Positions 1-47,287 of a stretch of 47,287 nucleotides of DNA are shown here, piece after piece. Every line of letters starts with the position of its first letter. The stretch's first letter is position 1. Made by a program: the position numbers and the translations under genes. Source of the stretch: Dehalobacter sp. (GTDB lineage: Bacteria; Bacillota; Desulfitobacteriia; Desulfitobacteriales; Syntrophobotulaceae); assembly GCA_023667845.1 (NCBI GenBank), contig JAMPIU010000034.1, positions 1-47,287 on the forward strand, given 5' to 3'. Below the pieces are notes generated by a model. That model saw only the letters and a list, made by a program, of their open reading frames with translations. It was not told where the DNA came from and did no database searches.

Positions 1-1607
1 GCGTGATCGAGCGCAAGGGTAAAATTCCGACCAATCAGGATGACATTCTGAATACAATCATCAGCGCCCTGGATTATCTCCAAATTTCCAAGGCTAAAAA
101 CATCGAAACCATCACCGTCAGTACGACGCTTGTCACGAACGCGATTATGCAAAAACACCTGCCTGAGGTCGAACTGATCCTTTTCCCGGGGACCGGCATG
201 AAGCTTTCCTCATTGCCTTGGCCTGTGGATTACAGTGTTTTGACCGGTGTTTTGGATTATCGCGGAAGGGTCGTTGTGCCAGCGGATCAATCAGAGTGGC
301 AGACGCTTGCTGAAAAATTGAATCAACAATCCGTTAAGCCGCTTACGGCCATTGTCAGCAAATTCTCCCATCGCAACAATGTCTTTGAGGAGCAGCTGGC
401 GGCCTATTTGCATCGAGAGGTGCCCGGAATTACAACGGCTCTGGGAAGTCAGTCCGGACAGGCCAATTTCTACCGCAGAAGTCTGACGACTTATCTGAAC
501 CTGGCCGCAACAGAATTGTTTCAGAATTTTGCTTATCAGTTGAAGATGGCGGTCGAGGCAAGGGGATGCCGGGCACCGATCCGGGTGCTAAAGGCGGATG
601 GCGGGGTCTTGCCGCTGGCAAAGATCAGACCGGTTGAGTCGATTTACTCCGGACCGGCGGCAAGTGTACTTGGAACGCTCGCCCAGAGCAATCCGGAGGA
701 ATCCTATGTCGTTGTCGATATCGGCGGAACCACGACCGATATAGGGCTGGTATTATCCGGATCTCCGTTAATCAGCACCCACGGTGCGCAGATCGGACCC
801 TTCCTGACGAATGTCCGCTCGCTGGCTGTACGTTCAGTCTCTATTGGAGGGGATTCAGCTGTCTGTCTGGATCAGGGAGAGGTTATGCTGGCCGAGTACC
901 GCTTAGGTCCTGCCTACTGCATAGGAGGAATCAGCCCGACACCTACGGATGCGCTGCGCTACCTGAATCTGACGGATTACGGTGATCTGCAGCGGGCTGA
1001 AGAAGCGCTTGGCATGCTCCTGCCCGAGAACCAAAGAACAGCATCTGATCTGCGCCGGACAGCAGAAATCATCGTTGACAAAATGATTGAAAAAATTGCC
1101 CTGGCCATTGAGCAGCTGCTAGAGAAATGGAAAACCGAGCCGGCCTATAAGGTCTGGGAAGTCCTCCATCATCATGATGATTTTAAATTCTATATCCAAC
1201 TCAGCGGAGGAGGAGCACCGGGGCTTGAGGCAGCACTGGAGAACAGGATGAAGATGAGGACGGTTCTGACTGAATTCTCGGAAGTCTCGAATGCGATCGG
1301 AGCAGCGATGGCTAAACCAACCTTTTCCTGGACGCTCCACCTGGATACGAAGTTCTCCATTTACAGGATAGAGGAAACCGGGGAGCAAGGTATTTGGAGC
1401 GGACCAAAAAAACCCCATCGGGAAGTAGAAAATTTTTTAAAAGAATTAGCGCAAAAACAGGCAGTCGGCCTTGGAATAGAAACAGACGACCTGGAGAAAG
1501 AGATCTTTGATTATTTTCCGCTGGTTGAGAATTATCATACGGTCGGCCAGATTGTCAAAGGTGCGATGCATGTTCCGCCGGGAGTCATTGGGAGGATACG
1601 GTCATGA
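1..1607 (+). CDS. Hydantoinase/oxoprolinase family protein (HyuA-like), 5' partial
   Basis: Members of this ATP-dependent family open or carboxylate cyclic amides and ketones (N-methylhydantoinase A, 5-oxoprolinase, acetophenone carboxylase); the substrate here cannot be read from sequence. The ASKHA-type phosphate-binding motif VVDIGGTTTDIGLV is present near residue 238 of the visible part, followed by a glycine-rich QLSGGGAPGLE stretch. The first visible residues align to the interior of the N-terminal domain, and the family's usual N-terminal DxGGTxTD-type motif is missing, so the gene begins upstream of the window and the GTG at base 3 is not its start. No HyuB partner follows. The stop overlaps the start of the deacetylase-like gene by four bases (ATGA), which implies translational coupling. 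Confidence 0.85.
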   Translation, partial: VIERKGKIPTNQDDILNTIISALDYLQISKAKNIETITVSTTLVTNAIMQKHLPEVELILFPGTGMKLSSLPWPVDYSVLTGVLDYRGRVVVPADQSEWQTLAEKLNQQSVKPLTAIVSKFSHRNNVFEEQLAAYLHREVPGITTALGSQSGQANFYRRSLTTYLNLAATELFQNFAYQLKMAVEARGCRAPIRVLKADGGVLPLAKIRPVESIYSGPAASVLGTLAQSNPEESYVVVDIGGTTTDIGLVLSGSPLISTHGAQIGPFLTNVRSLAVRSVSIGGDSAVCLDQGEVMLAEYRLGPAYCIGGISPTPTDALRYLNLTDYGDLQRAEEALGMLLPENQRTASDLRRTAEIIVDKMIEKIALAIEQLLEKWKTEPAYKVWEVLHHHDDFKFYIQLSGGGAPGLEAALENRMKMRTVLTEFSEVSNAIGAAMAKPTFSWTLHLDTKFSIYRIEETGEQGIWSGPKKPHREVENFLKELAQKQAVGLGIETDDLEKEIFDYFPLVENYHTVGQIVKGAMHVPPGVIGRIRS

Positions 1608-2935
1608 ACAAGACAGGAATTATCTTCTTTCCGGCTTTTGACTGGTCTCTTGGGGAATTCCATCCGGAACGGGAAGAACGCTTGCTTTACACCCAGGAAC
1701 AGATCTTTGAAGAAGGGATCATGGATCTTCCCCAGGTCAGGCAATACTCTCCCGGGGTGGCGGATCTCTTTGATGTTTTACGAACCCAGGCGATTTTTCC
1801 GGATCTCCAGCAGCATAATCTCGATGCCCATCTGATTGCGGTTGGAAGTTCGCTCGTACTTGGCAATGCGCTGATGAAAAAGGAAATTACGAACGGCTTT
1901 GCGCTGGTGCGTCCGCCTGGCCATCATTCCGGAGCTACAGTCTGGGGAAACAGAGGATTCTGTACCCTAAATAATGAAGCAATTTTAATTAATGTTCTTC
2001 GGACCAAATACGGCATCAAAAAAATTGCTGTCATAGATACGGATGTTCATCACGGTGATGGGACGCAGGATATTTTTTATCATGATCCGAATGTCTTATA
2101 TATATCGATCCATCAGGACGGCAGAACCATATTTCCCGGAACCGGATTTACGGAAGAGAAAGGTGGGCCGAATGCCTGGGGATCGGTGCTGAATATCCCG
2201 CTTCTGCCGGGAGTTGGTGATGAAGGTTTCCTCTATGCGCTGGAAAACTGGATTATGCCTGCAGTGGAAGCATTTAAACCGGATCTGATCATCAATTCCG
2301 CCGGACAGGACAACCATTTCACGGATCCGTTGGCTTCAATGAATGTGACGGCTAGAGGTTATGGCAAAATCACTGAAATGATCAAGCCCGATCTTGCAGT
2401 ACTGGAAGGCGGATACGCGATTGAAGGCGCACTGCCCTATATTAATATGGCTATTTTCTTGGCGCTGGCCGGAGAAGATTATTCCGGGGTGGTGGAGTCG
2501 CAGAAGCCTAAGCATACTGAAATTGGCGGAGATACGATTCGTTCTTTTCTGACCGATCTGAAAAGAACGAATGAAGCTGTCCGGCCTTCCTGGGTTTTTC
2601 GTAAAGAACAGTTTCTGCCGGCAGGTGACTGGGCATATTCCGAAAAAAGTATTTATTATGATACGGATGGATTTAAAGAAAACCGCAGGGAATACATCCG
2701 CAAATGCAGTCATTGCGGGGGGACGGTGCTGATGATATCCCGAAAACCGTCGGCTTTTCAAAAAGCGGTGCTTGTCAGAATTCCGTTTGAAGCATGTCCC
2801 AATTGCGAACAGGCCGGATACGATCTGGCAGAGACTTTTCAAAAATTGGAAAAAACCGTTCTACTGCAAAATCAGTTGAGAGATCAAGTCCATTTATGGA
2901 CGGACGGCAGGGAGGTGAATCCATTTGGTGGCTAG
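1604..2935 (+). CDS. Histone deacetylase family protein with C-terminal zinc-ribbon-like extension
   Basis: Belongs to the arginase/deacetylase fold family (AcuC, HDAC, acetylpolyamine amidohydrolase), zinc hydrolases that remove acetyl groups from lysine or polyamines. The diagnostic pieces are all present: RPPGHHSG (tandem His), DTDVHHGDGTQ (zinc-binding Asp-x-His), SAGQDNH (second Asp) and LEGGY (the transition-state Tyr). The catalytic domain fills roughly residues 1-310. The last ~130 residues are an extension with two CxxC pairs (CSHC near 366, CPNC near 398), which looks like a zinc ribbon and is unusual for the family. The gene overlaps its upstream neighbour by 4 bases and mutL by 11, so all three are probably translated from one message. 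The substrate is unknown. Confidence 0.88.
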   Translation: MNKTGIIFFPAFDWSLGEFHPEREERLLYTQEQIFEEGIMDLPQVRQYSPGVADLFDVLRTQAIFPDLQQHNLDAHLIAVGSSLVLGNALMKKEITNGFALVRPPGHHSGATVWGNRGFCTLNNEAILINVLRTKYGIKKIAVIDTDVHHGDGTQDIFYHDPNVLYISIHQDGRTIFPGTGFTEEKGGPNAWGSVLNIPLLPGVGDEGFLYALENWIMPAVEAFKPDLIINSAGQDNHFTDPLASMNVTARGYGKITEMIKPDLAVLEGGYAIEGALPYINMAIFLALAGEDYSGVVESQKPKHTEIGGDTIRSFLTDLKRTNEAVRPSWVFRKEQFLPAGDWAYSEKSIYYDTDGFKENRREYIRKCSHCGGTVLMISRKPSAFQKAVLVRIPFEACPNCEQAGYDLAETFQKLEKTVLLQNQLRDQVHLWTDGREVNPFGG

Positions 2936-4970
2936 AATTAAGCTCCTTGATGAGCATTGCATTAATCAAATTGCAGCCGGCGAAGTTGTGGAAAGGCCTC
3001 TTTCCGTAGTCAAAGAACTGGTTGAAAACGCACTGGATGCCGGTGCCCGAAAAATAGATATCAGTATAGAGGGCGGAGGTACAGCGCTAATCAGAGTGAA
3101 AGACGACGGCGCCGGAATTCTGGCCGAAGATTTGCGTCTGGCAGTTCTTCCGCATGCTACCAGTAAAATATCGGCAATTGCAGATCTCGATGACCTCAGA
3201 ACATTGGGATTTCGCGGAGAAGCGCTGCCGAGCATCGCTTCGGTATCCAAATTGAGTATTATGACGCGGACACCGGATGATGTTGCAGGACAGGAATTAA
3301 AAGTTGAGGGCGGCACGTTCCTTTCCATGACGGAAACCGGATGCCCGCCGGGTACAGTCGTAACTGTCAAAGACTTGTTTTATAATACACCGGCCAGACA
3401 CAAGTTCCTGCGTTCAGCCGTTACGGAGTTTGGCTGGATTTCTGACATGGTCGGCAGACTTTCCCTAGCCAGACCTGATGTTGCTTTTTCCCTGCGTCAC
3501 CCGAATAATATCTTACTGCATACGCCTGGAAACGGCAGTCTTCTCGAGGCCATAGCAGCCGTCAGTGGCAATGATGCTGCCCGTAAAATGCTGCCGATAT
3601 CCTACCAGGATGAAAGCCTTGAGATTTTCGGTTATGTCAGCATGCCGGAGCATGTCAGGTCGTCACGCAGCGGTCTTACCTTTTTTGTTAACGGCAGGGT
3701 GATCCGTTCCCAGTTAATGAATCAGGCCATTAAAGACGGTTATCATACGCTGATTCCCGCCAATACCTATCCGGTATGCGTTATTTCGCTGAACCTGCCT
3801 CCTTCGGATTATGACGTGAATGTCCATCCCGCCAAACTGGAAATCAAATTTAAAGAAGAAAAAGAATTGAGCAGAAAGATTGCGGAGGTTATCCGGAAAA
3901 ACCTTCTGGACAGTTTTCCAATGCGGAAATATTCCTTTACGGGAAAAACAAGGACCTCAGAATCCGCTCCGTCTGAATCCAGTCCGTCTCACTGGGAACA
4001 ACTCAAAATATTATACCGGCCGCTGGAACCGAATAGGCCAGATCAAAGCTCTCCGGCGTACGATCCTGATACACCAATTATCCCCAAAACTCAGTCTTTC
4101 AGAGATGTAGAGAAGATAAAAGAACATCATTACCCATACCTTAAAGAACAACTGTCTGAACCGCAGTTAGACCAGACAGAATACATTTCTGACAGATTAT
4201 CCGGGGGTATGCCAGAAAGTATACCTGATCGGGTTCCAGAGCGCACTCCCGACATGATTTCTGATCATAATCCAGAGATTTCCCCAGACCGCAATCGTGG
4301 GCGCATCACCGACAATATTTCGAAGATATTCCCGGACGAAATGACTGAAGTATCTCACACCTCGCAGCAGGATAAGGAAACCGTCTCGAAATTCCTGGAA
4401 CTGAAAGCTGTTGGACAAGTCTTTCATCTGTATATTCTTGCTGCAGACGACAAGAATCTGTATATTATAGACCAGCATGCAGCCCATGAACGGATCAGAT
4501 ACGAAAGCCTGCTCCGACTCGCCAAACAACGTGAGACAGCAAGCCAGCTCCTTTTAATTCCGGAAACGGTGGAGCTTACGGTTCAAGAGGAGCAGATCCT
4601 GCTTGCGCATTTTGACGAACTGCATGGAATGGGCTTCATTTTTGAACACTTCGGAGACAGGACGTACTTTCTGCGAGGGATTCCGCTGCTGGATAACCTG
4701 GAATCACCGGGGAAGATGTTCAAGGCCTTTATCGATGAAATCCTGAACACATCTTTTTCTCCATCCTTGGAGAAACTTCTGGAAGAGTGGATCATGATGC
4801 TGGCCTGCAGGTCGGCTGTCAAAGGCAAGGAGCGCTTAATGGTTCAGGAAATGGATGAGATCATCCAAAAATTAGGCAGAGCAGATAATCCTTACTCCTG
4901 TCCCCATGGCCGCCCTACGGTCATTCAGATATCTGAGAAAGAACTCAATCATAAGTTTGAGAGGGAATAA
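2925..4970 (+). CDS. mutL: DNA mismatch repair protein MutL
   Basis: MutL couples mismatch recognition by MutS to strand incision. The N-terminal GHKL ATPase has motif I (E34/N35 in ELVENALDAG), DDGAGI at 60-65, HATSK and GFRGEALPSI. The C-terminal domain has the endonuclease motif DQHAAHERIRYE from residue 516, plus ACR and CPHGRP (~659), so this is the nicking type found in bacteria without MutH. A ~130-residue linker is rich in Pro-Asp/Glu steps. I chose the TTG at 2925 because GGAGGTG lies 7 bases upstream; a GTG follows directly. mutS is not in the window and may lie upstream of the hydantoinase-like gene. At 681 residues the length is normal. Confidence 0.97.
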   Translation: MVARIKLLDEHCINQIAAGEVVERPLSVVKELVENALDAGARKIDISIEGGGTALIRVKDDGAGILAEDLRLAVLPHATSKISAIADLDDLRTLGFRGEALPSIASVSKLSIMTRTPDDVAGQELKVEGGTFLSMTETGCPPGTVVTVKDLFYNTPARHKFLRSAVTEFGWISDMVGRLSLARPDVAFSLRHPNNILLHTPGNGSLLEAIAAVSGNDAARKMLPISYQDESLEIFGYVSMPEHVRSSRSGLTFFVNGRVIRSQLMNQAIKDGYHTLIPANTYPVCVISLNLPPSDYDVNVHPAKLEIKFKEEKELSRKIAEVIRKNLLDSFPMRKYSFTGKTRTSESAPSESSPSHWEQLKILYRPLEPNRPDQSSPAYDPDTPIIPKTQSFRDVEKIKEHHYPYLKEQLSEPQLDQTEYISDRLSGGMPESIPDRVPERTPDMISDHNPEISPDRNRGRITDNISKIFPDEMTEVSHTSQQDKETVSKFLELKAVGQVFHLYILAADDKNLYIIDQHAAHERIRYESLLRLAKQRETASQLLLIPETVELTVQEEQILLAHFDELHGMGFIFEHFGDRTYFLRGIPLLDNLESPGKMFKAFIDEILNTSFSPSLEKLLEEWIMMLACRSAVKGKERLMVQEMDEIIQKLGRADNPYSCPHGRPTVIQISEKELNHKFERE

Positions 4971-5065
4971 AAAGAATTTAATTTCGAAATAATGATCAAT
5001 TAAAGGTGATCAAATAAATAAGATCAATGAGCGCAGACAGAAAAATAGATTGATAGGATAGTAGA

Positions 5066-5896
5066 ATGGATCAAACGGATAATGTGATTGCCTATAAACG
5101 GTCAGATGAAAAACTTAAACTGCGGCTTGAAAAGCTCAGTATGCAATCCGGGATAAAAATTGTTCCGATGGATGCCTTATCAGAAGCTGATGGTCTCCCG
5201 ATACTTCGTTACGTTAAACAGAAGCTCTGTCTTGAAGATGATGGAGAAAGACTCTTTTTCCATCCAAGTATGGCATTGTTAAGGATGATCAATATCTTAC
5301 GCGGCGTGCCGGACCGTTTTCTTCAGGCAGTGAATCTTGAGGCTGGGGATATTTTTCTTGATGCGACTATGGGTCTTGCGTCGGATACACTGATTGCTGC
5401 GTACGCGGCAGGTGGCAAAGGCAGAGTGATTGCTGTGGAAAGCTCGCCGCTGATCCACTTTCTGGTTCAGGATGGTCTGGATCAGGTCAACCAGTTTAAA
5501 CCTGCCAAGAAAATATCTCAGGAAAAAACTCAAGCCTGGACAGAATTGAGCCGGGCCGCTTCCCGCATTGAAACGATCTGGGCAGATCATACCAGGATAT
5601 TGGAAGGGCAGCCGGATGCATCTGTGGATGTCGTCTATTTTGACCCAATGTTCCGTATTACGGTTAAAGAATCTTCCTCGATCCGGCCGTTGAAGAAATG
5701 GTCCGACCCGAATCCTTTGGACAAAGGCACAATCCGGGAAGCATGCCGCGTGGCCAGGAAAAGAGTTGTACTGAAAGAACGAAAAGGCAGCAGCGAATTT
5801 TCCCGGCTTGGTTTTTATGTTGAAGAGAAGAATAAATACAGCCCTGTGGATTTTGGTATCATTGATTTAGCCAGGGTGGGGGAGGGTTTCCGATGA
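5066..5896 (+). CDS. Class I SAM-dependent methyltransferase, RsmJ-like
   Basis: Likely an RNA methyltransferase. The Rossmann fold is visible: the SAM-binding loop LDATMGLASDTL (~residue 99), an acidic residue ending the next strand (VIAVES), and the catalytic-site motif VVYFDPMFR (~190), which closely resembles the LDPMFP motif of RsmJ, the enzyme that makes m2G1516 in 16S rRNA. FHPSMALLRM near residue 70 also recalls this family. Whether the target is the same base is unproven. The stop overlaps the miaA start (ATGA), so it is translationally coupled to another RNA-modification gene. The 95-base gap after mutL is AT-rich and shows no clear terminator. Confidence 0.82.
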   Translation: MDQTDNVIAYKRSDEKLKLRLEKLSMQSGIKIVPMDALSEADGLPILRYVKQKLCLEDDGERLFFHPSMALLRMINILRGVPDRFLQAVNLEAGDIFLDATMGLASDTLIAAYAAGGKGRVIAVESSPLIHFLVQDGLDQVNQFKPAKKISQEKTQAWTELSRAASRIETIWADHTRILEGQPDASVDVVYFDPMFRITVKESSSIRPLKKWSDPNPLDKGTIREACRVARKRVVLKERKGSSEFSRLGFYVEEKNKYSPVDFGIIDLARVGEGFR

Positions 5897-6834
5897 AGCC
5901 CCTGATCGTTATTATCGGACCGACAGCAGTCGGCAAGAGTGCTCTTGGCGTCGAACTGGCACTCAGGCTGAACGGAGAAATCATTTCCGGGGATTCCGTT
6001 CAGGTTTACCGGAAGCTTGATATCGGATCAGCAAAACCATCGAAGGCTGAACAGAAGGGTGTGCCGCATCATCTGATCGATCTGCTTGATCCGGCTGAAC
6101 CGTTTACAGTGGCAGGATTTCAGTCTCAGGCCAGAAAATGGATTGAGAATATTCAAGCCAAAGGGAAAATCCCGATTGTCGTTGGCGGAACGGGACTTTA
6201 CATTCGTTCAATTTTGGATGAATTTGAATTTCCGGAAGAAGGATCGGACCCAATCAAGCAAAAGTGGCTGGCTTATGCCAATCAGCATGGCAATAAGGAG
6301 CTGCATCAAAGACTCGCGGAATGTGATCGGGCTTCTGCCGAAAAACTTCATGTGAACGATACTGCAAGAATTGTCAGGGCCCTGGAGATCTTTGAATTAA
6401 CCGGCAAACCATTATCTGAACAAAGGTCATACATGGAAAAAATGTACGCTGAATTGGATGAATCAGTCATTTATTTAGGGCTGACGGCTCCAAGAGACGT
6501 GATTTATGAACAAATCAATGAGCGTTGCCATAAAATGGTAGATTGTGGTATAATCGGAGAAACTTTACGTTTACTCCAGGAGGGCTATTCACCAAGGCTA
6601 AAATCCCTTCAAACCATCGGCTACCGTCATGTTGTTTATTTTTTGAGAGGTTTGGTCACCCAAAAAGAAATGCTGCGTCTGCTTCAGAGAGATACCAGAC
6701 ACTTTGCCAAAAGACAATTAACCTGGTTTAGGAGGGATCCTCGAATCAAATGGTATGACGTCACAGAATGTTCGGCTAAACAAATTCTTGACGAAATTTG
6801 CGATTCTCTTGACTTGCACAGTGATGGAAACTAA
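5893..6834 (+). CDS. miaA: tRNA dimethylallyltransferase MiaA
   Basis: MiaA transfers a dimethylallyl group to N6 of A37 in tRNAs that read codons beginning with U. The P-loop IIGPTAVGKSAL is at residues 6-17, followed by SGDSVQVYRKLDIGSAKPS, the PHHLIDLLDP segment, VGGTGLYI and the C-terminal KRQLTWFRRDPRIKW motif, all characteristic. At 313 residues it is full length. It overlaps the methyltransferase gene by 4 bases and is followed 47 bases later by hfq, the miaA-hfq order common to many bacteria. Confidence 0.97.
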   Translation: MKPLIVIIGPTAVGKSALGVELALRLNGEIISGDSVQVYRKLDIGSAKPSKAEQKGVPHHLIDLLDPAEPFTVAGFQSQARKWIENIQAKGKIPIVVGGTGLYIRSILDEFEFPEEGSDPIKQKWLAYANQHGNKELHQRLAECDRASAEKLHVNDTARIVRALEIFELTGKPLSEQRSYMEKMYAELDESVIYLGLTAPRDVIYEQINERCHKMVDCGIIGETLRLLQEGYSPRLKSLQTIGYRHVVYFLRGLVTQKEMLRLLQRDTRHFAKRQLTWFRRDPRIKWYDVTECSAKQILDEICDSLDLHSDGN

Positions 6835-6881
6835 GGTAAAATTAGACAATAAGAAAAATGGTGATGGAGGTAAAAAATAAA

Positions 6882-7127
6882 ATGAATAAATCACCGATTA
6901 ACTTGCAGGATGTTTTCTTGAACCAAATCCGCAAAGATAACATACCTGTTACGATCTATTTGGTCAATGGATTCCAGCTTAAAGGATTAGTCAAAGGTTT
7001 TGATAATTTTACGGTTGTTCTGGACTACGAAGGCAAACAACAAATGGTATATAAACATGCCATTTCTACCATAATGCCAATGAGACAAGTCAATTTAAAT
7101 GCCTTAGTCGGGGAAATGACTGAGTAA
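6882..7127 (+). CDS. hfq: RNA chaperone Hfq
   Basis: Hfq forms a hexameric Sm-like ring that binds small RNAs and A/U-rich mRNA. The Sm1 core [20 protein letters not shown] and the Sm2 YKHAIST motif are intact; the distal-face start [13 protein letters not shown] is typical. I start it at ATG 6882 (81 residues) because GGAGGT at 6866-6871 sits 10 bases upstream; an in-frame ATG at 6858 would place that site inside the gene. It probably shares the miaA transcript and is followed by a strong terminator. Confidence 0.97.
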
Positions 7128-7236
7128 TTTCCTGATGGGGCCATCTTTGGGCTGGGACATATAGCTGATAGATATAGCGGATCGATATCACTGAGGCCTA
7201 GAACAGAAATAAAATGAAATAAAATGAAATGAAGTG

Positions 7237-7284
7237 AACATCGTGTTGTGTACCCGACATAGCACGATGTTTATTTTTTTTTAT
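7237..7284 (+). terminator. Rho-independent terminator after hfq
   Basis: AACATCGTG (7237-7245) pairs perfectly with CACGATGTT (7263-7271) and is followed by a run of T. It closes the mutL-miaA-hfq unit. A short tandem AAAATGAAAT repeat lies just ahead of it. Confidence 0.85.
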
Positions 7285-7372
7285 TATTTATATTTTTTCC
7301 AGATTAATGATTCACCTTTTTTGCGCTGCGCTATATATATATAATGACGTTCTTATAGGGGGTGCTTCTTTT

Positions 7373-8275
7373 GTGTCCATTAAGATAACCTTCAGATCAA
7401 ATCTTCCGCCGGTGCTCCAAACCCAGCCAATGACATCAGAACCTGAGTTGCCGGACTATGCCGGCAGCAGTAACAAAAAGACTGAAGAAATCATCACGGA
7501 ACTCGATAGTTTAATTGGCTTAGAGTCAGTAAAAAAACTGATTCATGAGTTGTATGCTTTTGTAGAAATCTGTAAACGACGGGAAAAAGAGAAACTGAAT
7601 ACGGAGCCTTTAGTCTTACATACGGTTTTCAGCGGCAATCCGGGTACAGGAAAAACTACAGTCGCAAGGCTGATCGGAAGATTGTTTAAGGAAATGGGCG
7701 TCTTACCGAAAGGACATATTATCGAATGTGAAAGAGCAGATCTTGTCGGAGAGTATGTCGGACATACAGCCAATAAGACCAGAGAATTGGTTAAAAAGGC
7801 GCTCGGCGGGATCCTGTTTATTGATGAAGCCTATTCCTTGGCAAGGGGTGGGGAAAAGGATTTTGGCAAGGAAGCAATTGATGCCTTAGTCAAAGCGATG
7901 GAAGACCATAAGGATAACCTCATCCTTATCCTTGCCGGATATAAGGTTGAAATGGATGCATTCATAAAGACAAACCCTGGTTTGCGGTCGCGCTTTCCGC
8001 TCCATATCGATTTCCCCGACTACTCTCTGGATGAACTGATGTCTATTGGTGAGCAGATGCTGACAGACAGGCAATATACATTTTCTCCGCAGGCAAAAAT
8101 TGTGTTCCGAAGAAACCTGCAGGATATGAATGACATGCAGCCTTATTCCGGTAATGCCCGGATGGTGCGCAATTTCGTGGAAAAAGCGGTTCGCAAGCAG
8201 GCCGTCAGACTCTACAGGCAGGCGAATCTGTCCAGGGAAGATTTAATGTGTATCAAAGAAGTGGATCTTTCTTGA
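7373..8275 (+). CDS. spoVK: SpoVK-type AAA ATPase (CbxX/CfqX family)
   Basis: An AAA ATPase of the family that includes stage V sporulation protein K and rubisco activase CbbX. Walker A SGNPGTGKTTVAR lies near residue 87 and Walker B GILFIDEAYSLARG near 142; the arginine-finger region PGLRSRFP follows. The open frame extends to ATG 7307, but AGGGGGTG at 7357-7364 lies 8 bases before GTG 7373, and the added residues would be hydrophobic and unlike the family, so I take GTG 7373 (300 residues). A spoVK next to hfq is a known Firmicute arrangement. Its presence supports a sporulating lineage, though its biochemical role is unclear. Confidence 0.88.
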   Translation: MSIKITFRSNLPPVLQTQPMTSEPELPDYAGSSNKKTEEIITELDSLIGLESVKKLIHELYAFVEICKRREKEKLNTEPLVLHTVFSGNPGTGKTTVARLIGRLFKEMGVLPKGHIIECERADLVGEYVGHTANKTRELVKKALGGILFIDEAYSLARGGEKDFGKEAIDALVKAMEDHKDNLILILAGYKVEMDAFIKTNPGLRSRFPLHIDFPDYSLDELMSIGEQMLTDRQYTFSPQAKIVFRRNLQDMNDMQPYSGNARMVRNFVEKAVRKQAVRLYRQANLSREDLMCIKEVDLS

Positions 8276-8293
8276 TCGGGGGGCGTTTGCCCT

Positions 8294-8322
8294 TTTACAT
8301 ATCAATGAGAATAAGCTACAAT
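8294..8322 (+). promoter_or_regulatory. Sigma-A-type promoter for the arsenic genes
   Basis: TTTACA (8294-8299) and TACAAT (8317-8322) are separated by exactly 17 bases and lie 33 bases before the ACR3 start. A short GGGC-GTTT-GCCC hairpin with four T just upstream may end spoVK transcription. I see no ArsR operator of the usual long dyad type. Confidence 0.65.
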
Positions 8323-8355
8323 ATGCCTATAACCACATAAATCTGGAGGAATAAA

Positions 8356-9441
8356 ATGGAAAATGAAAATCAATCAGGATTATCATTTTTAGACCGATTT
8401 TTGACGCTTTGGATCTTTATTGCGATGGCTATTGGTGTTTTCGGAGGTTATCTGTTCCCAAACATTGCTGTATCGTTGGGTGAGTTCAGCACGGGTACGA
8501 TTTCCTGGCCGATTGCCATCGGACTCATTGTAATGATGTATCCTCCACTGGCCAAGGTAAAATATGAAGAGATCGGCAAAGTCGTACAAAATAAAAAGGT
8601 CTTCAGTTTTTCACTGCTTCAGAACTGGATTATCGGACCGGTTTTGATGTTTGTACTGGCTATCGTGTTTTTGAGAGATATGCCAGGTTATGCTATTGGT
8701 TTGATCATCATCGGTTTAGCCCGGTGTATTGCCATGGTCATTGTCTGGAATACGCTCGCGAAGGGTGATAACGAGTATTGTGCAGCACTCGTGGCCCTGA
8801 ACTCCATATTCCAAATACTCTTGTATTCGGTTTATATCTATCTTTTTGTTACTTTAATTCCGAAATGGCTTGGCCTTTCCTGGGGTGGGCAAATCGTGGA
8901 TATTTCAATATGGGATGTTGCCAAAAGTGTTCTGATTTATTTGGGGATTCCTTTTGCAGCGGGTTTTATTACCCGTTTTAGACTGATTCGAGTTAAGACA
9001 AGAGAATGGTACGAGAATGTATTTATCCCTAAAATTTCACCGTTAGCTTTGATCGCCCTGCTCTATACAATCGTTATTATGTTTATGACCAAAGGGCAGG
9101 AGATTGTCACCAATCCAATGGGAGTCGTAAGAATAGCCATTCCCTTATTGATCTATTTTGCGATTATGTTTTTTGTCAGCTTCTTTATGTCTTACAAAGG
9201 CGGCTTTCAATATGACCAGACGGTAACACTGGCTTTTACAGCAGCAAGCAATAACTTTGAACTGGCGATTGCGGTAGCTGTAGCGGTGTTTGGCATTGCC
9301 TCCGACGTAGCTTTTACAGCCGTTATTGGGCCATTGGTAGAGGTGCCGGTCATGATTGGCCTGGTGAATTCAGCACTTGCCTTAAAGCGCAAATTTTATG
9401 ACCAGCAGGGTTGGCCACGTAGGCATAAAGGAGAGATTTAA
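8356..9441 (+). CDS. Arsenite efflux permease ACR3
   Basis: ACR3 exports arsenite using the proton gradient; it belongs to the bile acid/arsenite/riboflavin transporter superfamily. The protein has about ten hydrophobic segments over 361 residues. FMN-free membrane signature pieces are visible: [18 protein letters not shown], the conserved cysteine in [13 protein letters not shown] that is needed for transport, and [15 protein letters not shown] near the C-terminus. Start ATG 8356 follows TGGAGGA by 7 bases. It is in an operon with arsC, three bases apart. Confidence 0.95.
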
Positions 9442-9444
9442 CCA

Positions 9445-9867
9445 ATGCCGGAAAAGATAAAAGTAGCCTTTGTCTGTGTTCACAACTCCTGCCGCTCACA
9501 AATGGCAGAGGCCATCGCCAAGATAATTGCATCGGATAGCTTCGAAGCCTATTCAGCAGGTACAGAAATTAAAAATGGAATTAATCCCGTGGCTGTTACT
9601 GTAATTCAGGAACACTACAACATGGACATGAGCTTATCGCAAAAACCAAAACTTATTTCGGATATCCCACCGGTCGATATCGTGATTACCATGGGGTGTA
9701 ATGTGAATTGTCCTTTTGTGCCTTGCAAATTCAGAGAAGATTGGGGTCTTGAAGACCCAACGGGGAAAGATAAGCAGGAATATATTAAGACGGCCAAAAT
9801 CATCGAAGAAAAAATACTGGAGCTCAAATGCAGAGTGAATATGAAGTCCTATGTGTCTCTGCCTTGA
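9445..9867 (+). CDS. arsC: Arsenate reductase, thioredoxin-coupled type
   Basis: Reduces arsenate to arsenite, which the upstream ACR3 can export. It is of the low-molecular-weight phosphatase type: the P-loop C11-x5-R17 (CVHNSCR) is at the N-terminus, and the redox cysteines lie in the loop MGCNVNCPFVPC (C85, C89, C94), followed by the characteristic REDWGLEDPTG. 140 residues is the usual length. No arsR repressor gene is next to the pair. Confidence 0.95.
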   Translation: MPEKIKVAFVCVHNSCRSQMAEAIAKIIASDSFEAYSAGTEIKNGINPVAVTVIQEHYNMDMSLSQKPKLISDIPPVDIVITMGCNVNCPFVPCKFREDWGLEDPTGKDKQEYIKTAKIIEEKILELKCRVNMKSYVSLP

Positions 9868-9955
9868 TCGTCAAGTAATATTTTTTCGTATATTGAAAAG
9901 TAAGCCAATTCGATGTAGTATTTTAGAAGAACTTTACTTTATGGAGGATCGTTTT

Positions 9956-11215
9956 TTGTCCGATTTGAATTTATCTGCGAAAATTGCGGACGCCCTGTGC
10001 TATGCTGAACAGGTTTTGACAAAACAAACCTGTATCGTAAATCCAATCATTGAGAAGAACCATCAACGTGTCCTCAAAGCTTTCCAAGAGGCCAGAGTCT
10101 CAGCTTATAATCTGAACGGAACAACCGGCTACGGACTCGGCGATTCCGGGAGAGAAAAACTTGATACGGTGACCGCATCCATCATGGGTACTGAAAAAGC
10201 CATCATCAGGCACCAGTTTGTATCGGGTACCCATGCGATTGCATCAGCGCTCTTTGGTGTTCTCCGGCCTGGAGATCATTTTATTTCTGTTACCGGGATG
10301 CCATATGATACGCTTCAGCAGGTGATCGGAATTAAAAACAACATTTCCGGTAGCCTGGCTGACTGGGGCGTGTCCTTTGATATCCTGCCTTTGGATGCGG
10401 ATAGTCAGATTCAAATGGAAAAACTGGCTGCGATGGTGACTCCGCAAACGAAGCTGTTTATCCTCCAGCGTTCCAAAGGCTATGAATGGAGAAACTCTGT
10501 TTCCATTGCCCAGATCAGTGAATTTGTTGGCTATGCCAAAACGCATTTTCCTGAGATTAATATCTTCGTCGATAATTGCTACGGCGAGCTTGTTGAGGAT
10601 CGGGAACCCGGACATGTGGGCGTAGACCTGCTGGCAGGATCACTAATCAAGAATCTCGGAGGCACGCTGGCCCCGACAGGCGGCTACATTGCCGGCAGAG
10701 AAGATTTGGTCACGAAAGCCGCGGCCAGGTTTACCGCACCCGGCATCAATGCCGATGTGGGAGCAACCCTCGATAATCTTCGGCTCATGTACCAGGGACT
10801 GTACTTCAGCCCGCTGACGGTCAGTGAAGCGATCAAAGCTGCCGTTTTTTCCTCGGCCTTTTGGTCCAGACTGGGTTTTGAAGTCCATCCGGGTCCGGTG
10901 GATTTACGGACGGATATCATTCAGGCGGTAAAATTGAATTCCAAAGAAAAGATGCTGGCCTTTTGCCAGGGTCTCCAGAAAGGTTCGCCGATCGATTCGC
11001 ATGTTCTGCCGCTGCCTTCGGAGATGCCAGGATATACGGACGAAGTGATCATGGCCGGAGGAACTTTCATTCAGGGAGCCACGAGCGAATTTTCTGCCGA
11101 TGGTCCGATTAGAGCCCCTTATGCCGTCTATATGCAGGGCGCGATTTCTCATATCTATGTGAAGAACGCTAATATTTCAGCTGCGCAAATGCTTGAACAA
11201 AATCATCTGTTATAA
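9956..11215 (+). CDS. Methionine gamma-lyase family protein (YnbB/aluminium-resistance type), PLP enzyme
   Basis: A fold-type I PLP enzyme of the family often annotated as aluminium resistance protein; its true substrate is not established, though cystathionine/methionine lyase-like activity is assumed. IFVDNCYGELVE holds the PLP-binding Asp and GSLIKNLGGTLAPTGG the Schiff-base Lys; FVSGTHAIASALFGVLRPGD is a family hallmark. The frame is open from 9851 and an ATG lies at 9941, but GGAGG at 9943-9947 is 8 bases before TTG 9956, so I take the TTG; the ATG at 9941 overlaps that ribosome-binding site. In Bacillus the homologue sits near hfq, as it does here in a looser sense. Confidence 0.86.
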   Translation: MSDLNLSAKIADALCYAEQVLTKQTCIVNPIIEKNHQRVLKAFQEARVSAYNLNGTTGYGLGDSGREKLDTVTASIMGTEKAIIRHQFVSGTHAIASALFGVLRPGDHFISVTGMPYDTLQQVIGIKNNISGSLADWGVSFDILPLDADSQIQMEKLAAMVTPQTKLFILQRSKGYEWRNSVSIAQISEFVGYAKTHFPEINIFVDNCYGELVEDREPGHVGVDLLAGSLIKNLGGTLAPTGGYIAGREDLVTKAAARFTAPGINADVGATLDNLRLMYQGLYFSPLTVSEAIKAAVFSSAFWSRLGFEVHPGPVDLRTDIIQAVKLNSKEKMLAFCQGLQKGSPIDSHVLPLPSEMPGYTDEVIMAGGTFIQGATSEFSADGPIRAPYAVYMQGAISHIYVKNANISAAQMLEQNHLL

Positions 11216-11256
11216 CGGTCTAAGCCAATAATGCGCCGGAAGCAGGGATCGTCAAT

Positions 11257-11790
11257 ATGGTAAGAATAAGACGCGATATGATGAACAATCCGTATAGCCA
11301 ATTTCTTCAGGAAATCATTGAGATTATCCTGATCGTTTTTGCCTTGTCCTGGCTGCTAAAAACTTATCTGATCGGGTTTGCCCATCTTGAAGGAGCGGAA
11401 ATGATGCCGACACTTTCGCTGGACAGCCAGGTGCTGGTTGAAAAATATTTTTACCGCAGCATTGACGCTTTGGACAGGGGAGATGTCATTCTCTATTCAG
11501 ATAACGGTGTAGAGAGCATCAAACGGGTAATCGGCTTACCAGGTGAGAAAGTAGAAATTAAAAACGGTTATACGTATGTTAATAACAAACCAATTTACGA
11601 ACCTTATGCCAATACACCAAAGACATATACATTTTCAACGGTTGTTGTGCCGGAAGACCATGTTTTTACGTTGAATGACAATCGGGCGAGTAAGAATGAT
11701 TCCCGTTCATTCGGCAGTGTCCCGATTCAGAGCATAGAAGGCAAAGCCCTGTTCTGCTACTGGCCGCTGAGCAGTGTTCAAATCCTGTAG
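11257..11790 (+). CDS. Signal peptidase I-like protein without the catalytic serine
   Basis: The protein has the S26 family architecture: a short cytoplasmic start, one membrane segment (residues ~20-40), then the boxes seen in LepB/Sip proteins. The catalytic lysine box is intact (SIKRVIGLPGEK, K89) and a version of the last box is present (NDNRASKNDSRSFG, usually GDN). The catalytic serine box, normally GxSMxPT, reads GAEMMPT: residue 48 is Glu (codon gaa at 11398-11400), so the nucleophile is missing. Activity by the normal mechanism is not expected. It may bind precursors or regulate a real signal peptidase. No frameshift or stop is seen, which argues that the protein is maintained. Confidence 0.82.
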   Translation: MVRIRRDMMNNPYSQFLQEIIEIILIVFALSWLLKTYLIGFAHLEGAEMMPTLSLDSQVLVEKYFYRSIDALDRGDVILYSDNGVESIKRVIGLPGEKVEIKNGYTYVNNKPIYEPYANTPKTYTFSTVVVPEDHVFTLNDNRASKNDSRSFGSVPIQSIEGKALFCYWPLSSVQIL

Positions 11791-11959
11791 GGCCATGTCG
11801 ATCCATCATTTTAGATTGACAAGGTACTATTTTTACTTAACAAGATGTAAGGAACGGAACATATGAATAAGAATGATTAAGGGTAATTTTACCTGGAATC
11901 TATCGTAAAAAATAACCGGGAATTTAGACACGGTATGACTTGAAGGGAGTACAATCAAA

Positions 11960-13054
11960 ATGAACAACAAAACGAAAGTGCTTGTTATCTTTGGCGGTCA
12001 ATCGGGGGAACATGAAGTTTCGGTCATTTCTGCAGCTTCAGTCATCAAAGCGCTGCATGCTGACCGGTATGAGATTCAGACCATCGGGATCACCAAGGAA
12101 GGAAGCTGGTATTGGGGGGCAAGGCCGGAAGCGTGGAAGGAAGCCAAAGCCGATATCACGGACGGCGCCAAACAGGTTGCAGTCGTTTTAAACCCGCAAA
12201 AACCTTACTTTCAGGCTATAGACGGAAGCGAACTGCCGGATCAGGGCAGATGTGATATTATTTTTCCGGTCATGCATGGCCCCAAAGGGGAAGACGGTAC
12301 GATTCAGGGACTTTTCGAAATGGCGGGGTTCCCCTATGTAGGTTCAGGTGTGCTGGGTTCTTCTCTCGGAATGGATAAAGACCGGATGAAGGCTGTTTTC
12401 AAAGAAGCCGGGCTGCCGATTGTGCCTCACCTTACCTTGCTTCGAAGTGAAATCAATGCTGCACCCGAAGCAGCGGTGAAACGCATCTCAGACAGCATTG
12501 GTTTCCCCTGTTTTATCAAACCAGCCAATCTTGGTTCCAGTGTCGGAATTTCCAAAGCTGAAGATGATAAGCAACTGCTGGAAGCTTTGATCTACGCAGC
12601 AAAATTTGACCGGAAAATTGTGATTGAAAAAGGTGTGAAGGCAAGGGAAGTTGAACTGAGCGTCCTTGGCAATGAAAGTGCCAAAGCCTCCATTCCCGGT
12701 GAAATCAAACCGGCCAAAGATTTTTATGATTATGAGGCTAAATACCTGGATAATAGCTCAGTACTGATCATTCCAGCCATATTGAGCCAGAAATTGATCG
12801 AACAGCTTCAGTCCCATGCAGTGACTGCCTTTGAGGCCGTCGGCGCTTCGGGGCTAAGCAGAGTTGATTTCTTCGTTACTGAAGACGAGCAAATCTTTAT
12901 TAATGAAATCAATACGATGCCTGGCTTTACGCAAATCTCGATGTACCCAAAACTGTGGGAAGCCAGCGGCTTAAGTTACAGCCTACTTCTTGATGAACTG
13001 ATCAGACTCGGATTCGAAAAATTCAGGGATTATGCCGACAGAAGACTTTCCTGA
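11960..13054 (+). CDS. ddl: D-alanine--D-alanine ligase
   Basis: Joins two D-alanines for the peptidoglycan stem peptide in the cytoplasm. The N-terminal FGGQSGEHEVSVISA, the ATP-grasp KPANLGSSVGISKA loop, the EKGVKAREVELSVLG strand and the metal-binding FINEINTMPGFTQISMYPKL are all present. 364 residues is normal. ATG 11960 follows AAGGGAG. The 169-base gap before it carries no convincing terminator. It is a single-gene unit as far as I can see. Confidence 0.97.
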   Translation: MNNKTKVLVIFGGQSGEHEVSVISAASVIKALHADRYEIQTIGITKEGSWYWGARPEAWKEAKADITDGAKQVAVVLNPQKPYFQAIDGSELPDQGRCDIIFPVMHGPKGEDGTIQGLFEMAGFPYVGSGVLGSSLGMDKDRMKAVFKEAGLPIVPHLTLLRSEINAAPEAAVKRISDSIGFPCFIKPANLGSSVGISKAEDDKQLLEALIYAAKFDRKIVIEKGVKAREVELSVLGNESAKASIPGEIKPAKDFYDYEAKYLDNSSVLIIPAILSQKLIEQLQSHAVTAFEAVGASGLSRVDFFVTEDEQIFINEINTMPGFTQISMYPKLWEASGLSYSLLLDELIRLGFEKFRDYADRRLS

Positions 13055-13178
13055 GCACATCTTCTAAAGGGAGTTAAGGGAGTCTATCCTTAATCAGGTG
13101 ACCTCAAACAAGAATTTCTTCGAAATTAAGATAATCATATAAAATGATATACAGGTAATACTTTAAGTCTTACCCGCC

Positions 13179-13215
13179 AAAAAAGGGCGCAGCAGATAAT
13201 ATTTCTGCTGCGCCC
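13179..13215 (-). terminator. Terminator after lexA
   Basis: GGGCGCAGCAGA (13185-13196) pairs with TCTGCTGCGCCC (13204-13215). Read on the minus strand the 12-bp stem is followed by six T, so it ends the lexA transcript. Confidence 0.88.
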
Positions 13216-13239
13216 TCGCTTTCTCCCGCATATTATGTA

Positions 13240-13866
13240 TCAGTGGATATCTCGGAACAGTCCGATCACTTTGCCGAGAATGGTTACGTGATCGGAATAA
13301 ATCGGCTCCATATACTGATTCTCCGGCTGGAGCCGGATCTGGTTCTTTTCTTTGTAGAAACGCTTGACTGTGGCGCCGTCTTCCGGGCCGTCTGAGACTA
13401 AAGCAACAACAATATCGCCGTTGCTGGCATTCTGCTGTTGTCTGACCAGAATTAAATCATCGTCAAAAATACCGGCATCGATCATGCTTTCGCCCTGAAC
13501 CTTGAGCATAAAGACCGTGTCCGATTTTACCATATCATACGGAACAGGGAAGGAATCCTCAATGTTTTCTATGGCTAGGATCGGTTCACCGGCGGCAACA
13601 TGTCCGACTACCGGAACGTGAACGGTCTTTCTGGTACTGTATTCATTAAAGGAATCGAGGACCTCGATGGCCCTGGGCTTCGTAGGGTCCCGTCTGATAT
13701 ATCCTTTTTCTTCAAGGATGTTCAGATGATTATGCACAGTCGAACTTGATGAGAGCCCAACAGCTTCGCCTATTTCACGGACCGAAGGGGGATAACCTTT
13801 TAAGGCAATCTCCTTCTTGATAATATCCAAAATCTGCATCTGACGCGAGGACAGATCCGAAGTCAT
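13240..13866 (-). CDS. lexA: SOS repressor LexA
   Basis: Represses DNA-damage genes until RecA-stimulated self-cleavage. The N-terminal winged helix ([10 protein letters not shown]...[17 protein letters not shown]) contacts the operator; the self-cleavage bond is A92-G93 in HVAAGEP; the Ser-Lys dyad is S127 (GESMID) and K168 (ATVKRF). 208 residues matches the Bacillus protein. TCAGGAGGGA precedes the ATG. It is divergent from a yneA-like gene with two LexA sites between them, so it is probably autoregulated. Confidence 0.97.
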
Positions 13867-13903
13867 GACATCCCTCCTGATTATTTATTTTGAATCCATA
13901 TTT

Positions 13904-13917
13904 GATCTAGCTAGATC
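13904..13917. repeat. 14-bp perfect palindrome in the lexA leader
   Basis: GATCTAGCTAGATC is a perfect palindrome between the candidate lexA promoter and its ribosome-binding site. It does not resemble a LexA box. It may be a binding site for another regulator or chance. Confidence 0.5.
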
Positions 13918-13940
13918 GTAACATAAAAATTGGAAAAAAG

Positions 13941-13954
13941 CAAACAAATGTTCG
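13941..13954 (-). promoter_or_regulatory. Probable LexA site at the lexA promoter
   Basis: CAAACAAATGTTCG matches the Gram-positive SOS box CGAAC-N4-GTTCG at all but one defined base. On the minus strand it overlaps a candidate -35 (TTGCTT) that stands 17 bases from TACGAT, placed properly for lexA. Autoregulation is inferred. Confidence 0.6.
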
Positions 13955-13963
13955 TGATTTTTC

Positions 13964-13992
13964 TTGACACGAACATTTGTTCGTATTATAAT
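13964..13992 (+). promoter_or_regulatory. Consensus promoter with embedded LexA box (yneA-like gene)
   Basis: TTGACA (13964-13969), a 17-base spacer and TATAAT (13987-13992) form a perfect sigma-A promoter. The spacer contains CGAACATTTGTTCG at 13970-13983, a perfect palindromic SOS box. LexA bound here would block RNA polymerase completely, so the downstream gene should be tightly silent and strongly induced by DNA damage. Confidence 0.93.
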
Positions 13993-14039
13993 CGAAATAT
14001 AAATAGAACATATGTTTGATCTAATGGAGGTTGATGATC

Positions 14040-14357
14040 ATGATTGCGGTATCCAGATCCTATATGCGTTATAGAAGAAATTCAACTAAAATTGTATTTG
14101 TATTGGGGCTGTGCCTAACAATTATTGCTGCACTTTTAATGTCTCTGGTGGTAAATTATCTAACTGCTGAAAATTCCAACCCTACATCATATAAGGCGAT
14201 CACAATACAACAGGGAGATACGTTGTGGGAACTTGCTGCAGAATCCAACTACAGCAGCGATATCAGTGCACTGGTGGATAAAACCATGCGCTATAATAAC
14301 CTACGCAGCACGTATATTGAACCAGGACAGGTGATCTATATTCCGGTTCGGTCATAA
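14040..14357 (+). CDS. yneA: YneA-like SOS cell division suppressor (LysM protein)
   Basis: In Bacillus, YneA delays septation during DNA damage. This 105-residue protein has the same length and plan: one membrane segment (~18-40, IVFVLGLCLTIIAALLMSLVV) and an external LysM domain (ITIQQGDTLWELA ... IEPGQVIYIPV) that should bind peptidoglycan. Start ATG 14040 stands 9 bases after GGAGG (14026-14030); upstream TTG 14031 and ATG 14034 are too close to it. Position next to lexA under a perfect SOS box supports the call. Sequence identity to YneA is modest outside LysM, so the name is by architecture and context. Confidence 0.87.
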   Translation: MIAVSRSYMRYRRNSTKIVFVLGLCLTIIAALLMSLVVNYLTAENSNPTSYKAITIQQGDTLWELAAESNYSSDISALVDKTMRYNNLRSTYIEPGQVIYIPVRS

Positions 14358-14455
14358 TTTAGAATTTAGTTTATCATTAACGATAACGATCTTTCAATTC
14401 TTACGAACTTAATTATGTCTCTATATTGTCTATATTTTAGTCTATATTTTAATAT

Positions 14456-14483
14456 AACCTCCATATATACAACTATGGAGGTT
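14456..14483 (+). promoter_or_regulatory. Hairpin that sequesters the M23 peptidase ribosome-binding site
   Basis: AACCTCCATA (14456-14465) pairs perfectly with TATGGAGGTT (14474-14483) around an 8-base loop. The right arm contains the GGAGG ribosome-binding site of the gene starting at 14492, so the folded RNA should hide it. Three TCTATATT copies lie just upstream (14418-14448). No T tract follows, so it is not an ordinary terminator. Confidence 0.6.
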
Positions 14484-14491
14484 ATTGTCAT

Positions 14492-15292
14492 ATGAAACTC
14501 ATTAAACAATTCAGAAAGACAATATGGCCTAATTCTATCATATTGATCATTTTTGTGATGATTGCTATCACCGCCATTATTGTTAAGCAAGTAGTTATCC
14601 ATGATGAATCAAAATCAGACGCCTATAGCGATCTTTCACTTATATCTTCGGAAGTTGTTATTCATTTTCAGAAAGTAAAACCGGACTCATGGAAGGACTA
14701 TGTGGCTGTTATTCATGTTTGCGGTCCAACAGCAAATCACCTCGTTCAGCAGCTGGATAATGGAATTAACTTCAATAACCTTGACTGGTCCAAACTAAAT
14801 AGTGAAGAATTCAAACAAGTAAAATACTGCCGTCATTTACTTGATCAGTATCTATTCTTTACCCCGGAAGAATATCAGTTCCCGCTTCAGGAATCTTCGC
14901 ATTATACAGATACCTATGGTGCCGATAGGGAGGGGGGACAGCGAAAGCATGAAGGTACAGATATTTTTAATCAAAAGGGTACGCTAATATTCAGTGTATG
15001 CAATGGCACGCTGGAAAGAATTGGATGGAATAGGCTTGGTGGAGAAAGGGTCGGCGTAAGAGGCCAGGACGGAAACTATTATTACTATGCCCATCTGGAC
15101 ACGGTCAATGAAGCATTGGTTGTCGGGAACAGTATTTCCAAAGGAGAACTGATCGGAACAATGGGGAACACAGGTGATGCAATTACAACTCCTGATCATT
15201 TGCATTTCGGGATCGAACTGCCGAATGGCAAATGGATCAATCCATACTCTTGGTTAAAAGTTTGGGAATTTAACAGTCGTCTAAACAGATAG
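14492..15292 (+). CDS. Membrane-anchored M23 (LytM-type) metallopeptidase domain protein
   Basis: M23 peptidases cut peptidoglycan crosslinks outside the membrane. A single N-terminal membrane segment (~residues 13-32) acts as anchor. The zinc-site motifs are present: KHEGTDIF (HxxxD) near residue 152 and HLHFGIE near 235, with the AHLD His between them (YYYAHLD). The ~110 residues between anchor and domain match nothing I recognise. It follows the yneA-like gene by 134 bases and may be read from the SOS promoter, but a ribosome-site hairpin suggests separate translational control. Role in wall remodelling after damage or sporulation is inference. Confidence 0.85.
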   Translation: MKLIKQFRKTIWPNSIILIIFVMIAITAIIVKQVVIHDESKSDAYSDLSLISSEVVIHFQKVKPDSWKDYVAVIHVCGPTANHLVQQLDNGINFNNLDWSKLNSEEFKQVKYCRHLLDQYLFFTPEEYQFPLQESSHYTDTYGADREGGQRKHEGTDIFNQKGTLIFSVCNGTLERIGWNRLGGERVGVRGQDGNYYYYAHLDTVNEALVVGNSISKGELIGTMGNTGDAITTPDHLHFGIELPNGKWINPYSWLKVWEFNSRLNR

Positions 15293-16372
15293 GAGATAGA
15301 TCGGTATACAGCCAACCTAAGATTATTGCTACCTGTATTTTGAGATTTTTATAATTCACCAAAAAGGTTTGTTGATGGTGTAAGGTGTTATTTAAAACTA
15401 TTTGGGTCCGATAATAAATATTATGTAAAGTAAAGTGTAATGCAAAGATGGGGTTATGTGTTTAGGTTTGTAATCAGCAATAAATCAGTAGCGATCGCAC
15501 TGTTCCAGTGTTTTATATTTATTGTTTGTCATAAATATTATTCTTTGCTCTTGCTTGGATTCTTGTTTCACTCAGCTTCTGTTTATTTTATGACTTACTA
15601 AATTATATAGCTTATATTATTGTCGCCCGCATATCTTTTTCATAGCTTTTGTATTTTTCATATTCATCTCTGCTTTATCTGCTGGCCTGTTTTACTTTAT
15701 CAGTTTTTTATTATTGTAATTTTATCCTATTAATTGCTGTTCTGTTTTCTTACTGTTTTTTGCCCCAAAATGCTTCTGAATAGCAGCCTCATATTTGCCC
15801 TGTAAGGCGTTAAAATATATTGGGTAAGGTAATTTGTACCTTGGAATATTTGTACGCTTATTTGAGTTAATCAATATCGAGGCAATTTTAGTTCTTTTGT
15901 GATTTGTAGCCAGATTCTGGTCTAATTGCAACGCTTAAACTTTAGGATATAGTTTGATAATTTTCGTTAGATTAAATATAGAGTAATTTTAATCCTCATA
16001 TGAACACGCCAGTCGATAGGATTAATTATTTCATCGTTATAGGTCAATTAGATAAAATATCTACTAATAAAAAAGGATATTACATTTTGATTAAGAGATC
16101 TCATGTTTTAAGTTTCCCCTCTTTTAATAAGTGATATATTTCACAAGTTCTTATTTTAATAATACTTCCTTTTCATCTGAATTTCAATATGTCTTTTTAC
16201 TTTCAAATCTATATAAAAATGAAATTATTAATATTTCCCTGGCTTATCAAAATAAAATAATATAAGGCCCCTGCCCTATCAAGTTTCCTTGTTATTTTCC
16301 TTTGAATAATTCACTTCTTTTATACGAATATTAAATTGACTTAGTTTCATTCAGTGAAAGGAAGGGATTATT
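15293..16372. other. AT-rich 1.1-kb region without a convincing gene
   Basis: This is the longest empty stretch. Base composition is much richer in A and T than its neighbours. The only frame of note, 15722-15931 on the minus strand, would start at TTG without a ribosome-binding site and has no recognisable domain. I see no tRNA, inverted-repeat ends or promoter that I can defend. It may be a decayed remnant. Confidence 0.5.
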
Positions 16373-16519
16373 ATGGATAATAATAAAAATAGAATCAAAG
16401 ACAGAGAAAAAAGCAATGCTGAATTAAGAAAAATGAAACCAAAAGATAACGCAGATGTAGGAATTATTGACGGCAATAAAATTGGTGTACATGATGGCAA
16501 ACATGAAAAGAGTAAATAA
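16373..16519 (+). CDS. Small hydrophilic protein, 48 residues
   Basis: An ORF beginning ATG 16373 follows AAAGGAAGGG by about 6 bases, a good ribosome-binding site. The product is very polar, rich in Lys, Asp and Asn, with no membrane segment and no cysteine; it ends KHEKSK. The middle contains DVGIIDGNKIGVHDG, two similar IxDGxK/H steps. I do not recognise the family. Composition resembles small cytoplasmic spore or stress proteins, but that is only a resemblance. It is isolated between the empty AT-rich region and degV. Confidence 0.55.
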   Translation: MDNNKNRIKDREKSNAELRKMKPKDNADVGIIDGNKIGVHDGKHEKSK

Positions 16520-16560
16520 TGCTCTTTCAAGAATCTTTTGGCTTTAGTTAGCTATTTTTA

Positions 16561-17418
16561 TTACCTTAATGCTTTTTGCGTGTAATAAACAATGCCAATG
16601 GTACCTGGACCAACATGCAGGCCAATGACCGGTCCGATAGCTATGATATCTATGTTAACTTTCAACTTATCATAAATCAGTTGTGCAAGTTCCTTTGCTT
16701 CGTCCAGACAATCGATATGATGAATAATGATCTCTCCTAAACCATATTTGCTTATGTTATCCAGCATGATATTAATCATCGATAATACTGCCTTTTTCTT
16801 CGTTCTTACTTTTGTCACAACGGTTGTTATGCCGTTTTCCACAGTCAGAATCGGAACAATCCCAAATAAATCACCAATTAAAGCACTGGCCCCGCCAATT
16901 CTGCCGCCTTTTTTCAGGTATTTGAGATTTTCAGGAATAAATAAGAACCTACTTCTTTGAATATTTTCTAACGCTGCTTCTTTAACTTCCTCTAGCGTTT
17001 TATCCGCTTTTGCTTCTCTTGCAGCCATAATGACCGCTAACCCTAACTGCATAGAATTTGACCTAGAATCAATGATCTCTATCCTGGCATTTTTATGCTT
17101 CTCTAATACCATCTCTTTCACTAATTGACCTGTCGAAAAGGTCCCGCTCATTTCTGAAGATAAGAAAATACAGCAGAGGCTATCTCCCTTCTCGATTACC
17201 GCAAGCATTTCATTATATAACTCGCCAATAGAAGGCTGTGAAGATGTCGGAATTCCATAAGAAGCCATTTTTTTATAAAACAGATCGTTATCGATATCTG
17301 CTTCTCGTATACTGTCACTCCCAAATGAAAGGCTCAAAGATACCATTCTAATATTTAGTTCTTCTTTGATTTCCTTACTTATATAGCTTGTACTGTCAGT
17401 TAGAACCTGTACTGCCAT
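16561..17418 (-). CDS. DegV family fatty-acid-binding protein (FakB-like)
   Basis: DegV proteins bind a fatty acid; FakB members present it to the kinase FakA for acyl-phosphate formation. The N-terminal VLTDSTSYIS, the TSSQPSIGE loop and FLSSEMSGTFSTGQ are typical lipid head-group contacts, and the C-terminal half has the KGGRIGG motif. 285 residues is full length. No fakA (DhaK-like) gene is nearby, so the partner must be elsewhere. The start has GTGAGAT ahead of it. Confidence 0.9.
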   Translation of the reverse strand: MAVQVLTDSTSYISKEIKEELNIRMVSLSLSFGSDSIREADIDNDLFYKKMASYGIPTSSQPSIGELYNEMLAVIEKGDSLCCIFLSSEMSGTFSTGQLVKEMVLEKHKNARIEIIDSRSNSMQLGLAVIMAAREAKADKTLEEVKEAALENIQRSRFLFIPENLKYLKKGGRIGGASALIGDLFGIVPILTVENGITTVVTKVRTKKKAVLSMINIMLDNISKYGLGEIIIHHIDCLDEAKELAQLIYDKLKVNIDIIAIGPVIGLHVGPGTIGIVYYTQKALR

Positions 17419-17590
17419 CTGTTTATCTCACTTTCTTATTGGCCTATTTTCTATTTCGACAATTATTTTTCTTTTTTATCATATAATGTTAAACACCACT
17501 TGTCTATTATTGTTCAAAATACACTTCTAAAGTACCTATTATTGTGAATACTACATCCATATAATTTTGCTTTTTAAGGGGGAATTCCGT

Positions 17591-18523
17591 TTGAAACATA
17601 TTGAAGTATTTGGTACGGAAAAATTAGCTCGTTTACGTAAAGTCATTCTTCATAAGCCCCAACAGTCTCTGAATTTAGTCAATCCGGCAAATTATCAGGA
17701 ATGCTTATTTAATTTTGTACCTGATATTTTTCAATATCAGTTGGAACATGACCGGTATGCCGACCTTCTGCGCTCTCAAGGAATTGAGGTACTTAACCTT
17801 CAGGATTATGTACAGAAGAATAGAACGCTCATGGATTCTCTACCAAATTTACCCTATCTTAATGATACTTGCCTGATTACAAGTCAAGGAGCTATCCTCT
17901 CCAAGATGTGCCCCGGTAGCCGCGCAGGCGAAGAAACGGTTGTCGGAGAAGCTCTGGAGAATCTCGGCATTCCCATCTTTCATGCCTTTGAGGGTGAGGA
18001 TCAATTTGAAGGGTGTCTGGCAATTTCGCCTGAAATTCTTTTTTTAGCAGATACCGAGCGGCATGCTCAAAAAACACTCGAAGAATTTTTTAATAAAGCA
18101 CTCCATCTTTTTCCGCAGATCATCTATGCGGAGATTCCCCAGGAAAGACGGTATATGCACCCTGATATGATTTTTGGCAGAATCAGTGAAAGTCTGGCCT
18201 TAGCTTATTTGCCGGCTTTTTTGAAAACATATCTGATTACCGAAAAGCAGCGCACGGAAATTAATATACGGGATTATCTTGCTCGCCGGGAAATGGAACT
18301 TATTGATATTTCCGACCAGGAACAGCAGTTATGGGGCTGCAGTTTTGTTTCTGTGGATGCCAATATTCTCATCCATTATGATATTGCCTTAAATTTTAGA
18401 ACTCAAAATGAGCTGAGCCGCAGAGGGGTGGAAATGATCCCCTTCCATCCTGAGGCCTTATTAGCTGGGGGCGGAAGTCTCCGCTGCCTGACTTTGCGTG
18501 TTTGGCGAGACTCTAATCTTTAA
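17591..18523 (+). CDS. Arginine deiminase-like (guanidino-modifying superfamily) protein with altered active site
   Basis: The protein aligns with arginine deiminases: RKVILHKP, the LEHDRYADLLRSQGIEVL helix, the Asp of LNDTC, MHPDMIFG (catalytic His and Asp) and the terminal GGGSLRCLTLR with the nucleophilic Cys. The block that is EGGD in true deiminases reads FEGCL, so its acidic residue is replaced by Leu. It is also shorter (310 residues against about 400-410). Substrate is therefore uncertain. I take TTG 17591 as the start: AAGGGGG at 17576-17582 lies 8 bases upstream, while TTG 17567 precedes that site. No arcB or arcC is next to it. Confidence 0.8.
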   Translation: MKHIEVFGTEKLARLRKVILHKPQQSLNLVNPANYQECLFNFVPDIFQYQLEHDRYADLLRSQGIEVLNLQDYVQKNRTLMDSLPNLPYLNDTCLITSQGAILSKMCPGSRAGEETVVGEALENLGIPIFHAFEGEDQFEGCLAISPEILFLADTERHAQKTLEEFFNKALHLFPQIIYAEIPQERRYMHPDMIFGRISESLALAYLPAFLKTYLITEKQRTEINIRDYLARREMELIDISDQEQQLWGCSFVSVDANILIHYDIALNFRTQNELSRRGVEMIPFHPEALLAGGGSLRCLTLRVWRDSNL

Positions 18524-18709
18524 CTAAAGACTTCTCAGAGCGTCAATCGGGTTTAATTTACTGGCTCTTCTCGCAGGCATATAGCCAAAGATAATTCCGA
18601 CGACAGCTGAAAACCCTACCGCTAAGATAACGGTGGATAATTGCATGGTGTAACCGACACCAATCAGGGTGGAAGCAATTTGGCTTTTATCGCCTCCCAG
18701 GTTGTTGTC
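18524..18709 (-). pseudogene. C-terminal remnant of an ABC transporter permease (MacB/FtsX family)
   Basis: Reading the minus strand gives 61 codons without a start, from just after an in-frame TAA (18710-18712) to a stop at 18524-18526. The translation contains a membrane helix (QLSTVILAVGFSAVVGIIFG) followed by YMPARRASKLNPIDALR, the almost universal end of MacB/SalY-type permeases. Everything upstream is gone; the bases beyond 18712 do not continue the permease. The remnant abuts the stop of the arginine-deiminase-like gene. Confidence 0.8.
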
Positions 18710-18757
18710 TTAAGTAAGATATCCATCCATGGCAGTGAGGTATAAGGCCATCTGTAA

Positions 18758-18793
18758 AAAAGGCAAGAACCATACAATTGATTCTTGCCTTTT
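18758..18793 (-). terminator. Terminator after truA (bidirectional form)
   Basis: AAAAGGCAAGAA (18758-18769) pairs with TTCTTGCCTTTT (18782-18793), 12 bp with a 12-base loop. The minus strand has six T after the stem, suited to end truA. Confidence 0.85.
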
Positions 18794-18869
18794 GCTTACT
18801 CGGTTTATATTTGTTTCCTCAGTTTATATTTGTAAATCTTCGGTTTTATCCTCTTTGCCATAATAATGG

Positions 18870-19604
18870 TTAGTACTGAACATCGATTAAGCATAAACCT
18901 TTGGCTTGAGCCAAGGGTCCGGCTTCCCAACGTTTCCTTTCCTGTAAGATTTTTTCGACATCATTCGGCTGCAGCGTGCCCTTTCCTACTTCGAGCAGAG
19001 TTCCAACAATAATCCTGAGCATGTTCCATAAAAAGCTATTGCCGTTAAATTCGATTTTAATAAGGCCTTTATTTTCGTGAATCAAAATAGAATTGATCGT
19101 TTTTACCGTGGATTTATGACTGCGCTCATTGGTGAAGCTCTGAAAATCATGCGTTCCAATGAGCAGTTCCGTAGCGGTCTTCATTTGTTCCAGATCCAGC
19201 TTATCCGCTAAATGATAGGTGTATTTTCGGTTAAATACATCCCTGAATTTATTATTATTGATGGTATAAACATACGTTTTTGCTTTAACGTTATATCTGG
19301 CATGAAATCTTTCAGATACTTCTTCCATTGATTTTACAACAATATCTTCTGGCAAAAATTCATATAAATAGGCTAAGATTCTCTTTGTCTTAAAGGTAGA
19401 AGTTGTATGGAAATTAGCGATGTAATTTTCGGCGTGTACACCGGCATCTGTCCTTCCACAACCGATAATCTGAATCTTCTCCTCTGCCATTTTTGCTAAG
19501 ACAGTTTCGATTTTACCTTGAATCGTCAGATCGGTATCTTTTTGTTTTTGCCAACCTTTATATTTGGTCCCATCATAGGCGATTGTCATTCTTAAATTTC
19601 TCAT
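18870..19604 (-). CDS. truA: tRNA pseudouridine synthase A
   Basis: Makes pseudouridine at positions 38-40 of tRNA anticodon stems. The catalytic Asp is D53 in GRTDAGVHA; the YDGTKYKGWQ start, FHARYNVKAKTYVY and the NGNSFLWNMLRIIVGTLLEVG C-terminal motif are typical. 244 residues is full length. It stands alone here rather than in the rplQ/ecfT neighbourhood, so it may be a second copy; this cannot be judged from the window. Confidence 0.95.
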   Translation of the reverse strand: MRNLRMTIAYDGTKYKGWQKQKDTDLTIQGKIETVLAKMAEEKIQIIGCGRTDAGVHAENYIANFHTTSTFKTKRILAYLYEFLPEDIVVKSMEEVSERFHARYNVKAKTYVYTINNNKFRDVFNRKYTYHLADKLDLEQMKTATELLIGTHDFQSFTNERSHKSTVKTINSILIHENKGLIKIEFNGNSFLWNMLRIIVGTLLEVGKGTLQPNDVEKILQERKRWEAGPLAQAKGLCLIDVQY

Positions 19605-19627
19605 TTAGAGTCTGCCTTTCTATATTT

Positions 19628-19656
19628 TTGTAAGATGTCTTAATTATCCCTAGAAT
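19628..19656 (+). promoter_or_regulatory. Promoter of the cold-shock gene
   Basis: TTGTAA (19628-19633) and TAGAAT (19651-19656) are 17 bases apart. Transcription from about 19663 would give a ~53-base leader before the start at 19716. Confidence 0.55.
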
Positions 19657-19715
19657 AACTTACTACAACGATCAACATAATAATAATGAAACAAAATAAT
19701 TTGGAGGTGTATTCC

Positions 19716-19913
19716 ATGTATGGCACTGTTAAGTGGTTCAACTCCGAAAAGGGATTTGGATTTATCGAGGGAGATGGCGGACAGGATGTGTTCGTTCATT
19801 TTTCATCCATTAAATCCCAAGGATATAAATCACTCAATGAAGGTCAAAAAGTACAATTTGATGTAGAAGAAGGACAACGCGGACTCCAGGCAACAAATGT
19901 AACGCTTTCTTAA
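19716..19913 (+). CDS. Cold-shock domain protein
   Basis: A 65-residue CspA/CspB-type RNA chaperone that binds single-stranded nucleic acid. RNP1 is KGFGFIE and RNP2 is VFVHF; WFNSEKG precedes them. The ATG at 19716 follows GGAGGTG by about 7 bases; an in-frame upstream ATG at 19686 would put that site inside the gene. It has its own promoter and terminator. Which Csp paralogue it is cannot be told. Confidence 0.95.
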
Positions 19914-19927
19914 AAAAATATCTTTAT

Positions 19928-19962
19928 AATAGCACTGTTATTTTTATACGGTGCTATTTTTT
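19928..19962 (+). terminator. Terminator after the cold-shock gene
   Basis: AATAGCAC (19928-19935) pairs with GTGCTATT (19951-19958), followed by T's. It lies directly at the 3' end of the convergent small zinc-protein gene and may serve both. Confidence 0.75.
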
Positions 19963-19965
19963 GGG

Positions 19966-20226
19966 TTAGGGTACTCTTTTTGGATAGGTCTCAGATGCGT
20001 TATTCAAAGCCTGAAGTGCTTGTTCTTCAGGCATATTCTCAATTAAGGCAGCACATTTGTTACATAGTATCTTTCCTTTACCTTGAAAAGCACGAATACT
20101 TCTTTCATCACTGCAAGCGTTACGAAATATCGGTACATTACATAATTCACATCGTTGAAATTCAGCATCCTGATGACCTTTAAGATAGCCTTGAGCATTA
20201 CGTCGTCTTAATTTTTGATGTCTCAT
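19966..20226 (-). CDS. Small protein with two CxxC pairs, probable zinc binding
   Basis: 86 residues: a basic start (MRHQKLRRRNAQGYLKGHQ), then CELC (27-30) and CNKC (54-57), and an acidic helical end. The spacing suits one structural zinc site. GTGGAAGTG lies ahead of the ATG. I do not recognise a named family; roles in RNA or DNA contact are possible given the basic N-terminus. It converges on the cold-shock gene. Confidence 0.65.
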   Translation of the reverse strand: MRHQKLRRRNAQGYLKGHQDAEFQRCELCNVPIFRNACSDERSIRAFQGKGKILCNKCAALIENMPEEQALQALNNASETYPKRVP

Positions 20227-20625
20227 TTTTTCACTTCCACAAAAAAAGTTAATGTTATTTTATCCAAAATCCAAGTTCTTTAATAAGGGAAAAGAAAAAG
20301 GGTTCGGAATCGAACCTCTTAGCTTTGCTTTATTAAACTAAGTTCATTATAACATAAAAATATTTTCTTTACTATAACAGCCGGGCTTTCGTTAATCAAT
20401 GAACATTCTAGTATGCCGACGATTATGTTATTTATTATTTTGTTATGTTTTTTTGACAGTCTTCCTTACTAGTATCTAAACACGAAATATTATCGATATC
20501 TAGAAGTGACAAATAATAAAAAGGTATTTTTTTAAAATTTAGGATAAGAATAATACTGTTCATCAAAAATAATAAAAAGGTATTCGAACTCTTCGAACTA
20601 AGCATTACACGTGAGGTGACATTAC
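20227..20625. other. 399-base intergenic region with hairpin and direct repeats
   Basis: Holds a hairpin GGTTCG-GAAT-CGAACC (20301-20316) followed on the minus strand by a T tract, so it could terminate or attenuate transcription toward the small zinc-protein gene. Two 18-base copies of AAATAATAAAAAGGTATT lie at 20511-20528 and 20567-20584, and a doubled TTCGAACT at 20583-20599, all just upstream of the glutamate-synthase-like gene. Confidence 0.6.
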
Positions 20626-22116
20626 ATGAATAAAGATTCGCGAGACTTCAGTTTTTCTTTTAAGGCTCTCGGCTCTATTGCAGCCATTTTAACAGCTGGT
20701 TACGCAATTGGCCATCACAAAGAACAAAAGTCCCTAAAAATCCGCCGGGCAAAAAATCGAAAAATAATGCTGGCATCTTTACCGCTAGCTTTATTAACTA
20801 CCGGACCACTAACGCGTAAGTTAATTCAAAAAAATGTAGCAAAAGCAATTACTATTTTAACAACAGATGAATACGGCAAAAACGTCATGGAGCTATGGAC
20901 TGCCATTCATCGGGCCGGTGTTCAAAACATTGTTGAAAACAACTTAAGGGCAACACAAGGGACAACGATTAACAGGCCAATTGGCAGTTCAAAAAGGTTT
21001 GACGGGTTCGATAACCTTATGTTTGTTCCACCTCAAATGACGATGCTCTCTAAATCAGGCGAGACCGCAGTTGATATGAAAGTGACACTGGGCCCTAAGG
21101 CAGCCAAGCCTCTTACAGTCAATATACCTTTTCTTATTTCTGGAATGGCTTATGGAATCGCTCTAAGTGAGCCCGCAAAAATAGCTTTAGCCAGGGGAGC
21201 AAAGCTAGCAGGGACAGCTACAAACTCCGGTGAAGGCCCCTATCTGAAAGAAGAACGCGACGAAGCGGATAAATATATTTTGCAAATTGCCAATTGGCCA
21301 TGGGGCTTACGCACGGATCAAGAGATTGCTTCTGCGGACATGCTGGAAGTACATATTTCGCAAGGAGGGCAGAAAGGCGTCTTCTATGTAGCTCCGGATG
21401 AAATTAAAGGCAAAGCACGTAAACTCATGGGTTTATCCCGCAATCAAGGGATATCGAGTCTACCTGCTCCTCCCGGTGTACAAAGTGCCGCAGATTGGCC
21501 CATACTGGTCAATAACCTGCGTAATAAAGCGAATGGAATACCTATTGCTCTGAAATTGATGGCCACAGACAAAATTGAAGAAGATTTAGGTTTAGCTGTA
21601 GATGCAGGGTTTGATGTCATTGCCGTCGACGGAACGCAAGGCGGATCTCTTGTTTCCAACCCCACAATGCAGGATGACTTTGGAATTCCCAGTCTCCATG
21701 CGTTAGTTCGCGCGGTTCGTTACTTACAAAACCGCGGAGTTCGAGAGCAGATAAGTCTGATTGTATCTGGCGGCTATTTTAATCCTGGAAGCTGTTTAAA
21801 AGCACTTGCGCTTGGTGCTGATGCTATTTATCTGGGTACCGTCCCCTTATATGCCTTAGCCAACAAGCAGCATAAAAAAGTAATCCCCTGGGAACCTCCT
21901 ACAGTCCTTGTTAGCTATGCATCGAAATATAACAAAAAGCTGAACATAAACTTAAGCGCTGAAAGGGTATCGAATGTCTTACGCTCTATGACGGTTGAAA
22001 TGGAACAAGCCATTCGTGGTTTGGGGAAAACTTCTATCAAAGAGCTAAGCCCTAGCGACTTAGTGGCACTTGATACGTTTTCTGCTGAATTAACTGGGGT
22101 AAAAAGAGCCTATTAG
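20626..22116 (+). CDS. FMN-binding glutamate synthase family protein with N-terminal membrane segment
   Basis: Corresponds to the FMN/Fe-S synthase domain of glutamate synthase without the amidotransferase domain. Recognisable parts are GMAYGIALSEPAKIALARGA, ATNSGEGP, EVHISQGGQKG, the FMN-site VDGTQGGSL and SGGYFNPGSCLKALALGADAIYLGT. The first ~70 residues carry a hydrophobic stretch (LGSIAAILTAGYAIG) and a basic segment, then a second hydrophobic stretch, so the enzyme is probably membrane-anchored. The cysteine cluster of the 3Fe-4S site is not obvious. Substrate and reaction are uncertain. AGGTGA precedes the ATG. It converges on the minus-strand pair, five bases from the small gene. Confidence 0.88.
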   Translation: MNKDSRDFSFSFKALGSIAAILTAGYAIGHHKEQKSLKIRRAKNRKIMLASLPLALLTTGPLTRKLIQKNVAKAITILTTDEYGKNVMELWTAIHRAGVQNIVENNLRATQGTTINRPIGSSKRFDGFDNLMFVPPQMTMLSKSGETAVDMKVTLGPKAAKPLTVNIPFLISGMAYGIALSEPAKIALARGAKLAGTATNSGEGPYLKEERDEADKYILQIANWPWGLRTDQEIASADMLEVHISQGGQKGVFYVAPDEIKGKARKLMGLSRNQGISSLPAPPGVQSAADWPILVNNLRNKANGIPIALKLMATDKIEEDLGLAVDAGFDVIAVDGTQGGSLVSNPTMQDDFGIPSLHALVRAVRYLQNRGVREQISLIVSGGYFNPGSCLKALALGADAIYLGTVPLYALANKQHKKVIPWEPPTVLVSYASKYNKKLNINLSAERVSNVLRSMTVEMEQAIRGLGKTSIKELSPSDLVALDTFSAELTGVKRAY

Positions 22117-22121
22117 TTTAA

Positions 22122-22295
22122 TTATAAACCTAGAATTTGCTTGAATTCTTCTTTTAACTGTTTCTTAAACTGTAGATTCGGCTTCACGGTTACCTTATTT
22201 TCACGCAATTGAGGCAGAATCTTGAGGAACCCGTAGTCTTCTTTTTCAGCTGTTTCAATAATTTCCTTTACCTTATAAGATTTTCGCATATTCAT
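22122..22295 (-). CDS. Small basic protein, about 57 residues, unknown
   Basis: Charged and Lys-rich, with predicted helices and no membrane segment: it runs MRKSYKVKEIIETAEKEDYG ... FKQILGL. It starts 17 bases after the stop of the upstream membrane protein gene; a very purine-rich site (GGGGAGGGG) precedes ATG 22295 and ATG 22289. The former has 4-base spacing, the latter 10, so the start could be either. Likely a functional partner of the upstream protein, from context only. Confidence 0.55.
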   Translation of the reverse strand: MNMRKSYKVKEIIETAEKEDYGFLKILPQLRENKVTVKPNLQFKKQLKEEFKQILGL

Positions 22296-22311
22296 CAATC
22301 CCCTCCCCCTC

Positions 22312-23241
22312 TTAAATATCTCGTTCACGATTAATGATCAATTCCTCATAGGCTTCGTTGTTATGACAGATGTTGTTCCAGATACTATCGATGATCATAG
22401 CATCGACCTGCTGAAACAGATACTTTTCGCTTTGAACATAGATGATGGCGCATATCTCACTTCTAAAGAATAAGGGAACAGCCATGATTGATGCGTCGTC
22501 GCTGATCCTAAAGTCCTTATTAATAATCGATTCCTGAGCCAGCTCCTTTAATGTGGCTCTATTCACAATCGGTACTTTATTATATGAGGCAATCTCTTCA
22601 GATACAATCAGATAATCGCAGTGTGTCTTTCTAATAGTATATAGTTTAAATTGGATATTGATTACCTTTGTTATACTTTTAATAAAATATGGATCCGTAA
22701 TTTCCTTTCCAATGTTTTTGATATCTTCAATCATTTCCATTATCGATGCGTTATTTAAGATTCTTAATATCCCCATCAAGGCAACACTGACTTCATTCAG
22801 CATGGCATTTTTAATAACGGCAGACTCAGACAATATAGCCTCCATGCTAAGCTCTCCGTAAGGTGTTTTAATGCCAATCGTTTTAAAACTTAGAAACGGC
22901 AGCTTAATCATTAATAACCATAATAAAATATATAAGACGATTCTTATCCCTTGAAATACGGGTGCTTGAAGAATTTGGGCAAAGACACCTAAATGATCTG
23001 TATTTATCCCTACAGGATTACTTAGAAATAACTCCTCACAGAAATAAAGGCCAATGAATACTGCGATCAGTGCGATGAATATCCCCCACATTTGTCTGGC
23101 ATTTAGCCGTTTTAGCTGATAAAGTGTTTTAGACAAAAACGTTTCAAATGTGCCAAAGCATGTTATGATCACTGCTCCTAAAATGGTTCCTAAAACAGTA
23201 CCACAAGCTATCCCTATTAAGATTCCGCATTTTGAAATCAA
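22312..23241 (-). CDS. Membrane protein with GAF-like sensor domain
   Basis: Three N-terminal membrane segments (~5-30, 50-70, 95-115) precede a ~180-residue cytoplasmic part. Its last ~110 residues (SEEIASYNKVPIVNRATLKELAQESIINKDFRISDDASIMAVPLF in outline) read like a GAF domain: substrate pocket followed by a conserved SIMAVPLF-type strand and ICAIIYVQSE. No kinase, GGDEF or DNA-binding domain follows. The start is TTG 23241, with GAGGAC 6 bases upstream of it. Probably a signal-input protein whose output partner is another protein, perhaps the small gene downstream. Confidence 0.65.
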   Translation of the reverse strand: MISKCGILIGIACGTVLGTILGAVIITCFGTFETFLSKTLYQLKRLNARQMWGIFIALIAVFIGLYFCEELFLSNPVGINTDHLGVFAQILQAPVFQGIRIVLYILLWLLMIKLPFLSFKTIGIKTPYGELSMEAILSESAVIKNAMLNEVSVALMGILRILNNASIMEMIEDIKNIGKEITDPYFIKSITKVINIQFKLYTIRKTHCDYLIVSEEIASYNKVPIVNRATLKELAQESIINKDFRISDDASIMAVPLFFRSEICAIIYVQSEKYLFQQVDAMIIDSIWNNICHNNEAYEELIINRERDI

Positions 23242-23361
23242 ATTATTGTCCTCACTTTTGTCCGATTACAACATCAGTACCAATATATGGTAAAATATAG
23301 TCAAAAATTACTCCTTGTGGAATATTTGAAATAATTTCTAATATACAAATACAAATATCAT

Positions 23362-23418
23362 AAACAGCTCCTTCCGGGCAGTATCCTTAACAGGATCCAC
23401 TTCAGAAAGGAGCTGTTT
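23362..23418. repeat. Large inverted repeat, possible terminator
   Basis: AAACAGCTCCTT (23362-23373) pairs perfectly with AAGGAGCTGTTT (23407-23418), with a smaller ATCC/GGAT hairpin inside. It lies 41 bases after the mtrH stop. The T tract is weak on both strands, so terminator function is likely but not certain. Confidence 0.6.
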
Positions 23419-23458
23419 GTCCTATACATTCACTTACAAAATGTACAATAACTGTGTT

Positions 23459-24412
23459 TTATTTGGTTTTATCAAATTCTATCAGTTTTTGAGCAAAATC
23501 ACCATAAAATCTATACAGCGGATGCGTTGGATTAGCCGGCAGCTCCCCGCTTTCATCATATGCTAAGGTAGAAACCATCAGCGAAGCTGCAGCTACAGCA
23601 GGCAGTACGCTTGGCGCCCCTTTGATCGGCCCATAAAATAGGAAATCGCTCCACAGGACGGCCGATACTGCATGCACTGCAGCATTTATGGCGGAAAAGC
23701 CTTCCCCACCCCACATTTCCCGGCTTTCTTTCCACATATACGTCCCATTAGCAGGGGCTGATCCAACCGGCCAGCCGGTTTCCGCTTTGATTTGTTTACC
23801 TGCCAAGGCTGAAAAAGAAATAGACGGAAGATTCATTACTGTCGTATCGATCAGGACCGAGGCAAAATCTTTCGCTCCAATGGCTGTCAGCATTTCACGG
23901 CATGCCTGTACCCTGCCGGAAGGAGTCTGGTTCGTTTCATCAAAGACCTGCAGAACCGCGTGTTTGATTCCCAATTCTTTTAATGCAGCTGCCTGGCCGA
24001 TCATGTCTTTATCCCAGGGTGTAATGCTGTTATATAAAATTTTGTCCTGAATGCCAAGACTGGCAGCATATTCTGCCGCATCAAGACGCGCTTTTTCTCC
24101 CCAAATGTCAATAGCAAAAGGGCGGTTGCTGATTGTAAGGTAAAAATCAATATATTCCTTCATCTCATCTGCGGAAACCGCTGTCATAGCGACTATGGCA
24201 GGTATTCCTGTCTGATCGGACAGCTCTTCCTGCCTGAGAATGTATGAACGGGCTTTTTCACGATCAAATTTCCTGTCACGGCGGCTTTCCAGAATACGGT
24301 CTCCGTTATGAAACATTGAGGATATAAGCAGAGGCGGATTATCTCCAGGTTGGCCACCGATAATCATGTCACAGATACGGCAAACTTTTGGTGTTAAGTC
24401 ATATTTAAACAT
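23459..24412 (-). CDS. MtrH-family methyltransferase
   Basis: Related to subunit H of tetrahydromethanopterin S-methyltransferase. Bacterial members transfer a methyl group between a methylated corrinoid protein and tetrahydrofolate. Family features seen are the IGGQPGDNPPLLISSMFHNGD start, the AIDIWGEKARL strand and WPVGSAPANGTYMW. 317 residues is full length. Usually an MttB/MtgB-type methyltransferase and a corrinoid protein lie beside it; neither is here, so the partner is elsewhere. TTGGAG lies ahead of the ATG. It is divergent from the cobalamin riboswitch and cobT, which fits a corrinoid-dependent role. Confidence 0.87.
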   Translation of the reverse strand: MFKYDLTPKVCRICDMIIGGQPGDNPPLLISSMFHNGDRILESRRDRKFDREKARSYILRQEELSDQTGIPAIVAMTAVSADEMKEYIDFYLTISNRPFAIDIWGEKARLDAAEYAASLGIQDKILYNSITPWDKDMIGQAAALKELGIKHAVLQVFDETNQTPSGRVQACREMLTAIGAKDFASVLIDTTVMNLPSISFSALAGKQIKAETGWPVGSAPANGTYMWKESREMWGGEGFSAINAAVHAVSAVLWSDFLFYGPIKGAPSVLPAVAAASLMVSTLAYDESGELPANPTHPLYRFYGDFAQKLIEFDKTK

Positions 24413-24530
24413 TTTTTCTCCAATATCTCTTTGGATGATTTAGCAAATCGTATTATACCATAGATCATTGCAAATAACCATTATTTAACAGCAATTGCCA
24501 GATTGAGTGATTATTTAAAAATTAATTTAC

Positions 24531-24559
24531 TTGACTTTATTTATGATTTTCGTTATCTT
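24531..24559 (+). promoter_or_regulatory. Candidate promoter of the cobalamin riboswitch transcript
   Basis: TTGACT (24531-24536) and TATCTT (24554-24559) are 17 bases apart and would start RNA about 20 bases before the aptamer. Confidence 0.55.
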
Positions 24560-24585
24560 AATAGAAGTTGAATATATTTATATAA

Positions 24586-24737
24586 TCTTAGGTGCCCCAC
24601 TAAGGGGAGAATAGGAAAATCGGTAATAATCCGATACGGACCCACCACTGTGTAGACGAGTCCCCGCTGATCCACTGGCGTATGCTGGGAAGGTGCGTTC
24701 AGGACGTTCGAGTCTGAGTCAGGAGGCCTGCCTAAGA
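24586..24737 (+). ncRNA. Cobalamin riboswitch aptamer
   Basis: The closing stem TCTTAGG (24586-24592) pairs with CCTAAGA (24731-24737). Inside are the conserved blocks: GGTGCC, the AAGGGGAGAATAGGAA stretch, TCCGATACGGACCCACCACTGT, CCACTGG, GGGAAGG and the B12-box GAGTCAGGAGGCCTGCC (24716-24732). Binding of adenosyl- or another cobalamin should lower expression of cobT, through the terminator that follows. Confidence 0.96.
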
Positions 24738-24782
24738 GGTAAAAGTCTTTCCTGGGTAATGGAAAGCGGCGGTGATGACGGC

Positions 24783-24819
24783 AAAATCCCGACCACAAGA
24801 AAATTTGTGGTGGGGTTTT
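24783..24819 (+). terminator. Riboswitch expression-platform terminator
   Basis: AAAATCCCG-A-CCACAA pairs with TTGTGG-TGGGGTTTT (one bulged A) around a six-base loop, and ATTTATTTTT follows. It lies between aptamer and cobT, so cobalamin binding probably favours this stem and stops transcription. Confidence 0.88.
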
Positions 24820-24853
24820 ATTTATTTTTAAATATTTAATTGGAGGTTTTTAA

Positions 24854-25972
24854 ATGAGCAGCCTTACAAAATTTCATGGTTTGAAAAATCTGAAAAATGC
24901 GACTGAGCAGGAACTTGAAATTGCCTTGCAAGAACTGTTGGGTGGAATCAAAGCGCTCGATCAGGGAGCCTTGGCAGGCATGAAAAGCCGTGTAGATGCG
25001 AAAATTAAGCCCCTCGGAAGCTTAGGTGTCTTAGAGGATATTGCACAACAGCTCGCAGGCATATTTGGCACCACACACCCCAAAATCAATAAAAAAGCAG
25101 TCCTGCTTATGGCCGGAGATCATGGTGTTGTCGTCGAAGGCGTCAGTGCTGCACCTCAGGAAATCACGAAACAAATGTTCTATAGTTACCTGAATGGCGG
25201 TGCAGGCATCAATGTCCTCGCCCGAAACGCCGGAGCAGATGTTATTTGCACGGATATCGGCATTGCCACCCCATTGGACGCTCCTGAGCTTATGGCCTAC
25301 CGGGTTAAAAACGGAACAGACAATATGGCGAAAGGACCGGCAATGACCCGTCAAGAGGCCATACTTGCAATACTGACAGGTGCAAGGATTGCCGCCAATG
25401 CGATTGACTCTGGTGTTAATCTGTTAGCAACAGGTGAAGTCGGTATTGGCAATACAACACCGAGCGCTGCCTTGATCTCTGTATTTACCGGTCACTCTGT
25501 TGAGGATGTTACCGGCCGCGGAACAGGCTTAAAAGATGATGCCCTGATTAATAAGCAAAACGTGATTAAATGCGCAATCGAAATTAATCAGTGTGACCCT
25601 GCCGCGCCAATTGACACCCTGGCTAAAATTGGCGGACTCGAAATTGCTGCGCTCGTTGGAGCAATCCTCGAAGCTTCCTATCAACGTGTACCGATTATTC
25701 TCGACGGCATCATTTCATCTGCTGCAGCAATAACCGCAGCAAAACTAGCACCCCTGTCCACTTCCTATATGATTGCTTCTCATAGTTCAGAAGAGCTTGG
25801 ACAGCATCTAGCGCTTCATCAGCTTGGGCTTAAACCCAGACTTGACTTCCATATGAGACTTGGAGAAGGCACAGGTGCCGCCCTAATGTTCCCGATGGTC
25901 GAGGCAGCCCTTAAAGTCGCTGATGAAATGGCCACATTTGAACAAGCTGCAGTTACCACTGGAGACTTCTAA
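24854..25972 (+). CDS. cobT: Nicotinate-nucleotide--dimethylbenzimidazole phosphoribosyltransferase CobT
   Basis: Activates the lower-ligand base of cobalamin as its alpha-ribotide, the entry to nucleotide-loop assembly. Signature pieces: KIKPLGSLGVLEDIA, VLLMAGDHGVVVEGVSA, NYLNGG-type YSYLNGGAGIN, TGEVGIGNTTPSAAL, GRGTG and the catalytic Glu in RLGEGTGAAL. 372 residues is slightly longer than the common ~350, with a short N-terminal addition. ATG follows TTGGAGG. Controlled by the riboswitch ahead of it. No other cobalamin gene follows, so it may support salvage or remodelling of lower ligands. Confidence 0.97.
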   Translation: MSSLTKFHGLKNLKNATEQELEIALQELLGGIKALDQGALAGMKSRVDAKIKPLGSLGVLEDIAQQLAGIFGTTHPKINKKAVLLMAGDHGVVVEGVSAAPQEITKQMFYSYLNGGAGINVLARNAGADVICTDIGIATPLDAPELMAYRVKNGTDNMAKGPAMTRQEAILAILTGARIAANAIDSGVNLLATGEVGIGNTTPSAALISVFTGHSVEDVTGRGTGLKDDALINKQNVIKCAIEINQCDPAAPIDTLAKIGGLEIAALVGAILEASYQRVPIILDGIISSAAAITAAKLAPLSTSYMIASHSSEELGQHLALHQLGLKPRLDFHMRLGEGTGAALMFPMVEAALKVADEMATFEQAAVTTGDF

Positions 25973-25989
25973 AATCTGCAAAGAAAGAT

Positions 25990-26029
25990 AAAAAAGACAT
26001 GTACGGCATAATCCGTTCATGTCTTTTTT
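25990..26029 (+). terminator. Bidirectional terminator between cobT and agrB
   Basis: AAAAAAGACATG (25990-26001) pairs with CATGTCTTTTTT (26018-26029), with inner ACGG/CCGT pairs; T tracts exist on both strands. Confidence 0.88.
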
Positions 26030-26066
26030 GCATAATCATCGATAATGGAAACTCTTGATAGTTTAA

Positions 26067-26531
26067 TTAGATCCCAATCTTTTGCATCAGCTTGTCACTT
26101 GCTAATACAAAATTCTTGCCGATAGCTGTCTGCATAAACGCCTGAAAAAGAATTCCGAGGTTTGCAGGGATAAGGATCACTTCGATCAACGGATATACGT
26201 TAATTTGAGATGCGATCCATCTGGCAGCTAATGACAACCCGGTAAAGAAAACCATGGAAAAAAACAGACAGCGCCGGTAGCTGGAACAATGAGAACCGCC
26301 GGTAAACACCCGTAAAGCCAAAGCAGAAAACATTATCACGAACGTATACACAATGGTACCGAATATTGCAGATACCCCTACGGTTAGAACTAATTCAATC
26401 ATTACCCCAAGAAGCAAGGCTAAACCATATTCTATTTTCACTTTATGGACGGCGTCCATTTCTTCACCTTTTACCATACGATTTGTCAAATGATGTGCAA
26501 CACCCTCGAGATCAAACAATTGTTCACCCAT
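26067..26531 (-). CDS. AgrB-like accessory gene regulator peptidase
   Basis: AgrB is a membrane cysteine peptidase that trims and cyclises the AgrD signal peptide. RVFTGGSHCSSYRRC has the family's catalytic His and Cys with proper spacing, and four to five hydrophobic segments follow. At 154 residues it is shorter than the usual ~190. No AgrD-like peptide, agrC or agrA is seen on either side. The ATG abuts GGAGG directly, so a downstream TTG at residue 5 could be the true start. A role in peptide signalling or in another peptide modification is inferred from the family. Confidence 0.83.
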   Translation of the reverse strand: MGEQLFDLEGVAHHLTNRMVKGEEMDAVHKVKIEYGLALLLGVMIELVLTVGVSAIFGTIVYTFVIMFSALALRVFTGGSHCSSYRRCLFFSMVFFTGLSLAARWIASQINVYPLIEVILIPANLGILFQAFMQTAIGKNFVLASDKLMQKIGI

Positions 26532-26691
26532 CCTCCAGTCTTTGTTTTGGAAAATGATAAGATCAATTACCTTTCTGTGGATAATGTAGAAAATATAGCC
26601 ATCTAAATATAATATAATTCTATGTACCTTTGGTATTTCCTGCTAAATTGTTTGTTGAAATTACATAATAGTCCTACATGAAATGAGGATA

Positions 26692-26723
26692 TAAAAAACG
26701 CCTCGTATTTTTTACGCGGCGTT
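26692..26723 (-). terminator. Terminator after the secreted-protein gene
   Basis: ACGCCTCGT (26698-26706) pairs with ACGCGGCGT (26714-26722), one mismatch, and on the minus strand TTTTTTATAT follows. Confidence 0.75.
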
Positions 26724-26733
26724 AATCTTCGAT

Positions 26734-26775
26734 ATTATGCTATTTATTATTATTATTATGCTATTTATTATTGCA
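26734..26775. repeat. Tandem duplication of about 21 bases at a gene end
   Basis: ATTATGCTATTTATTATT occurs at 26734-26751 and 26755-26772. The second copy contains the stop region of the minus-strand gene, so a small duplication happened there. Confidence 0.6.
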
Positions 26776-27250
26776 CACCTTGGTTTTGCTCAAGATTATA
26801 TTTGAAATCTGCGACGCGCTGGACATAACTATCTGGATCAGCTGAGCCGCCGTCTTCCATCTGCTTTTGACAGCCTTCAAGGCCGTAGTGATTAGACAGC
26901 AGCATCAGATCAAAGACGAACTCATCGGCATACCCCTGAGCAGCCCAGTAATTCCTGTAGTATGCCAACTTTTCAATATCTGACTTTGCGGTGGTGTCAA
27001 TTGGGATATTATCAATTCCTTCTGCCTGATAAACTGCTAAAACCAACGCATACGATAAATTGTTTTCCTCACAAAGATTCCGGATCGTGCCCTGCGGGTC
27101 TTCCGGCAGGATTCCCTGACCCGCGGGAATCTCCTGAACGGCAGCAGACTTACCTTCTGCTTGCTGAACGGAATGAGCACAAACGGATACAAGGATAACG
27201 AGAGGGATGATAACGGATAAACTACGAATAAAACCTCTTCTTATACACAT
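26768..27250 (-). CDS. Secreted protein with lysozyme-like segment, unknown function
   Basis: 160 residues from ATG 27250, which has AAGGGG 8 bases upstream; the frame is open to GTG 27259. Residues ~8-28 form a signal peptide or anchor (SLSVIIPLVILVSVCA); it lacks a proper lipobox. The segment LCEENNLSYALVLAVYQAEGI looks like the helix holding the catalytic Glu of lytic transglycosylases, but the rest of the motif set is not convincing. Two cysteines remain in the mature part. Function unknown; a wall-associated role is a guess from the resemblance. Confidence 0.65.
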   Translation of the reverse strand: MCIRRGFIRSLSVIIPLVILVSVCAHSVQQAEGKSAAVQEIPAGQGILPEDPQGTIRNLCEENNLSYALVLAVYQAEGIDNIPIDTTAKSDIEKLAYYRNYWAAQGYADEFVFDLMLLSNHYGLEGCQKQMEDGGSADPDSYVQRVADFKYNLEQNQGVQ

Positions 27251-27578
27251 GATGCCCACCCCTTCCCATATATTTATTTCCTGGATACCTCAATCCCCTT
27301 TCGCGAAATACAATAAATTTCTTCATTCACCGTTCATATATTCTTATATATATTCTTATATATATTCTCTCCATAATATATTCTTTTTAATAGAAGAATA
27401 GTTTTGCTATCATATTTTTAAGGATATTTTTTAATTAGACGCATTTTGTTGTGTTGATCTGATAACGGGTTTATTAAAAATTTTAATTAATTATCTGGTT
27501 AAAAAATCCGCATAATGTTACAATATTTTTATCCTTCGCAGATTATTTGTAGATAAAAATTTGATAAAGGGTGTAAGA
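27251..27578. other. 328-base region upstream of motA with tandem repeat
   Basis: A 12-base unit ATATATTCTTAT is repeated three times at 27336-27371 (last copy imperfect). TACAAT at 27519-27524 could be a -10 for motAB but has a poor -35. I see no sigma-D (TAAA-N15-GCCGATAT) promoter. Confidence 0.5.
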
Positions 27579-28379
27579 ATGGACATTTTTTTAATTATTG
27601 GAATCGTTGTAGGTGCTCTTGCCGTAGTCGTAGGCATGATTGTCAAAGGAGCCAATGTAGCTGTGCTATTGAATCCAGCTGCGGCCATTATTATTCTGAT
27701 CGGGACAACTGCAGCCGTGATGAACTCATTTCCAAGAAAAGAATTCTTGAACATTCCCAAAGTATTAGCTGCCCTTTTTCGAGAAAAACAACCATATGAT
27801 GCTGTGTCGTTGATTGAACTTATCACCGAAATGGCGATGACAGCCCGTAAAGACGGCTTATTGTCCCTCGAACAGACCATTATGGAAATTGAAGACCGTT
27901 ATTTGCAAAAAGGGCTAAGCCTGGTAGTTGACGGATTGGAACATGATTATATTCAAGAGATCATGGAAATGGAAATTGATAATATGGAGGATCGTCACCG
28001 TGCCAATGCCTCGATATTTTCGGCGGCAGGCAGCTATGCTCCGACGCTGGGAGTATTAGGCGCAGTCGTAGGCCTAATCGGAGCGCTCGGCAATTTAAAT
28101 GATACGGAAAAACTTGGCCATATGATTGCCGCCGCATTCGTCGCAACATTGTTCGGAATTTTTCTCGGCTATGTTGTCTGTCACCCGATCGCCTCCCGCT
28201 TAAAAAGAAAATCTGCTGCCGAAACTAAGAATATGCGCATTATTGTCGAAGGAGTTCTGGCCCTTCAGGCCGGAGAGAACCCCAGCAGTATTAAAGTAAG
28301 ATTGACTGGCATGCTCGATCCGAAAGAAAGAAAAATCCTAGAGGAAAAGGAAAAAAATAAACAAGGCAGCGGTGAATAA
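27579..28379 (+). CDS. motA: Flagellar stator protein MotA
   Basis: With MotB it forms the ion channel that drives the flagellar motor. Four membrane segments flank a cytoplasmic loop: residues ~2-20 and ~30-50, then ~145-165 (FSAAGSYAPTLGVLGAVVGLIGAL) and ~180-200. The conserved PTLGVLGAVVGL and the charged loop helices match the family. I start at ATG 27579 (266 residues) because AAAGGGTG lies just ahead; the frame is open from TTG 27561. motB follows after 2 bases. Whether H+ or Na+ is used is not clear from sequence. Confidence 0.95.
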   Translation: MDIFLIIGIVVGALAVVVGMIVKGANVAVLLNPAAAIIILIGTTAAVMNSFPRKEFLNIPKVLAALFREKQPYDAVSLIELITEMAMTARKDGLLSLEQTIMEIEDRYLQKGLSLVVDGLEHDYIQEIMEMEIDNMEDRHRANASIFSAAGSYAPTLGVLGAVVGLIGALGNLNDTEKLGHMIAAAFVATLFGIFLGYVVCHPIASRLKRKSAAETKNMRIIVEGVLALQAGENPSSIKVRLTGMLDPKERKILEEKEKNKQGSGE

Positions 28380-28381
28380 GG

Positions 28382-29110
28382 ATGTCGAAGAAAAAGCAAC
28401 ACCATGAAGAACATGTTGATGAATCCTGGCTGCTTCCTTATTCCGACCTACTGACGCTTCTGCTTGCGCTTTTTATCGTTATGTTTGCCATTAGTCAAGT
28501 TGATAAAGTAAAACTGCAGCAGTTGAGCGAGTCTTTCAAAGAAATTTTTGCAGGCGGGGCCAGCTTTTTAGAAAAGGAAAGCGACCAAGTGGTAGAACTT
28601 GAACCATCCAGTTCTGAGAATGTTTCTGCTTCTGCTCTTGAACAGGATAAGATGGCGGATATAAAGAAACAACTCGAAAAGGAAATCTATGAAAGCGGTT
28701 ATTATAATAACGTCAAAGTAAATCTGGATAAGGAAGGTTTGCAGATCGTTATTCAGGATGTGATGCTGTTTGCGTCAGGTGACGCGGAAATCCTCGATGC
28801 GTTCTCCCCTCTCCTTCTGCAGATCGGGAAAATGCTAAATGGTATGGACAACGATATAAAAGTCGTAGGCCATACGGACGACCGGCCTATCCATACTGAG
28901 AAGTTTCGTTCCAACTGGGAATTAAGCGTAATTCGCGCGATCAACGTCATGAATTTCCTGGTTGATCAGGGCGGAATGAATCCTGAAAGATTTTCAGTCC
29001 AGGGCTACGGGCAGTACTCCCCTATTTCCGATAATACGATTGAGGAAGGCCGGGCAGAAAACAGGCGCGTCGAGATATTCCTTCTTCGTAAGTATCCTGT
29101 TGCAGAATAA
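28382..29110 (+). CDS. motB: Flagellar stator protein MotB
   Basis: Anchors the stator to peptidoglycan. The short cytoplasmic start (HEEHVDESWLLPYSDLLTLLLALFIVMFA) includes D22, the ion-binding aspartate, in the single membrane segment. The C-terminal OmpA-like domain has VVGHTDDRPI, NWELSVIRAINV and ENRRVEIFL, which bind the wall. 242 residues is normal. The pair stands apart from any flagellar operon in the window. Confidence 0.95.
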   Translation: MSKKKQHHEEHVDESWLLPYSDLLTLLLALFIVMFAISQVDKVKLQQLSESFKEIFAGGASFLEKESDQVVELEPSSSENVSASALEQDKMADIKKQLEKEIYESGYYNNVKVNLDKEGLQIVIQDVMLFASGDAEILDAFSPLLLQIGKMLNGMDNDIKVVGHTDDRPIHTEKFRSNWELSVIRAINVMNFLVDQGGMNPERFSVQGYGQYSPISDNTIEEGRAENRRVEIFLLRKYPVAE

Positions 29111-29149
29111 TAAGAAAATTAAATTGATCTGAGAAAACATGATTATTGA

Positions 29150-29183
29150 AAAAATACGATTGCATTCAGGCAATCGTATTTTT
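29150..29183 (+). terminator. Terminator after motAB
   Basis: AAAAATACGATTGC (29150-29163) pairs with GCAATCGTATTTTT (29170-29183), a 14-bp stem with terminal T's. Confidence 0.88.
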
Positions 29184-29285
29184 AATATATTCAGGAAAAT
29201 GAAATCTACTTGACAGCAGTATAATGTTGAAATATCCTGGAATTAGTCGAATTATTGCATTCAGGTGAGAGCGCAGGTGAGATTT

Positions 29286-30836
29286 ATGCTGGCCATGTCT
29301 TATATATCGATGATTGTGGCGTATACCTTTGTCTTATTTGGTTTCTATATTTTAAAATTGAATCATAAGGAAACCTTAAACAGATTATCAGCCTCTCTGA
29401 ATTTCTGTTTTGCATACTGGTCGTTCATTTATTCATTCCTTTATCTCGCCCCAAGTCCCGAGAGTGCTTTATTCTGGCATCGGATCGCGGCGATTGGTTG
29501 GGTGATGTTCTGTCCGCTGGCCACTCACTTTTTTCTGGTTCTATCTGAAAAAACAAAAAATATTCATGGTATCCACTGGTATATCCCCTTGTATGGCCTG
29601 CCGACAATTTTACTGTTAAAAACACTGTTGACAAATGAATCGCTGGTGGCCAAAGTCTTTGTCCAGAGTACAAGTGGCCTGGGCTGGACCTATGAACTCA
29701 ATACGGGCTCCGTCTGGTTCTGGCTGTATTGGCTTATGCTTGTCGTTTACATCGGAGTTGCACTTTTTTTCACCTTAAGATGGGGCAAAAACAGCCAAAG
29801 ACCGAGGTTCATTAAACAAGCCAAAAGCATTTCGATTCTGGCGGGCGTCATGATGCTGATCGGGATCGGCACTGATTTTATCCTCCCTTTGATCACTCCG
29901 TTTATTCCGCCTTTATTTCATTTTTTCTCGATCTTCTGGGGATTTGGCGGCATCTATATGATCCGAAGGTATAAACTGATGGATGTGAATATAGCGGTGA
30001 CGCCGGACATTATTTTGGAGACAGTGATGGATCCGATCGTTCTGCTTGATAATAAAGGAATTATCCGTAAATGCAACCAGGCGACATTTGACCTGCTGAA
30101 ATATGATGCCAGTGAAATGCTCGGCCGGAGATTTTCAGATTTTTTTAAAGCTCAAAAGTATAACCTGCAAAGAACAGATTTGTTGTTTAAAAACAAGTCT
30201 TTGCGTAATATTGAGTTTGATATGGTTGATTCGTCAGGCAAAGTTATCAGTATTATGGCATCATTCTCGGTGACCGAAACCGAGCTTGACGGAATTGTCG
30301 GCGTTGTTGGCAATCTTCATGATATTACAGGATACAAAGCTATGTCCAAAGAACTGGAAAAGATGGCCAATTACGACAAACTGACCAATCTTCCGAACCG
30401 CAGGATGTTCTACAATAAATTGGAGAAGGCCATTGAGAAATACCATAAGCATGATCAGCAATTTGCGCTGGTATTTATCGATTTAGATGGGTTTAAGGTC
30501 ATTAACGATACCTTTGGCCACGACATCGGTGACCAAATGCTGATGAAGGTTTCGTCGCTCCTGGCCGGGGTGGTCAGACGGCAGGATGTGATAGCGCGTC
30601 TGGGCGGCGACGAATTTGTTCTATTGTTTTCCAGATTGCAGAATAAGACAGAGCTTGACGGAATTATGCAGAGAATGCAGGAAAAACTTGTCAAACCCAT
30701 TATGATAAACAATAAGATTTGCCGGGTTGGAATGTCGTTTGGGATTAGTATATGTCCGGAGGATGGAATGACCCCTGACGAACTTTTGAAAACAGCTGAT
30801 CTCCGCATGTATAGGGAGAAAAAATATTCAGGTTAA
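29286..30836 (+). CDS. Membrane-bound PAS-GGDEF diguanylate cyclase
   Basis: Makes cyclic di-GMP. The first ~230 residues contain about seven membrane helices of the histidine-kinase 7TM sensor type. A PAS domain (~240-355: DPIVLLDNKGIIRKCNQATFDLL) follows, then the GGDEF domain with an intact GGDEF signature at residues ~440-444 (RLGGDEFVLLF). The RRQD sequence five residues before it is the inhibitory I-site, so product feedback is likely. No EAL domain. I chose ATG 29286, five bases after AGGTGA; GTG 29265 has no such site. Nearness to motAB suggests motility control, by context only. Confidence 0.92.
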   Translation: MLAMSYISMIVAYTFVLFGFYILKLNHKETLNRLSASLNFCFAYWSFIYSFLYLAPSPESALFWHRIAAIGWVMFCPLATHFFLVLSEKTKNIHGIHWYIPLYGLPTILLLKTLLTNESLVAKVFVQSTSGLGWTYELNTGSVWFWLYWLMLVVYIGVALFFTLRWGKNSQRPRFIKQAKSISILAGVMMLIGIGTDFILPLITPFIPPLFHFFSIFWGFGGIYMIRRYKLMDVNIAVTPDIILETVMDPIVLLDNKGIIRKCNQATFDLLKYDASEMLGRRFSDFFKAQKYNLQRTDLLFKNKSLRNIEFDMVDSSGKVISIMASFSVTETELDGIVGVVGNLHDITGYKAMSKELEKMANYDKLTNLPNRRMFYNKLEKAIEKYHKHDQQFALVFIDLDGFKVINDTFGHDIGDQMLMKVSSLLAGVVRRQDVIARLGGDEFVLLFSRLQNKTELDGIMQRMQEKLVKPIMINNKICRVGMSFGISICPEDGMTPDELLKTADLRMYREKKYSG

Positions 30837-31693
30837 CGTTTGATGGACTTCATGCGGGAGCGGACATTCGGCTTGACGCGATAGTCTTCAGGAGACACGA
30901 TTGCTTCGGGCGTTCGTGTTTTTTTATTGCATGTTTCAGCCTCAGCCTTGTTACGGATATATTTATGGCTGATGTTGGGATTACTGGTTCTGCGGGATTG
31001 AATCTCAAATTGCTTTAAGGAAGCAATCAGCGGTGTCAGTTTAACGTGGCCGTAGTTTCTGGTATCAAAATCAGGATAGCGCTTATTCAGCTTGATGCCG
31101 ACTTCACCTAAAAATGCCCAGCCATCTTCATCGGAACTTTCAGTGACGATAATTTTGATGGCTTCAATAAGTTCATCAATGCTGGCCATTCCTTCCTGAG
31201 GTGTCCCCTGCACCCGCGTTTTAACCTGTTCGTTTGTCTCATAAGGACTTGCCGGAATGACACCTAGAACCTCAAGGTATTTGAACTTTTCACAGGCAGC
31301 GATAAATGGCTGCGGCGTTTTCTTCTCGCCCATACCCATCACATACATGCCTGCTTCCCTGAGCCTGGAGGCTAGTTTGGTAAAATCGCTGTCGCTGGAG
31401 ACGATGCAAAAGCCATCAACGCTTTTTGAATATAAAATGTCCATCGCATCAATGATCAAGGCAGCGTCGGTGGCATTTTTCCCTGTTGTGTAGCTGTATT
31501 GCTGTATCGGTGTGATCGAATAGTTTAGAAGCACGGTTTTCCAGGATGCGAGGTTCGGTTTTGTCCAGTCTCCGTAGATCCGTTTATAGGTTGGGGTGCC
31601 GTGATTCGCAATTTCATCGAAAATGTATTTGATATATTTTTCTGAGACGTTGTCTGCGTCAATCAGTACGGCAATTTTTTTATCGTTTTCCAT
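30833..31693 (-). CDS. NYN domain protein with OST-HTH (LOTUS) domain
   Basis: NYN (LabA/DUF88) domains have a PIN-like nuclease fold. The metal-site acids are in VLIDADN (residues ~12), DAALIIDAMDIL and VSSDSDFTKLA (~95-105). The second half (~165-245) matches an OST-HTH/LOTUS domain that binds RNA: SIDELIEAIKIIV ... GHVKLTPLIASLKQFEIQ. Thus it is a probable RNase or RNA-binding protein. I take ATG 31693, 7 bases after AAGGAG; ATG 31699 is too close. Its stop overlaps the diguanylate cyclase stop by 4 bases, tail to tail. Confidence 0.88.
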   Translation of the reverse strand: MENDKKIAVLIDADNVSEKYIKYIFDEIANHGTPTYKRIYGDWTKPNLASWKTVLLNYSITPIQQYSYTTGKNATDAALIIDAMDILYSKSVDGFCIVSSDSDFTKLASRLREAGMYVMGMGEKKTPQPFIAACEKFKYLEVLGVIPASPYETNEQVKTRVQGTPQEGMASIDELIEAIKIIVTESSDEDGWAFLGEVGIKLNKRYPDFDTRNYGHVKLTPLIASLKQFEIQSRRTSNPNISHKYIRNKAEAETCNKKTRTPEAIVSPEDYRVKPNVRSRMKSIKR

Positions 31694-31746
31694 ACGCATT
31701 CTCCTTACATTTTTTCATATATCTTATTTTATTAATTTACTTTTAT

Positions 31747-31772
31747 CAGTCTGGGGGGCACAGTGCCGCTGT
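31747..31772. repeat. Solitary arm of the palindromic repeat family
   Basis: CAGTCTGGGGGGCAC followed by AGTGCCGCTGT matches the left arm of the element at 40589 with three mismatches in 26 bases. It abuts the stop codon of topB (31772-31774). There is no matching right arm or core, so it is a fragment, or the seed of one. Confidence 0.65.
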
Positions 31773-33841
31773 TAATGATTTTTGTTCTGTTTATTCAAAG
31801 CCTCTTTAAGCAAATCGCCAAGATTGCTGCCAATATTTTGCTGGTCACTGTATTGGGCAATCAGTTTTTGGTTGGCCTGGCTTGCTCGCTTGGAACTGGT
31901 AAAGCCGGTGTCCCGTTCTTTTTCCGGCTGACGGTGTCCGCAGGCCCGGTCCTGACAAACCAGCATTTTGCCGCGTTTGCCGTTGACCAGCAGCATGTAT
32001 TTTTTGCATACCGGACATCTGGTTTTTGTCATATTGTCGGCATGGTATGTGGCGCTGTCCGAGGCGACACTGTGAACCAGTTCACTGGCTTTGGTCCGGA
32101 TCCCTTTAATGAATTCAGTCTTGCTTCCGTTCCCTTTAGCAATGTCTGTTAAAGCTTGTTCCCACTGGGCAGTCAGCTCAGGACTCCGAAGCTCAGGAGC
32201 TACAAGGCTGATCAGCTGACGGCCTTTGGATGTAGGCACCAATTCTTTCCCGCTGCGTTCAATATAACTGGTATGCAGCAGTTTTTCAATAATTTCCGCT
32301 CTTGTAGCCGGAGTACCGAGACCGCTCCCCTTCATCGTTTCCCGGAGCTCCTCATCTTCAATGAATTTCCCCGGATTTTCCATTGCTGTGAGTAGGGTGG
32401 CTTCCGTATAGCGTGCCGGTGGTTTCGTCTTCCCCTTTTGGGGCTTCAGGCTTTTTAGCATCCGTTCCTCGCCCTGCTCCAGTTTCCCGAGCGTTTGTTC
32501 AGGCAAAGCGTCCTCCCTGCTTTCTTCTGATTCCGTCTGGTGGAAAGTGATAGAGCGCCAGCCCTGGTCTTTCATCACTTTTCCCGTTGCATAAAACATT
32601 TCGCCATTAATACCAGCGATAACCGTCAGTTGGTCATAGCGGTACGGCGGAGAGAGGACGGCCAGAAAACGCCGTACGATCAGGTCATACAAAGATTTTT
32701 CATCATGGGTCAGATCCCCGAGCTTCAAAGGCTGCTCAGTCGGAATGATCGCATGATGATCCGTTACTTTACTGTCGTCCACCAGTCGTTTCGTCGGCTT
32801 GTAAGGCTGTGCCAACAGCTTTTTGGCCGTTTCGGCATAAGGCCCTGCGGCCAGCCCTTTGAGCCTGGACGGCAGAGTCGGTACAATATCGGCGGAGAGA
32901 TAGCGCGAATCTGTACGCGGGTAGGTAACCAGTTTATGCCGTTCGTATAAATTCTGCAGCGTACTGGAAGTTTTCTGGGCGGAAAAGCTAAGTTTGCGAT
33001 TCGCATCACGCTGCAGTTCAGTAAGGTCATAAGCCAGTGGGGCTGGTTCGCTTTTGCTCTCGCGCTTGACCTGCATAATTCTTGCAGATTGCTTTTCCAG
33101 CTTGCCCAGCAGGGCTTCAACCTGCTGGTAATCATAAATCCGGCTGCCGTCTTTGCCACGCCAGTCAGCAAAAAAGTCGCCGAAGTCCGCTCGGATTGTC
33201 CAGTAATCAACCGGAACAAACTTCCTGATCTCGTCCTCCCGCTGAACGATCATGGCAAGCGTCGGGGTCTGCACTCTTCCGGAATTCAGCTGGGCATTAT
33301 ACTTACAGGTTAAAGCCCTGGTCACATTCAGGCCGATCAGCCAATCCGCTTCGGCTCTGCAAACAGCGGCATCGTAAAGATCATTATATTCGGGTCCGGG
33401 CTTTAATCTCGCGAAGCCTTCCAGGATGGCGGCATCGGTCTGGGAAGAAATCCAGAGACGTTTGAAAGGTTTCTTCCAGTTGCTCAGTTTCATGATCCAG
33501 CGTGCGACCAGTTCGCCCTCTCGTCCGGCATCGGTGGCTATAATCAGTTCGTTGATATCGTTTCGTTTCATCAGTTTGCTTACCGTCTGATATTGCTGGG
33601 AAGTCTGGCGAATCACCTTGAGCTTTAGCTGTTCCGGAAGCATTGGCAGATCTTCCATCCGCCATTCTTTATATTTCTGGTCATAATCCTCGGGTTCGGC
33701 TAAAGTGACCAGGTGTCCCAAAGCCCAAGTAACGACGTATTGTGGTCCTTCGATAAAACCCTTGTTTTTGATATTGCATTTAAGAACCCGGGCAATTTCC
33801 CGGGCCACACTCGGCTTTTCAGCCAGGATCAACGATTTCAT
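31772..33841 (-). CDS. topB: DNA topoisomerase III (Bacillus TopB type)
   Basis: A type IA topoisomerase that passes and decatenates DNA through a single-strand break. The Toprim start (LILAEKPSVAREIA) and the TDAGREGELVARW acidic motif are of the Bacillus TopB kind. The catalytic tyrosine is Y307 in TYPRTDSRYLS; SGRVQTPTLAMIVQRE is intact. A C-terminal zinc segment with CPVC and CQDRACG (~630-650) is present. 689 residues. GGAGG precedes the ATG. It lies downstream of a second, different topoisomerase III gene. Confidence 0.95.
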   Translation of the reverse strand: MKSLILAEKPSVAREIARVLKCNIKNKGFIEGPQYVVTWALGHLVTLAEPEDYDQKYKEWRMEDLPMLPEQLKLKVIRQTSQQYQTVSKLMKRNDINELIIATDAGREGELVARWIMKLSNWKKPFKRLWISSQTDAAILEGFARLKPGPEYNDLYDAAVCRAEADWLIGLNVTRALTCKYNAQLNSGRVQTPTLAMIVQREDEIRKFVPVDYWTIRADFGDFFADWRGKDGSRIYDYQQVEALLGKLEKQSARIMQVKRESKSEPAPLAYDLTELQRDANRKLSFSAQKTSSTLQNLYERHKLVTYPRTDSRYLSADIVPTLPSRLKGLAAGPYAETAKKLLAQPYKPTKRLVDDSKVTDHHAIIPTEQPLKLGDLTHDEKSLYDLIVRRFLAVLSPPYRYDQLTVIAGINGEMFYATGKVMKDQGWRSITFHQTESEESREDALPEQTLGKLEQGEERMLKSLKPQKGKTKPPARYTEATLLTAMENPGKFIEDEELRETMKGSGLGTPATRAEIIEKLLHTSYIERSGKELVPTSKGRQLISLVAPELRSPELTAQWEQALTDIAKGNGSKTEFIKGIRTKASELVHSVASDSATYHADNMTKTRCPVCKKYMLLVNGKRGKMLVCQDRACGHRQPEKERDTGFTSSKRASQANQKLIAQYSDQQNIGSNLGDLLKEALNKQNKNH

Positions 33842-33900
33842 TTATATTCCTCCGATTTAGATATCCTATGTACCATTATAGCATAAATTTGTAAGGAGTT

Positions 33901-33932
33901 TTTTATAAAGAAACGGCCTGTTGGCGGCCGTT
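33901..33932 (-). terminator. Terminator between the two topoisomerase III genes
   Basis: AACGGCC (33912-33918) pairs with GGCCGTT (33926-33932); the minus strand continues TTTCTTTATAAAA. The two genes thus probably have separate transcripts. Confidence 0.75.
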
Positions 33933-33957
33933 CCTTGAAAGAATTTATGATATTAAT

Positions 33958-36333
33958 TTAATGATCAAACTCAAATTTAAGTTTTCCATTGGCGGCATCT
34001 TCCCAAACCAAACAGGCGTTGAAAGATTTCCCGCTTTTGGATTTGAATCCTTTGATCAAGGGTGTTTTGCCTTTCTTCAGCAGGCTTTTCATCTGGGCCT
34101 GGCTAAGTGTTTTACCGCAAATCGGTGTTTTCCAGACCACAAATCCACAGCCGCTTTTCCAGTTGGAGCAGCCGTAACCTTTATTGCCTTCAATGACACC
34201 TTCCCCGCACCGCGGACAGGGGCCCAGTTTTTCAGGTCCGCTTTCCCGGGCTGCCGAAGAACCATTTTCTTCTTTGGCGCCCTTTGTTTTTTTAGCCGAC
34301 TTGTCTGTTTGATCTGATTGATCTTCCGAAGACGTATGAACTTTCTTGGAAGATTTCCCAGATTCGGCAGATCTGGCAGACCTGGCCGGAGCCTGGGCCA
34401 ACGGCGTTTTGCCATATTTTTGTTCATAGGCCCGAAGTTCATTAATGATTCGTATCACCGCTTCCTCGACCTCAGACATGTATTTTTCCAGCGCCAGTTC
34501 GCCTTTTTCAACCTGCGCCAGGTCATATTCCAGCTGACCGGTCATTTCCGCGCTGATCAGCAGGGCGGCATGCGGAAGCCTGTTTTGAATTAAAGAAATC
34601 AGCTGGCTCCCCTTTTCTGTCGGCCGCAGCGTTTTTTGCTCCTGTCTGATATAGCCACGCTGAAGCAGATTTTCAATGATCGCAGGCCGGGTAGCCACTG
34701 TCCCGAGGCCCTTCCCTTTCAGCTGCTGGCGAAGAACATCGTCTTCAATTTGTTTGCCCGCACTCTCCATCGCTTTAAGCAGGTCTCCCTGGGTAAAACG
34801 TTTCGGGGGGTTGGTACTTTTTTCGTCGATCCGGACCTCGGTCGTCTGAACAGAGTCACCCTGACTGACCGCCGGAAGTTCTGTGTTTTCTTCTTGCTGG
34901 TTCTCGCGATTCTTATTTTTTCTCCTGGTCTTTCCTGTTGTTCCGCTGCTTTCAGACTGAGGATCCTGAGCGTCTTCGAAATCGTAGACCTTTTTCCAGC
35001 CTGAGCTGAGCAGAATCCTGCCTTTGGAGCGAAAATGTTCCTGGGCCGCTTCCGTAACGATTTCCGTCTGCTGATACCAGGCAGGAGGAAACCAGACAGC
35101 CAGAAAACGCCGTGCGATCAGGTCAAAAAGCTGACGTTCGGCTTCCGGCAGCTTATTCAAATGAACAGTTTCTGTCGTTGGAATGATCGCATGGTGAGCC
35201 GTAATCGTGTTGATGACCCGTTTGTTTTGAGGCACACTATAGGTCATTGCTTCATCTACATTTTCCTGATAAGGCTCCTGACGCAGGGCTTTCAGGTGGG
35301 CTGTCAGCTTTGGAATCATATCCGCGGGCAAATAAGCACAATCTGTACGCGGGTAGGTGATGGCCTTTTTATCATAAAGAGACTGGGCCAGTTCCAGGAC
35401 CTTTTCGGCACTAAATCCGAATCGTCTGGAAGCTGTGACAGTCAGGCTTGTCAAATCGAAAAGCAAGGGCGGAGCTTCGGAAACCTTTCTTTGTTCAGCC
35501 CGGATGATTTTCCCTGGCTGCCCCTGTGTTCTCGCAGCAATGTGTTCGGCAGTTTCCCTGTCGGTCAGGCGTCTGTTTTCCTGAGCGGGATCAAACCAGC
35601 GTCCGGTGTATTGTCCCTGCTCCGCAGAGAAGGCTGCACTGACTTCAAAATAGGCTTCAGCAACAAATTGCTCAATTTCCCACTCTCTACGGACGATCAG
35701 CGCCAGTGTCGGTGTCTGTACCCTGCCGATGGAAATCACGTTCGGCTTTTTGCGGACTGTATCGAAGCTGCCAAACAAAGAGGTGAAGCCTTCGGTCAGA
35801 TTCATCCCAAAGTCCCAGTCCGCAAAGGCTCTGCCGTTACCTGCTGCTGACAGACCTTCCACGGCCTGACCCGGCCTTAACTGATTCATTCCTTCCAGGA
35901 TAGCCTCTCGCGTCAGCGAAGAAATCCAGAGCCGGGAGAGCGGTTTTGTACATCCCACTAAGTCCCAGACTTCCTGAAAGAGAAGCTGCCCTTCCCTGTC
36001 GGCGTCCGTTCCGCAAATAACCTGTTTGATTTCAGAAGATTTCAGCCATTTTTGTAAAACTTGAAATTGTTGGCGCGTTTGGGATTTGATTGTACGCCGA
36101 AACGAATCGACAGCTGGCAGAACGGGCAGACGTTTAAGACTCCAGCGCTTCCCGACGCGTTCTAGATCCATATAGCCTTCCGGCCTTTCCAGCTCCAGAA
36201 GATGACCGATACACCAGGTTATCACATACTGGTCATTTTCGAGCCAGCCTTGTCCTTTGCCTTTTACCCCCAGGGCTGCAGCATATTCCCGGGCCTGAGC
36301 CGGTTTTTCAGCAATAATCAGTATTCTTTCCAT
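33958..36333 (-). CDS. DNA topoisomerase III, second paralogue
   Basis: Same reaction as its neighbour but a different branch: the acidic motif is GTDADREGQLLFQEV, like E. coli TopB, and the catalytic tyrosine is Y327 in TYPRTDCAYLP. SIGRVQTPTLALIVRRE is intact. An acidic/basic low-complexity insert (~480-505) and a Ser/Lys-rich linker (~665-710) precede a C-terminal zinc segment (CPRCGEG ... CSNWKSGCGF) and a further small domain. I start at ATG 36333, behind GGAAAG, giving 791 residues; the open frame reaches 36384. The downstream paralogue is separated by a terminator. Confidence 0.93.
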   Translation of the reverse strand: MERILIIAEKPAQAREYAAALGVKGKGQGWLENDQYVITWCIGHLLELERPEGYMDLERVGKRWSLKRLPVLPAVDSFRRTIKSQTRQQFQVLQKWLKSSEIKQVICGTDADREGQLLFQEVWDLVGCTKPLSRLWISSLTREAILEGMNQLRPGQAVEGLSAAGNGRAFADWDFGMNLTEGFTSLFGSFDTVRKKPNVISIGRVQTPTLALIVRREWEIEQFVAEAYFEVSAAFSAEQGQYTGRWFDPAQENRRLTDRETAEHIAARTQGQPGKIIRAEQRKVSEAPPLLFDLTSLTVTASRRFGFSAEKVLELAQSLYDKKAITYPRTDCAYLPADMIPKLTAHLKALRQEPYQENVDEAMTYSVPQNKRVINTITAHHAIIPTTETVHLNKLPEAERQLFDLIARRFLAVWFPPAWYQQTEIVTEAAQEHFRSKGRILLSSGWKKVYDFEDAQDPQSESSGTTGKTRRKNKNRENQQEENTELPAVSQGDSVQTTEVRIDEKSTNPPKRFTQGDLLKAMESAGKQIEDDVLRQQLKGKGLGTVATRPAIIENLLQRGYIRQEQKTLRPTEKGSQLISLIQNRLPHAALLISAEMTGQLEYDLAQVEKGELALEKYMSEVEEAVIRIINELRAYEQKYGKTPLAQAPARSARSAESGKSSKKVHTSSEDQSDQTDKSAKKTKGAKEENGSSAARESGPEKLGPCPRCGEGVIEGNKGYGCSNWKSGCGFVVWKTPICGKTLSQAQMKSLLKKGKTPLIKGFKSKSGKSFNACLVWEDAANGKLKFEFDH

Positions 36334-36485
36334 AGGATCTTCTTTCCATATCATTTTCTTGCATGTGAATCTTACAGACATCAAGTACCCTATTAGCTCT
36401 AAAATGCATGTAACACTGAGAAAAAGTTTAGCTTAATTTTCCATAATACTCAGTATAGCATAAATTAACCGGTACTTTGGGATAG

Positions 36486-36524
36486 AAAGTTTCAGCTTTT
36501 CTGTTGAAAGCTGAAACTTTTTAT
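36486..36524 (+). terminator. Orphan intrinsic terminator ahead of ytfI
   Basis: AAAGTTTCAGCTTT (36486-36499) pairs with AAAGCTGAAACTTT (36507-36520), then TTATTATTT. No plus-strand gene ends upstream; the nearest gene to the left starts leftward at 36333. It may end a short RNA or attenuate the ytfI transcript. Confidence 0.75.
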
Positions 36525-36575
36525 TATTTCATGTGTATTAATAAATGTAAATAAGAAAAGGGATGATCAGGTGCT

Positions 36576-37307
36576 ATGTTCTTGTTAACAATTGTTGGCT
36601 ATATTTTGCTGGGTCTCGTGATGATTCTGGCAGCTATGATCTTTATCCCGTACCATTATCAGGCTGTTGCGGAGAATCTTGGCCATTCTCAAATGAAGGG
36701 GTCCGTTTCCTGGCTCTTTGGCGGAATCAGGATGGAGTTTATCAAATATCCTAAACGCAAGGCTGAAACGACGTTGATCATTCTGGGTCTGACTAAAAAA
36801 TTCCAGGAACGGTCAGACTCTAAGAAAGAAGATCAACGGAAGTCCAAAATAGCGCCCAAGAACAATGCCAAAAAAGATCTGCACGCTGATTCTGTGAAAG
36901 ACTCAATATCTGCCCAAAAAAGACATCAAAATGAATTTGGTATTCGTCAATTCCTGCGGACCGATGTTTTGAAAAAAATCCTGGCATCCCTGAGGAAAAT
37001 CGCCAGGCATATCCTGCCGGATCAGCTGATCGTGAACGCCAAAATAGGCTTTTCTGATCCAATGTATACCGGTTTCCTGTCGGTACTGCTAACTCAGGGA
37101 TACCTTTGGTATGACAGATTTGATATCGCTGTCGAACTTGTATTTGGTCAGGAAATGCTGGAAGGAAGGTTTTTCATTGGCGGAAGGATCTGGCTGCCCT
37201 ATTTGCTCTCTGTAATCATCGGGCTTCTGGTCACGAAACCAATTCGCAATATCATGTTAACGAACTTAAAAATCAAATTTAAAGGAGGATCCCCCTATGT
37301 CGGATAG
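36576..37307 (+). CDS. ytfI: DUF2953 domain protein (YtfI-like)
   Basis: A membrane protein of unknown function that pairs with YtfJ in spore formers. A membrane segment covers ~residues 3-27, a charged low-complexity region ~85-125 (Lys/Asp/Gln), and a second hydrophobic segment ~210-228 (LLSVIIGLLVTKP). The DUF2953 core contains AKIGFSDPMYTGFLSVLL and LWYDRFDIAVELVFG. It overlaps ytfJ by 11 bases. ATG 36576 is close behind AGGTG; TTG 36582 is a possible start. Likely expressed in sporulation, inferred from the family. Confidence 0.85.
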   Translation: MFLLTIVGYILLGLVMILAAMIFIPYHYQAVAENLGHSQMKGSVSWLFGGIRMEFIKYPKRKAETTLIILGLTKKFQERSDSKKEDQRKSKIAPKNNAKKDLHADSVKDSISAQKRHQNEFGIRQFLRTDVLKKILASLRKIARHILPDQLIVNAKIGFSDPMYTGFLSVLLTQGYLWYDRFDIAVELVFGQEMLEGRFFIGGRIWLPYLLSVIIGLLVTKPIRNIMLTNLKIKFKGGSPYVG

Positions 37308-37662
37308 TTTAAACATGGGCGAAAATATCACCAACATCTTTGAAAAACTGGAAAGCTTTCTGAAGACCAAGACCGTCGTCGGCGAACCTATGCAGGTCGG
37401 AGAAATCATTCTTGTTCCATTCATCGATTTTACATTCGGTCTGGGTACGAGCGGCGGAAGCGGCATTGAACAGAAAAGCAACCAGGGTTCGGGTGGCGGC
37501 GCCTGTAGTGGCGGCCGTATTTCGCCAACAGCAGTTCTGGTTATCAGAGGCGATCAGGTCCAACTGCTGCCGATTGAAAAATCAGGAGGGCTCGAAAAAC
37601 TAATCGATATGGTTCCCGAGATCGTGAATAAAGTCAAAGATCAAAAATGCAGTGAAGAATAA
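37297..37662 (+). CDS. ytfJ: Sporulation protein YtfJ (GerW family)
   Basis: GerW proteins are spore proteins needed for normal germination in Bacillus. Family traits are the VGEPMQVGEIILVPFIDFTFG strand, a glycine-rich loop (GSGGGACSGG) and SPTAVLVIRGDQVQLLPIE. 121 residues. GGAGGATC lies ahead of the start. With ytfI and spoVK it points to sporulation genes being kept in this lineage. Confidence 0.92.
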   Translation: MSDSLNMGENITNIFEKLESFLKTKTVVGEPMQVGEIILVPFIDFTFGLGTSGGSGIEQKSNQGSGGGACSGGRISPTAVLVIRGDQVQLLPIEKSGGLEKLIDMVPEIVNKVKDQKCSEE

Positions 37663-37680
37663 ATCATATGTCTAATATTT

Positions 37681-37725
37681 AGTGGTGCTTCCCGGCAAAC
37701 GAAAAGTTCACCAGGAAGCACCACT
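37681..37725. terminator. Inverted repeat between ytfJ and cheV
   Basis: AGTGGTGCTTCC (37681-37692) pairs perfectly with GGAAGCACCACT (37714-37725). It lies between two converging genes. The T tract is weak, but position and stem length fit a shared terminator. Confidence 0.7.
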
Positions 37726-37798
37726 TCTAATTTAAATCATGCGTGTTCATTCTATTAACGGAATGTAATCAAACACCGTAGACATGCATCTTTTGTTG

Positions 37799-38704
37799 TT
37801 AAGAAAGCAGTATTTTATCAACTAACACGATCAACTGTTCGATTTCTGGCTTCGTGATTTGGGCATAGGCACCGAGCGACTGCCCTTTCCTTCTCAGCTC
37901 TTCACTGATCATCGAGGAGAAGATAATGACGGGCAGCTCTTTAAACTTGTCATCCTCTTTTATTTTTTTGATCAAATGATGACCATCCATTTGGGGCATT
38001 TCAATGTCTGTAATGACCAGCTGCACTTTATCTTCAATCGAGCTGCCGTCAGCAATCATTTTGTTCAGACTATCCCATGCTTCCAGACCATTATCATTGG
38101 GAACCACATGATAACCTGCAGCGCTAAGTGTTCTGATTAACAGTTCCCTAAGAACACGGGAATCCTCTGCGATTAATATCGTTTTTGTCTTTCTGAGGTC
38201 GTCCATTTCTTCAGCTACCGCGGGTATCGTTGATAACCTTTTGTTCATGGTCGGATCAATCTCAGAAATAATCTTTTCAAAATCGATCAGAACGATGATT
38301 TTTTCTTCCAGCTTAACGACACCGACTGCAAAGTCCGAACCGGCAATATCCGACAAAGGTTCCATCTGGGTCCAGGATACGCGGTAGATCCTCGTGACTT
38401 CATCAACTCTGAAGCTGATCATTTCGCCATTGATTTCACAGACAATGATCTGCTGGTTATCTGTGGCCTGCTTAACGCCGGTTAGGCATCGCGTCAGATC
38501 AACAAGCGGAATGATCTTATCCCGTAAAGTAAATAGTCCCTCTATATATGGATGTGAACCTACCAGGTGTGTCACCTTGACATTGTTGATAATTTCCCTT
38601 ACTTTGGCGACGTTAATCCCATAGAATTTCCCGTCTACGGTAAACTCGATAATTTCAAACTCATTGGTTCCGGATTCCAGCAAAATTCCTTTATCGTCCT
38701 GCAT
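37799..38704 (-). CDS. cheV: Chemotaxis coupling protein CheV
   Basis: CheV joins a CheW-like scaffold to a response-regulator receiver and tunes receptor-CheA signalling. The CheW domain (~15-160) contains VREIINNVKVTHLVGSHPYIEGLFTLRDKIIPLVDL. The receiver domain (~175-300) has TILIAEDS (acidic pair), the phospho-acceptor Asp in LVITDIEMP, Ser in IFSSM and the Lys in TKPE. 301 residues is full length. AGGAG precedes the ATG. With motAB it shows chemotactic motility. Confidence 0.95.
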   Translation of the reverse strand: MQDDKGILLESGTNEFEIIEFTVDGKFYGINVAKVREIINNVKVTHLVGSHPYIEGLFTLRDKIIPLVDLTRCLTGVKQATDNQQIIVCEINGEMISFRVDEVTRIYRVSWTQMEPLSDIAGSDFAVGVVKLEEKIIVLIDFEKIISEIDPTMNKRLSTIPAVAEEMDDLRKTKTILIAEDSRVLRELLIRTLSAAGYHVVPNDNGLEAWDSLNKMIADGSSIEDKVQLVITDIEMPQMDGHHLIKKIKEDDKFKELPVIIFSSMISEELRRKGQSLGAYAQITKPEIEQLIVLVDKILLS

Positions 38705-38846
38705 CGTCTGTCTCCTCTTCCCTGGAGTATTTATATCTTATATTTTTCGCTAAAGAAGTTCCAAAATCCTTCAGAATTCGTCTTTTCTTCAATTAATTAT
38801 TTCGGTTTATTTCAATAAATACAGTTTTATTGTGCCATTTGAGCAT

Positions 38847-40292
38847 TCAGCAATTCACTTTTCTTACTTTCCGCAGTTTACCTTTGAGCGGCGTTGTTTG
38901 CAAGGCTTCAAGGACAAGTGGCCCTTTAAAGTTTAGGATTTCCACATAACTCAATTCATCCAAAATATTAATAATCCCGATGTCAGCTGCAGTCATACCC
39001 GCAATGTTCGTCAGTGCGCCCACAATATCTGCCGGCCGGATCTTGGATTTCTTTCCGGCATTGATCTGGAGCTTCATGATTTCCAAATTGATCCGGGTGC
39101 CTTTCATGGCTTTATTATCCGGCAAAACGGTTATTTTTTCCTGAAAGCCGACTTCTGCATTGCGGACAGTATCCTGAGACGGTCTTTGTTTCAGTGGGAT
39201 CTCCTGTCCAATATATTTCTGTATATCCTGCAGGTAACTGTCATCTTCTTCGGTCACAAAGGAGATTGCTTTGCCGTTTTTATTCAAACGCCCTGTTCTG
39301 CCAATCCGGTGTACATAGCTTTCTTTTTCCTGCGGCAGATCAAAGTTGATGACAAGTGAAATATCTTCGATGTCAATCCCCCGGGCTGCCACATCTGTTG
39401 CAATCAGGTACCGAAAATAACCCCGTTTAAAATCATCCATGACACTCAGACGGTGCCCTTGTTCCATTCCGCCATGAATTTTGGCGCAGGGATAATCAAG
39501 CAGTTTCAATTCCGCATAGACCTCATCCACCTGATGTTTGGTATTGCAGAAAATCAGGCAGCTATCGGGGTTCTCAGTGACTGAAAGATCTTTAAGAAGC
39601 TTTATTTTATCCTGTCGGGTAAGGAGGTATCTTTCCTGGGAAATTCTTTCCGCGGCGGATGTTTCTTCTTGCGTTTCTACATAGACTGGCTCGCGCAAAT
39701 AGTGATCACACAGTGTTCTGACATCAGAAGGCATCGTGGCCGACAGCAGGGCTGTAACGCGGTCGGCAGACAAGCTGCCAAGGATGGTTTCCGTCTGTTC
39801 CAGAAAGCCCATATTCATCAGTTCATCCGCTTCGTCAATAACCAGGTATTTGACACAAGAAGTATCCAGCGTTCCTTTCTGAAGATGATCGATCAGCCGG
39901 CCAGGCGTTCCCACCACAATATGCGTTTTTTGCTTCAGCTCTTTCTCCTGATAATAGAAAGGAGATTTACCGTATACTGCAGCAATTTTTAGTCTTTTAA
40001 AACGGCCGATATGAAACAGATCCTCTTTGACCTGGATGGCCAGTTCTCTCGTTGGCGTGATGATCAGGGCCTGAGGTTTATTTTCTTCCCAATCCACCAG
40101 CTGGCAAAGCGGAATAGCAAAAGCAGCCGTCTTGCCGCTGCCGGTCTGAGATTTAACAATCACATCTTTTTGCGCCAGAAACAATGGGACGACCTGCTGC
40201 TGGACGTTGGTAGGCTTGTTATAATTCAGAAGCTGAAGGGCTTTTAATATTTCCGGACTTAACGGATAGCGGTCAAAAGAAACCTGGTTCAT
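38847..40292 (-). CDS. dbpA: DEAD-box RNA helicase DbpA (YxiN type)
   Basis: DbpA unwinds RNA during 50S ribosome assembly, directed by a C-terminal RNA-binding domain that recognises hairpin 92 of 23S rRNA. Motifs seen: Q motif (PTNVQQ), SQTGSGKT, PTRELA, VGTPGR, DEAD, SAT, ATDVAARGIDIE and HRIGRTGR. The last ~75 residues (TRINLEIMKLQINAGKKSKIRPADIVGAL) form the DbpA RRM. I take ATG 40292 (481 residues); the frame is open to 40352 but those residues are not DbpA-like and run into the palindromic element. The leader therefore directly follows that element. Confidence 0.93.
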   Translation of the reverse strand: MNQVSFDRYPLSPEILKALQLLNYNKPTNVQQQVVPLFLAQKDVIVKSQTGSGKTAAFAIPLCQLVDWEENKPQALIITPTRELAIQVKEDLFHIGRFKRLKIAAVYGKSPFYYQEKELKQKTHIVVGTPGRLIDHLQKGTLDTSCVKYLVIDEADELMNMGFLEQTETILGSLSADRVTALLSATMPSDVRTLCDHYLREPVYVETQEETSAAERISQERYLLTRQDKIKLLKDLSVTENPDSCLIFCNTKHQVDEVYAELKLLDYPCAKIHGGMEQGHRLSVMDDFKRGYFRYLIATDVAARGIDIEDISLVINFDLPQEKESYVHRIGRTGRLNKNGKAISFVTEEDDSYLQDIQKYIGQEIPLKQRPSQDTVRNAEVGFQEKITVLPDNKAMKGTRINLEIMKLQINAGKKSKIRPADIVGALTNIAGMTAADIGIINILDELSYVEILNFKGPLVLEALQTTPLKGKLRKVRKVNC

Positions 40293-40346
40293 GCGGTCAT
40301 CTCTTTCTTTATCAGATATGTATAAATCTTTAGATTTACATGGGTC

Positions 40347-40453
40347 AGTCAACCTAATGGATGGCCGCTTTCGGTCATTGTGTCATCCTGACACAAAATC
40401 CCGCGCTTCGCAATCCATGCTCCGCTTGACACTGTCCATCCATTACGTTGACT
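40347..40453 (-). repeat. Palindromic repeat element A
   Basis: 107 bases bounded by AGTCAACCTAATGGATGG (40347-40364) and its inverse (40436-40453) with one mismatch. On the minus strand the core begins AAGCGGAGCATGGATTGCG and ends CAATGACCGAAAGCGG, like the two other copies. Two hairpins expose GGA in the loop: 40378-40396 (7-bp stem, minus-strand loop AGGAT) and 40410-40420 (minus GCATGGATTGC). It lies upstream of dbpA. Confidence 0.8.
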
Positions 40454-40588
40454 AGTCTGGAGTTAGTCAGTTGTTTTTTTTAGTCAACATTACATTGGAA
40501 TCCAAGTATTAGTTGATATTCTTAAAATAGCCACACAAATAATGATTTGCATTCCGACATGCCGACTTGCTCAAATAACCATATAATC

Positions 40589-40745
40589 AGTCTGTGGGGC
40601 ACTGTTCCGCTGTAAGCGGAGCACGATGCGAAGTGCGGCTTTTTGACGGCCACGGATGGCCTAATGTCGCGATGCCATGGATGGCAAGGAGCGACTCGCC
40701 AAGGATGGCGCAATAACCGGAAAGCGGTATTGTGCCCCACAGACT
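40589..40745 (+). repeat. Palindromic repeat element B
   Basis: 157 bases bounded by AGTCTGTGGGGCAC (40589-40602) and its perfect inverse (40732-40745). The core (from AAGCGGAGCACGATGCG to CAATAACCGGAAAGCGG) holds three hairpins, GGCCACGGATGGCC (40648-40661), TGCCATGGATGGCA (40673-40686, inside a GTCGC/GCGAC stem) and CGCCAAGGATGGCG (40697-40710), each with CANGGATG across the loop. I see no ORF that explains it. Confidence 0.85.
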
Positions 40746-40875
40746 AACCCTAACAAACGAATCGATCTATTATTATTCTATTTAATAATATTTCTGCAGA
40801 TCAGGAATCAATTCCTTTATTCTTTCTTCCAAGTGCCTTATTAACGTTAAATGCATAGTAGCAACCTAAACAAAT

Positions 40876-40902
40876 ACGACCCCCTTGCAGAAAGGAGGCC
40901 GT
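40876..40902 (-). terminator. Probable terminator after the 76-residue gene
   Basis: ACGACCCCCTT (40876-40886) pairs with AAGGAGGCCGT (40892-40902) with two mismatched pairs; the minus strand continues ATTTGTTT. Confidence 0.55.
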
Positions 40903-40923
40903 AGTCCGCGTCATGGATTTAAA

Positions 40924-41154
40924 TTACATATTTGCAGCAAGCGCATGAAGGGACAAATCATCTGATCTTTCGGCGATATGGTTCAAAACCTTGATAATGG
41001 TTGCAGGAGAAGATGTCTGTTTGACAACTTTATACTCTCTGGAGGTTTCACCATATATATTTTCGAGGACGACGAGTACATCTTTTTTGACGGCCACAAA
41101 TTGGTCCGCTTCAAAAGCATTCGCCAGTTTTTTAAGTTCATGACAAAAACGCAT
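40924..41154 (-). CDS. Small conserved-looking protein, 76 residues, unknown
   Basis: Mostly helical with no cysteine pairs, signal peptide or membrane segment; it contains VKKDVLVVLENIYGETSREYKVV and ends LHALAANM. The ribosome-binding site AAGGAGGTG precedes the ATG by 9 bases and is excellent, and a terminator-like hairpin follows, so it is very likely a real gene. No family recognised. Confidence 0.7.
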   Translation of the reverse strand: MRFCHELKKLANAFEADQFVAVKKDVLVVLENIYGETSREYKVVKQTSSPATIIKVLNHIAERSDDLSLHALAANM

Positions 41155-41442
41155 AAAAAAAACACCTCCTTCTCACATGCTCCAATACTTCAGGGAGTGT
41201 TACTTCAATATTTCAGAATTCAGTTAAACAATGATGTAAATGAAATCTTGATATCCGTAAAAATACTCCGAAATGTATTATATAGAAGGAATAATGATGT
41301 GTCAACCATCTTTTACGGCAGCATACACTTGATTAAGACATCTTCTGTATACATTAAGCAATTTACTTATTCGTAATTCTTAAATATAATGGTAGTACTG
41401 GCCAATTGTGGAAATGTATTTCGTTGTTATGGAGGATAAACA

Positions 41443-42269
41443 ATGGATGTCTTTATTGCCAGACAGCCTATCTTTGACCGCAATTTGCATATCTACGGCT
41501 ATGAACTACTGTATAGACAAGGTCAGGACAATAGCTTTAGCGGTATCGACGATAATCAGGCCACTGTAGAGTTAATCTACAACTCCTTTTTAGTTTTTGG
41601 AATGCATGACTTAACGGATGATACCAAGGCCTTTATCAATTTCTCCAAGGATCTTGTTGACAGCGATATCCCCTCACTGCTGCTGAATCACAATGTCGTG
41701 CTGGAAATACTTGAACGGAAAGAGGTAACGCAGTTAACCGTTGAAGCCTGTAAACGGGTCAGAAGAATGGGTTATCTGGTGGCACTTGACGATTTTGTGT
41801 TCGATCAGAGCTACTTGCCGTTAATCGAAACAGCAGACATCATCAAAATAGAGTACCCGGCTGTAAATGAAGAACTTCAGCGTAAGCTTATCAAGAAATT
41901 TCACACGAAGGTGAAGTTTGTCGCTGAAAAAATAGAAACGCGGGAAGAGTTCCTGCACGCTATTCAGAGCTGGGAGAAAAGACGAGCAGTTCTGACTTCT
42001 TTTTTACCGGGATGTTTTCTTCGATTGACGTCCTGCTGAACAAAAGTATGGAGCAGGTTCTCCGGAACCTTTCCCTGCCGGATCATGTAAAATCGGCCTT
42101 GCTCGGGCAGGATAATAAACAGCGGCGCTTATTGGATTTCATCATCGACTTTGAAAAAGCGCAATGGAGCAAAGTTGAGAATCAAAACCTGATCAACAAG
42201 CTCAGTATTCAGCGTTTTATGCTTTTATACGTGGAAGCTCTTAAATGGACCAGATCCCTGGATTACTAA
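41443..42269 (+). pseudogene. EAL-HDOD (YuxH-like) signalling protein broken by an internal deletion
   Basis: Intact homologues have a degenerate EAL domain plus an HDOD domain (~410 residues). Here frame 1 from ATG 41443 encodes the EAL part (FIARQPIFDRNLHIYGYELLYR ... EKIETREEFLHA) to about 41960, then becomes unrelated residues and stops at 42039. In another frame the sequence resumes with ARYSELLGEKTSSSDFFFTGMFSS from about 41955 to the proper end at 42269. About 130 residues, most of HDOD, are missing, and the frame changes at the join near CTGCACGCTAT. TTATGGAGGA is an intact ribosome-binding site, so a truncated EAL protein may still be made. Confidence 0.85.
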
Positions 42270-42311
42270 CACTGAAATGTTCGTTGGGTGAAGTCGTATC
42301 ATTGAAGCGAA

Positions 42312-44120
42312 TCATTCGAGCAAAGACAGGAATGTGAAGTTCAGACAATCAATCAATCCGCGGTTCGTTAAGCGCAGCTCCGGAATAACAGGCAGACTTA
42401 AGAGCGCCATGGTCATAAATGGCGAGGCCAAACTGCATCCAAGCTCTTTCCAGGCTTCATCAAGTTGAGCTACCATTCCGGCCACTTCTTCGACCGGTCT
42501 GTCCGACATTAAGCCGGCAATCGGCAGAGGCAGTACGACCAGCACTTTCCCGTCTCTCACTGCGGCCATCCCGCCGCCAAGGTCAGTTAGTGTGTTGCCT
42601 GCAAGCGCCATATCCTCGTCATTTACACCGATAATGATCAGATTATGGCTGTCATGAGCCACTGTCGATGCGACGGCCCCGCTCTTCAGCTGAAAACCTT
42701 TCACATACCCGAGGCCATAATTCCCCGGGCCGCCGTGCCTTTCCAGGACCATAACCTTGGCAATATCGGCCGTAATGTCAGGACATACCTGCCCTTGCGC
42801 TGTTCCCATCTCGATCACGCGGTGAAGCGTTCCGGCCTGGGCTTCTTTGATCTCGATGACATGTGCCCTGACCGTTGTTCTTCCTTCCGGAGCTTTGATG
42901 ATAAAGTCTCCGGATTTCAGTTTATGGGACAAATGAACGGAGCTGCGGAACTTCTCCGGATAGCTGACGGACGAAATTTCAGCCAGCATCCGTCCTTGTT
43001 CCGCCATGATTTCCCCGTCGATCATCACTTTTTCTACAGTGACTTCCGTGAGGTCACGCAGAAAAACAATATCTGCGCATCTGCCGGGAGAGATACTCCC
43101 GAGATGGCGGTCAAGCCCGAAACACTGAGCAGGATTAAGGGTTGCCATTTGAATCGCCGTCACCGGATTGACACCCTGGCGAATCGCCTGGCGGATCACA
43201 TGATTCAGGTGTCCTTTGGCCAGAAGGGTATGCGGATGTACATCGTCCGTCACCAGTACGGCATACCGGGAATCCACTTTGTTTTCAGTAATGGCCCGGA
43301 CGGTTTCCTTTACGTCCTGCCAAGCTGAGCCTTCCCGTAGTTTGGCATACATACCGAGACGCATCCGGGCCAGGGCATCCTCCCTGGTTGTACTTTCATG
43401 GCAGGACAGGATTCCGGCTGCTGCATAAGCCTGCAATCCTTTTTCGAGATCAGCAGAAGCGTAATGCCCGGTAAGCGGCTTGCCGGCGTTCAGCGTTGCC
43501 TTTAATTCGGCATGAACCTGCGCATCACCAGAGATGACTCCCGGGTAATTCATCATTTCCCCGAGTCCGATGATCCGGCTGTCCTGCATGGCTTCCTCGA
43601 TTTCAGCCGGGCCGATGACCGCTCCGGCATCTTCAAAACCCGGGGCAGCAGGTACACAGGACGGCACAGTGGCGAATACTTTAAGCGGCATGACCTGTCC
43701 TTCTTTAACCATCATCTTAACGCCTTCCAGACCGAAGACATTGGCAATCTCATGCGGGTCCATCACAATGCATGTCGTTCCCTGCGGCAGGACAGCCCTC
43801 GTGAATTCCTTCAACGTGACCATGCTGCTCTCAACATGCAGGTGTCCGTCCAGAAAACCTGGTGCCAGTGTATAGCCTGAGGCATCAATGATTTTCGTTT
43901 TTTCTCCGATAGCAGGCGCGGCATCACCAACCAGGACAATCCGGCCGTGTTTGACCGCGATGTCCTTGTTCTCTTCGATTTCACAAGTATTTACATTGAT
44001 GATGCGGCCGCCCCGGATCACCGTGTCCGCTTTCAGAACACCCATGGCAGTTTGAGCCAATTCGGCAGTTTTCTCCTGAAAATCTTTCACAAGAAAATTG
44101 AGCGCACAGTCATTCAACAT
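42312..44120 (-). CDS. ade: Adenine deaminase
   Basis: Converts adenine to hypoxanthine. This amidohydrolase-superfamily enzyme shows the metal site DGHLHVESSM, the PHEIANVFG and GHYASA motifs, DDVHPHTLLAKGHL and, in the C-terminal domain, VAHDSHNLIIIGVND and GGGMAAVRDGKVL. I start at ATG 44120 (602 residues), 6 bases after GAGGTG; GTG 44129 overlaps that site. The enzyme feeds purine salvage toward IMP, and IMP dehydrogenase lies one gene upstream, though separated by an acyl-CoA synthetase. Confidence 0.95.
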   Translation of the reverse strand: MLNDCALNFLVKDFQEKTAELAQTAMGVLKADTVIRGGRIINVNTCEIEENKDIAVKHGRIVLVGDAAPAIGEKTKIIDASGYTLAPGFLDGHLHVESSMVTLKEFTRAVLPQGTTCIVMDPHEIANVFGLEGVKMMVKEGQVMPLKVFATVPSCVPAAPGFEDAGAVIGPAEIEEAMQDSRIIGLGEMMNYPGVISGDAQVHAELKATLNAGKPLTGHYASADLEKGLQAYAAAGILSCHESTTREDALARMRLGMYAKLREGSAWQDVKETVRAITENKVDSRYAVLVTDDVHPHTLLAKGHLNHVIRQAIRQGVNPVTAIQMATLNPAQCFGLDRHLGSISPGRCADIVFLRDLTEVTVEKVMIDGEIMAEQGRMLAEISSVSYPEKFRSSVHLSHKLKSGDFIIKAPEGRTTVRAHVIEIKEAQAGTLHRVIEMGTAQGQVCPDITADIAKVMVLERHGGPGNYGLGYVKGFQLKSGAVASTVAHDSHNLIIIGVNDEDMALAGNTLTDLGGGMAAVRDGKVLVVLPLPIAGLMSDRPVEEVAGMVAQLDEAWKELGCSLASPFMTMALLSLPVIPELRLTNRGLIDCLNFTFLSLLE

Positions 44121-44224
44121 GTGAATCACCTCGTTTTATTTCATGGATGATTCCTTTTTGCTATGATTATTTTTATGAATGATTATCAATGATGATTATT
44201 AATGATGCTATTTCATCTCATTGA

Positions 44225-45865
44225 TTATAGACCATTTTCTGTCTGAGCGGCAATCAGGGTGGCTGCTCCGTATTTTTCCCTTAAACGCGGTTTCTCAATC
44301 TTGCCGGTTGGATTGCGCGGGATCTTGTCGAAAATGATCCGGCGCGGACGTTTATAGCGCGGCAGCGGTGCACAGAAAACGTTGATATCTTCTTCTGTAC
44401 AGTTGTTCCCCGGTTTGAGTTCGATGATTGCTGCGGTAATCTCACCGAGACGCGGATCGGGTAAACCAATCACGGCGACATCTTTAATTGACGTATGCGC
44501 CCGTAAAAAGTCTTCAATCTGAACCGGATAAATATTCTCGCCGCCGCTGATGATCACATCTTTTTTCCTGTCCACCAGATAAATAAAGCCGTCTTCATCC
44601 ATCCTGGCCACATCACCGGTCAGCAGCCAGCTGTCTCGCAGGGCTGCGGCCGTGGCTTCCGGGTCATTATAATAGCATTTCATCAAACCTGGTCCTTTGA
44701 CCCTCAGTTCCCCTACCTGGCCCTGCGGAACCGGACAGCCGTTTTCATCGGTAATTTGAATTTCCCACTGATAACCAGGTATCCCAATCGCGCCGACTTT
44801 ATGAATGTTCTCTATGCCAAGATGCACACAACCCGGTCCAATGGACTCACTCAGACCGTAATTTGTATCGTACAGATGGTTCGGAAAATAGTTTTTCCAG
44901 CGGCGAATCAGACTGGGCGGTACCGGCTGGGCCCCGATATGCATCAGCCGCCATTGGGAGAGTTCATAATCCTCCAGCTTGACTTTACCGCTCTCAATCG
45001 CATCCAGGATATCCTGGGCCCACGGAACGAGAAGCCAGGCAATGGTGATTTTTTCCTCACTGATCGTCTTCAGAATCCACTCCGGTTTGACGCCGCGCAG
45101 CAGGACAGCTTTGCTGCTTGAGAGTAGGCTGCCGAACCAGTGCATTTTGGCGCCGGTGTGATAAAGCGGCGGTATGCACACGAAATTGTCGTCACGGGTC
45201 TGTCCATGATGCTTTTGTTCCGTATAACAGGCCGACATTAAGCTCCGGTGCGTATGCAGGATTGCTTTCGGGAAACCGGTCGTCCCGGAAGAAAAGTAGA
45301 CGGCCGCATCATCATCGTCAGACAGCATAACTTCCGGTGCTTCCGAGGAACTGTTCGCTGCCAGCCGGTCGTAATTCTCCGCAAAAGACGGACGGTTTTC
45401 ACCCGCAAATAAAAGCGTTCTGACTTCAGGGATTTGATCGTAAATCGTTTCCACACGGCCAATAAATTCCGGTCCGAAGATCAACGCAATTGTATCGGAC
45501 AATTCCAGGCAGTATTTGATTTCTTCAGCCGTGTAACGAAAATTCAAGGGAACTGCAACGGCGCCGGATTTTAAGATACCGAAGTAAATCGGCAGCCATT
45601 CCAGGCAATTCATTAATAGAATTGCAACTTTATCGCCTTTCTTGATGCCTCTTTTCAGCAGCAGATTCGCCATGCGGTTCGCTTTCTCGTCAAAGACCCG
45701 CCAGGTCATTTCCAGCCGGTATTCCCCTGCCGGATTATTTTCGATCAGTTCATACTCTCTCCAGGTGATGTTATGGCTTTCCTGAAGATCCAGATTAATC
45801 TCGGTCAGACATTTCTCCTGGCCGTACAACGCTGCGTTGCGTGCCAGCAATTCAGTAATGGGCAT
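44225..45865 (-). CDS. AMP-dependent acyl-CoA synthetase/ligase
   Basis: Activates a carboxylic acid as acyl-AMP and then its CoA ester. The AMP-binding motif YFSSGTTGFPKAILHTH lies near residue 195; YGLSESIGPG, the LTGDVARMDEDGFIYLVDRKKDVIISGGENIYP hinge region and the terminal catalytic Lys in PTGKIEKPRLREKYG follow. 546 residues is normal. GGGAGGAG lies ahead of the start. The substrate, medium or long chain, cannot be told. A dyad suited to a TetR/FadR-type regulator lies ~33 bases upstream of the start. Confidence 0.92.
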   Translation of the reverse strand: MPITELLARNAALYGQEKCLTEINLDLQESHNITWREYELIENNPAGEYRLEMTWRVFDEKANRMANLLLKRGIKKGDKVAILLMNCLEWLPIYFGILKSGAVAVPLNFRYTAEEIKYCLELSDTIALIFGPEFIGRVETIYDQIPEVRTLLFAGENRPSFAENYDRLAANSSSEAPEVMLSDDDDAAVYFSSGTTGFPKAILHTHRSLMSACYTEQKHHGQTRDDNFVCIPPLYHTGAKMHWFGSLLSSSKAVLLRGVKPEWILKTISEEKITIAWLLVPWAQDILDAIESGKVKLEDYELSQWRLMHIGAQPVPPSLIRRWKNYFPNHLYDTNYGLSESIGPGCVHLGIENIHKVGAIGIPGYQWEIQITDENGCPVPQGQVGELRVKGPGLMKCYYNDPEATAAALRDSWLLTGDVARMDEDGFIYLVDRKKDVIISGGENIYPVQIEDFLRAHTSIKDVAVIGLPDPRLGEITAAIIELKPGNNCTEEDINVFCAPLPRYKRPRRIIFDKIPRNPTGKIEKPRLREKYGAATLIAAQTENGL

Positions 45866-45897
45866 TGTTCAATCTCCTCCCGTTCTACCATGACAAC

Positions 45898-45919
45898 ATT
45901 TGTTTGTGATGAAACAAAT
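45898..45919. promoter_or_regulatory. Candidate operator ahead of the acyl-CoA synthetase
   Basis: ATTTGTTT (45898-45905) and AAACAAAT (45912-45919) form a perfect 8-bp dyad with a 6-base centre, in the leader or promoter of the minus-strand gene. TetR-family fatty-acid regulators use dyads of this size; the regulator here is unknown. Confidence 0.45.
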
Positions 45920-46111
45920 TGACTATATAAAACTTTTTCATTGACGGACCATTCAATATAGACCAACAAACCAATAAGCCTGCCCTTTGGAGAAAGACAA
46001 GCTTTGAAATTGCAAAATAACATATTTAAGTATAATTCTTTTTTGGCATAATCGTCAACGACATTACAGTATATTATTACCCATTCGATTATCTTGACCT
46101 AATATTAAATT

Positions 46112-46217
46112 AACGTGACGTAATCTAACCGCGCCCAAGCGGAACACGGATGTGCAGTGCGGCTTTTTGCGCCAAGGAGGGCGCAATAGCCGAAGAGCGG
46201 TTAGATTACGTCACGTT
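46112..46217 (+). repeat. Palindromic repeat element C
   Basis: 106 bases bounded by a perfect 21-bp inverted repeat (46112-46132 and 46197-46217). The core AAGCGGAACACGGATGTG ... CAATAGCCGAAGAGCGG matches elements A and B. Hairpins: CACGGATGTG (46145-46154) and GCGCCAAGGAGGGCGC (46169-46184, 5-bp stem, loop AAGGAG), both with GGA in the loop. It lies 27 bases after the IMP dehydrogenase stop. Confidence 0.85.
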
Positions 46218-46243
46218 TACATGCAATAAAACAAAGTAATTTT

Positions 46244-47287
46244 TTATTTTATATAGCTGTTATCCTTTAGAAGGACGTCATGTGAACCGCCTTCCACGAT
46301 GCTTGTTGCGGATACGAGCGTAAGTTTGGCGTTTTTGTGCAGTTCGGGTATCGTCAGAACCCCACAGTTGCTCATGGTTGAACGGACTTTGTTCAGGCTT
46401 AGGGTTACGTTGTCTTTTAAACTGCCGGCGTATGGCACATAGGAGTCAACGCCTTCTTCAAAAGAAAGCTTGCCGTCACCGCCGAGATCGTAGCGCTGCC
46501 AGTTCCTGGCACGGTTAGAGCCTTCTCCCCAGTATTCCTTCATGTAGCTGCCATTGATATTGACTTTGTTCGTCGGGCTCTCATCAAAACGTGAAAAATA
46601 CCGGCCAAGCATGATAAAATCGGCACCCATCGCCAGAGCCAGCGTAATATGATAATCGTGGACGATACCGCCATCCGAGCAGACGGGAATATAAATTCCG
46701 GTTTCCTTAAAATATTCATCACGCGCATTGGCAACTTCAATCAACGCGGTAGCCTGTCCGCGGCCTATCCCTTTTTGTTCGCGGGTAATACAGATCGATC
46801 CGCCGCCAATACCGACTTTGACAAAGTCAGCCCCTGCTTCGGCCAGGAATAAAAATCCCTCACGGTCCACGACATTCCCGGCACCCACCTTTACGGATTC
46901 GCCGTATTTTTTGCGGATAAAATCAATCGTCCTTTTTTGCCATTCCGAAAAGCCTTCGGAAGAATCAATGCAAAGAACATCCGCTCCGGCATTGACCAGC
47001 GCAGGCACCCGTTCTTCATAGTCCCTGGTATTAATCCCTGCTCCGACAATATACCGTTTGGAGGTGTCCAGAAGTTCCCTTTCGTATTCTTTATGGGAAT
47101 CATAGTCTTTGCGGAAAACCAGATACTTAAGGTTTTGGTCTTTATCGATCAAAGGTAAAGCATTGAGCTTATGGTCCCAAATAATATCGTTGGCTTCACT
47201 CAGGGTGATCTGATCACTTCCGCAGATCAGATCCTCAAACTTTGTCATGAATTCTTTGACTTTCGTATCTTTGGACATTCTGCTGAC
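46244..47287 (-). CDS. guaB: IMP dehydrogenase, 5' partial
   Basis: Oxidises IMP to XMP, the committed step to GMP. The window holds the end of the CBS region ([10 protein letters not shown] ... [12 protein letters not shown]) and the catalytic barrel: [52 protein letters not shown] with the nucleophilic Cys, CSDGGI and [14 protein letters not shown] 47278 is internal; the frame continues (VSRM) to the window edge, and homologues of this ~500-residue type have ~150 more residues before it. Its downstream end is marked by palindromic element C. Confidence 0.93.

Follow-up and report, generated by a model that had tools for sequence, protein, structure and literature searches.

The window analyzed here, a 47,287-nt stretch from the genome of a flagellated anaerobe, Dehalobacter sp., holds three palindromic elements, A, B and C, whose hairpin loops repeatedly display GGA. 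This arrangement raises the question as to whether RNA made from such elements might sequester the regulator CsrA, as the first-pass annotation of this DNA had proposed, or whether the hairpins have a different origin. The parts of the three elements are as follows.

40348..40452, minus strand: element A, a palindrome with GGA loops on the minus strand and the outer stem GTCAACGTAATGGATGG / CCATCCATTAGGTTGAC; orthologues in the related genomes G064, G065 and G066
40378..40396, minus strand: apical hairpin of A, TTGTGTCAGGATGACACAA, with GGA in the loop (GAA in the G066 orthologue)
40410..40420, minus strand: first-arm hairpin of A, GCATGGATTGC
40453..40588, no strand: spacer of 136 bp that separates the tail-to-tail pair A (minus) and B (plus); mostly deleted in G064
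40589..40745, plus strand: element B, with outer stem AGTCTGTGGGGCAC..GTGCCCCACAGACT, first arm, 51-nt module and apical hairpin; found as orthologues in G064 and G066, missing from G065
40645..40695, plus strand: insertion module in B, 51 nt, GACGGCCACGGATGGCC..GGCAAGGAGCGAC, which holds two CANGGATG hairpins; lacking in most copies, C among them
40648..40661, plus strand: module hairpin 1 of B, GGCCACGGATGGCC
40673..40686, plus strand: module hairpin 2 of B, TGCCATGGATGGCA
40697..40710, plus strand: apical hairpin of B, CGCCAAGGATGGCG
46113..46216, plus strand: element C, with outer stem ACGTGACGTAATCTAACCGC..GCGGTTAGATTACGTCACGT, without the module
46145..46154, plus strand: first-arm GGA motif of C, CACGGATGTG
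46167..46186, plus strand: apical hairpin of C, TTGCGCCAAGGAGGGCGCAA, with a 7-bp stem

Each element consists of one long outer stem around shorter hairpins, and the folding energies lie 7 to 8.6 standard deviations below those of shuffled sequences (z = -7.6 for B and -8.6 for C). The individual hairpins described in the first-pass annotation are present: the three in B, and both of those on the minus strand of A, GTGTCAGGATGACAC and GCATGGATTGC. In C, the first-arm motif and GCGCCAAGGAGGGCGC at 46169-46184 are likewise found, but the stem of the latter, given as 5 bp, is in fact 7 bp long and spans 46167-46186. Elsewhere in the window, a cobalamin riboswitch (Rfam RF00174) was recognized on the plus strand at 24573-24749, with 88 bits.

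A, B and C are members of one dispersed mosaic palindromic repeat family. A profile search found 68 elements in 1.90 Mb (52%) of the Dehalobacter sp. genome, which suggests a total of about 130, roughly a hundred or more, for the full 3.65 Mb, and B used as a BLAST query gave 47 matches in that 3.65-Mb genome. With a covariance model built from 34 copies, 70, 82, 89 and 49 copies were counted in four relatives, three of them from the same genus and one from another; genome statistics were drawn from samples of 1.22 Mb or 1.90 Mb of the Dehalobacter sp. genome. Read along the GGA strand, a repeat runs from an outer arm through the first arm, AAGCGGAGCATGGATTGCGCAGCGCGGC, to the apical hairpin, for example TTGTGCCATGGATGGCACAA, which displays CANGGANG, and then through GCCGAAAGCGG to the closing arm. 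The outer arms fall into several types unrelated to one another, GTCTGNGNGCCACAG and GTCTCCGTAATGGATGG among them, and the complement is always found at the opposite end; the outer stem is thereby long and variable between copies, yet self-complementary. Where the 51-nt module is present, it is seated in the 5' flank of the apical stem and contributes two more CANGGATG hairpins. The 1.90-Mb sample contains 14 pairs of copies arranged tail-to-tail and separated by 41-312 bp, of which A/B is one. About seven copies carry a flipped apical hairpin, with TCC in the loop, and one copy is chimeric, with two different outer arms.

Several individual sites in the genome were noted as well. At C143:107081-107186, a perfect 50-bp apical palindrome is joined by unlike outer arms on its two sides, apparently a chimera in which halves of two elements meet as mirror images. 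The module recurs in tandem, as 51-bp repeats separate from any full element, at C178:55275-55382 and C39:36651-36750. On contig C73, at about 160.5-175 kb (L162:500-15000), lies an integron-like array in which attC-like palindromes, GCCTAACG..GCTGTTAGGCG and GTAGAACG..GTTCTAC variants, recur every 0.5-1.5 kb between small genes; CANGGATG hairpins flank these sites, with GGA always on the plus strand and most genes on the minus strand, and no integrase was seen near the array. Records labeled Candidatus Formimonas, Syntrophomonas, Gracilibacter and Peptococcaceae also contained the module in a pattern scan. The most frequent 10-mers of the 1.22-Mb sample (L083-L142) are dominated by CRISPR-like arrays, whose repeats contain ATTTCAATCCACGCACCCATG and related variants.

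The GGA loop is both enriched and conserved. A census of perfect hairpins around CANxyzNG in 1.22 Mb of the Dehalobacter sp. genome, taken for each of the 64 triplets xyz, placed GGA first, with an excess over expectation of 5.2-fold at a stem length of at least 4, 8.3-fold at 5 or above, and 21-fold at 7 or above (29 hairpins seen against 1.4 expected). Among elements chosen by profile and not by loop, GGA was kept in about 154 of 158 unflipped apical loops (about 97%, a figure that is partly a hand count, since CATGGATG loops were read by eye) from G000, the genome that contains the window, and from G065, G066, G067 and G069. The N positions beside the apical GGA vary, as does the stem. In the first arm, GGA is retained by about 82% of copies and lost from about 18%, and an apical loss is illustrated by the GAA of the G066 orthologue of A. 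Other core segments, AGCG, GCGCGG and GCCG, are invariant to the same degree as GGA.

The outer stems bear on the question of which strand folds. Mismatches were classed on the GGA strand from a symmetric alignment that does not favor G-U, and comprised 132 G-U against 30 A-C cells, or 66 against 25 distinct contexts (p = 2e-5), although these contexts partly depend on one another and some of the excess goes back to a single inherited G-U. Differences between orthologous loci gave 18 G-U against 7 A-C (p = 0.04), and in stems of genus g15, within the same order, the excess is absent (4 against 6). A strand-specific folding constraint is therefore supported for the Dehalobacter sp. repeats, and the GGA strand appears to be the one that folds. 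The G-U preference is compatible with RNA and likewise with folded single-stranded DNA. In DNA hairpins, the G-T pair is the best tolerated mismatch, and the asymmetry between strands thus leaves room for a single-stranded DNA reading.

Covariation, which the first-pass annotation had expected among the stems, was indeed found: double changes occur at 22 of the 34 pairs of the consensus structure, with 160 double-change cells against 47.7 in shuffles. Much of it, however, is the swapping of whole cassettes. At 30 orthologous loci compared between G000, G064, G065 and G066, the outer arms are kept, while the apical cassette or the module differs at about half of the loci, by whole blocks; a single locus shows a different apical hairpin in each of three species. 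Since exchange proceeds in blocks, double changes alone do not prove selection on RNA, and covariation in the apical stem was for the most part not counted as proof of RNA function. The helicase gene beside A and B is 93-96% identical among the same four genomes. At this locus, the A/B pair is present in G064, with its spacer deleted, and in G066, G065 retains only A, and in G067 neither element lies beside the helicase gene.

What ties the hairpins to CsrA is found outside the repeats. The genome contains a single csrA, directly adjoining fliW in a csrA-fliW operon, and its product keeps L4 and the conserved Arg of LRSEVY, which correspond to L4 and the Arg of the (R)(S/E)E(V/I)Y motif, the residues in contact with RNA in known CsrA proteins. 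Both flagellin genes (C73:22185-23930, minus strand; L136) have leaders with UCGCA[U/A]GGAUGCGA and, at the Shine-Dalgarno site, CAUGGAGG; in DNA letters, TCGCA[T/A]GGATGCGA lies 16 nt outside the called start and is followed by CATGGAGG. The leader hairpin of both genes, UCGCANGGAUGCGA, is of the CANGGATG type with a 5-bp stem, and the leader octamers CATGGATG, CAAGGATG and CATGGAGG are among the commonest in the repeats, in a comparison that covers two near-duplicate genes of one genome. In B. subtilis, repression of hag by CsrA operates through two sites in the leader, one of which covers the Shine-Dalgarno sequence, and SELEX with CsrA gave the consensus RUACARGGAUGU, whose GGA sits in the loop of a hairpin (PMC7652899). 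The flagellin leaders examined here carry predicted CsrA sites, as expected for CsrA targets, and their match to the repeats is the strongest argument that the repeat hairpins could be CsrA sites as well.

Together, these observations raise the possibility that A, B and C are mosaic dispersed palindromes of TwoAYGGAY-like architecture whose GGA-strand RNA binds CsrA as a scattered decoy, a proposal for which we consider the case evenly balanced. The GGA strand would fold such that the long outer stem holds out short hairpins, two to four in number, each with an ANGGAN loop; in the flagellin mRNAs, this same hairpin is the predicted site for CsrA. The RNA would then bind CsrA dimers, one hairpin to each binding surface, and the repeats would jointly act as a sponge while also spreading and exchanging hairpin cassettes between copies. 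Judged from sequence, recognition of the repeat hairpins by CsrA is plausible; transcription of the GGA strand, binding and titration are steps that we infer, and we hypothesize that the repeats might in this way sequester CsrA. CsrA is favored as the ligand because of the csrA-fliW operon, the hairpins of the flagellin leaders and the likeness to TwoAYGGAY, for which CsrA binding has been proposed. The first-pass annotation had itself named the lack of csrA, of stem covariation or of conserved GGA loops as grounds for abandoning its reading; csrA was found, stems covary with the reservation given above, and the apical GGA is conserved across five genomes. Its further suggestion of CsrA sites in the 3' ends of mRNAs is not supported as the selected role, and its remark that the repeats were not recognized as a described family needs correction.

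The role in 3' ends bears on the genomic orientation of the repeats. In the frame of the GGA strand, the genes flanking 65 intergenic copies are arranged ++ in 25 cases, -- in 26, +- in 13 and -+ in 1, and a hand count of elements outside pairs gave 12 sense against 14 antisense. The GGA strand thus has no sense preference relative to its neighbors; a part in neighboring mRNAs is not favored, and the reading as a sense-strand cis element in mRNA 3' ends was rejected for this reason. An independent transcript from the GGA strand is possible. A scan for sigma-70-like promoters around A and B found none, and TANNAT, which often stands immediately before the outer stem in the upstream flanks of type-1 copies, was rejected as a sigma-70 promoter of the repeats' own, as it lacks a -35 box and lies too near the stem. 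The decoy proposal is weakened by the neutral orientation, by the result of the promoter scan, and by the first-arm GGA losses and flipped apical hairpins; it is further weakened by the lack of a G-U excess in the g15 stems and by FliW already being an antagonist of CsrA.

Several of these same features would be accommodated if the repeats were non-autonomous mobile or recombining DNA, which is the main rival to the sponge. The GGA strand would here be folded as single-stranded DNA, its NGGA loop would be the contact point of a trans-acting recombinase or transposase, much as in REP/RAYT systems or at integron attC sites, and the likeness to CsrA sites would be coincidental. Neutral orientation and the 14 tail-to-tail pairs with their spacers (41-312 bp) are consistent with such an origin, as are the varying presence of A and B between relatives, the nesting of the module within other palindromes, the chimeric copy, the swapping of apical cassettes at about half of the 30 orthologous loci and the CANGGATG hairpins that also flank the attC-like sites of the cassette array; the tolerance of G-T in DNA hairpins is compatible with the strand asymmetry. 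However, a search of the G000 genome for the Y1 (RAYT) transposase, PF01797, gave no match while its controls were detected, on which ground REP/RAYT mobilization was rejected, and neither a target duplication nor an autonomous, gene-bearing copy was found. Mobility would, moreover, leave the identity of the loop with the flagellin-leader hairpin unexplained, and we regard this reading as fairly unlikely.

A second alternative would be that the repeats are commonplace palindromes of intergenic DNA, tolerated where genes end in the role of weak terminators or mRNA stabilizers, and that GGA persists in them through common descent and homogenization by gene conversion. The strong avoidance of divergent, promoter-bearing gaps, which hold 1 of the 65 intergenic copies yet make up 134 of 610 gaps of at least 150 bp, points in this direction, and cassette exchange would indeed homogenize copies, with AGCG, GCGCGG and GCCG being as invariant as GGA. 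Homogenization agrees poorly, however, with the free variation of the N positions beside GGA, and unrelated cassettes, such as the 51-nt module and the inserts specific to G067, have little in common except their CANGGANG hairpins. The strand asymmetry, with G-U exceeding A-C, is also not what this account predicts, and it is considered improbable.

Returning to the decoy proposal, CsrA-titrating RNAs are known mainly from Gammaproteobacteria, and in Firmicutes the control of CsrA is attributed to FliW. Binding of CsrA by the repeats, if it occurs, would mean that a repeat family, and not a dedicated gene, titrates a global regulator, and it would offer a testable role for TwoAYGGAY, whose function has been unknown since 2010. 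In a bolder form of the proposal, which is tentative and on the doubtful side, the flagellin-leader hairpin would have been copied to about 100 intergenic sites and kept there by exchange, and the activity of CsrA would be set by the summed, genome-wide output of the repeats alongside FliW. Even without CsrA, palindromes that keep their outer stem at each locus and exchange the apical hairpin between close species represent unusual genome dynamics.

As for known families, literature searches on this precise hairpin sequence, on palindromes in Dehalobacter and on CsrA in connection with REP elements found nothing relevant. The first-pass annotation had recognized no described family, and the copies in the window gained no Rfam assignment: against the TwoAYGGAY model (RF01731, gathering threshold 43 bits) none reaches threshold, direct assignment therefore being rejected, and the region 40300-40800 with A and B gives nothing even at E <= 10. 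Other copies, however, do match this described family, one in the Dehalobacter sp. genome (C106:3806-3961, 45.4 bits) and several in relatives, where the matches include copies of the repeat family; of these relatives' copies, one on C36 of G069 scores 45.2 bits, above the threshold, and those in L203 and L205 score 37.2 and 34.9 bits, below it. TwoAYGGAY occurs in Clostridiales (PMC2864571) and, with Bacillaceae-1, was proposed as a CsrA-binding RNA by Gardner and Eldai (PMC4333381). It is also present in many g15 genomes (L323-L347), each of which has 1-7 copies; their outer stem is the palindromic GCAAACTTCCGTT..AACGGTTAGTTTGC, and most have a convergent gene whose stop codon is 15-65 nt away. 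These copies tend to lie antisense to the downstream (3'-side) gene (12 -- against 2 ++), unlike the prediction of a simple mRNA role. Among g15 genomes at least 90% complete, TwoAYGGAY was found in 21 of 22 with csrA and in neither of the two without it, a co-occurrence that depends on those two genomes, one of which is 9% contaminated. With a permissive filter, 0 of 7 csrA-lacking genomes of at least 90% completeness carry it, and three less complete genomes without a csrA match do.

CsrB, CsrC and RsmX/Y/Z likewise repeat GGA in the loops of differing stems, and the octamers of the repeats fit the SELEX consensus RUACARGGAUGU (PMC7652899); yet those RNAs come from one or a few dedicated genes of Gammaproteobacteria with regulated promoters, whereas the repeats are about 100 palindromes without a recognized promoter in a CsrA-FliW host. 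Of the hallmarks of a CsrB/RsmY-type RNA, several GGA loops and a csrA gene are thus present, and no dedicated promoter emerged from the sigma-70-like scan of A and B. REP/BIME elements are high-copy intergenic palindromes that form inverted pairs and mosaics (PMC2817692), and the repeats are also many, intergenic and often in inverted pairs, but they are larger, combine variable outer stems with a constant core, and reside in a genome without the Y1 transposase that accompanies REP/BIME with RAYT. With the CsrA sites of the hag leader, the repeats share the CANGGATG hairpin, and the leaders have CATGGAGG at the Shine-Dalgarno site; the leaders, however, belong to a defined mRNA, while the repeats are intergenic and lie in either orientation. 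By membership tests, TwoAYGGAY is the closest known family, although the window copies are not formal members. Both have a long outer stem around two adjacent hairpins with AYGGAY-type loops, and the repeats differ from TwoAYGGAY in being high-copy and dispersed, with insertable modules, tail-to-tail pairs and exchanged apical cassettes.
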